DNA of 36,077 nucleotides, from the NCBI GenBank assembly GCA_003694805.1, contig RFJU01000057.1:1-36077 (forward strand). The letters are read 5' to 3'. The position numbers and the translations under genes were made by a program. Positions 1 through 36,077 of the stretch are shown one piece after another (the first letter of the stretch is position 1; each line of letters begins with the position of its first letter). This stretch comes from Candidatus Woesearchaeota archaeon. Its GTDB lineage: Archaea; Nanobdellota; Nanobdellia; Woesearchaeales; J110. The notes beneath the pieces are model-generated. The model had not been told where the DNA came from, made no database searches, and worked only from the letters and a program-made list of their open reading frames with translations.

Positions 1-61
1 AGGGCGTTTATGGTGGGTGTTAAGGGTGGTAACGAAGAGTGGAAGTGAACTGTGTTTTTAT
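1..61. repeat. Left arm of a perfect 61-bp inverted repeat
   Basis: Bases 1-61 are the exact reverse complement of 301-361; I compared them base by base and found no mismatch. Identity stops at the inner side (62 against 300). The outer end coincides with the first base of the window, so the arm may continue to the left. An inward-edge TATA-like box suggests the arm is the leader of a leftward transcript outside the window. Confidence 0.95.
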
Positions 62-67
62 TTATAT
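60..67 (-). promoter_or_regulatory. TATA box for a leftward transcript
   Basis: On the minus strand this reads ATATAAAT followed by an A-run, placed at the inner border of the left repeat arm. A transcript would start about 25 nt to the left and leave the window. It mirrors the TATA box at 299-308. Confidence 0.4.
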
Positions 68-300
68 GCTTTTTGGTTTTTGACACCAAGCAACAAACCA
101 ACACACTCAACCAAAAAGAGTAATTGAAAAAGGTTCTTTATATATCTTATGGTTATGGGTTCAAACAACCATGAACAAACGCCTAAAAAATTTCAGCCAA
201 AACAATCATGTTTAAAAATCTCCGGTTAGCCTCAGCTCCAATCAAAAACACAAAAAAGAAAGAGAAAAACAACAACGAAAAGAAGCGCCTTAGAAAAAGT
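62..300. other. AT-rich spacer between the inverted repeat arms
   Basis: This 239-base stretch has no convincing ORF. It contains a TATA-like run near 134-143, a small hairpin (ATGGTT at about 148, AACCAT at about 166) and the two divergent TATA boxes at its borders. It is best read as a divergent intergenic or promoter region. Confidence 0.5.
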
Positions 301-308
301 ATAAAAAC
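299..308 (+). promoter_or_regulatory. TATA box upstream of the 420 gene
   Basis: The sequence GTATAAAAAC lies at the inner border of the right repeat arm. A start site about 25 nt downstream would give the gene at 420 a leader of roughly 90 nt, made largely of the repeat arm. Confidence 0.45.
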
Positions 309-361
309 ACAGTTCACTTCCACTCTTCGTTACCACCCTTAACACCCACCATAAACGCCCT
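301..361. repeat. Right arm of the 61-bp inverted repeat
   Basis: This is the exact reverse complement of bases 1-61. It lies between a TATA box and the coding start at 420. Identity ends at 361 only because the window begins at base 1, so the true repeat length is unknown. Confidence 0.95.
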
Positions 362-419
362 CGCAAGCACCGCATACCTCCAACACGCCAACCCATATTC
401 GCACCCAACCGCATCGACC

Positions 420-1064
420 ATGACGTCCGCCACCATCTCAGCACGAAAATACCTTGTCATCTTTGTCATAGCAGTGCTGTACAGTGCGTTTGTCTTCACC
501 CTCGTACAAGCCATTTACCCCTGGCCTGAGCATGAAGACTTCTGCAAAGAACGACAAGCAAGACCGTTCCCACCAACAACCCAGCAGCGTTGTCCCTACA
601 ATGCAAGCTTGGAAGCGTTGCGTGAAGCATGCATCCATCAAGACGGGATACCAAGAGATCAACTCGGAGAGGACGGATGCCCCCGAAACATCACGTGCGA
701 TTTCTGCAACAAAGCATTTACGCAAGCCAAGAAAACCCACGCACTCATCTACTTCTTCATCACAGCACTCCTCGGCGCACTCTCCATCATCGTAGGGCTT
801 CTCCTCCCCCCCAGCAAAACAGTCAATGAATGGATTGGGTCAGGGCTCCTTCTCGGAGGACTCATCGTCATCTTCGGCGGCACCATCATCACCATCACCG
901 ATCTGCAAAGCTACCTCAGGCCTATCGTACTCTTTGCGGAACTGCTGCTCGTCATCTACCTCGCATACATCACCTGGGGAGACCAAGACAGGGCAAAAGA
1001 ACCAAAAGAAAAAAATCATCCCGCAAAAACGAAGAAAAGGCAGCGGAAAAGAAGAAGCACGTAA
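420..1064 (+). CDS. Multi-pass membrane protein of unknown function
   Basis: This encodes 214 residues. One hydrophobic helix lies near residues 11-32, followed by an extracytoplasmic-looking loop of about 75 residues with six cysteines, including CDFCNKAF. Three further helices lie between about 108 and 190, and the tail is strongly basic (KKRQRKRRS). An in-frame stop at 291 bounds the frame and the first ATG is at 420; I see no clear ribosome binding site. The 5' flank is the right arm of the inverted repeat. I do not recognise a named family. The spaced cysteines could be disulphide pairs or a metal site in the loop. Codons rich in C at third positions match the neighbouring genes. Confidence 0.75.
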   Translation: MTSATISARKYLVIFVIAVLYSAFVFTLVQAIYPWPEHEDFCKERQARPFPPTTQQRCPYNASLEALREACIHQDGIPRDQLGEDGCPRNITCDFCNKAFTQAKKTHALIYFFITALLGALSIIVGLLLPPSKTVNEWIGSGLLLGGLIVIFGGTIITITDLQSYLRPIVLFAELLLVIYLAYITWGDQDRAKEPKEKNHPAKTKKRQRKRRST

Positions 1065-1113
1065 CCGCCCACGCAGAACTGGCGCACGCAGAAATGAGGA
1101 AAGAAAAAACAAA

Positions 1114-1185
1114 TGCCCCCGCCGAGAATCGAACTCGGGCCTCAAGGTCCGCAACCTTGTATTCTATCCACTAGACTACGGGGGC
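1114..1185 (-). tRNA. tRNA-Arg (anticodon GCG)
   Basis: On the minus strand the acceptor stem is GCCCCCG/CGGGGGC, the anticodon stem is CAAGG/CCTTG around loop TTGCGGA (anticodon GCG, reading CGC/CGU), and the T arm is CCGAG-TTCGATT-CTCGG. The discriminator base is A. CCA is not encoded and there is no intron. The gene stands alone between the membrane protein gene at 420 and the leftward surface-protein group. Confidence 0.95.
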
Positions 1186-1295
1186 GCAAACAAACACTGC
1201 TCCTCAACGAACCCCGCTTTCTTTAAAAACCTTATTCTCCCCGCAACCCGTTTTGACCAACGAAGCACAAGGATTCCATCCACGCCAACAAGCCG

Positions 1296-1634
1296 TTACG
1301 ACAAAAACACCACGACCGAGATGAGCAGCCACCACGCAACCGCTTCAAGGAAGAACGTTCGAGATTTTTTCTGTCGAGAAATTTGCAGCGCAACAACACT
1401 CCCTCTGCAAAGCAAAGAAACAAAAAATGCAGAGAGCACCTCAAGCAAGCTAGCAAGGCCGCCAAGCTTCAAGACGAAAAAAAGAACGGACACGCCCAAG
1501 GAGAGTAAGAACCCAATTTGGAAAAAAAACAATCCAGACGCGACTTCCTCCCCCGCCCAAACAAACAACACCCTGCCCAGAAAAAACCCGCTCGCTGTCA
1601 AGAAGCTTAAAAGAAGCAACACCAGAACGCTCAT
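1296..1634 (-). CDS. Small hydrophobic membrane protein coupled to the upstream gene
   Basis: This encodes 112 residues and is very hydrophobic, with about three membrane segments (residues ~2-30, ~35-70 and ~95-112) separated by a basic stretch SRQKKSR. The start ATG at 1634 overlaps the TGA of the upstream gene as ATGA, the usual mark of translational coupling. This is the main reason to accept it as real. An in-frame ATG five codons upstream also exists. It ends at a TAA at 1296, and I know no family for it. A long plus-strand frame covers the same bases but has a highly basic, non-protein-like translation. Being last in a unit with a pilin-like gene, it could serve surface-structure assembly, but that is a guess. 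Confidence 0.55.
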   Translation of the reverse strand: MSVLVLLLLSFLTASGFFLGRVLFVWAGEEVASGLFFFQIGFLLSLGVSVLFFVLKLGGLASLLEVLSAFFVSLLCRGSVVALQISRQKKSRTFFLEAVAWWLLISVVVFLS

Positions 1635-2152
1635 GTCGGCCTCCCGCACGGCACCCCGCCAACGAGCAACTCGTCACTCCCAATACCAACTTTCTCACCA
1701 ATGGGGATGACACGTCCCTCGGCGTCCTCTACCACAATGCAAAAGTCTTCTTGAACACCTAATTCCTGCTTGACCTCTTCGTAATCCATCTCAGCAATAG
1801 CCTTCAATGCCTCAAGATCAACGCCGTCTTCCCGAATAGCATGCTCCATGGCCAATCGCTTTGCAATCAAATCGCCGGACTCTTCAAGCGCAGCAACGCC
1901 TCGCGGACTCTGCAAACCACCCAAAGCCAACCACGTCAGCAAAAGCCCGAGCCCAAGAACAACCAAGATAAGAGCGAAATTATGATCGGGGCGCTCTGAG
2001 ACGAACGGAAGCTGCCTGAGCAAATCGCTAGCATCTCTCGATGTTGCGGAGGAAGGATGGCGCTTGCTCCCTCTCCTAACGCGCCCGCCACGCCGAGGGG
2101 CACCCCTTTGAACGCTCCGCCGTCCATCCTTCTTGCGTCTTGTCTGAACCAT
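1631..2152 (-). CDS. Single-pass surface protein, short paralogue of the LamG protein
   Basis: This encodes 173 residues. A basic N-terminus of about 58 residues (many Arg/Lys) precedes one hydrophobic helix at about 59-80, and the rest is a small acidic domain. The C-terminal 38 residues match part of the neighbouring 2294-4042 protein: both have FCI, an acidic turn, an I-x-x-GSDELL-type motif and a PCG ending. Here the protein stops just after PCG, so the shared unit is bounded by two cysteines. The topology fits an anchored or pilin-like surface protein with the domain outside the cell. The start ATG at 2152 lies about 48 nt after the predicted transcription start. Function is unknown. Confidence 0.75.
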   Translation of the reverse strand: MVQTRRKKDGRRSVQRGAPRRGGRVRRGSKRHPSSATSRDASDLLRQLPFVSERPDHNFALILVVLGLGLLLTWLALGGLQSPRGVAALEESGDLIAKRLAMEHAIREDGVDLEALKAIAEMDYEEVKQELGVQEDFCIVVEDAEGRVIPIGEKVGIGSDELLVGGVPCGRPT

Positions 2153-2221
2153 TGAACGCGAAAACCTTTATCAAACCCTGCACAACATCGCGTCAAGCAC
2201 GAGCTCTATAACTACTGGCTC

Positions 2222-2230
2222 TATAAATAC
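2222..2230 (-). promoter_or_regulatory. TATA box for the 1631-2152 unit
   Basis: On the minus strand this reads CTATAAATA in reverse complement (AAAGTATTTATAGAG across 2219-2233). It would start transcription near 2200, ahead of the ATG at 2152. A second weaker TATA-like box lies near 2207-2215. Confidence 0.5.
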
Positions 2231-2293
2231 TTTTTTGTTCCCAAAAACTCTTCCATCACCCCTAAACAAGAACAACAAACAAGTCATCAACGC

Positions 2294-4042
2294 CTATGAA
2301 ATCGACGTGGGGTTGTTTGTTTCCTTTGCAGAACCAATCAACCCTGTTGCATCAAGAGGCGTGAGCATGCACAACCAATCTTCCCCGCTCAACGTTTCAG
2401 CTCCACTCAGGACATCACTCCTCCCCTGCGCCAGGAGCAAAATCTGCTCGGGAGACAACGCGCGAGTAACGTAGATAACGTCATCAATTGAGCCATTCCA
2501 GTCGTTCATGCCCCGATGGCCCGTTCCAATATACATTCTCTCGCGCTCATTATTCACGTTGGGCGGAGGGCGCATCCTTCCATACGGGATGATCGTCGTG
2601 TTGACCAAAACACCGTTAATGAATTGAGAGAGGTTAGCCTGGGGCGTCGGCGGCCCACTCACCCGCTGGAACGTCACAGCGTAATGCGTCCACGTATTCA
2701 AGGGTATGGCTGCGCCTGCAGGGAACGTCTCCCCCCAGCTATACTGGTACCGCTCCACATAAATTGTCGAACTATTCGAAAACACCCGCCAACTCTCATT
2801 ACGATACACAAGACCTCTTCCCTGCGGGTCGGCATAATCCTTCTGATACACCCACAACGCAAAAGAAAAATCTCTCTGGTCCTGAGTAGAATCGAGGTCT
2901 GGGGACTCAACCTCAAGCCAATGATGCCCCCTTGACGTGTTTCCTTCAAAAGAAAGCACGCCAAGCCTGCTTCCCAACTGCTCCTCAAAAGAAGGGCGTC
3001 TCGCAGACAACGCAGTGCGCAGCCGTCCATCATTCCCCCGCCCGCTCACATCCACGACTGTCGTGTCAGCAGGATTTGAAGGCTTCGTCATAGGAAAGAA
3101 AAAATCCCAAAGCTGCTGGTCACTCAACAACCTCCACGACCCAGCAAGGATGATGAAATCGCCATTCGGGTCCTGAGGATTCACCGCCTGGCAAGTCAAG
3201 TCCTCAGAACTCAAAGCGGTCGGGAACGGAACAATTTGAACACTATCAATACTCGGAGGCGACGGGAGCGCGGGACACCCATTGTCTGGCGTGCCATCGC
3301 AATCTTCGTCAATCCCGTTATTACAAATCTCTGGCCTGCCCTGCGCGTACCCCGTACTGGGAGGCGCGGGCGTGGAAGGATTGCAATCGCAATACTCGCT
3401 CGCGGCAAAGGAATTAATGTACGGATTGTTATCATTGCAATCAACCCCGCCACAATCCACCACGTCCGAGAGCTGACCGTCACCATCCTCATCACAATCG
3501 AGAACTTCGCCACACGGCGTCCCAGAAATAAGCAACTCGTCACTACCCACGCCAGTCCGCTTTGCAATGGTGATGAGCTCCCCGTCACTGTTTTCAAGAG
3601 AAATACAAAACGGATGTTCTTCCTGAAAGAGCTCTTGCAATTCAGGAAAACTCAACTCGCTCAGCTGCGCCAAGCGCTCAAGGTCAACCTCGCCATTTCG
3701 TATTATTGCATTCGGCCCCACCGAAAGTTTTTCAGCAAGGCGGTCAGACGACACTCGTAGCGTTGTCACCTCCTTCTCAACATCATCAGGAGTGAGGATG
3801 AGCGTTAAAACAACGCCTGCTAAGAGCAGAAACACGAAAACAGCAATGACCAAATCCATCGACCACGCCTGCCCTCTCTTCTGCCAACACCTTCCCCGAA
3901 GGGGCAGGGGCGCAAGTATGAAAGAGCAACAGAGAACCACCGCCCGAACAAAGCCGCCGGCCGCCCGGGAACGGCTGCCGATCCGGCTCCCCATTCGGCA
4001 CTCACAACGCTCACCTCTTTTCGAACCACGACACCCGCGCAT
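2294..4042 (-). CDS. Pilin-like anchored surface protein with MopE-like and LamG domains
   Basis: This encodes 582 residues from the ATG at 4042. A long basic leader ends in KRGQAWS followed by the hydrophobic segment MDLVIAVFVFLLL (residues ~62-82), resembling an archaeal class III (pilin-type) signal. Next come the Cys-bounded domain shared with the 1631-2152 protein (~145-180), a metal-binding region with D-x-D-x-D-G and CNNGIDEDCDG motifs as in MopE-type proteins (~182-256), and an Ig/Fn3-like stretch. A LamG (concanavalin A-like) domain follows (~330-540) with SGRGNDG, WTHYAVTF and SIDDVIYV motifs. The start was chosen because a TATA box lies 26 nt upstream. Another in-frame ATG at 3859 would remove the signal motif. 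It probably binds glycans or calcium at the cell surface. Confidence 0.8.
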   Translation of the reverse strand: MRGCRGSKRGERCECRMGSRIGSRSRAAGGFVRAVVLCCSFILAPLPLRGRCWQKRGQAWSMDLVIAVFVFLLLAGVVLTLILTPDDVEKEVTTLRVSSDRLAEKLSVGPNAIIRNGEVDLERLAQLSELSFPELQELFQEEHPFCISLENSDGELITIAKRTGVGSDELLISGTPCGEVLDCDEDGDGQLSDVVDCGGVDCNDNNPYINSFAASEYCDCNPSTPAPPSTGYAQGRPEICNNGIDEDCDGTPDNGCPALPSPPSIDSVQIVPFPTALSSEDLTCQAVNPQDPNGDFIILAGSWRLLSDQQLWDFFFPMTKPSNPADTTVVDVSGRGNDGRLRTALSARRPSFEEQLGSRLGVLSFEGNTSRGHHWLEVESPDLDSTQDQRDFSFALWVYQKDYADPQGRGLVYRNESWRVFSNSSTIYVERYQYSWGETFPAGAAIPLNTWTHYAVTFQRVSGPPTPQANLSQFINGVLVNTTIIPYGRMRPPPNVNNERERMYIGTGHRGMNDWNGSIDDVIYVTRALSPEQILLLAQGRSDVLSGAETLSGEDWLCMLTPLDATGLIGSAKETNNPTSIS

Positions 4043-4064
4043 GGCTTCCTTTGAACAAGACACC

Positions 4065-4072
4065 TTTTAAAA
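4065..4072 (-). promoter_or_regulatory. TATA box for the LamG surface protein
   Basis: TTTTAAAA is centred 26 nt before the ATG at 4042, so the transcript would be leaderless. This spacing supports the long N-terminus. Confidence 0.5.
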
Positions 4073-4196
4073 TGTTTTGTGTTTTCTCGCTCTCGGTTTT
4101 GAAACAACACAGCACTTTCCCCTCGGACGCTTCTAAAGCCACCAACGCCAAACATCGACGAACGCGCAACGCTTGTGCCCAGAAAAACACTCGTGC

Positions 4197-4781
4197 TTAC
4201 GTCTCAGACTCCTGTCTCAATGTTTGAGACGTATATGGAGAACCTGCACCTTCTGCTTGAGCGTCTTGTACGAGAGAACGTAAATTTTCATAAAACTTCT
4301 TCTTTTGACGCGCTTCGCTTCTTAGAACATAACTGCCAAATCCCATCTGCCCCAAACCAATCGCTCCTAGCAAACCCAGACATACAGGGTATAGTGGTTC
4401 TTCTGGTCTGGCTTTATCTTTTAACATGCGCTCTATTTGTTCTTCCACATTGTCCAAAACAGGTCGGAAAATATATGGTCTTCTGGACTCTCCAATTTGG
4501 TCGCGTATCTCTAGCAATTCCTTTTCTAATGCACTCACGTCCTTCTTGAATGCATCATTTTGTTCTACTAGCTGAAGCGTTCGTAGTGTAAAATCAATGG
4601 CCTCTTTCGGAGTTTCTCCTTGATATTCTTGCAAATAGGCAGACGCTGCTCTCAAGAACTCAACTTCCGGTCCTGCTTCTCTTCTAACATAATCAGAAGC
4701 AAACCATCCTGCGCAAGCAAGCGCTGCAACACCGCTGAGGAAGGTGAGGATTCCCTCTTTTTCGTCTAAGTATTCGAGCAT
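4197..4781 (-). CDS. Two-helix membrane protein with a coiled coil, orphan
   Basis: This encodes 194 residues. A hydrophobic helix lies at about 12-30, then an acidic helical region with a probable coiled coil at about 65-115 (VSALEKELLEIRDQI), a second hydrophobic segment at about 128-150, and a polar tail. A GTG at 4799 would add six residues, but the TATA box at 4804-4811 sits 26 nt from the ATG at 4781, which points to a leaderless start there. Third positions are much richer in A/T than in the flanking genes, so the gene may have been acquired. I recognise no family. Confidence 0.7.
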   Translation of the reverse strand: MLEYLDEKEGILTFLSGVAALACAGWFASDYVRREAGPEVEFLRAASAYLQEYQGETPKEAIDFTLRTLQLVEQNDAFKKDVSALEKELLEIRDQIGESRRPYIFRPVLDNVEEQIERMLKDKARPEEPLYPVCLGLLGAIGLGQMGFGSYVLRSEARQKKKFYENLRSLVQDAQAEGAGSPYTSQTLRQESET

Positions 4782-4803
4782 ACGGGTGGGGAGGCGCACT
4801 TAC

Positions 4804-4811
4804 TTTATAAA
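4804..4811 (-). promoter_or_regulatory. BRE/TATA promoter for the 4781 gene
   Basis: On the minus strand CGAAAAG precedes TTTATAAA, a good archaeal BRE plus TATA. Its centre is 26 nt from the ATG at 4781. The same CGAAAAG-TTTATAAA block recurs at 5113. Confidence 0.7.
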
Positions 4812-5112
4812 CTTTTCGATTGTTTACTACTTTACAGTAAATGTGTTCGAAAGGGTGGGTGATATCAAAGAATTTTTTCGAAAGTGAGGAAAAATGCTCT
4901 TCTGAATCCCCTGCACCGTAACACTCCTGCAACGCCCTTCGGGCTTAGCAGGCTGCTTTAAAACCCTGAGGGGAAGAGCAAATCCTACTAATTTATCTCT
5001 GTTCCTCTCCATCTTGCCGTCCTACTCTGCTTGCGTATTCTACCGAGTTCGTTTTAAGAAAACAGCCTTGTCTGAACACACCAAGGATGAACAGAACGAA
5101 CCTAGCGAAAAG
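4812..5112. other. AT-richer stretch without a supported gene
   Basis: No ORF here is convincing; a 60-codon minus-strand frame at 4827-5012 has no family resemblance or ribosome binding site. There is a GCCC-TTCG-GGGC hairpin around 4936-4946. I looked for RNase P RNA and SRP RNA signatures on both strands and did not find them. Confidence 0.5.
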
Positions 5113-5145
5113 TTTATAAATGACTTGCTGTTCTCCTATTTAAAT
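5113..5145 (+). promoter_or_regulatory. Promoter region of the TFB gene, two TATA-like boxes
   Basis: GCGAAAAG-TTTATAAA (TATA at 5113-5120) is a strong BRE/TATA oriented to the right. A second box, ATTTAAAT, lies at 5138-5145. Either one places the start more than 190 nt before the coding start at 5368, giving an unusually long leader. Confidence 0.55.
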
Positions 5146-5367
5146 TTATCGGGGGTTAAATCTATATTTTTGCACTATAGCTTGTGAAACATCGAAATTA
5201 ACCCGAGCAGCACGTACAACACCAAACCCGCCAAAAACCCCCCCCTCCCAAGAGCAGAAGGGGAGGAAACGCGAGCACCAAGCCACCAAGCGAAAACAAA
5301 AACCACCCCAGCAAACCAACAAAACACAAGCATCCAAACGAGAAGAAAAGGAGGAACAAACACCACC

Positions 5368-6291
5368 ATGAGCTTTGTCAAAAAATGCCCGGAATGCGGC
5401 GGCATCAACCTCTTCTGGAACAAAGAAAAAGGAGAAATCATCTGCCGAGACTGCGGCCTCGTCGTCGAAGACAAAATGGTCGACTTCACCCAAGAATGGA
5501 GAGAATTCGACTCTGAAGCTGCAGCAAAGAAACGAAGAACAGGAGCGCCCATCAGCTACACGCACTACGACCAAGGCCTCGGCACCGACGTAGGCAGAAA
5601 AGAAGACCTCTACCAACTCGGAGGCAAAACCAAGAACAAATTCTTCCGCCTCCGCAAATGGCAGCAGCGCATTAGCACGGCCATTGAACGAAACCTCAAA
5701 CTCGCCCTCTCGGAACTAAAACGCGTTTCGAGCTACCTCAAACTACCCGGCTCGGTAGAGGAAGAAGCATCCCGCATCTACACCCTCGCAGTCCAAAAAG
5801 GACTCGTCCGCGGCAGAAGCATGGAGTCAGTCGTCGCCGGCGCGCTCTACGCCGCCTGCAGACGCCACGACGTCCCAAGAACCCTTGACGAACTCAGCGA
5901 AGCGTCAGGCATAGAGAAAAAAGAAATAGGAAGAACGTACCGGTTCATAACACGAGAACTCGGCATTAAAATCCTTCCAAGCAACCCTGCAGACTACATC
6001 GCCCGCTTTGCCAGCGCCCTGAAACTCACCGCCGAGACACAGAGCAGAAGCATTGAAATCATAGAAGAGGCGCAAGATGTCGAACTCACCTCAGGACGAG
6101 GACCCACCGGCATCGCCGCGGCGGCGCTCTACGTAGCCGCACTTATCAACGGCGAAAAAAGAACTCAGCGCGAAGTGGCCGACGTGGCCGGCGTAACGGA
6201 AGTAACCATCCGCAACCGCTACAAAGAACTCCTCTCGCGCCTTGAATTAGAAAAAGAAATAAAAAAAGTCAAGAAGAAAAAAGCAATCTGA
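5368..6291 (+). CDS. tfb: Transcription initiation factor B (TFB/TFIIB)
   Basis: This encodes 307 residues, the usual TFB length. The N-terminal zinc ribbon has Cys7, Cys10, Cys26 and Cys29 (CPECGG...CRDCG). A B-reader/linker follows (~40-65, WREFDSE and KKRRTGAP), then two cyclin-fold repeats (~105-195 and ~200-295), the second ending in a helix-turn-helix region (TEVTIRNRYKELL). It recruits RNA polymerase to TBP-bound promoters and reads the BRE, which fits the CGAAAAG-TATA promoters in this window. AAGGAGG at 5348-5354 lies 13 nt before the ATG, a rather long spacing. No other start codon is available in frame between the TGA at 5185 and this ATG. The leader is rich in A and C and poor in T. 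Confidence 0.97.
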   Translation: MSFVKKCPECGGINLFWNKEKGEIICRDCGLVVEDKMVDFTQEWREFDSEAAAKKRRTGAPISYTHYDQGLGTDVGRKEDLYQLGGKTKNKFFRLRKWQQRISTAIERNLKLALSELKRVSSYLKLPGSVEEEASRIYTLAVQKGLVRGRSMESVVAGALYAACRRHDVPRTLDELSEASGIEKKEIGRTYRFITRELGIKILPSNPADYIARFASALKLTAETQSRSIEIIEEAQDVELTSGRGPTGIAAAALYVAALINGEKRTQREVADVAGVTEVTIRNRYKELLSRLELEKEIKKVKKKKAI

Positions 6292-6412
6292 AGAACAACG
6301 CTTCTTGACACCAACCCGTGCAACAACCCACGAAAACATCCCATCGGCACGCGATGCTTTGCTCCCTGCTTCGAACTTCAATTCTCCGGCCAACCTCCTT
6401 CCCTCAATCCGT

Positions 6413-7564
6413 TCACTCCTTCAAGCCAAAAACCCCCAAAACATCCTCCACCGTCGCCGAGCCCTTCGCATAAGCCCGCATCACCTCCCGCACTGCACCA
6501 ACCCTCACGGCCAAACCTTTCTCTTGTAACACGGGAAGCACGCCCTTGCAACAAAGGTACTGGCAGAACTGCGTCACATTTCTTCTCCTCACAGATTTTC
6601 TAGCACGCTCAAAATCAATCAGAACAGGAACATTTCCACGAACCAAGATGTGCTTGTACGGGTTCGTCATCTCGCCCTTCTCCCAACCAGCATCATCAAG
6701 GATGGAAAGCTGACGGAACACAAGGCGCAAAACCGGAACAAGCTCCTTGGCCGTGTGCGTCAACAAGAAGGCACCAATACGAACGCCATCAATCCACTCC
6801 AACGCCAACTCATCAACCACCTTGTTTTCCAGCCAAGGAGGACCGCCGACACCCAGAAGAGAAGGACCAATCCCCAGCGCATTCACCTCCTCCAAGACAC
6901 GAGCCTCATGCAAAAGGTGCCCACGAAAGCGAGGGGTTCTTGCCCGCTTCACCGCCACACGCCTGCCCTGACGTGTAGCACGAAACACCACACTGCGCTT
7001 CCCCCAATGCAACGCATCAGGGGCATCATGACGAAGCACATATAACAAAACCTCTTCGAAATCAAACGTGACCGCGTCTATGCACTGAAACGCGAAAGCC
7101 TCATGCCGAAAAACAGCTTCCAGTTTTTTCGGTCTGCTCCGAGAACTCGCAACGAGCAAGATACTGCCTTGCGGTCGAAGAAATGCCTTCGCCTCGCGAA
7201 CGAACCGCGCACTCCACTCCCACCCCTCAACGCCCCCATCCAAAGCAAGATCTTCATACCCGCGCTCGAGGGGGAGGTAAGGCGGATTGCAAAGGATGCA
7301 GTCAAACTGGCCCTTCACCCTCGAGAAAAGATCCGACTGCACAACGGAAACGTTCTGGAGCGAATGAGCCACGCGTTCTTGTAGCGCAGCAACCGCCTCG
7401 GGGTTCACGTCAACAGCGACGACCTCCTTGGCGAACTTTGCAGCCTCAACAGCCAAGACGCCCGAGCCCGTCCCCATATCCAGCACGCGACCCTTCGCAT
7501 AGGAGGGAATATGCCTGCGCAAGAGAAAAGAGTCCTCCCTTGGCTCATACACTCCCGATGACAT
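6413..7564 (-). CDS. HemK-type methyltransferase fused to a RIO/Bud32-like kinase domain
   Basis: This encodes 383 residues. Residues 1-~180 form a class I SAM methyltransferase: GVYEPREDSFLL at the start, DMGTGSGVLA for SAM binding, and the catalytic NPPYLPLE motif of the HemK/Mtq2 family, which methylates the Gln of the release factor GGQ motif. Residues ~185-383 look like the archaeal COG2112-type kinase family: AVKRAR supplies the ATP-binding Lys, KGEMTNPYKHI replaces the usual HGD-type catalytic loop, and LIDFERA stands where DFG would be. The kinase may be active in its own atypical way. ATG 7564 was chosen over TTG 7570; AGGGGG precedes it by about 7 nt. It lies 57 nt after the 7622 gene, probably in one unit. 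Confidence 0.85.
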   Translation of the reverse strand: MSSGVYEPREDSFLLRRHIPSYAKGRVLDMGTGSGVLAVEAAKFAKEVVAVDVNPEAVAALQERVAHSLQNVSVVQSDLFSRVKGQFDCILCNPPYLPLERGYEDLALDGGVEGWEWSARFVREAKAFLRPQGSILLVASSRSRPKKLEAVFRHEAFAFQCIDAVTFDFEEVLLYVLRHDAPDALHWGKRSVVFRATRQGRRVAVKRARTPRFRGHLLHEARVLEEVNALGIGPSLLGVGGPPWLENKVVDELALEWIDGVRIGAFLLTHTAKELVPVLRLVFRQLSILDDAGWEKGEMTNPYKHILVRGNVPVLIDFERARKSVRRRNVTQFCQYLCCKGVLPVLQEKGLAVRVGAVREVMRAYAKGSATVEDVLGVFGLKE

Positions 7565-7621
7565 CAACAAAACCCCCTACCAACCAACAAAAAAACGTTC
7601 TTGAAAACCCGCTCCTTCTCA

Positions 7622-8104
7622 TTACTCTGCCTTTCGCGGAAACATCTTATCAGCAAGAGATAAAAACTCCTTAATCCTGTTGAGAATGGCCGCAAGAAAA
7701 TACTTCTCAATATGCTCCTCAAAAATCTGCAAGAGCGGCGCGTTCTCTTTCACTCTGTACGTTGAACGAACCTTCTCTACAAGAAACAAATCGCGCAACC
7801 TCAACAACTGCCGCCGAATGTTAGACGGAGCGATTCCCAACAAAGGAAGCTTTGCCTTCTTCCGATACTCAATAACACGCTTCTCAATCTGCGCCGACGT
7901 TAACTCCTCTTTCGCGTCGAGCATCACATGCAGGACATCAACCATCACGTCTCTCGAATCACCCGGCTGAAGAAGTCCTAAACTCAGACAAATCTTTCTC
8001 ACCAACTCACGCTGCCTAGCAAGCCCTGGCTTTTCATACTTTCTCAGCGTAATTTCAGCAAGAGGAGTATCAACAGCAACTTTTAAGCCACCCTGTTTTG
8101 CCAA
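7622..8104 (-). CDS. Winged-helix-like conserved protein
   Basis: This encodes about 160 residues. It starts with a segment including PLAEITLRKYEKP, then a helical region (RELVRKICLSLGLLQPGDSRD), a probable winged-helix domain at about 65-125 (LTSAQIEKRV... SNIRRQLLRLRDLFLVEK), and a C-terminal helix. This looks like a small regulator or nucleic-acid-binding protein seen in DPANN genomes, but I cannot name a family. There is no ATG at the front. TTG at 8104 sits 7 nt after a GGGGGAT ribosome binding site and is preferred; TTG at 8119 is the alternative. It precedes the methyltransferase-kinase gene. Confidence 0.75.
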   Translation of the reverse strand: MAKQGGLKVAVDTPLAEITLRKYEKPGLARQRELVRKICLSLGLLQPGDSRDVMVDVLHVMLDAKEELTSAQIEKRVIEYRKKAKLPLLGIAPSNIRRQLLRLRDLFLVEKVRSTYRVKENAPLLQIFEEHIEKYFLAAILNRIKEFLSLADKMFPRKAE

Positions 8105-8164
8105 TAAACATCCCCCCAACTAAAACTTTTGAAAAACAATTAAATCCTATGAGTGAACAACCAC

Positions 8165-8173
8165 TATTTATAG
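8165..8173 (-). promoter_or_regulatory. TATA box for the 8104-6413 unit
   Basis: ACTATAAATAG on the minus strand would start transcription near 8143 and give a leader of about 40 nt carrying the GGGGGAT ribosome binding site. Confidence 0.6.
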
Positions 8174-8234
8174 TTTTCTCCTTCGAGATTTCAGCAAGAA
8201 ACAACGCCGACCACTGCTTCTCCAAAATAAACGA

Positions 8235-11200
8235 CTACAACCGATCAAAAGAGACAGCCACGTCACGCCCCTTTATAGCAAAACGCTCCAAGGGCGCAAA
8301 CCCCCTCGGAGGCCTATCCAGCAACTCTAAACGCTCCGCGCCAACTTTCTTTTGCAAATACTCCTTCCAAGAGGAAAGCTCACCACAAGCAGAGGTGACA
8401 ACGGTCAGAACAATTTTATGCTCCCTCGAGAGACCCTCTCGCTTGCGAAGCGCCTGCACTCTTCTGACAACCTCCCTGGCAAACCCTTCAGCTTCAAGTT
8501 CAGGATCCTCCTCCACGTTGAGCAATACCACACCATCATCCATCTTCGCAAGAACAAACCCCCCAGGAGGAACGAGCTCAATCTCAAAAAACTCTTGCCT
8601 GAATGCGAAGCCGCCGAGGGAGAACAAAACCCCGCTGCCGGCAGGACCGTCCCTCTCCGCACCCTCCTTCTTTGCACTGCCTATTCCTAAACCCGCCTTC
8701 TCAAGCGCCTGCACCACCTTTGCCTCTTCTTTTTTGAGCAAGGTAAGCACATCACCCGTTTGCTCTCCAAACGCCTTGCCAAGCTCCCGATAGTTCGGCT
8801 TGAAAGAAACACGCAAGGGCACGTTTCGCACCACAACAGACTTCACATTCAACTGCCGTTGCAAAAGGGGCGAGAGCGTCTCAACAGCTGACTTCACCTC
8901 TTCGCGCTCGGACATTACGACAAGCTCTTTGCACGGCCAGCGAACACCCCTCTTCGCCTCGTCGCGACACGCTAAACCCGCCTGCAACACGCTCTGACCA
9001 ACGGCAAACAAGCGCTCCACAGCACTATCCCCCCCCGGTCCCGCAGCGGGGTAGCGCTCTAAATGAACAGACTCCTTTGCAGGGAGCACTCGTGCAAGAT
9101 CCTGATACACTTTCTCACTCATATGAGGACAGATCGGCGCGAGGAGAACGCAAACGCGTTGCAAGCACGCTGCAAGAATGCTCAAAGGCTGCGCTTCATG
9201 TTCCAAGCGCTCCCGGACAAACTGCACATACCCCCTGCTCAAATCGTTCACGACAAAATCAAACAACGCCCTCCCTGCTTGATGAAGCTCAAACGCCTCA
9301 ATACCCTCGACCACGAGCTTCGTCACCGTCTTGAGCCGTGACAACACCCACTCGTCCTCAAGCGCTTGCGGCTTCACCTCAGGCAGGCGAACCTTCTCCT
9401 CCCGCTCCTTCCCCAAGACGAGCTCATGCAAGTTCCAAAAAATTGAGAAGAACTTAAACACTTCTCCAGTAATAATTTCCTCGTTAAAACGCTCAACCTG
9501 ATACGGCGCCACGTTCCAACAATAATAAAACCGAACCGGATCAGCACCCAACCGCTTCAAAACATCCTTTGCACTAACAACATTGCCGACCGACTTGGAC
9601 ATCTTCTCTCCTTTCGCGTCCAAAACCCACCCGGGCATAGAAACGGTTTTGTACGGCGCCTTGCCAAAGACAGCCATTCCGCAAAACATAAGCGAATAGA
9701 ACCACCCGCGAATCTGATCTTGCGACTCATTCACTCTGTCGACAGGGTAGTGCTTCTCAAAACACACTTTCCCCTTGAACGGAAATCCCAGGGACGCAAA
9801 CGGAGCAACACCAGAATCAAACCACACATCAAAAATCTCGCTTGTGCGCCGCAACTCCTTTCCAGTCTTCCGCGAGCGAAGCACCACTTCGCTTGCCGCA
9901 TGCAAATCAAAATGAGCAGGGAGCGGCTTTTTTGCAAGGGCCTCCAACTCCTCGCGAGAACCCACCACAACCACTTCTTCACCGTCCTCGCTCTTCCAAA
10001 TAGGAAGGGGAATCCCCCAAAACCTTTGACGGGAAAAATTCCAATCCTCAGCGTTGGCAACCCACGACGCGAACCGCTCCTTAGCAAACGACGGCTGCCA
10101 GCAAACACGATCATTCGACGAGAGCATCGCGTCTTTTAAGGGATCAATTTTGATAAACCACTGCCGGCTCAATCGAAAAATCAAAGGAGACTTACAACGC
10201 CAACAAAGAGGATAGCTATGCTCAATGCGCTCGTACTTGAGCAGCTTCTTCTCCTTGTGCAAATGCTCAGCAATATCATGATCAGCGTCTTTCACAAACG
10301 TTCCGTTAAAGGGAGCAGCATCCGCTGTTAACTTCCCCTCCTCGTCAACAGGGCTCAACTCAGGCAACCCGTAATGCTTCCCAACTTCATTATCCGTCTT
10401 TCCATGCCCCGGCGCGGTATGAACAAGCCCAGTACCCTCCTCGTCCGTAACGAAATCCTCAAAAAGATCCTTGCTCGCAACGCGCTTCTTCGTTCCTACC
10501 TTGCTAGCGACACGCTGCTTGAGCAAGCGAAGAGACATCACCACGCGCAGCGCCTTTGGATCGTCTGCGAGGCGCCTCTGACAAGGAACATCCAACAACG
10601 GTTCATACGCAACGCCCTCCAACTCGCTACCGGGAAACGTTTCCAAAACCTCGTACGCCAAGCCCATCTCGTCCAAGAGCTCCAAACGACGCTTAGCCAG
10701 AATAAGGACGCCCTCTTTCGTCTTGGCCCGCACATACGTCTTTTGTGGATGCACAGCGATAGCAACATTGGCAGGCAGCGTCCACGGTGTTGTCGTGTAC
10801 ACTAAGAGAAACTCATCCTCCTTCCCTTTCACCTTGAACTTGACAATAACGGAAGGGTCAGAAACATTCTTGTAGCTGTCGGTAGTCTCATACCCTGCAA
10901 GAGACGTCTGGCACTGAGGACACCAATGAACCGGCCTTGTTCCCTCATACACCAGCCCTTTCTCCCAAATTTGCTTAAACCCCCACCACGCCGACTCAAT
11001 GTACGAGTTATCATACGTCAAGTACGGCTCCTTCCACGCATACCACGACCCCAGCAACTCATACGTTTCCATCCACACGTCTTTGTTCATCGTCGCGTTT
11101 TCCCTGCACGCGTTCATGAACGTCCGAATACCTATTTTCTCAACATCCTTCTTGCTTTTGAGCTTCAGTTTCTTCTCAACCTTGTTTTCAATAGGCAATC

Positions 11201-11453
11201 CGTGCGTGTCAAACCCTGGCTGGAAGAGCACGTCCTTCCCTTGCAACTGAGCAAAACGCAAATACAAATCCTTGTAAATCGTGTTTCTAATGTGGCCAAT
11301 ATGCGGCGCGTCATTCGCGTAAGGAGGCCCATCCAACAAGAAGTACGCCTTGCCACCCTTGTTCTGCGCCTCGAGCTTCTTAAGAAGATCAATACGCTTC
11401 CAGAACTGACGCATCTGCTCTTCAACAACTCTAAACCTGAAATTTACCGCCAC
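8235..11453 (-). CDS. ileS: Isoleucyl-tRNA synthetase
   Basis: This encodes 1072 residues, full length for archaeal/eukaryotic-type IleRS. The HIGH motif is in DAPHIGHIRN near residue 50 and the KMSKS motif in GEKMSKSVGNV. The CP1 editing domain includes TTPWTLPANVA. Cys pairs WCPQC and LCWRC suggest zinc-binding knuckles. The anticodon-binding domain begins at about 670, followed by the C-terminal extension. It charges tRNA-Ile and edits mischarged Val. The start is GTG at 11453, 5 nt after GGTGAT, a perfect match to the archaeal 16S tail; the first in-frame ATG would cut conserved N-terminal residues. It is transcribed alone from a promoter near 11510. Confidence 0.98.
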   Translation of the reverse strand: MAVNFRFRVVEEQMRQFWKRIDLLKKLEAQNKGGKAYFLLDGPPYANDAPHIGHIRNTIYKDLYLRFAQLQGKDVLFQPGFDTHGLPIENKVEKKLKLKSKKDVEKIGIRTFMNACRENATMNKDVWMETYELLGSWYAWKEPYLTYDNSYIESAWWGFKQIWEKGLVYEGTRPVHWCPQCQTSLAGYETTDSYKNVSDPSVIVKFKVKGKEDEFLLVYTTTPWTLPANVAIAVHPQKTYVRAKTKEGVLILAKRRLELLDEMGLAYEVLETFPGSELEGVAYEPLLDVPCQRRLADDPKALRVVMSLRLLKQRVASKVGTKKRVASKDLFEDFVTDEEGTGLVHTAPGHGKTDNEVGKHYGLPELSPVDEEGKLTADAAPFNGTFVKDADHDIAEHLHKEKKLLKYERIEHSYPLCWRCKSPLIFRLSRQWFIKIDPLKDAMLSSNDRVCWQPSFAKERFASWVANAEDWNFSRQRFWGIPLPIWKSEDGEEVVVVGSREELEALAKKPLPAHFDLHAASEVVLRSRKTGKELRRTSEIFDVWFDSGVAPFASLGFPFKGKVCFEKHYPVDRVNESQDQIRGWFYSLMFCGMAVFGKAPYKTVSMPGWVLDAKGEKMSKSVGNVVSAKDVLKRLGADPVRFYYCWNVAPYQVERFNEEIITGEVFKFFSIFWNLHELVLGKEREEKVRLPEVKPQALEDEWVLSRLKTVTKLVVEGIEAFELHQAGRALFDFVVNDLSRGYVQFVRERLEHEAQPLSILAACLQRVCVLLAPICPHMSEKVYQDLARVLPAKESVHLERYPAAGPGGDSAVERLFAVGQSVLQAGLACRDEAKRGVRWPCKELVVMSEREEVKSAVETLSPLLQRQLNVKSVVVRNVPLRVSFKPNYRELGKAFGEQTGDVLTLLKKEEAKVVQALEKAGLGIGSAKKEGAERDGPAGSGVLFSLGGFAFRQEFFEIELVPPGGFVLAKMDDGVVLLNVEEDPELEAEGFAREVVRRVQALRKREGLSREHKIVLTVVTSACGELSSWKEYLQKKVGAERLELLDRPPRGFAPLERFAIKGRDVAVSFDRL

Positions 11454-11507
11454 AACTAATCACCTTTACAACTTCACTTCGGCCGCCCAGAGAGCCTCGC
11501 ACATCCC

Positions 11508-11515
11508 TTAAAAAC
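11508..11515 (-). promoter_or_regulatory. Promoter of ileS
   Basis: CGAAAAG-TTTTTAAG on the minus strand is a BRE/TATA pair. It predicts a start near 11486 and a leader of about 30 nt that includes the GGTGAT ribosome binding site. Confidence 0.65.
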
Positions 11516-11608
11516 TTTTCGTCGAGCAGAAACATAACTGCCAAACGAAAACAAGCACGAAGACGCGCCACCGCTTCGCCCTCGACGATGCTCCAAAAAA
11601 GCGATAAC

Positions 11609-11618
11609 TATTTAAATA
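11609..11618 (+). promoter_or_regulatory. TATA box for the 11650 gene
   Basis: TATTTAAATA, about 25 nt before a predicted start near 11637. A GAGGCGGT ribosome binding site follows just before the ATG at 11650. Confidence 0.6.
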
Positions 11619-11649
11619 CAGAATTAAAGAGAAAAGAGAGGCGGTCCAT

Positions 11650-11961
11650 ATGGCAATCCTTCGACGCGTTAACCCCATGAGCCTTGCAAAATATACTACT
11701 GTCTTCTTCGCCCTCTTCGGCCTTGTTTCAGCAATCTTTCTCATATACCTCGCAGCATCAATCGGCGGCAGCGTGGAAGAAGGAGCCCGCGCACTCGGCG
11801 AAGGCTACACAACAAGCATCCTCGAAGACTTCAACTACAGCGCGCTCATCATCATGCCCGTCCTCGGCGGCGTTATAGGCTTTCTCACCGGCGCAATCGT
11901 TGGAGTCGTGTACAACGGGCTCTCCTTCCTCTTCGGAGGCCTCGAAATCGAACTCGACTAA
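11650..11961 (+). CDS. Small two-helix membrane protein (DUF3566-like)
   Basis: This encodes 103 residues. It begins RRVNPMSLAKYT, followed by one hydrophobic helix (~17-38), a small polar loop, a second helix (~58-82), and an ending VYNGLSFLFGGLEIELD. This pattern of a basic start with a SLAK motif, two helices and a YN...GGLEIEL end is one I associate with a widespread archaeal family resembling DUF3566. The role is unknown. A GAGGCGGT ribosome binding site precedes the ATG. It is first in a run of rightward genes reaching tpiA. Confidence 0.75.
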   Translation: MAILRRVNPMSLAKYTTVFFALFGLVSAIFLIYLAASIGGSVEEGARALGEGYTTSILEDFNYSALIIMPVLGGVIGFLTGAIVGVVYNGLSFLFGGLEIELD

Positions 11962-12096
11962 AGAAGACGACTAACGAAGGAACGCGAGGGAGAGACGAAG
12001 CGCGAGCGACGCCTTGCAACACGAAAGCAAAACACATCGCCGCCACCAGCCATTGTCCATTGCCAATCGCTCAGGCAGGGAACGCCTGCAAGACCT

Positions 12097-12468
12097 ATGA
12101 CACACGCAAGAACCCACGTAAAGACGCTGAACAAAGCATGCCCGCTCTGCAACGGCGACGTGAGAGGAACAAATGCCCACGGCTACTTCTGCCCCCACTG
12201 CAACCTCCTTTTCAAACGCAGAAGCTTGGTCCTCGCAAGAGGACGCAGAGAAGCAAGAGCGCTTGTGGAACAACATTTCAGCGAAGACTACACGTCCATA
12301 CAAGAACTCTACCGCAATGATGGCCTTCGCACAATCCACTTCTCTCGAGACACCTCCCACCTCAAAAAAATCATGAAGGAACGAACCCAAGAAAAAAACC
12401 TTCAGACACTCCTTGACGCGATCTCACTCGACGAGACCAACGCCTCTTCGAACACGTCCTACCCGTAA
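12097..12468 (+). CDS. Zinc ribbon protein of unknown function
   Basis: This encodes 123 residues. Cys15, Cys18, Cys32 and Cys35 (CPLCNG...CPHCNLLF) form a classic zinc ribbon. The rest is basic and helical (RRSLVLARGRREARALVEQHF) with a low-complexity Ser/Asn-rich end. It probably binds nucleic acid or protein, but there is no further clue. I see no ribosome binding site or TATA box close to the ATG, so it may be co-transcribed with the membrane gene 135 nt upstream. A short hairpin (GCAGG/CCTGC, around 12075-12089) lies just before the start. Confidence 0.65.
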   Translation: MTHARTHVKTLNKACPLCNGDVRGTNAHGYFCPHCNLLFKRRSLVLARGRREARALVEQHFSEDYTSIQELYRNDGLRTIHFSRDTSHLKKIMKERTQEKNLQTLLDAISLDETNASSNTSYP

Positions 12469-12549
12469 GCGCAGGACGAGAACAAAAATAACCCAAAGAC
12501 CGAGACGCGCCACCACGCGCCACCATCGAGAAACCCGCCTTACCCGCTC

Positions 12550-13485
12550 ATGATTTGGCTGCCACCAACGATCTTCAGCATCGGCCCAGTTACCATACGG
12601 CTCTACGGGCTCGTCTATGCACTCAGCTTCCTCGCAGGCTATGTTTACCTCAAGAGTGCAGCCAAGCGAGGAACCATTCCGGGCCTGCGAGAAGAACAAG
12701 TAGAGACGCTTCTTCTCTGGCTCATCACAGCAATGATTATTGGATCTCGAACCGTGTTTTTTGGCATCTACCGCCCAGACCTCATCACAGCAGACCCGCT
12801 CCGGTTCCCGCTCACCTTCCTCGCCCTCTGGGAAGGAGGCATGTCCTTCCACGGCGCCCTCGCAGGCATGATCATCGCCGCACTCATCTTCTGCAAAAAA
12901 CACCACGTATCCTTTCTCTCCCTCGCCGACGCTGCAGCACTCCCCGCCGCCCTCGCCCTCTTCTTCGGCCGCATCGCGAACTTCGCAAACGGCGAACTCG
13001 TCGGAACACTCACTTCTGTTCCTTGGTGTATCGATTGGAGCACCAACCCCTACCTCACCAACCCTCCCGGCGGTTGCCGCCACCCCAGCCAACTCTACGA
13101 AGCAGGAAAAAACCTGCTCATCTTCGGCATTCTCGCTTTTCTCTCTCGCAGGCAAGCAAGAAGCGCGCAACCGAGGCGATCACGCAAAACAAGCCACAAG
13201 GCAAGCTACACGGCACCCTCCAAACTGCGTGTTAACACTTCCTACGTTAAGACCTCCTACAAAGAAGGCTTTATTTTTTGGAATTTCATCCTCCTCTATG
13301 GCCTCTTGCGCTTCCTCGTCAACTTCTTTCGCGACGATCCGCGCTGGCTTGGAATCAGCACCGGCCAGGCACTCTCCCTCCTCATGGTGCTTATCGCTGC
13401 AGTGGCGCTTATTAGAGGAAAACCGTGGAAAACACCGGCCATTCCGAAAAAAAGCAGGAAAACCGAGCAAAAACCTTCGCCGTGA
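12550..13485 (+). CDS. lgt: Prolipoprotein diacylglyceryl transferase (Lgt) homologue
   Basis: This encodes 311 residues with about seven membrane helices. Lgt signature elements are in order: MSFHGALAG (His101, matching E. coli His103), GRIANFANGELVG (Arg141, Asn144, Glu149, matching the essential Lgt signature), HPSQLYEA, and YGLLRFLVNFFR (Arg254, matching E. coli Arg239). Asn258 stands where bacterial enzymes usually carry Glu243. A basic loop of about 45 residues (~198-240) is inserted before the last helices. In bacteria Lgt moves a diacylglyceryl group from phosphatidylglycerol to the lipobox Cys; in an archaeon the donor would have to be an ether lipid. It lies 81 nt after the zinc ribbon gene and 75 nt before tpiA, whose own promoter lies between them. 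Confidence 0.88.
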   Translation: MIWLPPTIFSIGPVTIRLYGLVYALSFLAGYVYLKSAAKRGTIPGLREEQVETLLLWLITAMIIGSRTVFFGIYRPDLITADPLRFPLTFLALWEGGMSFHGALAGMIIAALIFCKKHHVSFLSLADAAALPAALALFFGRIANFANGELVGTLTSVPWCIDWSTNPYLTNPPGGCRHPSQLYEAGKNLLIFGILAFLSRRQARSAQPRRSRKTSHKASYTAPSKLRVNTSYVKTSYKEGFIFWNFILLYGLLRFLVNFFRDDPRWLGISTGQALSLLMVLIAAVALIRGKPWKTPAIPKKSRKTEQKPSP

Positions 13486-13527
13486 ACGCGCGAAATTCGC
13501 CGAGTACGTCATCGAAAAAAAGAAAAA

Positions 13528-13537
13528 ACATAAAAGC
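13528..13537 (+). promoter_or_regulatory. TATA box of tpiA
   Basis: ACATAAAAGC is centred 28 nt before the ATG at 13561, predicting a leaderless or nearly leaderless transcript. Confidence 0.5.
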
Positions 13538-13560
13538 ACCTATCAAATAAAGAAGCACAA

Positions 13561-14295
13561 ATGAACACCACAACCAAACCAGCTCACAGAACAAAACCTC
13601 CCAGCGCCAAGCAAAAGAAGAACGCGCCTCCCATCGTCATCATTAACTTTAAAACATACCCCCTCGCAACAGGGGAGCAAGCCGTTAGGCTGGCTCGACT
13701 CTGCCAGCGAGTTGCCCGAAACTACTTCGTCGACCTGCGTTTGGCAGTCCAAGCAACAGACATAGCCAAAGTCGCGCGCGAAGTAACCCTCCCCATCTAC
13801 GCCCAGCACGTTGATCCATTCAAACAAGGAAGCCACACAGGATGGATAACACCAGAATCCGTCAAAGCAGCAGGGGCGAGAGGAACCCTCCTCAACCACT
13901 CAGAGCACCGGCTTGGCATAGACGTTCTAGAGGAAACAATCCACCGCGCAAAAGAAGCAGGACTCTTTGTCGTTGCCTGCGCGAACTCCCCCGACGTTGC
14001 AGCAGCAATAGACGCCCTCAACCCGGACTGCATAGCGCTCGAACCACCCGAACTCATCGGAGGAGAAGTCTCTGTCAGCCAAGCCAAACCAGAAATCATC
14101 ACAGAAGCCGTACACAAAGTCATCAACCACACCAACTGCGAACAACTCCTCGTAGGCGCCGGCGTTAAATCAGCCGAGGACGTCACCACTGCACTCAGCC
14201 TCGGCGCACAAGGCGTGCTCATCGCAAGCCACATCGCCAACAACCCAGATCCCGGCCGCGTCCTCGAAGAACTCCTTGAACCTTACAAAAAATAA
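13561..14295 (+). CDS. tpiA: Triosephosphate isomerase, archaeal type
   Basis: This encodes 244 residues, slightly longer than the usual archaeal form (~225) because of an N-terminal basic tail of about 20 residues. Catalytic residues are visible: Asn29 and Lys31 in NFKTY, His113 in NHSEHR, and Glu161 in EPPELIGG. The phosphate-binding ends VGAGVKS and GVLIASHI close the barrel. It interconverts dihydroxyacetone phosphate and glyceraldehyde 3-phosphate in glycolysis/gluconeogenesis. It is the last gene of the rightward run; 125 nt separate it from the convergent pilin-like operon. Confidence 0.96.
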   Translation: MNTTTKPAHRTKPPSAKQKKNAPPIVIINFKTYPLATGEQAVRLARLCQRVARNYFVDLRLAVQATDIAKVAREVTLPIYAQHVDPFKQGSHTGWITPESVKAAGARGTLLNHSEHRLGIDVLEETIHRAKEAGLFVVACANSPDVAAAIDALNPDCIALEPPELIGGEVSVSQAKPEIITEAVHKVINHTNCEQLLVGAGVKSAEDVTTALSLGAQGVLIASHIANNPDPGRVLEELLEPYKK

Positions 14296-14420
14296 TACCA
14301 ACAAGGACGACAAGGAACACAAGCGCGTTCAAAGACAGTAAAGCGCCCAGGACAGCCGTTTCTTCAAACGTCTTCTTCAAGCGTCTTCAAAAACGCACCC
14401 CTTCACTACGACATCATGAA

Positions 14421-15146
14421 CTAGTTCACGTTCACATGAACCGTCCGGGGACTATCGTACACCTTAAAACCAGCCCTGCCAGGGCAGTCCACCCCCCCAG
14501 GCCCGACAGCGTAGTAGCACACGTAAACCGTATAGCTGTACTTCCCCCTCGGCGCGTCGGAAGGCACAGAAACCAAGAACACCATTTGCGCATTCTCGTT
14601 AAACGACAAAACATAATCACGATCAATCATCACAACCCACTCCTGCGGGTCAACCCCCGCAGGCAACGTAGCAGATCCTTCATGCAACGGCGAAAAACCC
14701 GCAAAATCGACCACGACGCTAAACCGCGTCTGAGCAGGCGTAGTGAACACGTTCCGAAAACCCACTGGGAAGACGGGCAAGTCAACACAACGCTCAGAAC
14801 ACGAAAAGAAATGGACAAGCCCACTACTACCAGCGCTTTTCGACAAGTACGGCAAGAAAATAATCTCACCCCTCCCCAACTCGCGCTCCATTCGCTGTGC
14901 CATCTCATTCGTCACGGAACACTCAACGACCTCACCAGCACACATGACCTTGCGCAAAATAAGAAGGCTGCTTCCAAAAATAACCAAACCTAAAATAATC
15001 ACGACAAGGGAAGTAATGGAGAGCGCAAACCCGCGCGAGAACCGCCGTTCCCCCCGGCGCGGCACTGAACGAGCCAACGAAGACCTCTTTGCCCGCGCAG
15101 CGCTACACTCATCTTGGTTGTAGCTCTTCCACGGCAAACACCTCAT
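14421..15146 (-). CDS. Pilin-like secreted protein (class III signal type)
   Basis: This encodes 241 residues. A long basic leader (~38 residues) ends in RRFSRGF, followed by the hydrophobic segment ALSITSLVVIILGLVIF, as in archaeal pilin-type precursors cut by a PibD/FlaK peptidase. The remaining ~170 residues look like a beta-rich secreted domain with Cys pairs (MCAGEVVEC, FSCSERC) and ending in HVNVN. ATG 15146 follows GAGGT by 6 nt and was preferred to GTG 15149. It is third in a tight operon, 9 nt after the small membrane gene. Archaellin or adhesion pilin is possible, but the length and Cys pairs suggest a specialised surface protein. Confidence 0.75.
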   Translation of the reverse strand: MRCLPWKSYNQDECSAARAKRSSLARSVPRRGERRFSRGFALSITSLVVIILGLVIFGSSLLILRKVMCAGEVVECSVTNEMAQRMERELGRGEIIFLPYLSKSAGSSGLVHFFSCSERCVDLPVFPVGFRNVFTTPAQTRFSVVVDFAGFSPLHEGSATLPAGVDPQEWVVMIDRDYVLSFNENAQMVFLVSVPSDAPRGKYSYTVYVCYYAVGPGGVDCPGRAGFKVYDSPRTVHVNVN

Positions 15147-15155
15147 CACACTACC

Positions 15156-15380
15156 TCACCGTCTCACGTGAAACCATTTTAGAAGGAGAACCAAGAAAAA
15201 GAAGAACAAACAAATCCCTCCAAAGAACAACCAAAGCCAAAGCCACGTCTGCTCGTCACTCACCAAGAGCTGCCAGAGACCAAGCAAGACGAGAAAGGTA
15301 CCAATCCAGAGAAACTTATCCAAAACAAGCTTCAAAATCTGGAACTCCTCCTCACGAGAGAGCACTAGCTTCGTCGTCAT
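15156..15380 (-). CDS. Small two-helix membrane protein
   Basis: This encodes 74 residues. A short amphipathic start (LSREEEFQILKLVLDKF) precedes two membrane helices (~24-40 and ~46-68) and a basic end. Its ATG overlaps the stop of the preceding pilin-like gene as ATGA at 15377-15380. The placement between two pilin-like genes suggests it works with them, perhaps as a membrane partner, but the function is unknown. I have the impression of a recurrent DPANN small protein with the FQILKLVLDKFLW motif. Confidence 0.75.
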   Translation of the reverse strand: MTTKLVLSREEEFQILKLVLDKFLWIGTFLVLLGLWQLLVSDEQTWLWLWLFFGGICLFFFFLVLLLKWFHVRR

Positions 15381-15940
15381 CGTTCAACACTCATCGTAAT
15401 CTGGCGCTCAACAACCACTTCGTCCGTGTACGAATTCGTCACGGGATCAAACTTCACCGCCTGCAAACTACAAATATACTCGCCAGGAAGGATATCTTTT
15501 CCTGCAATATCCCCCAAGGCAGGATCATCAATGTTCTTCGCGTTCACAAAAATGCTGTACCCGGCTTTTTGCCCCTTCTCAACGCGCTGGTGCAGCGTCG
15601 TCATCCGAGGAATGGGCTTGTACGCGGGGTCCTCGCCCGTGACGCAGTTCCCAATGAAAATCCCCACATCCACAGCGCCCTCGCCACCGTTATAGAGGCC
15701 AACTTCTAACTTTTTACTCTTTCCTGACTTAATGCGAAAATCATTTCCCTGCCGGATGACAAGCGGGTCGTTGGCGTTCGGGTCAAGACCGATCTTCGCC
15801 ACTGCAATGGCGCTTGCCGTGTTCTCCTCGAGGCTTCCGAAGAAATTCCTAATAAACGCAATCCCCAGCCCCAGCAAAATCATCGCCATAACAAGAATAA
15901 CGATTGCTTGAATACTCAAATTTAATGCTCCGCGTTTCAT
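15377..15940 (-). CDS. Pilin-like secreted protein, first gene of the operon
   Basis: This encodes 187 residues. MKRGALNLSIQAIVILVMAMILLGLGIAF is a class III signal with a short leader (cut expected after KRG) and an N-terminal pilin helix. The mature part is beta-rich, with two Cys (NCVTGED and YICSLQ) and an ending VERQITMSV. The start at 15940 is fixed by GAGGTGG, 5 nt upstream; an upstream in-frame start at 16003 would put a hydrophobic run before the signal. It leads the operon 15940-14421 and stands back to back with the SpoIIM-like gene. The domain could form a thin pilus or an anchored surface layer element. Confidence 0.8.
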   Translation of the reverse strand: MKRGALNLSIQAIVILVMAMILLGLGIAFIRNFFGSLEENTASAIAVAKIGLDPNANDPLVIRQGNDFRIKSGKSKKLEVGLYNGGEGAVDVGIFIGNCVTGEDPAYKPIPRMTTLHQRVEKGQKAGYSIFVNAKNIDDPALGDIAGKDILPGEYICSLQAVKFDPVTNSYTDEVVVERQITMSVER

Positions 15941-16091
15941 TCGTTCCACCTCGCCGCAAGCCGCGCTCCCAACGAATAAACCAAAACAAAGGGCAACATC
16001 CAAGAGAGGGGCAGGCCAATCCTGCTTCTCAAGGCCGGCTTTTTATGCGTTTTCACAAACACTGCAACAAACTCTTTCTCTCCTTAAGAGA

Positions 16092-16099
16092 TTTATAAA
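16092..16099 (-). promoter_or_regulatory. Promoter of the pilin-like operon
   Basis: AGAAAAG-TTTATAAA on the minus strand is a good BRE/TATA. The start would be near 16070, giving a leader of about 130 nt. Confidence 0.6.
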
Positions 16100-16158
16100 C
16101 TTTTCTATGCGTTCAACGTCTGCGAGAGGACAGCGCAGGAACAACACCGAAAAGAAAA

Positions 16159-16166
16159 TATTTAAA
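16159..16166 (+). promoter_or_regulatory. TATA box of the SpoIIM-like gene
   Basis: TATTTAAA is centred 30 nt before the ATG at 16193, predicting a very short leader. Confidence 0.6.
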
Positions 16167-16192
16167 AAACTCCTTTGCAAAAATGCACAGGT

Positions 16193-17131
16193 ATGGTTCT
16201 AGAAAAACTCCTACCCGAACGGGTTCTTGAACGGCGCCCCCTCTACGCATTCATCGTCGGTATCGTCTACTCAGTTGTTGGCATTTTTCTCGCAAAACTC
16301 CTCTTTCCAGAAGACCCCGCGCTCGTTTCGGTCGCGTTTATCTCCCTTCTCATCCTTCCCGAACTCTACAAACTCTTTTCAACTGAAGAAAGGAAGGAAA
16401 AAGCTGAACGAAGAATAACACTTAAAAATCTTTACAAAGACAATAAGGACCTTCTCAGACTCTACCTTGTCCTTTTTTTCAGCATTTTCTTCACCTACGC
16501 GGTCCTGACCATGTTCCTCAGCGATTTCGAAAGCAACCGGCTGTTCTCAAAGCAACTCAGCGTTCGCACATCAACAGGGAACGCGGCAGACAGGGGAGGA
16601 CTCTCAGGACTCGTCTCAAGAGGAATCTATTGTGAAGACGCCTCCCTTCGCCGCCTCCCAGCAAACTCCTTCCCAAGCATGACGTGCCTCTACTCCAAAA
16701 TTTTCTTCAACAACCTCAGCGTTCTTGCCGCGTGCTTCTTCCTCGCGCTCATCACCGGTGATGGAGCCGTCTTCCTTATTACCTGGAACGCGTCCGTATG
16801 GGGGACAATCTTTGGCTGGCTCGCAAAAAACCTCTCTCGCTATTTTGAAACAGCCCACCCCCTCGGCTTTTTCTTCACCATCCTTGCCATTGTCCTTCCC
16901 CACATGACTCTTGAAGCGCTAGCGTATATTATGGCAGCGATCTCTGGCGGAACCATCTCAAAAGATGTTGTTCTGGAACGCCTCGACAGCAAACGCTTCA
17001 ACAAAGTGTTCGCCTACAACATGCTCCTCCTCCTCGTCGCCCTGCTCATTCTCCTCATCGCAGCAGGTCTGGAAACTGGCGTTCTCACCTACTCGACAAC
17101 GTACCAAAGCCTCCTTCGCTTCGTACGCTGA
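16193..17131 (+). CDS. SpoIIM-family (DUF95) membrane protein
   Basis: This encodes 312 residues with about six membrane helices. The stretch NNLSVLAACFFLALITGDG and the later HMTLEALAYIMAAISGG are the two marks of the SpoIIM/DUF95 family, whose members are widespread in archaea without a fixed role. Between helices 3 and 4 is an extracytoplasmic loop of about 60 residues with two Cys. ATG 16193 was chosen because of the TATA spacing; TTG at 16175 would add six residues. A different-frame ATG at 16183 opens a 15-codon frame. It is divergent from the pilin-like operon, so a shared membrane role is possible. Confidence 0.85.
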   Translation: MVLEKLLPERVLERRPLYAFIVGIVYSVVGIFLAKLLFPEDPALVSVAFISLLILPELYKLFSTEERKEKAERRITLKNLYKDNKDLLRLYLVLFFSIFFTYAVLTMFLSDFESNRLFSKQLSVRTSTGNAADRGGLSGLVSRGIYCEDASLRRLPANSFPSMTCLYSKIFFNNLSVLAACFFLALITGDGAVFLITWNASVWGTIFGWLAKNLSRYFETAHPLGFFFTILAIVLPHMTLEALAYIMAAISGGTISKDVVLERLDSKRFNKVFAYNMLLLLVALLILLIAAGLETGVLTYSTTYQSLLRFVR

Positions 17132-17202
17132 ATCCGCGTGCATCTCTCTCCGATCACGCTCAACACAACCAAGCCCGCTATGCTCAGCGTTCAGGCGAAA
17201 GT

Positions 17203-17210
17203 TATTTAAA
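17203..17210 (+). promoter_or_regulatory. TATA box of the 17234 gene
   Basis: TATTTAAA is centred 27 nt before the ATG at 17234, predicting a leaderless transcript. Confidence 0.6.
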
Positions 17211-17233
17211 GCAGAGACGCCTTAAGCAGCAAT

Positions 17234-17581
17234 ATGGACAAAAATGCCTTCCTCGCCGTCGTAGCGATAACGGCTATGGTCATCCTCGTAGCCCTCACCA
17301 TACAAGCAAAAAACCAAGCAATAAGCGCTAAGACCGGCCAAGCGAGCACACACTCTCCTCTTACAGGAAAGGCAATAGCGGAGCCGTCTACGCAATACCA
17401 CGCTAACACCGCACCAGCAAAGGCCCAGCCTCAAGCCACCTGCACTCCTGGAAAAGACGTCCTCGCCAGAATCAGCCAACACAAAGTAACCTATACCGAT
17501 GAGTGCACAGCTCTAAAAAACCGTTGGGACATCGTCTCCTACACACCCCATCTTGTTGACACCTCCGCCTTCTCTTCATAA
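17234..17581 (+). CDS. Membrane-anchored or secreted small protein
   Basis: This encodes 115 residues. One N-terminal hydrophobic helix (~5-24) is followed by a low-complexity Ala/Thr/Gln-rich stalk and a short C-terminal segment with two Cys (CTPGKD, DECTALKNRWD). There is no lipobox, so it is not an obvious Lgt substrate. The first transmembrane segment likely acts as an uncleaved anchor. It has its own leaderless promoter. No family recognised. Confidence 0.65.
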   Translation: MDKNAFLAVVAITAMVILVALTIQAKNQAISAKTGQASTHSPLTGKAIAEPSTQYHANTAPAKAQPQATCTPGKDVLARISQHKVTYTDECTALKNRWDIVSYTPHLVDTSAFSS

Positions 17582-17625
17582 GCCCTGCCAAAGGCCCTCG
17601 TACCCTCTTCTACAAAACCGTTACC

Positions 17626-17634
17626 TTTATAAAT
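17626..17634 (+). promoter_or_regulatory. TATA box before the structured element
   Basis: TTTATAAAT predicts a start near 17655, inside the structured element below. It could drive a small RNA or a long leader of the rps19e mRNA. Confidence 0.5.
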
Positions 17635-17643
17635 AAACCTGGG

Positions 17644-17743
17644 CTCTCGTCGAGTGAGTTGTCCGCCGGGCACGCGATTCTCTCCCGGTACTCCCTACCC
17701 ACGAATGAGGCGAGAGAAGCGTGAACAAAACCCTTTTAGGGTT
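17644..17743 (+). ncRNA. Candidate structured RNA or leader element
   Basis: There are nested complementary segments: CTCTCGTC (17644-17651) with GGCGAGAG (17709-17716), GAGT (17652-17655) with ACTC (17690-17693), and CCGGG (17666-17670) with CCCGG (17684-17688). A compact AACCCT-TTT-AGGGTT hairpin (17729-17743) follows. Base composition is GC-richer than its immediate flanks, and no good ORF covers it. The outer helix begins before the start predicted from the TATA box. I cannot assign it to a known class: C/D boxes are missing, and an ACA follows an alternative helix only loosely. Confidence 0.3.
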
Positions 17744-17763
17744 GCAAAATCCAAGAATACAAC

Positions 17764-17770
17764 TATTTAT
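17764..17770 (+). promoter_or_regulatory. TATA-like box for rps19e
   Basis: CTATTTATG would start transcription near 17793, about 30 nt before the TTG start. Confidence 0.4.
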
Positions 17771-17825
17771 GCCCTACCAAAAAAAGAAGAAAAAAAATTT
17801 CAAGAAAAAAACAAGGTGATGCCCA

Positions 17826-18401
17826 TTGCTCCAAACGGTACCAACGAACACGCTCATTGAAGCAACAGCAAAAAAACTCAAAAAAGACATAACTCCTCCT
17901 AGCTGGGCATCCTTCGTAAAAACAGGCGCCCATAAAGAGCGGCCACCCGCGCATCCCGACTGGTGGACCATCCGCGCCGCAGCCATCCTTCGCACCGTCT
18001 GCCTCAGAGGTCCTATCGGCACGGAAAAGCTCAGAATAAAATACGGAGGAAAAGGTAACCGAGGCGTTAAGCCGGAACACTTCACCAAAGGTTCGGGAAG
18101 CATCATCAGACACATCCTCCAGCAACTCGAAAAGGCAGGATACCTTGCAAAAGGAGAAAAGGGAACCCATAAAGGAAGAGTCATCACAAAAAAGGGACTT
18201 CTCCTCCTCCATCAAACAGCAAAGGAAATCAAAGAATCAAAAAAGTCCACGCCTATCACACAACAAAAAACCCCACAAACAACGCAAGCAACTCACAAAA
18301 AACACAAAGCACCAGAGCCAACAAAACAGGCGGAACAAAACCAACAAACACATCAAAGTACAGAACCTACAAAGAAAGAGTCAAGTCAAGCGGAAGCATA
18401 A
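17826..18401 (+). CDS. rps19e: Ribosomal protein S19e with a long polar tail
   Basis: This encodes 191 residues. Residues 1-~135 match S19e: [60 protein letters not shown]. It is part of the small subunit head. The last ~55 residues are a Lys/Thr/Gln-rich low-complexity tail not usual in the family. The start is TTG at 17826, preceded by GGTGAT at a 5-nt spacing; no ATG is available near the conserved N-terminus. It heads a rightward ribosomal cluster with L39e and L31e. The PDCD5/TFAR19 gene often found after S19e is not present. Confidence 0.95.
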
Positions 18402-18490
18402 AAAAAACAAATACACAACCTCTCTTCCGAAAATACACACTCACAAAAAAAGCATCAAGAAAAACACAACGAAAAAAACACGCGAGACTC

Positions 18491-18667
18491 ATGGCAACGT
18501 ACAAACACGCCAACAGAAAACAACGCCTCATCAAGCACAGCAAACAAACCCGCTGGGCGCCCTTCTGGACGGTGCCAAAAATTTACGGGAAGGGAAGACG
18601 CATCCACCCAGGGCGACACACTGAAGTGAAGAGGAGCTGGCGAAGAAACAAACTCAAAAAAGTCTAA
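18491..18667 (+). CDS. rpl39e: Ribosomal protein L39e
   Basis: This encodes 58 residues with nearly every conserved L39e feature: KHANRKQRLIKHSKQTRWAPFW, VPKIYGKGRRIHP and the ending KRSWRRNKLKK. It is very basic and lines the peptide exit tunnel in archaea and eukaryotes. It lies 89 nt after S19e and 29 nt before L31e, the usual archaeal order L39e-L31e. It is short enough to be missed by a length cut-off. Confidence 0.95.
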   Translation: MATYKHANRKQRLIKHSKQTRWAPFWTVPKIYGKGRRIHPGRHTEVKRSWRRNKLKKV

Positions 18668-18696
18668 AAAAATACGAACGAGCGTAAAATAAGGCA

Positions 18697-19248
18697 ATGG
18701 CAGAACAAAAAAACAAAACAACGGAGCGGACCTACACCATTCCGCTACGCAAGAGCTTCATAACCAAGCCAAAGCATGCCAGAGCAAACCGAGCAATACG
18801 CACAATCAAAGCGTTCATCAGCCGTCACATGAACGCAAAAAATGCGGAAGCAGTACGTATTGGACAAGAACTCAATAAAACAGTCTGGAAGCAAGGCATC
18901 CGCAACCCTCCAGGAAAAGTCACCGTAACGGCGTTCAAAGAAGACGACATCGTCAAAGTCGAACTCGCAGGGACGGCGTGGGTTGACGCTGTAAAGCCAG
19001 CCCCTAAAACAGAAAAAGGTGGAACCCTCAAAGACAAGCTCACAGGAGCCCTCAAACCAACAGAAACGGAAACGCCACCCGCCACCTCTGCCGCAACACC
19101 GAAAAAAACTGAGGATCACAATAGCACAAAAAAACAAGGAGACAGCAAAGAAAAACCCAAAGAGCAAGCAAACAAAAAAACCTCTGCTAAGAAAGAAACA
19201 ACCTCCCCAAAAAAGCAACACTCCCAGAGCACACGAGAAACGCAGTGA
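18697..19248 (+). CDS. rpl31e: Ribosomal protein L31e with a long charged tail
   Basis: This encodes 183 residues. Residues ~10-90 are L31e: RTYTIPLRKSF, RANRAIRTIKAFISRHM, VRIGQELNKTVWKQGIRNPPGKVTV. The remaining ~90 residues are a Lys/Thr/Pro-rich low-complexity tail, about as long as the whole normal protein. L31e lies near the exit tunnel of the large subunit. The tail resembles that of S19e in composition, so both may be lineage additions, perhaps for RNA binding. The eIF6 gene that often follows L31e is absent. Confidence 0.95.
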   Translation: MAEQKNKTTERTYTIPLRKSFITKPKHARANRAIRTIKAFISRHMNAKNAEAVRIGQELNKTVWKQGIRNPPGKVTVTAFKEDDIVKVELAGTAWVDAVKPAPKTEKGGTLKDKLTGALKPTETETPPATSAATPKKTEDHNSTKKQGDSKEKPKEQANKKTSAKKETTSPKKQHSQSTRETQ

Positions 19249-19342
19249 AGCGCCTGCTCAAAACAACAATGTACTCAACGTTTCTTCTTGAAAAAACGTA
19301 GTTTCTCAGAAAACCTTCAATTAACAGCCTACAATCACCTAA

Positions 19343-19651
19343 TTACTTTAAAGAAACCGCAGAGAGAAGCTTTTTTAGCGCGGCGTCAAGAACAACAAAC
19401 AAATTATGATCGGTCAAGATGACCGTCTCAGTCTTCCCATCAAGCTCTGCCTTCACATGAATTTCAAACTTCTCCGACCCCTCCTGCTTGTGCACGGGCT
19501 TCATCGTCACGGTCAACTTACGAAACCCATCTCCTTTCATATCAGCAAGCTTCCTTGCATAAGAACCAACAATCTTCTTAACCACCACTAACTCAGCAGG
19601 GTCTCGCTCGCGAAACCCAACCAGCACAATATTACCTCCCAACTCAATCAT
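19343..19651 (-). CDS. Small HPF-like protein, function uncertain
   Basis: This encodes 102 residues. The order is strand-helix-strands-helix: MIELGGNIVLVGF, a basic helix (VVKKIVGSYARKLAD), strands LTVTMKPVH and KFEIHVKAEL, and a last helix DHNLFVVLDAALKKLLSAV. Topology and the final motif recall hibernation-promoting factor (N-I-L...D-x-Y-x-A-I-D-x-x-x-x-K-L), but identity is low and I treat this as an inference. ATG 19651 follows the stop of a 36-codon ORF by 2 nt and has a GTGGTG stretch upstream; GTG 19663 is the alternative. Confidence 0.7.
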   Translation of the reverse strand: MIELGGNIVLVGFRERDPAELVVVKKIVGSYARKLADMKGDGFRKLTVTMKPVHKQEGSEKFEIHVKAELDGKTETVILTDHNLFVVLDAALKKLLSAVSLK

Positions 19652-19653
19652 CC

Positions 19654-19764
19654 TCAACACCACTCTCCGAACACGTGACGCTCAACAGGAAAAAACCCTG
19701 CCAGCGCAGCCAGCAGGGGGAGAGACAATAGAAAGTCCTTTTTTGCGACGAAGGTGATTTCCAT
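19654..19764 (-). CDS. 36-codon hydrophobic ORF, possible leader peptide
   Basis: The ATG at 19764 follows GGAGAGAT, and the stop lies 2 nt before the start of the HPF-like gene. The product is a short peptide with a hydrophobic core (residues ~11-25, FLLSLPLLAALAGFF). A TATA box sits 34 nt upstream. It is either a true small membrane protein coupled to the next gene or a leader peptide. A hairpin followed by a U-run lies inside its codons. Confidence 0.4.
   Translation of the reverse strand: MEITFVAKKDFLLSLPLLAALAGFFPVERHVFGEWC
19690..19718 (-). terminator. Hairpin plus U-run, terminator or attenuator-like
   Basis: On the minus strand CCCTGC (19718-19713), an 11-nt loop, GCAGGG (19701-19696), then six T (19695-19690). 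The stem is a perfect six base pairs. It lies inside the 36-codon ORF upstream of the HPF-like gene, so it could terminate reads from the tRNA/S10 side or act as an attenuator. U-rich tracts alone can terminate archaeal transcription. Confidence 0.35.
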
Positions 19765-19794
19765 ATCTCTCCAAACTATTAACATACCTTCTCG

Positions 19795-19802
19795 TTTTTA
19801 AA
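19795..19802 (-). promoter_or_regulatory. TATA box of the leader ORF/HPF-like unit
   Basis: TTTAAAAA on the minus strand predicts a start near 19772, just ahead of GGAGAGAT and the ATG at 19764. Confidence 0.5.
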
Positions 19803-19876
19803 TCTTACGGATTTTTGCATACTAACGTGTCCTTCCAAAAAAAGGAGAAAAAACAAAGAAACTGAAAAAAGAAAAA

Positions 19877-20004
19877 CGCCGTGGCCCGGATTCGAACCGG
19901 GGATCCCAAAAGGGACGAGATGCCTCAACAACAACGCAAAACACCCGCAAGGTGCTGCCTTGCCTTTTCCAGTCTCGCGCAATACCAGGCTATGCGACCA
20001 CGGC
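19877..20004 (-). tRNA. tRNA-Ser (anticodon GGA) with intron
   Basis: On the minus strand the acceptor stem is GCCGTGG/CCACGGC with discriminator G, as expected for Ser. The anticodon stem CGAGA pairs with TCTCG only if about 45 nt (19922-19966) are removed after anticodon loop bases CTGGAA, at the canonical archaeal 37/38 site. The loop then carries GGA. A class II variable arm (CCC-TTTT-GGG) and a T arm CCCGG-TTCGAAT-CCGGG follow. The intron has its own GCAAGG/CCTTGC hairpin. Its exact boundary is ambiguous by one A. The tuf-rpsJ-tRNA-Ser order is a known archaeal arrangement. Confidence 0.9.
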
Positions 20005-20093
20005 AACAGCAAAAAAATCCCGACGTGCCAACCCCCTTCTTGCTAAACGTGCCAAACCAAAACGCGCCCTGCCAATGAGAAAACAAAATCATC

Positions 20094-20405
20094 TCAAGAA
20101 TCAATCATCTCAATCTCAATATTAAGCCCTTCAGGAATAGGAACACGCATCACTAAACGAAGCGCACGCTCATCCAATGCGAGATCAATGAGCCGCTTAT
20201 GAATCCGCATCTCGTACCGCTCCCACGTCGCCGTCCCATCACCACAAGGAGACCTCCTCGTCGTGACCTTCAACTTCTTACGAGGAAGAGGAATCGGACC
20301 GCGCATCACAACACCTGTCTTCTCAGCAATATTTTTGATATACTCGCACGTCTGATTAATCTTGTCAATATCGGTGCTTGCTAACTTAATGCGCGCTTTT
20401 TGCAT
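20094..20405 (-). CDS. rps10: Ribosomal protein S10 (uS10)
   Basis: This encodes 103 residues, the usual archaeal length. It begins KARIKLASTDIDKINQTCEYI and contains the GPIPLPRKKLKVTTRRSPCGDG loop that reaches into the small subunit head, then WERYEMRIHKRLIDL and an ending IEIEMIDS. GAGGGTAAGGAA precedes the ATG at 20405. It follows EF-1alpha by 101 nt and probably shares its transcript. Confidence 0.97.
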   Translation of the reverse strand: MQKARIKLASTDIDKINQTCEYIKNIAEKTGVVMRGPIPLPRKKLKVTTRRSPCGDGTATWERYEMRIHKRLIDLALDERALRLVMRVPIPEGLNIEIEMIDS

Positions 20406-20506
20406 TTCCTTACCCTCTCATGCAACAAGACATGTGCTTGCCATGGTCACATGAACAAAATAACAAAAAAATTTCTTTTTCAAACCCTGCGAAGCAAGCA
20501 ACCTCC

Positions 20507-21790
20507 TTACTGCTTCTTCACAAGATCAATGCACATCCCAGCAGCGACGGTCTGCCCGGAATCGCGAATAGCAAACCGGGAAAGCTGCGGAATATCTTTC
20601 TGCTTCTCAATGACCAACGGCTGCACAGGCCTGATCTTCACAATAGCAGCGTCACCATTCTTGATGAAGTCAGGATTCTCTTCCAAAACCTCACCAGTAG
20701 CAGGGTTGAGCTTCTTCTCAATCTTCTCAAACCTGCACGCGACCTGCGCTGTGTGAATGTGGAAAACCGGCGTGTACCCCACGGTGATAACGTTGGGGTG
20801 GTTGAGCACGACGATCTGCGCTGTGAACTCCTGCGCAACAGTGGCTGGGTTTGACTCATCAGAGATGACATCCCCTCGGGCAACGTCCTTCTTCCCAAAT
20901 CCACGAACGCTGATGCCAACGTTGTCACCCGGCTCTGCCTGCTGAAGCTGCTCATGATGCATCTCAATAGACTTGCACTCACCACGAACACCTTTGCCTT
21001 CCCTGCCGGGCATAGCAATAACCTTCTGCCCCACCTTTAAAATGCCGGTCTCAACGCGACCGACAGGAACGACACCGATGCCGGTAATATTGTACACGTC
21101 CTGAATCGGCAAGCGAAGCGGCAAGTCAGTAGGCTTCTCCGGCTCCTTGAGGTTGTTAATCGCTTCGAGAAGCGTCGGGCCGGAATACCAACCCATCTTA
21201 TCCGTCTTCTTCGCCACGTTATCCCCGGGGAGAGACGCAATAGGGACAAACGCGACGTCTTCCGGCTTGAACCCAACAGACTTGAGCAACGCAGAAACGT
21301 CCTCAACGACTTTCTTGAACCGAGCCTCATCATAATTCTGCATATCCATCTTGTTCACTGCAACGATGAGCTGCCCAACACCGAGCGTCCTCGACAAGAA
21401 TACGTGCTCTTTCGTTTGAGCCATAACGCCATCATTTGCAGCAACAACCAACACCGCCGCGTCAGCTTGGGAGGCACCAGTAATCATATTCTTAATGAAG
21501 TCTCGGTGCCCGGGCGCGTCGATAATGGTGAAGTAATACTTATCCGTCTCAAACTTCTTGTGCGCGAGGTCAATCGTAACACCTCGCTCGCGCTCCTCCT
21601 TCAAATTGTCCATAACAAACGCGAACTCAAAACCGCTCTTTCCAAGCTCTTGCGCCTTTTCCTTGAGCTTTCTCAACGTCTGCTCATCAATGTTGCCAGT
21701 ATCGAAGAGCAACCTACCAACCGTCGTGGACTTTCCGTGATCAACGTGGCCGATAAAGACCAAGTTTATATGGGGTTTTCCTTTTGCCAT
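20507..21790 (-). CDS. tuf: Translation elongation factor EF-1alpha
   Basis: This encodes 427 residues. G1 is GHVDHGKST, switch 2 contains [13 protein letters not shown]4 is NKMD, and the beta-barrel domains 2 and 3 follow ([25 protein letters not shown]). It delivers aminoacyl-tRNA to the ribosome. The ATG at 21790 ([10 protein letters not shown]) is preceded by GGAGGGAG. A GTG/ATG further upstream (21811) would add seven non-conserved residues. It sits between EF-2 and S10, the archaeal str-type order. Confidence 0.98.
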
Positions 21791-21861
21791 TATTACTCCC
21801 TCCGTTCTCACCTATCCATTTAAACACATAATAACAACGCACGAACGGAAAAACGAGGGGG

Positions 21862-21869
21862 TTTTTAAA
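21862..21869 (-). promoter_or_regulatory. TATA box of the EF-1alpha/S10 unit
   Basis: TTTAAAAA on the minus strand gives a leader of about 50 nt carrying GGAGGG. A second TATA-like box (GTTTAAAT, 21818-21825) is nearer and would leave almost no leader. Confidence 0.45.
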
Positions 21870-21910
21870 GATTACTGTTTCTTTTTCTCGAGAAAGCAAG
21901 GCGCGCTACT

Positions 21911-21950
21911 CGCCGGTCCCCCGGCGTGCTTGAACAAAAGAACAAGCACG
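21911..21950 (-). terminator. Tandem hairpins after EF-2
   Basis: CGTGCTTG (21925-21932) pairs with CAAGCACG (21943-21950), and CGCCGG (21911-21916) pairs with CCGGCG (21921-21926). A run of T on the minus strand (TTTTTTG, 21960-21954) directly follows the EF-2 stop. Together they likely end the EF-2 transcript before EF-1alpha. Confidence 0.5.
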
Positions 21951-21961
21951 TCACAAAAAAA

Positions 21962-24145
21962 TCACTGAGGCTGAGCGCCCGTCTCGGTCATCTTCAAACC
22001 CTTCCTTGACCGAATAGCATTAATCACTTTAGACTGCAGCTCATCCGGCAAACGCTCAAAGGTCTGATCAACAACAAAACTCGACCCTCGCCCGCCCGTG
22101 GCGGAACGCAAATCTGACGCGAGGCCAAACATCTCACTCACTGGCAACTTCCCTTTCACCACCACGGTAGACCCTTCCGTTTGCATATCAAGAAGCTGCC
22201 CACGCTTATTACTGATAAGTTTAGAAATCTCGCCCATGAACTCCTCAGGCGCTTCAAACTGCAGGGTTTGCATCGGCTCGAAAATGACAGGACCCGCGTT
22301 AAGAATTGCAAGGCGAATACCCTCACGCACCGCAGGGTACATCTGAGCAGGACCCCGGTGAATCGCGTCTTCGTGGAGCTTACAATCAACCAAGGAAACC
22401 TTCACTTTAAAGCAAGGCTCGTTCGCAACAGGCCCCTTCTTCATAACATCCTCAAACATATCCATTACCATCTCAATAATCTCACCAATCTGCACAATTC
22501 CCCTCGTCTCATCCATCAAAATATTCCCATTAAAGACATCTCGCACATTCCTCGCGCTCTTCGCGTCCCACCCGAGCTCTTGAAACGCACGCCAAATCTC
22601 TGTGTCTTTTTTCTTAATCCGCCCTTCAGGAATCGTCCCGTCCTTAATTGCCTGAACAACAGCATCATCAAGAGGCTCAACCTTGAAGTACAGCTTATTA
22701 TGCTTATTCGGCGACTTCCCTTCCATCGGGTTCGGCGTGGCACGGGTAACCGTCTCTCGATACACCACAATGGGAGGCGAGGTGGTAATCTCAACCCCTT
22801 TCTCCTTCACAATCCTGTTTTCAATAACTTCCAAGTGCAACTCGCCCATGCCGCTCATGAGGTGCTCCCCCGTCTCTTTATTGATTTCAATACGAATAGA
22901 CGGGTCCTCCTTTTGCACCTGGACCAAGACTTCAACAAGCTTGGGCAAATCGGACGGCTTCTTCGCCTCAATCGCCTTTGTGATAACCGGCTCGAAAATA
23001 TGCGTGATCTGCTCGAAAGGCTCGCACGGCTCAAGAGAAACCGTCTCTCCAGGATATGCGTCCTTCAAGCCACCAACACCAATGATGTTGCCCGCAGGAA
23101 CATTGTCAACGATCTCCCGCTTAGCCCCATTATAGATGTACACCTGCTGGATGCGCACCTGTGTCTTAGCCCTGTTCAAATATACCTGCACACCCTTCTT
23201 CATTGTTCCCGAATACAGCCGCCCAGCAGAAATCTCGCCTGCTTGCGGGTCAATAACGACCTTGATCACCACAAACATAAGCGGCCCGTTCGGATCGCTC
23301 TCCCGAAGCGACTTACCCAACGGACTCTCCAAATCCCCATGCCAAATCTTTGGAATGCGATACTGCGCCGCCTCCACAGGATTGGGATGATGCTTCACCA
23401 CCGCGTTCAACACCACCTCATGAAGCGGCGCCTTCGAACGCAACACTTTCCAATCTCCCTTCTCGTACGCCTCAATAATCTCCTTGAATGAAATTCCTTT
23501 CTTTTGCATGTACTGAATAGAAAGCGCCCAATTATGAAACGCAGAACCAAAACACACAGAACCATCCTGAACGTTCACCTGCCACTTCTCACCAAATCCT
23601 TTTTCAGCAATCTGCAAAATAAGCTTGTTAACAGCCATGATGTGCTTTACAAAGCGCTCCTGCATCGCTTCAGGCGTGAGCTTGAGCTCCTTGATGAGCC
23701 GATCCACCTTATTAATGAATAAAATTGGCTTGACGCGCTCCTTGAGCGCCTGGCGAAGAACTGTCTCCGTCTGAGGCATCACGCCCTCAACGGCGTCAAT
23801 GAGCACAATTGCTCCGTCAACCGCACGCATCGCGCGCGTCACGTCACCACCAAAATCGACGTGCCCGGGCGTGTCAATCAAGTTAATCAAGAAATCCTCC
23901 CCTTCCACGGCGTGCACCATGGAAACAGAAGCGCTATCAATAGTGATGCCGCGCTGCTGCTCATCCTCATGAAAATCAAGCTGAAGCGCACGACCAGCAA
24001 GCTCCTCAGACATCATACCCGCTCCACTCAGCAAGTTGTCAGAAAACGTCGTCTTTCCATGATCAATATGGGCGCAAATTGCAATGTTGCGGATATTCTT
24101 CGGCTTGTTCATCAACGCCTTGACTCTATCAACCATCTTTGCCAT
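21962..24145 (-). CDS. fusA: Translation elongation factor EF-2
   Basis: This encodes 727 residues, full length. G1 is AHIDHGKTT, the DTPGHVDFGG switch and NKVD follow, then domains II-V. HRGPAQMYPAVREG in domain IV carries the His that is modified to diphthamide in archaea and eukaryotes. GGTGAAAGCACA precedes the ATG at 24145. It translocates tRNAs on the ribosome. It follows ndk by 74 nt. Confidence 0.98.
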   Translation of the reverse strand: MAKMVDRVKALMNKPKNIRNIAICAHIDHGKTTFSDNLLSGAGMMSEELAGRALQLDFHEDEQQRGITIDSASVSMVHAVEGEDFLINLIDTPGHVDFGGDVTRAMRAVDGAIVLIDAVEGVMPQTETVLRQALKERVKPILFINKVDRLIKELKLTPEAMQERFVKHIMAVNKLILQIAEKGFGEKWQVNVQDGSVCFGSAFHNWALSIQYMQKKGISFKEIIEAYEKGDWKVLRSKAPLHEVVLNAVVKHHPNPVEAAQYRIPKIWHGDLESPLGKSLRESDPNGPLMFVVIKVVIDPQAGEISAGRLYSGTMKKGVQVYLNRAKTQVRIQQVYIYNGAKREIVDNVPAGNIIGVGGLKDAYPGETVSLEPCEPFEQITHIFEPVITKAIEAKKPSDLPKLVEVLVQVQKEDPSIRIEINKETGEHLMSGMGELHLEVIENRIVKEKGVEITTSPPIVVYRETVTRATPNPMEGKSPNKHNKLYFKVEPLDDAVVQAIKDGTIPEGRIKKKDTEIWRAFQELGWDAKSARNVRDVFNGNILMDETRGIVQIGEIIEMVMDMFEDVMKKGPVANEPCFKVKVSLVDCKLHEDAIHRGPAQMYPAVREGIRLAILNAGPVIFEPMQTLQFEAPEEFMGEISKLISNKRGQLLDMQTEGSTVVVKGKLPVSEMFGLASDLRSATGGRGSSFVVDQTFERLPDELQSKVINAIRSRKGLKMTETGAQPQ

Positions 24146-24219
24146 TGTGCTTTCACCTTTCTCCTTACCTGTTTACTCGTACTGCCTCAGGAAAACATTG
24201 AAGAGACAAGCCAGCGCCA

Positions 24220-24861
24220 TCACCCTTGTCGGTACAAGAGCGTTTCATCAATACGGGTCCACTCGTGCAGCTCTTCCTTGGAAAACCACACGGCAATCTC
24301 CCTCTTCGCCTCTTCCACCGTTCCGGAAGCATGAATAAGATTCTGAATGGGACGCCTACTCGCGTCCGCGAGCTGGTACGTGTCAAAGCTGTAATCTCCC
24401 CGAATCGTCCCTGGAGGCGCGTCACCCGGGCTCGTCGCGCCAACCAGTTTGCGAATATGCGCAACAGCATTATGCCCCTGCAAGACAAGGGCGACAACGG
24501 GGCTCATGGAAAGAAACTGCATAAGCTGCTCACGAACTCGCAACCCAATCTCCCGCTCGCTCTCCTCAACCACCACACCTTTCTTCTTGTACGCCTCTTT
24601 TTGCTTCTCACCAACCATAACAAGCCACTCTTCATCAGCAGCGTAATGCTCTCCGGCAAGTTGCTCATTCGGGTACACCATTTTCATCGCAATAAGCTTT
24701 AACCCGCACCGTTCAAAACGAGAAATAATCTCTCCAACAAGCCCTCTTTGCACTGCGTCAGGCTTGAGCAAGACCAAACTCTGTTCTTGCAAAGAAGAAG
24801 ACAACGAGTCTTGTGCACTACCCCCGCGAGACGTTGCCTTTGCCTTGGCTGAGGAGCTCAT
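24220..24861 (-). CDS. ndk: Nucleoside diphosphate kinase
   Basis: This encodes 213 residues, longer than the usual ~150 because of a Ser-rich N-terminal tail (~27 residues) and an insertion around EEWLVMVGEKQKEAYKKKG. The core is clear: SLVLLKPDAVQRGLVGEII, ATSPGDAPPGTIRGDY, and NLIHASGTVEEAKREI with the phosphorylated His. In most NDKs the residue after IHAS is Asp; here it is Gly. ATG 24861 is preceded by GGAGG at a 7-nt spacing and overlaps the L24e stop as ATGA. It transfers gamma-phosphate between nucleotides. Confidence 0.95.
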   Translation of the reverse strand: MSSSAKAKATSRGGSAQDSLSSSLQEQSLVLLKPDAVQRGLVGEIISRFERCGLKLIAMKMVYPNEQLAGEHYAADEEWLVMVGEKQKEAYKKKGVVVEESEREIGLRVREQLMQFLSMSPVVALVLQGHNAVAHIRKLVGATSPGDAPPGTIRGDYSFDTYQLADASRRPIQNLIHASGTVEEAKREIAVWFSKEELHEWTRIDETLLYRQG

Positions 24862-25046
24862 TTGCTTGCCTCCTTCTCCTTCCTCGCCGCCTTTGTCCAA
24901 GCAACATTCCTCGGCTTTCTTCGCAGCTTCAAAAGGTTTTTTTCGCATTTCAAAGAGCAAAAATGCAAGAGCTTCCCATCGTTCTTGACAAAGAGCTTGC
25001 CAGTCCCGGCAGGGATCCGCACACCACAAAAGGAACAAAGCGCCAT
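24858..25046 (-). CDS. rpl24e: Ribosomal protein L24e
   Basis: This encodes 62 residues. The zinc finger has Cys4, Cys7, Cys30 and Cys34 (CSFCG...FCSLKCEKN), and NAWTK-type sequence is present as NVAWTKAARKE. ATG 25046 lies 9 nt after GGAGG; GTG 25052 overlaps the S28e stop and is the alternative. It is third in the L7Ae-S28e-L24e-NDK operon, a common archaeal order. Confidence 0.96.
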   Translation of the reverse strand: MALCSFCGVRIPAGTGKLFVKNDGKLLHFCSLKCEKNLLKLRRKPRNVAWTKAARKEKEASK

Positions 25047-25048
25047 CC

Positions 25049-25429
25049 TCACGAACCTCCTCTTCCTGCCTTGTTCAAAGGCCTGGCCTCTATTTCTGTT
25101 TCTCGAAGCATCAAAATATCTCCCACCTGAACAGGACCGCGAACATTCCGCCTAATCGTCTTGTTCTTGTCCCTTCCCTCCAGGATTTTAACACGAACCT
25201 GTGTCGCCTCGCCACGCGTACCAGTCCTCCCCACAAGCTCCTCAACTCTTCCAGGAACTGCAGGAGAAAACAAAGAACCCTCTGCACCTCCGCCAGAACG
25301 CTCTCGTCCGCCTCTCCTTTCTCGACCTCTTCGATCACTTCTCTGAGCGGGCTTCACAGAAGAAGAACTACTCGTGGAACGTCCTGCTTGCTGCTGACCA
25401 GCAGTCTTTTGTTCACCTTCCTTGGCCAT
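25049..25429 (-). CDS. rps28e: Ribosomal protein S28e with a long N-terminal extension
   Basis: This encodes 126 residues. The last ~70 residues are S28e: [54 protein letters not shown]. The first ~55 residues are a Ser/Gln then Arg/Gly-rich low-complexity extension ([16 protein letters not shown]), unlike the usual ~70-residue protein. ATG 25429 is preceded by GGAGTGAG. S28e contacts mRNA near the exit site. The RG-rich tail may bind RNA; that is inferred from composition. Confidence 0.95.
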
Positions 25430-25431
25430 TC

Positions 25432-25740
25432 TCACTCCGCCTTAAACTGCTTAATAAGGTCTTTTGCATCTCCTTCCTTCACGACCGCAACAGCAGCAGT
25501 ACCAAGAGGAAGACCCGCAGCTGCGCCGAGATCCACCTTCTTTTCAACTTCAGCAAACGGAACGCCCTTCTCTTTAGCCAAGAGCGGCAAATGCATCACA
25601 ATTTCTGGAGGAGTCACATCCTTCGCGATCACAACAAACTTCGCCTTGCCGCGCTCAAGTGCCTTTGTCACCTCATTGGCGCCCCGCTTGATAGCACCAG
25701 TCTGCTTAGCAACTTCAACGATTTCAAAAACTTTCTCCAT
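25432..25740 (-). CDS. rpl7ae: Ribosomal protein L7Ae
   Basis: This encodes 102 residues, slightly shorter than the usual ~120. The signature [43 protein letters not shown] is intact, including the RNA-contact loop. L7Ae binds kink-turns in 23S rRNA, box C/D and H/ACA RNAs, and RNase P RNA. It heads the operon and its leader contains a kink-turn candidate, suggesting autoregulation. The stop lies 2 nt before the S28e ATG. Confidence 0.97.
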
Positions 25741-25776
25741 TCTGCCTCAACCTTCCGAGATACAATCAGAACGATG

Positions 25777-25840
25777 TACCTCACTCCGCCTTTCCTTTGC
25801 CGTACCAACCAGCAAGGAAAAGCATCATCACTCACAGGTA
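25777..25840 (-). promoter_or_regulatory. Kink-turn candidate in the L7Ae leader
   Basis: On the minus strand TACC (25840-25837) pairs with GGTA (25780-25777). The 5' strand then has the three-base bulge TGT followed by GA (25833-25832), and the opposite strand has GA (25782-25781) next to GGTA. This matches the kink-turn consensus, including U at the third bulge base. A long hairpin (TTTCCTTGC with GCAAAGGAAA, one bulge) closes it. An alternative C-box-like TGATGA (25830-25825) and D-box-like CTGA (25769-25766) overlap the same region. Confidence 0.45.
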
Positions 25841-25861
25841 TCCGCCACGAACAAGCCACTC

Positions 25862-25870
25862 CTTAAAAAA
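25862..25870 (-). promoter_or_regulatory. Promoter of the L7Ae operon
   Basis: CGAAAAG-TTTTTTAAGG on the minus strand is the same BRE/TATA type as at ileS. It predicts a start near 25840 and a leader of about 100 nt that contains the kink-turn candidate. Confidence 0.6.
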
Positions 25871-25897
25871 CTTTTCGGCCTTTACAAACACCCTTGC

Positions 25898-27172
25898 TCA
25901 TCCAAGAACGTTCTTTGCGGCGTCCTCGACACTCAACACCCACGACTCCCCAGACCGCATATCTTTCAGCTGCACCTTTTCTTGCTTGAGCTCTTCCTCT
26001 CCAACAATCACAACAAAAGGAATGCCTAGGCTGTTGGCATACTTCAAATTAGCACTAATCCCGCGCTCATTCAAATCAATACTTGCATTCACCCCTGCCT
26101 TTCGTAAACGAGAAACAACGGACAAGCTCTCCTTCACTGTCTGGATAGGAATCACGAACACCTTTGCCGGTGTCACAGGCAAATCCTCCGCCCTCGACTT
26201 TAAAATATCCAAGATGGGCTCGAGCCCGAAGGAGATGCCAATGGCGGGAATGTTTGCTGGCGCACCAAGAAGGTCGCCGATGAGGCGATCATAACGCCCC
26301 CCCGCAGCAATGGCACTTCGCGTGATAGGCCCTGACGTTGCAAACACTTCAAACAGCGTTCCCGTATAGTAGGACAAGCCCCTTGCGAGCCCCGGTGAGA
26401 ATTCAACATTGGCTAAGCCAAGCAAGTCAAGTAAAGAAGCAACATTCGCTAATCCTTCATTCTCGCCCAACTGCGACCGAAGAATGCCTAATTTCTGATC
26501 ATTATCCCCTGGTGGACTGGTAAGATCGAGGAGAAGATCCGCCGCGGAAACCGCAACACCCTTCTGCACCAACTCTCGCTTCACCTCCTCTCGCCCAAGC
26601 TTATCAACCTTGTCAAGCGACAAGATAACGGACGAAGAAAGCTCTGGCAGGATCCCGCAACTTTGCACTAACCCATCAAGGATCCTCCGATCATTCACGA
26701 GAATACGAATATCAATCCCTAACGAACGAAACACCTCATCAGCCAAGAGCAAGCACTCCGCCTCCGCTAAGAGCCCCCCTGCACCAACAATATCACAATC
26801 ACACTGGTAAAACTCACGATACCTCCCCAGCTTAATCGGGCCGTCACGATATACACGTCCAATCTGATACCGCTTAAACGGCATCTTCAATGAAGGGTTC
26901 ATACCCACGAAACGAGCCAAAGGAACGGTGAGGTCGTAACGCAAACCAAGCTTTCGACCCCCCTGATCCGTCAACTGAAAACACTCTTTCAAGATCTCCT
27001 CGCCACCTGCGTATTTCGAAGCCAGCACTTCAAAACGCTCAATAACCGGCGTTTCAAGAGGAGCAAAGCCGAACCGCTCAAAAAGTGTTTTGAGCGTGCG
27101 CACTACCCTATCCTGCAAGAGCTTGAGCTGAGGCGGCGTATCTCGCACCCCTTTTGCTGTTCGCAATTCCAT
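25898..27172 (-). CDS. hisS: Histidyl-tRNA synthetase
   Basis: This encodes 424 residues, the usual class II HisRS length. Motif 1 region is TAKGVRDTPP to RFGFAPLETP, motif 2 is RYREFYQCDCDIVG, the HisA motifs are GLSYYTGTLFEVF and AAGGRYDRLIG, and the C-terminal anticodon-binding domain follows (KVFVIPIQ). ATG 27172 was chosen because the TATA box is 28 nt upstream. Further upstream starts would add ~19 unconserved residues. It is a single-gene unit beside the L7Ae operon. Confidence 0.97.
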   Translation of the reverse strand: MELRTAKGVRDTPPQLKLLQDRVVRTLKTLFERFGFAPLETPVIERFEVLASKYAGGEEILKECFQLTDQGGRKLGLRYDLTVPLARFVGMNPSLKMPFKRYQIGRVYRDGPIKLGRYREFYQCDCDIVGAGGLLAEAECLLLADEVFRSLGIDIRILVNDRRILDGLVQSCGILPELSSSVILSLDKVDKLGREEVKRELVQKGVAVSAADLLLDLTSPPGDNDQKLGILRSQLGENEGLANVASLLDLLGLANVEFSPGLARGLSYYTGTLFEVFATSGPITRSAIAAGGRYDRLIGDLLGAPANIPAIGISFGLEPILDILKSRAEDLPVTPAKVFVIPIQTVKESLSVVSRLRKAGVNASIDLNERGISANLKYANSLGIPFVVIVGEEELKQEKVQLKDMRSGESWVLSVEDAAKNVLG

Positions 27173-27196
27173 ACGGGAACAGAAAGACACAACAGT

Positions 27197-27204
27197 ATTT
27201 AAAA
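27197..27204 (-). promoter_or_regulatory. TATA box of hisS
   Basis: TTTTAAAT centred 28 nt before the ATG at 27172 predicts a leaderless transcript. Confidence 0.6.
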
Positions 27205-27306
27205 ACCTTTTGTACGAGTCATTAACCAATCAGGTCTTGTTCTTCTGCTTTATGCTTTATCAGTAGGGCGGGCGAGAACCAAACAAAAAGAAATGTTTTT
27301 ATACTC

Positions 27307-27314
27307 TTTAAATA
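27307..27314 (+). promoter_or_regulatory. TATA box of the 27346 gene
   Basis: TTTAAATA predicts a start near 27336. GGGGGTTGAT at 27332-27341 lies just before the ATG at 27346. Confidence 0.55.
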
Positions 27315-27345
27315 CCTCCGGCCTTGAAAAAGGGGGTTGATACGC

Positions 27346-27675
27346 ATGACGATTCTTCGCACTATTAGCAAGCAATTTCTCAATCTGGACAACAAAGCAA
27401 TCCGCTTCCAAACCGCAAAAAACAACGGCTACACCCTTATCGAAGCCCTCAAATTCGCGACGGCACAAGAACCCTTCTACGCCTACGACCGAAGGAAACG
27501 AATGGAAGCGTTCTTCACCGACCGCGAGAAAAAACTCCAAAGACTCCATCAAGACCTACACAAAATGAACGAGCAACACGGCGCAATACTCAAGAAGTTC
27601 AATTCAGAACCCGTAAAGCAGGCAGGCTCCCGACCCTTCTTTCACCCGTGGCCAAGAGCGGGCAAGCTCAAGTAA
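27346..27675 (+). CDS. Small helical hypothetical protein
   Basis: This encodes 109 residues. It is largely helical and charged, with a probable coiled coil near 58-85 (REKKLQRLHQDLHKMNEQHGAILKK), and a Pro/Trp-containing basic end. ATG 27346 follows a GGGGGTTGAT ribosome binding site; TTG 27337 is an alternative. There is no signal sequence or membrane segment. No family recognised. It stands divergent from hisS and convergent to rpoK. Confidence 0.65.
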   Translation: MTILRTISKQFLNLDNKAIRFQTAKNNGYTLIEALKFATAQEPFYAYDRRKRMEAFFTDREKKLQRLHQDLHKMNEQHGAILKKFNSEPVKQAGSRPFFHPWPRAGKLK

Positions 27676-27747
27676 CCCGCAAGCCCGAGCCGAGCACACA
27701 ACAAAAAAAGGCAGGCACCCTCTCTCAGCGAAGTGGCGGCGGCAATC

Positions 27748-28023
27748 CTATGTTCTTTGTTTCCTGTACACAGACGGAGAAGACCGCTCTAGCTTCTCAG
27801 TAATTTTCTTGCGATCAACTTCGATCTGCAACTTGCCCGCCTCGAATTCTCGCTTAGCAATCTCAATAGGGTTGTACTCCAACGCCTCCAATTCTTTCTT
27901 TGACAACTTAACCAATAATGGCGCCCCCATTGAAATCTGCAAAGCTCGCGTACCAATCAACCGAGCCTTTTCATACTTCGTTACGTACCCTTCAGGCAAG
28001 GAGATGCTAATTTTTTTCGTCAT
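27748..28023 (-). CDS. rpoK: RNA polymerase subunit K (Rpb6/omega)
   Basis: This encodes 91 residues. TKYEKARLIGTRALQISMGAPLLV and NPIEIAKREFEAG are the Rpb6/RpoK signatures. It helps assemble and stabilise the polymerase. Start ATG 28023 follows GAGGTGAC by 8 nt, and this ribosome binding site overlaps the Rrp42 stop. It is last in the exosome/proteasome operon. A ~25-residue charged C-terminal tail is longer than in most homologues. Confidence 0.95.
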   Translation of the reverse strand: MTKKISISLPEGYVTKYEKARLIGTRALQISMGAPLLVKLSKKELEALEYNPIEIAKREFEAGKLQIEVDRKKITEKLERSSPSVYRKQRT

Positions 28024-28031
28024 ACCACTAG

Positions 28032-28820
28032 TCACCTCTCCACACTTGCAAGCTGTTTTCTCAACTCACCGCTCTTTTTCTGAGCTAGCGCAACCATTTT
28101 TTTGACATCGTCAAGGGAAAGGGTGCCAGATCCGCCCTTTTGCAACGCGCAAATCTTTCCGTTACTAAGACTCGTCACCGTTAAGCGCGCATCCAACACT
28201 CGCTCTTCCTCAAACGTGGGGTCAATCAAAAAGGTGCTGCCAATCTTCAAGACAGTAACCGCGATGGGCTCCTCTAAGAGTTCGAGCTTCGTGTCTGTTC
28301 TTTTCTCGTAATCAACCTGTCCATCGTCAGTTAAACCAGGAAGCCTTGTTTCCTTGAGTGCCGCAAGGGCGCCAAGTGTTCCCAAATCAATCAAGTTCCC
28401 ATCATGATTAAGAGGGCAAATATCGACGTTCACAATCCAGACCTTCTCGCCTGGCGTGATACAAAGAGACTCTTCGTTAATCATGCCACTCTCGCGAATG
28501 CCACGATCAATGACGCGAGCAACTTCGATCGCCTCATAGGAGGGAGGCCCCGCCTCGAAAGAAGGATGGGCCAACGGCCGAAGCTCAGCGCCCACCATGA
28601 GAACGCCTTTATTAGGTGAGTCTGGAAACGGCGTCCCCACCGAGAGCTTCACACCAACGATGATGTCGGTTTTTCCGCAACGAACCCGTGCAGAACCCTC
28701 AGCTGACTTCGTAACTCCTGTTTCTATCGACAAATCCCTCCACGCAGAACAATCGCGTCCGTCAAAACGAACACCTTGACGCAATGCGGCTTGAATATGT
28801 TCATGCATACTTTCATTCAT
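28032..28820 (-). CDS. rrp42: Exosome complex subunit Rrp42
   Basis: This encodes 262 residues of RNase PH fold. RFDGRDCSAWRDLSIETGV, SARVRCGKTDIIVGVKLSVGTPFPDSP, and the VWIVNVDICPLNHDGNLID stretch mark it as Rrp42, the non-catalytic partner of Rrp41 in the hexameric ring. ATG 28820 lies 4 nt after GGTGAT, and the reading frames of Rrp41 and Rrp42 overlap. Further Mets at 28826 and 28808 are possible starts. Confidence 0.96.
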   Translation of the reverse strand: MNESMHEHIQAALRQGVRFDGRDCSAWRDLSIETGVTKSAEGSARVRCGKTDIIVGVKLSVGTPFPDSPNKGVLMVGAELRPLAHPSFEAGPPSYEAIEVARVIDRGIRESGMINEESLCITPGEKVWIVNVDICPLNHDGNLIDLGTLGALAALKETRLPGLTDDGQVDYEKRTDTKLELLEEPIAVTVLKIGSTFLIDPTFEEERVLDARLTVTSLSNGKICALQKGGSGTLSLDDVKKMVALAQKKSGELRKQLASVER

Positions 28821-29640
28821 TGTCATCACCTACTGAATCGCCACGACTAGCATCATCAACAGGAGGTACCTCATCCTCTCCTGAACGGGCAGCAGCCTCC
28901 CTGCCGTTTTCGAGCGCGATGTCAACGGCCTTCAAAGATGCATCCTCGTATTTCTCAAGCAAGGCGCTTCTCTGCGCCTCAGCAATCTTCACACACGCAA
29001 CACGGCCCATCTCTAAAACGCGCTCCAGCTCATCAGGAGTAATCTTTCCATCCATCTGCAAAAGAGAGAGCTCTCCTGTCGATGGGATGAACGCAACAGG
29101 AATGTCTGCAACGTCTCCTTCAGGATATGCTTCTTCATTATAGGTCAAGTCAACAACGAGTTTGTCGTCAACCTTCCCCACACTCACGGCCGCGACCATG
29201 TCTTTCATCCGAATCCCGGCATCAGCCAACGCCACAGAAGCCGCGGTGATCGCTGCACAGCGCGTGCCCGCATCGGTTTGCGGCAGCTCAATGAAGACAT
29301 CAACTACGGCGTTAGGATACCGGTTCAGATCCAGAACCGGCAAGAGCGCATTCTCGATAACGAGGTTAATCTCCTTCGACCTCCGAGAAGGGCCTGGCCG
29401 TACCCTATCACCGTGCCCGGAAAAAGGCATCATGTTGTACGTTACTCGCAACGTTCCCTTCTGGGGATCTTGCATGAATTTTGGGTGCAAATCCCTCGGC
29501 CCGTAAACAGCCGCGTAAGCCACTGTGTTTCCTACTTGCACAAGGGCAGACCCGTCAGCATTGGGAATAACCCCTGCTTTTATGGAGAGGGGGCGGAACT
29601 CGTCAAACTTGCGATTGTCAAATCGTTTCTCATAACCCAT
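28813..29640 (-). CDS. rrp41: Exosome complex subunit Rrp41, catalytic
   Basis: This encodes 275 residues. NADGSALVQVGNTVAYAAVYGPRD, RPGPSRRSKEINLVIENALLPVLDL, and the catalytic segment GDVADIPVAFIPSTGELSLLQMDG mark the phosphorolytic subunit, which degrades RNA from the 3' end. The C-terminus carries a ~30-residue acidic tail. It overlaps Rrp4 by 11 nt and Rrp42 by 8 nt, indicating coupled translation. Confidence 0.97.
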   Translation of the reverse strand: MGYEKRFDNRKFDEFRPLSIKAGVIPNADGSALVQVGNTVAYAAVYGPRDLHPKFMQDPQKGTLRVTYNMMPFSGHGDRVRPGPSRRSKEINLVIENALLPVLDLNRYPNAVVDVFIELPQTDAGTRCAAITAASVALADAGIRMKDMVAAVSVGKVDDKLVVDLTYNEEAYPEGDVADIPVAFIPSTGELSLLQMDGKITPDELERVLEMGRVACVKIAEAQRSALLEKYEDASLKAVDIALENGREAAARSGEDEVPPVDDASRGDSVGDDNE

Positions 29641-30322
29641 TTTCTTTCACCTGCTGATCCAAAAACTCCTTCACCGTATCTGTCAAGCCGCGCAAGTGGC
29701 TTCGCTCCTCAATCAAGCGGAACGTCTTCACCGCAACCAACTCATTCTTCGGATCGCCTTCAAGCCACACAAGCCCGTTCTGACCTACAATGATACGGCA
29801 TTTCGTTTTGTCTTTAATCAAAGAAATCATCGATCCTTGCTTGCCAATAATACGGGGTACCTTCTGAGGATTAACCCTGACGATCCGTCCCCCTTGCAGC
29901 TTGTGCAGGCCAGGACCCCTCGCTGTCACGTCAATCAAGTTCTGACTCGTCACTTGAGTAATTTTACAAACTAAGTAATCGCCCAAGTCAAAGTACTTGG
30001 TAAGGTCAGCACCTAATGGAATGAAATCCTTCGTGTCTTTCATATTTAAGACAGCAGAGTACGGACCATTCAGGTCGAGCCTCCAACCAGACATTAAAAT
30101 GTCAATGACACACCCGATCACAGTATCTCCCTTTCGTGGGAGGTACTTACCCGCGAGGGGAATGCTCTTGAGCACTTTTCCATCAATGGTCAGTAACCCG
30201 ACCTGGTCAGCGATAATCTCTTCTCCACGGCGATACGTGCCATGGCTTGGCAAAAAATCCATGCCCCGAGCCAATACCTGACCCGGAACAACAACTTCCT
30301 TGTTCTTTACTAACAATGTCAT
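29630..30322 (-). CDS. rrp4: Exosome complex subunit Rrp4
   Basis: This encodes 230 residues. The N-terminal domain (VVVPGQVLARGMDFLPSHGTYRRGEEI), an S1 domain (~60-130, GDTVIGCVID...WRLDLNG), and a KH domain (~145-210, RVNPQKVPRIIGKQGSMISLI) form the RNA-entry cap of the archaeal exosome. GAAGTGAAACT precedes the ATG at 30322. Confidence 0.96.
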   Translation of the reverse strand: MTLLVKNKEVVVPGQVLARGMDFLPSHGTYRRGEEIIADQVGLLTIDGKVLKSIPLAGKYLPRKGDTVIGCVIDILMSGWRLDLNGPYSAVLNMKDTKDFIPLGADLTKYFDLGDYLVCKITQVTSQNLIDVTARGPGLHKLQGGRIVRVNPQKVPRIIGKQGSMISLIKDKTKCRIIVGQNGLVWLEGDPKNELVAVKTFRLIEERSHLRGLTDTVKEFLDQQVKENGL

Positions 30323-30433
30323 AGTTTCACTTCATATTTTTTTAATACGTTTTTTTCTTTTTTTTTCACTCACTTCAATTCAAACATGGCTTTTGTTTTT
30401 TTCTTTAAACTTTTTTTTCTTTCTGCCTTTGAC
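30323..30433 (-). other. A-rich intergenic segment between SBDS and rrp4
   Basis: On the minus strand these 111 bases are strongly A-rich with long A-runs, and end in AGTGAAACT before the Rrp4 start. There is no gene. It may act as an unstructured linker that exposes the ribosome binding site. Confidence 0.4.
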
Positions 30434-31162
30434 TTATTTTTCAACAAGTTCAACTTGCGCTCTGCCTTGCGTCTTACTATTCAACTCCTCGATGAAGTCC
30501 ACCCGCAAACCCGCAGGCAACTCAACCACGGCACGCCACGAACCATCATTAAGCCACTCTTCCTTCACAATTGTAGCGTAATGCTGCACCGTGGAATAGA
30601 GCTTTGGCGCAACGTCACTTGGCAAGTGAATCGTTAGCGTACTCCGCTCGAAGCGAATAGGGAGAACCTCACGCAACTTCTTGAGCACATCTTGGATTTG
30701 GTCTTCTGCCTTTCGAAACTCATCAACGCGCACGCGAGCCTCCTCAAAAGCGAGCTCTATGCGCTTTTCGGGGTGAGGATTGCCTGTTCGCGGATCAATG
30801 CTATTTATGTGAATCAGATGCACCAGTCGCTTCTTTTTCTCCTCTCGCAAGCGATCACGAAATTGCTGCGTAATCTGGAGATTGCCCTCCTTGAGGATTA
30901 CTTTAGCAACTTCGAGCGGATCGCTCGTCCCAAACACTTCTCGCATGTGGGTTTCGGACGCAAGCAAACCTTTCTTGGCATCTGAAAAAACCTTTTCAGC
31001 ACGCAACACTTCACGAACGTCTTCGATCGACAAGTCGCCCTGCCTTTCTTTTAGTTCCACTGCCTTGTCAGGGTCGACAACGAGCTCAAATGTCTCGCCG
31101 CCCTTCTTCAAACTGCAAAGGTTCACGTGAATGCGCTCCTGATCGAATGTAGGACCTTTCAT
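30434..31162 (-). CDS. Ribosome maturation protein SBDS (Sdo1)
   Basis: This encodes 242 residues. The N-terminal FYSH domain (LKKGGETFELVVDPDKAVELK), a three-helix central domain (VILKEGNLQITQQFRDRLREEKKKRLVHLIHINSIDPRTGNPHP), and the C-terminal ferredoxin-like domain are all present. SBDS helps release eIF6 from the 50S subunit. It lies between psmA and rrp4, a conserved archaeal neighbourhood. Confidence 0.97.
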   Translation of the reverse strand: MKGPTFDQERIHVNLCSLKKGGETFELVVDPDKAVELKERQGDLSIEDVREVLRAEKVFSDAKKGLLASETHMREVFGTSDPLEVAKVILKEGNLQITQQFRDRLREEKKKRLVHLIHINSIDPRTGNPHPEKRIELAFEEARVRVDEFRKAEDQIQDVLKKLREVLPIRFERSTLTIHLPSDVAPKLYSTVQHYATIVKEEWLNDGSWRAVVELPAGLRVDFIEELNSKTQGRAQVELVEK

Positions 31163-31207
31163 GCCTGACCTCTCTTGTTCATTTCGTTTGTGCTAAACAA
31201 GCAAACA

Positions 31208-31927
31208 TCATTTCGTCAAAGTACTGATCGTGTCTTTCTCAACTTTCTTCATCACTGGCTGCTCGCCCTCCTTAATGAATGCGGCATCAATGCGTTGTGG
31301 ATGAAAGTCCTTGTCAAGCACCTTCTTCAATGCGCGAATTGCAAGCTTCAAGCCATCCATGATGGTTAAGCTTTCTTTGTATTCCTTGAAGAGTATTTGT
31401 TCAATTTCCGAGTCTCCCTCACCAATAACGGTGGCTTTGTACTGGTTAAAAATTCCCGTCGGGTCGGTCTCAAAAAGCTTCTTTCCTCCCTCGTCAACGC
31501 CTGCGATAAGCAAAGAGACGCCGAAAGGACGCAGGCCTCCTGACTGGGTTGTGAATTGCTTGAGGTTAGCCAAGTCTTTCACGATGGAAATAGTATCAAT
31601 AGGGGAATCATACGTCACCTTGTACGCCTGCGCCCGTTCCTGCGCCCGTTCAATAAGCACTCGCGCATCGGAAAGAATTCCTGCTGCGGTTGCCATGATG
31701 TGTTTGTCAATCTGAAAGATTTTCTCAATGGCTTCAGGAACAACAAGCTTGTCAACAATTCTCTTGTCCGTCACGAGCAAGACCCCGTCCTTGCAAACCA
31801 TACCGATGGCGGTGTTGCCCAGCCGAACAGTCTTCTTCGCATATTCAACTTGGAGGAGCCGTCCATCAGGAGAAAACATAGTAATGGCCCTGTCATAACC
31901 CATCATTTGATGTTGTACTGGTTGCAT
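31208..31927 (-). CDS. psmA: Proteasome alpha subunit
   Basis: This encodes 239 residues. The alpha-type signature GYDRAITMFSPDGRLLQVEYA opens the protein, and GVSLLIAGVDEGG with LFETDPTGIFNQYKATVIG follows. It forms the outer gating rings of the 20S proteasome; the beta subunit is not in this window. ATG 31927 lies about 10 nt after GGAGG. Confidence 0.97.
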   Translation of the reverse strand: MQPVQHQMMGYDRAITMFSPDGRLLQVEYAKKTVRLGNTAIGMVCKDGVLLVTDKRIVDKLVVPEAIEKIFQIDKHIMATAAGILSDARVLIERAQERAQAYKVTYDSPIDTISIVKDLANLKQFTTQSGGLRPFGVSLLIAGVDEGGKKLFETDPTGIFNQYKATVIGEGDSEIEQILFKEYKESLTIMDGLKLAIRALKKVLDKDFHPQRIDAAFIKEGEQPVMKKVEKDTISTLTK

Positions 31928-32026
31928 CGTTCTTCAAACCTCCCATTTACTGTCTGCGATTCTTACACGCTTTTTTTTTCAAACAGCCTTCTTTCATCCT
32001 TCTTTTTTTTAATATTGCCTCTTTGT

Positions 32027-32380
32027 TCATGCATTCGCTTTGCTAACGCTTCTGTTTAGCGCGCCCGACAAGGAAAGCGCTTCTTTTGCTTTTTTCAAGA
32101 TGCCGGAAACAGCAACAACACGCAGAGGACCAGCAAGCGGATGGGAGCACAAAGCAATCCGCACCTCATCTACGTGCTGCGCAGAGCAACGAATGATTCC
32201 TGAACAGGAACGCTCGTTAAAGACAACAACTTGAACACCTGCCTTTGCGAAACCCCGCACGCCAAGCCATGAGAAAAGACCGCGCAGAAGCTCCTGCTTA
32301 GACGTTCCTCTACTGCCTCGAAAAACAAGGTACCTTTTTTTCTCCTTTAAAACGGGCAACAAAGGCTTTAACTTCACCAT
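32027..32380 (-). CDS. rnp2: RNase P protein component 2 (Pop5)
   Basis: This encodes 117 residues, normal length. KLKPLLPVLKEKKRYLVFRG opens it, and LSWLG-like and VSGILKKAKEAL segments match Pop5. It is part of the RNase P protein set that assists 5' maturation of tRNA. It is the first gene of the exosome/proteasome operon; usual neighbours Rpp30 and L15e are absent. Confidence 0.9.
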   Translation of the reverse strand: MVKLKPLLPVLKEKKRYLVFRGSRGTSKQELLRGLFSWLGVRGFAKAGVQVVVFNERSCSGIIRCSAQHVDEVRIALCSHPLAGPLRVVAVSGILKKAKEALSLSGALNRSVSKANA

Positions 32381-32464
32381 TCTGACCTTTCTTTTGCTGC
32401 TTTGTATCGTACAGAAGTGTTCAAACGCTTCTTTTTCTTCTCACCGAGGCGGAGCTCACCCGCA

Positions 32465-32472
32465 TTTATAAA
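32465..32472 (-). promoter_or_regulatory. TATA box of the exosome/proteasome operon
   Basis: TTTATAAA (as CTTTATAAATG on the minus strand) predicts a start near 32443, about 63 nt before the Pop5 ATG. It would drive pop5-psmA-SBDS-rrp4-rrp41-rrp42-rpoK. Confidence 0.55.
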
Positions 32473-32549
32473 GCTATCGGAAGCGGCTGGAAACGACCAA
32501 AACAAGCAAGAACGGCCCTAGCAGCGCTAACTCAAGTGCTTCCTCAGCG

Positions 32550-33938
32550 TCACAACTGAGGAGGCAAGCCATGTGGAAAATCAGCACTTGCTTGCGAGCC
32601 CTCCCGAACGAGGAATGGCTGCAAGACCTTGAGCACTTGAGCCTTTTTCACCGCTAACTCGCTTTCCGTTTGCGCCTCGACGACTAGGCGCATTAAAGGC
32701 TCGGTGTTCGACGCACGCAGGGAAAACCACCACGACGGGAAATCCACCTTTACCCCGTCAAGAAGCGAGACATCCCCATCCGCGAACGCGTCCTTCACTG
32801 CAGCAAGAGCACCGATCTTGTCAGCAATGGCAAGATTAATCTCGCCAGAATTAGCATACATCTCACTCAACGGCCTAACAAGCGCAGAGAGCGGCTTCCC
32901 CGTTCGCTCGAGCATATTTAACACCCTACAAAGCATAATAATCGGGTTCTCACAATACGCGGTTTCCGGAAAGAAGAAATGCCCGCTCAATTCACCTCCA
33001 AAAATACCTCTCTGCTCCAGCAACGCTCTCTTCAAATTCGTCCTCCCTGCCTTAGCGAGAACAAGGCGTCCGCCACTTCTCCGAACAACATCTTGAACGA
33101 CTCTACTCATCCGCAAATCAGCAACAATACAACCCCCTGGTTGCTCCAAGAGCAACTCGTGAGCGATGAGCGCGAAGAGCACGCTTGGCGGAACGACCTT
33201 GCCGGTCTCGTCAACGAAACCACACCTGTCCGCATCGCCGTCAAGCCCCACCCCGAACGACGCGCGCCGCTCCACAACGTGCTGAGCAAGCTCAGTTAGC
33301 GTATCAGGCAAAGCAGGGTTGGGAACATGATGGGGAAAAGAGCCGTCGGGTGTAAAGTACAGCGGATGCAACGTGAACGGCACGTCCTCTTTCATAAGCT
33401 CCCTAAACGTAATCCCCCCCATCCCGTTTCCAGCATCCACGACAACCGACGCGGGACGCTTCGCCTTTAAAAATGAAAGGCTGAATTTGACATACGCTTG
33501 AACAAAATTCTTATGCGTCACTAATCCTTTATGCCTTGGTGATGAGAATCGCTCTTCTTCAACGAACGCTTGAATCCTGAGCAGACCACTCGTAGCGTCC
33601 ACGGGAAGAAGCGAATCCCCCCTGCAAATCTTCAAGCCATTATACTCCTTGGGGTTGTGGGAAGCGGTAACCATGGCGCAGGCAGGATGCGACCGACCAG
33701 CGAAGTATAAAAGCGGGGTTGATACCTGCCCGATGTCAATAACAGAACACCCCTGATCAATTACGCCATCACAAAAAGCGCGAGCTAACGAAGGCGAAGA
33801 CACACGCATGTCCCTCCCAACAACCATCTCATTACACTGCAAAAACGCAACAGACGCTCTCCCAACACGGTAAAACAAGTGTTCATCAATCTCATCAGGG
33901 TACACGCCACGAATATCGTACGCTTTAAACACAGACAT
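32550..33938 (-). CDS. Phosphomannomutase/phosphoglucomutase
   Basis: This encodes 462 residues. The phosphoserine loop is TASHNPKEYNGLK, the metal-binding loop GLDGDADRCG, the sugar-binding loop GELSGHFFF, and the phosphate-binding loop RASNTEPLMRLVVEA, in the usual four-domain order. It converts hexose 6-phosphate to 1-phosphate for glycan or nucleotide-sugar synthesis. A short tail of about 20 residues follows. ATG 33938 is 27 nt after the TATA box. Confidence 0.95.
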   Translation of the reverse strand: MSVFKAYDIRGVYPDEIDEHLFYRVGRASVAFLQCNEMVVGRDMRVSSPSLARAFCDGVIDQGCSVIDIGQVSTPLLYFAGRSHPACAMVTASHNPKEYNGLKICRGDSLLPVDATSGLLRIQAFVEEERFSSPRHKGLVTHKNFVQAYVKFSLSFLKAKRPASVVVDAGNGMGGITFRELMKEDVPFTLHPLYFTPDGSFPHHVPNPALPDTLTELAQHVVERRASFGVGLDGDADRCGFVDETGKVVPPSVLFALIAHELLLEQPGGCIVADLRMSRVVQDVVRRSGGRLVLAKAGRTNLKRALLEQRGIFGGELSGHFFFPETAYCENPIIMLCRVLNMLERTGKPLSALVRPLSEMYANSGEINLAIADKIGALAAVKDAFADGDVSLLDGVKVDFPSWWFSLRASNTEPLMRLVVEAQTESELAVKKAQVLKVLQPFLVREGSQASADFPHGLPPQL

Positions 33939-33960
33939 GCCCTGAACTAAAAGAGTTATT

Positions 33961-33970
33961 CTTTAAAAAA
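33961..33970 (-). promoter_or_regulatory. TATA box of the phosphohexomutase gene
   Basis: TTTTTTAAAG on the minus strand lies 27 nt before the ATG at 33938; the flank is A/T-rich. Confidence 0.5.
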
Positions 33971-34201
33971 TTTTTTAAAAATATACCTCCTCCTTTTTCT
34001 CCTTGCCAGACCCGTCTCGCCACAACCACTCTCCTTCTTGCACCCTTGCAACAACCCTCTTTTTTTGAGCAAATGTTGAGCAAATCACCGGAGCATCTCG
34101 TATGAACCCCTTGAAATAACACAACCGCTTGCCTGCTTGGCTTTTGCGAGAAAAAAACAAGACACGGGCCTTGTTTTTCCTACCCTCCTCCGACCAAAAC
34201 A

Positions 34202-34209
34202 TTTATATA
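34202..34209 (+). promoter_or_regulatory. TATA box of sepF
   Basis: TTTATATA predicts a start near 34232, just before AAGGAGG and the ATG at 34254. Confidence 0.6.
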
Positions 34210-34253
34210 CATCTGGCGCACCGAACATTTCATTAACGAAAGGAGGAACATTC

Positions 34254-34634
34254 ATGAAGCGATTCTTTTCACTGAGGCGATTTAAGCGAACAGGGTATGA
34301 TGACGACGAAATGGCAGACGTTGAGGACGAATACGTAGAACTCAATGCAGACGGAGATGCTGACTCGTCACAAGTCATCGTCAGGCCCTTCGTGATGGAG
34401 GACTTCTCAGATATTAAAGAAATCGTTGACACCCTGAGGGAAGGATACACGATTTGCCTCGTCAATATCAAACCACTCAAGGACAAAGACCTCGTCGAAC
34501 TCAAACGCGCTATTAACAAGCTCAAAAAAACCTGCGATGCGATTGACGGCGACATAGCAGGCTTTGGCGATGACTACATTGTCGTCACGCCAAGCTTTGC
34601 ACGCATTTACCGGCAAAAAAACACGCTTGAGTAA
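34254..34634 (+). CDS. sepF: Cell division protein SepF (archaeal)
   Basis: This encodes 126 residues. A basic, amphipathic N-terminus (KRFFSLRRFKR) fits membrane binding, an acidic linker follows, and the C-terminal domain is SepF/DUF552 (~45-126, VRPFVMEDFSDIKEIVDTLREGYTICLVNIKPL). It tethers FtsZ to the membrane. ATG 34254 follows AAGGAGG (34240-34246) by 7 nt; longer readings begin before the promoter. It has a separate promoter. Confidence 0.9.
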   Translation: MKRFFSLRRFKRTGYDDDEMADVEDEYVELNADGDADSSQVIVRPFVMEDFSDIKEIVDTLREGYTICLVNIKPLKDKDLVELKRAINKLKKTCDAIDGDIAGFGDDYIVVTPSFARIYRQKNTLE

Positions 34635-34757
34635 ACAAGCACCCTTTGCAAGACTAGCCTGCCAATTCGCCTCTCACTCCACGTGGAGAGCCACCTTCTT
34701 TCTTCTAACCTCTTGTGGCAAAGAGAGCAGACCCCTAACGCCAAGCCCGCCACAAAT

Positions 34758-34765
34758 TTTATAAA
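34758..34765 (+). promoter_or_regulatory. TATA box of the uORF/ZPR1 transcript
   Basis: TTTATAAA is centred 23 nt before the ATG at 34784, so the 12-codon uORF would be leaderless. Confidence 0.6.
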
Positions 34766-34783
34766 GCGCTTGTGCGTTGAAAA

Positions 34784-34822
34784 ATGCAAGAAGACCGACC
34801 CGCTCTGGTCAACGACAAATGA
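34784..34822 (+). CDS. 12-codon upstream ORF overlapping the ZPR1 start
   Basis: ATG 34784 opens a frame of twelve codons (MQEDRPALVNDK) whose TGA at 34820-34822 overlaps the ATG of the ZPR1 gene as ATGA. Its ATG is at the distance from the TATA box expected of a leaderless start, while the ZPR1 ATG has no clear ribosome binding site. Coupled initiation is plausible. Confidence 0.4.
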   Translation: MQEDRPALVNDK

Positions 34823-35415
34823 AAACACAAAACAAAGAACACGACACCAAGACCCAACAGGGAAAGGTACCACAGGATGCCACCCCTCAGCCAATGGTCC
34901 TCAAAGGCGAGCTCTGCCCCGTCTGCCACAAAAAAACGCTCACCCTCATGGAAACGCCTTACGAAATCCCTTTCTTTGGAACGTGCTCTCTCTTCTCCAT
35001 GGATTGTGAACACTGCAAGTACCACAAGGCAGATGTTGAATTTTCAGAAAAACACCCACCTGCAAAGTTTACTCTTGAAGTTAGCAACGAAGAGGACCTC
35101 AAAGCCAGAGTTATAAAATCAGCAAGTGCAACCATAAAAATTCCGCACCTCATCACTATTGAGTCAACAGAGTTCTCCAACGGGTACGTCACTAACGTGG
35201 AAGGCGTCCTCAACCGAATACGACACCAGATCGCCTTTGCACGTGATGACAGCGACGACCCTGCTGTCAAGAAAAAAGCCAAACAACACCTCAAAAAAAT
35301 TGACCGCGTCCTCTGGGGCAAGGAAAAACTTAAACTCATTCTTGAAGACCCTTCAGGAAACTCAGCAATCATCTCGCCTCGCGCCCAGAAAACCGTGCTC
35401 AAGAAAAAATCCTAG
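34819..35415 (+). CDS. ZPR1-type zinc finger protein
   Basis: This encodes 198 residues. The ZPR1 zinc knuckle has Cys33, Cys36, Cys63 and Cys66 (CPVCHKKTLTLMETPYEIPFFG...MDCEHCKYHKADV). The beta-rich domain follows (~75-130, TIESTEFSNGYVTNVEGVLNRI). Eukaryotic ZPR1 acts in EF-1alpha folding; the archaeal role is unclear. ATG 34819 is taken because of the ATGA overlap; TTG at 34777 would add 14 residues. Confidence 0.88.
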   Translation: MKTQNKEHDTKTQQGKVPQDATPQPMVLKGELCPVCHKKTLTLMETPYEIPFFGTCSLFSMDCEHCKYHKADVEFSEKHPPAKFTLEVSNEEDLKARVIKSASATIKIPHLITIESTEFSNGYVTNVEGVLNRIRHQIAFARDDSDDPAVKKKAKQHLKKIDRVLWGKEKLKLILEDPSGNSAIISPRAQKTVLKKKS

Positions 35416-35419
35416 CAAG

Positions 35420-35641
35420 TCACTGAGAGGAACGAGCACAGGACCGCTTTTCTTGCTTTTTCGCACTGAACAACACAAGAACAGGGGTGTGCGAAGAAAC
35501 AACCTTGTGGCTGCTGCACGGGGCAACACAAGGAATGGCAACAACGCCCTTTGGCACACGCTTAGGGTGCAAGCATCGCCCTTTCAAGTGATAATCGCAC
35601 GCTTTGTGAGCGAGCAACCGCTCTTTTTGTGTGAACCGCAT
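35420..35641 (-). CDS. Small basic Cys-rich protein, hypothetical
   Basis: This encodes 73 residues, very basic. Cys15, Cys23, Cys38 and Cys42 with nearby His18 and His25 (CDYHLKGRCLHP) could bind zinc. ATG 35641 follows AAGGTG by 4-5 nt, and a TATA box lies about 43 nt upstream; ATG 35665 is an alternative. The stop is 4 nt from the convergent ZPR1 stop. No family recognised. Confidence 0.45.
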   Translation of the reverse strand: MRFTQKERLLAHKACDYHLKGRCLHPKRVPKGVVAIPCVAPCSSHKVVSSHTPVLVLFSAKKQEKRSCARSSQ

Positions 35642-35680
35642 AGGACACCTTCGTCGCGCGAGCATTAACGCATCTATGTT

Positions 35681-35688
35681 TTTTAAAT
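35681..35688 (-). promoter_or_regulatory. TATA box of the Cys-rich ORF
   Basis: ATTTAAAA on the minus strand predicts a start near 35659 and a leader of about 18 nt containing AAGGTG. Confidence 0.5.
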
Positions 35689-35768
35689 CTTTCTTTTTTC
35701 ACACGCCCGTTCAATGAGGAAAATCCTTCTCCAGAACAGTCTGATCCCCCCAAAGAAGAACAATCACA

Positions 35769-35780
35769 ATAATTTAATAA
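35769..35780 (+). promoter_or_regulatory. TATA box of the hydrolase gene
   Basis: AATTTAATAAAA predicts a start near 35800, a few bases before the ATG at 35807. Confidence 0.45.
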
Positions 35781-35806
35781 AACACCTGCTTCTCTTTCTC
35801 ACAGGT

Positions 35807-36077
35807 ATGGAAGAGCTAACATTCCATCAGGCAGAATCAGACAAACTAGTAATACTTTTACACGGATTGTTGGGCTCAAAAGACGCACCCTACAGAGTGG
35901 CCTTTGCAGAAAGGATGAATAACTTAGGATATAATGTTTTGAGATTCAATTTTTCTAAGGGCGGCGGAAAAAATATTGATCATCCTGACATATTTACTTC
36001 CCAATTAAATGAACTAGAACAGATTTGTTCTTCCTATTCTGATTTTGATATAGGTTTGATGGGGGCATGTACTGGAG
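35807..36077 (+). CDS. Alpha/beta hydrolase, 5' part only
   Basis: The first 90 codons are present; the right end is cut by the window. LILLHG-type sequence appears as VILLHGLLGSKDAPYRVAFAERM (oxyanion HG), followed by VLRFNFSKGGG and GLMGACTG. In the last motif the nucleophile elbow reads G-A-C-T-G, with Cys where Ser is usual, as in dienelactone hydrolases (G-x-C-x-G). Codons are clearly AT-richer than in the rest of the window, suggesting a different history. Confidence 0.75.
   Translation, partial: MEELTFHQAESDKLVILLHGLLGSKDAPYRVAFAERMNNLGYNVLRFNFSKGGGKNIDHPDIFTSQLNELEQICSSYSDFDIGLMGACTG

Follow-up and report, generated by a model that had tools for sequence, protein, structure and literature searches.

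A HemK2/Mtq2-type methyltransferase fused to a putative ArkI-type kinase in a Candidatus Woesearchaeota archaeon and its relatives

The window, that is, the whole stretch of 36,077 nucleotides that was analysed, contains abundant translation and RNA genes. On its minus strand, one long ORF was found to join a methyltransferase domain to a kinase domain. This ORF, its parts and its two neighbours were characterized by the following features:

5368..6291, plus strand: TFIIB gene, convergent with the fused ORF; where relatives have retained Trm112, its gene is in several cases located just beyond TFIIB.
6413..7564, minus strand: fused ORF of 383 aa, with an ATG at 7564 and a stop codon ending at 6413; the same architecture was observed in 86 further genomes of the order.
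6416..7021, minus strand: ArkI-type (COG2112) kinase domain, residues about 183-383, with the P-loop GKRS, the K and E equivalent to K51 and E65 of TkArkI, the catalytic loop KGEMTNPYKH, DFERA, NVTQ and the Y of the YKR motif, as assigned from profile and fold matches in the PDB and a residue table.
7001..7033, minus strand: short junction YVLRHDAPDALHWG, about 12 residues from a conserved Y to the kinase G.
7034..7561, minus strand: HemK2/Mtq2-type SAM methyltransferase domain, residues 2-179, with the motifs VYEPREDSFLL, DMGTGSG and NPPYLP; TIGR00537 scored above its cut-off, and N6AMT1 and Mtq2 were among the PDB sequence and fold matches.
7622..8119, minus strand: upstream ORF of up to 165 aa, winged-helix-like by inspection; it is a conserved neighbour of the methyltransferase gene, including where the kinase lies elsewhere and in other orders of the class.

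The upstream ORF gave no match in Pfam or NCBIfam. Elsewhere in the window, a 272-aa ORF on the minus strand (24220-25038) corresponds to a nucleoside diphosphate kinase whose Pfam match is split into two stretches, which suggests an internal insertion; this ORF also carries extra N-terminal sequence that may precede the true start.

The frame of the fused ORF was uninterrupted, with zero internal stops, and two in-frame TTG codons (7570 and 7567) were present ahead of its ATG. Codon-position GC exhibited no break at the domain junction. In the AF2 model of the whole protein (pLDDT 87, pTM 0.58), both domains were confident and their mutual placement uncertain, and confidence fell to about 67 in the linker (residues 181-190). 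The initial annotation had described a HemK-type methyltransferase and a COG2112 kinase lying in one frame; this was borne out by the uninterrupted ORF and by matches to TIGR00537, TkArkI and 8yv4/8yv5. A one-base error in the contig, joining two overlapping genes, would be in line with the fragmented assembly, in which the fusion rests on a single contig, and with the closest relatives, which mostly carry separate and often overlapping genes (14 split versus 2 fused). Such an artefact is nevertheless highly improbable, given the continuity of frame and codon-position GC and the other genomes with the same architecture, single-contig assemblies among them. Even a one-base error in this contig would leave the architecture untouched. 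Because the fusion is shared by 86 other genomes of the order, neither chance nor a local frame error explains the methyltransferase-kinase architecture, which is confirmed as real.

The methyltransferase half matched the HemK2/MTQ2 model TIGR00537 with 123.1 bits (curated cut-off, 87 bits) over residues 7-176, numbered on the 385-aa stop-to-stop frame. Both the SAM-binding motif DMGTGSG and the NPPYLP motif were present, and the N, the second P and the Y of NPPY were invariant among 18 fused proteins. A search of the genome found no second HemK2-like gene, and the aRF1 encoded in the same genome (G000:C68:6750-7817) keeps its GGQ as AGGQSAPRF, so that GGQ methylation is the natural assignment. 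On these sequence grounds, the methyltransferase half most likely methylates the GGQ glutamine of aRF1, using SAM. NPPY-type methyltransferases include tRNA and rRNA modifiers, and the partner domain belongs to a tRNA-kinase family, which would both suit a methyltransferase half that has switched to a tRNA substrate, turning the protein into a dual tRNA-modifying enzyme. We consider this switch quite improbable, since the HemK2/MTQ2 model scored above its cut-off and the GGQ of aRF1 is conserved in a genome with no other HemK2 found.

In the aRF1 proteins of two relatives (loci L191, G005:C52:7600-10500, and L192, G018:C7:900-3800), about 500 residues resembling an intein are inserted immediately behind the GGQ glutamine, which would be the target of HemK2. 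The insertion starts with CLAKD or CLVKG, ends with VHN and contains LAGLIDADG-like motifs. In genome G000 and most relatives in the order, the TIGR03676 match of aRF1 has a gap of about 40 model positions in the C-terminal domain (about 318-358).

The kinase half gave zero matches in Pfam, a search which alone misses this part of the protein; some members of the kinase family matched Pkinase or RIO1 weakly. By sequence, the C-terminal 200 aa matched TkArkI (COG2112) and the PDB entries 8yv4 and 8yv5. When a profile built on an alignment of 34 relatives was searched against the PDB (hmmsearch), 8yv4 was recovered at 1.1e-26 and TkArkI (7vnx) at 2.6e-17, and 8yv4/8yv5 and TkArkI were the only hits below 1e-8. 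The AF2 model of the kinase half (pLDDT 93, pTM 0.90) had TkArkI as its best fold match in the PDB (E 1e-9, TM 0.77), followed by PRPK/Bud32 (7e-7). Identity with Bud32 was rejected: Bud32 is encoded by a separate gene (G000:C50; TIGR03724 above cut-off), and the locus of the fusion (C57) gave no match. No second ArkI-family kinase was found in the genome search.

COG2112 corresponds to the ArkI family (AQ578 family), whose characterised member is an RNA kinase that phosphorylates tRNA U47 at the 2'-OH, apparently in tRNAs with five-base variable loops, and that lacks the peptide-binding subdomain VIII (PMC9095486). Replacement by alanine of K32, G33, K51, E65, H130, Q132, K137, D149, N160, T162 or K201 lowered or abolished the activity of TkArkI, and that of Y200 affected it mildly (PMC9095486). 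Among these positions, G33, K51, E65, K137, D149, N160, T162 and Y200 are kept in the kinase half of the fusion, as is DFE. Across 75 mapped kinase domains, G33, E65, D149 and the E of DFE were invariant, and K51, K137, N160, T162 and Y200 nearly so. The fusion has K-x-E in place of the HGQ catalytic loop of TkArkI; H130 is replaced by K and Q132 by E in all 75 domains and in 8yv4. K32 is W in this copy (kept in 53 of the 75 domains), and K201 is an A followed by K (kept in 64). The motifs first noted as the kinase's own, KGEM...PYKH and DFERA, are thus present, the K-x-E being general among the mapped kinases and DFE conserved. The domains were also strongly basic, with a median net charge of +18 (+12 in this copy), which fits RNA binding, and in the tree this kinase was placed on a long branch.

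From these comparisons, we place the kinase half in the ArkI superfamily, set apart by its K-x-E catalytic loop; our best guess is that it is a putative tRNA kinase, its activity and substrate being ones that we infer because K-x-E replaces HGQ and because this copy lacks K32 and K201. The initial annotation, in linking methylation of a translation factor with phosphorylation, implied a different idea: the C-terminal domain would phosphorylate protein, either aRF1 or some other translation protein, and would couple the two modifications on one protein or on related ones. This would agree with the fold, which is that of the protein kinase superfamily, with the weak Pkinase/RIO1 matches of some members, and with the closest PDB sequences, which have the K-x-E loop as well and are deposited as a putative serine/threonine protein kinase. 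We nevertheless regard it as rather unlikely, considering that the characterised RNA kinase of COG2112 is devoid of subdomain VIII (PMC9095486), that the N.T and Y(K) positions specific to ArkI have been retained, and that the domain is so basic. What stands of the proposed link between methylation and phosphorylation is that the fusion probably unites two activities that modify the translation system; a generic kinase, or one acting on proteins, has become the less likely partner, COG2112 being the family of ArkI tRNA 2'-kinases and the comparisons pointing to TkArkI. Annotating the protein as a methyltransferase alone would miss half of it, and annotating it as a protein kinase would mislead.

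Trm112 is the activator of Mtq2 in eukaryotes. In the genome studied here (96% complete), Trm112 was not found, either by Pfam or with a tailored profile, the Pfam Trm112 hit corresponding to the zinc ribbon of TFIIB. Trm112 was present in about a fifth of the order's genomes (not found in about 80%), both fused and non-fused, and in several of the relatives examined its gene was located a few kilobases from the fusion locus. Mtq2 orthologues occur throughout archaea, some groups of which have no Trm112 (reviewed in PMC5372719); Trm112 therefore does not define the HemK2/Mtq2 family in archaea. The replacement of Trm112 was unsupported as a cause of the fusion, since Trm112 co-occurs with fused and split genes. 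A related possibility is that the kinase domain chiefly assists the methyltransferase, by binding RNA or by stabilising the enzyme, and might for instance stand in for Trm112. That Trm112 was not found in this genome and is scarce in the order would agree with such a role, as would the departure of this kinase from TkArkI at four important positions. It remains unlikely in our view, as the 75 domains hardly vary at the catalytic K, E, K and D, Trm112 is distributed over fused and non-fused genomes alike, and archaea without Trm112 also have Mtq2 orthologues (PMC5372719).

If the kinase half is a tRNA kinase, possible substrates are available: U47 was present in 8 of the 10 intronless five-base V-loops of the genome's tRNAs, although U47 is common in V-loops and this count proves little about the substrate. 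KptA, the proposed eraser of Up47, was found in none of 40 relatives' genomes, so that any 2'-phosphate mark would not be reversed via KptA. Two tRNA genes were identified in the window, both on the minus strand (1114-1185 and 19877-20004). At about 128 bases, the second is long enough to suggest an intron, and several other tRNAs of the genome are similar in this respect.

To describe the distribution of the fusion, we surveyed 194 genomes of the phylum, comprising 125 of the order and 69 of other orders of the same class. The fusion was observed in 87 of the 125 genomes of the order (70%) versus 0 out of 69 in the other orders; the former number was counted by hand from the listed matches and takes in a few proteins in which a stop lies close to where the match ends, as well as three partial matches. 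Almost all of the named relatives with the fusion are Candidatus Woesearchaeota. The survey did not refute the fusion by showing the two domains to be always separate in related genomes, most relatives within the order being fused. In a genome labelled Aenigmarchaeota (G247; loci L185 and L064), which was left out of the count, a kinase ORF, headed by the final part of a methyltransferase, starts at one contig end, and another contig end truncates a methyltransferase gene. These pieces are probably the same fusion broken by assembly, and the contig may be mis-binned.

In the other orders of the class, the kinase gene is located elsewhere and the methyltransferase gene is preceded by a conserved ORF of about 150-180 aa, identical in kind to the upstream ORF 7622..8119 of the window. 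Among the non-fused members of the order that were examined, the kinase gene lies directly after the methyltransferase gene in most, commonly with a 4-base ATGA overlap, an arrangement typical of translational coupling; in a few, the two genes are separated by gaps of 300 to 2,600 bases. Since the genes are unlinked in other orders and mostly adjacent in the non-fused members of this one, the neighbourhood was probably gained in the order, with fusion occurring afterwards.

A tree of the concatenated halves placed the protein in a clade of 16 (96/98 support) in which 14 pairs are split and 2 are fused, its neighbour being a split pair with a 7-base overlap; the other large group of the tree was mostly fused. 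A single origin of the fusion was rejected (one clade for all fused rows, p-AU 0.013, on a tree with some long branches), so fusion or fission appears to have recurred, with more than one event. In most fused proteins, 24 residues separate the conserved methyltransferase end from the P-loop glycine of the kinase; this protein has about 12, which is in line with a separate fusion. Recurrent fusion, together with conserved adjacency, makes a functional link between the two activities plausible. It is also quite possible, albeit somewhat less probable than the explanation favoured below, that both enzymes act as assigned above and that their fusion has no joint function, overlapping operon genes toggling between one and two chains through small indels to which selection is indifferent. 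The ATGA and 7-base overlaps of non-fused relatives and the repeated fusion or fission on the tree are what such toggling would produce; however, the fused state prevails among the order's sampled genomes, the 24-residue linker length is highly conserved in most fused members, and the linkage was gained in the order and is absent from the sister orders examined.

The explanation that we favour, by a modest degree, is that 6413-7564 encodes a bifunctional translation enzyme, i.e. an aRF1 GGQ-glutamine methyltransferase joined to a tRNA V-loop 2'-kinase. The N-terminal half, as the sole HemK2/Mtq2 orthologue found in the genome, would carry out the SAM-dependent methylation of the aRF1 GGQ glutamine, and the C-terminal half, as the sole ArkI-family kinase found, would phosphorylate the 2'-OH of a tRNA nucleotide at the expense of ATP, by analogy U47 of five-base variable loops. 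The two genes would have been unlinked at first, then neighbours in the order, often translationally coupled, and then repeatedly fused and split. Being fused would, at the least, hold the two enzymes at equal amounts, and may bring them together at the translation machinery. A bolder version, in which an order-wide enzyme physically couples aRF1 GGQ methylation with tRNA V-loop 2'-phosphorylation on substrates sharing the tRNA shape, in presumably non-thermophilic archaea, and in which the basic kinase replaces the missing Trm112 as activator, seems to us improbable.

Should the kinase half have ArkI-like activity, many Woesearchaeota would phosphorylate their tRNA internally at the 2' position, a modification so far described mainly as a trait of thermophiles, and one polypeptide would combine the modification of a release factor with that of tRNA. 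Recurrent fusion is a concrete lead towards a link between enzymes of termination and of tRNA maintenance, and it offers a single-chain protein small enough for assay. No earlier description of a methyltransferase-ArkI fusion was found in the literature searched, a scope that most subscription journals fall outside.

Among known systems, HemK2/Mtq2/N6AMT1 (TIGR00537; PDB 3q87, 6h1d and 8cnc) resembles the N-terminal half over the full domain, sharing the N-terminal YEP.ED motif, the SAM motif, NPPY and a conserved aRF1 GGQ partner, but the present protein bears a C-terminal kinase and its genome has no Trm112 partner that was found. TkArkI (PDB 7vnx) resembles the C-terminal half in profile, fold and the kept residues G33, K51, E65, K137, D149, DFE, N160, T162 and Y200, and differs in having HGQ rather than K-x-E, in having K32 and K201, and in lacking a fused methyltransferase; the relatives of the fusion, in turn, lack KptA. 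The entries 8yv4/8yv5, deposited as a putative serine/threonine protein kinase, are the closest solved sequences to the kinase half and share the K-E-E-M and DFER motifs, but are stand-alone chains of 174-175 residues. Bud32/PRPK of KEOPS forms the second-best fold group, whereas the genome has its own separate Bud32 gene. Finally, WbdD, a bifunctional kinase-methyltransferase whose substrate is a polysaccharide (PDB 4azs and 4azt), was recovered when the whole model was used for the fold search and likewise unites both enzyme types in a single chain; its superposition was loose (rmsd about 9), with no evidence that the two fusions share an origin.
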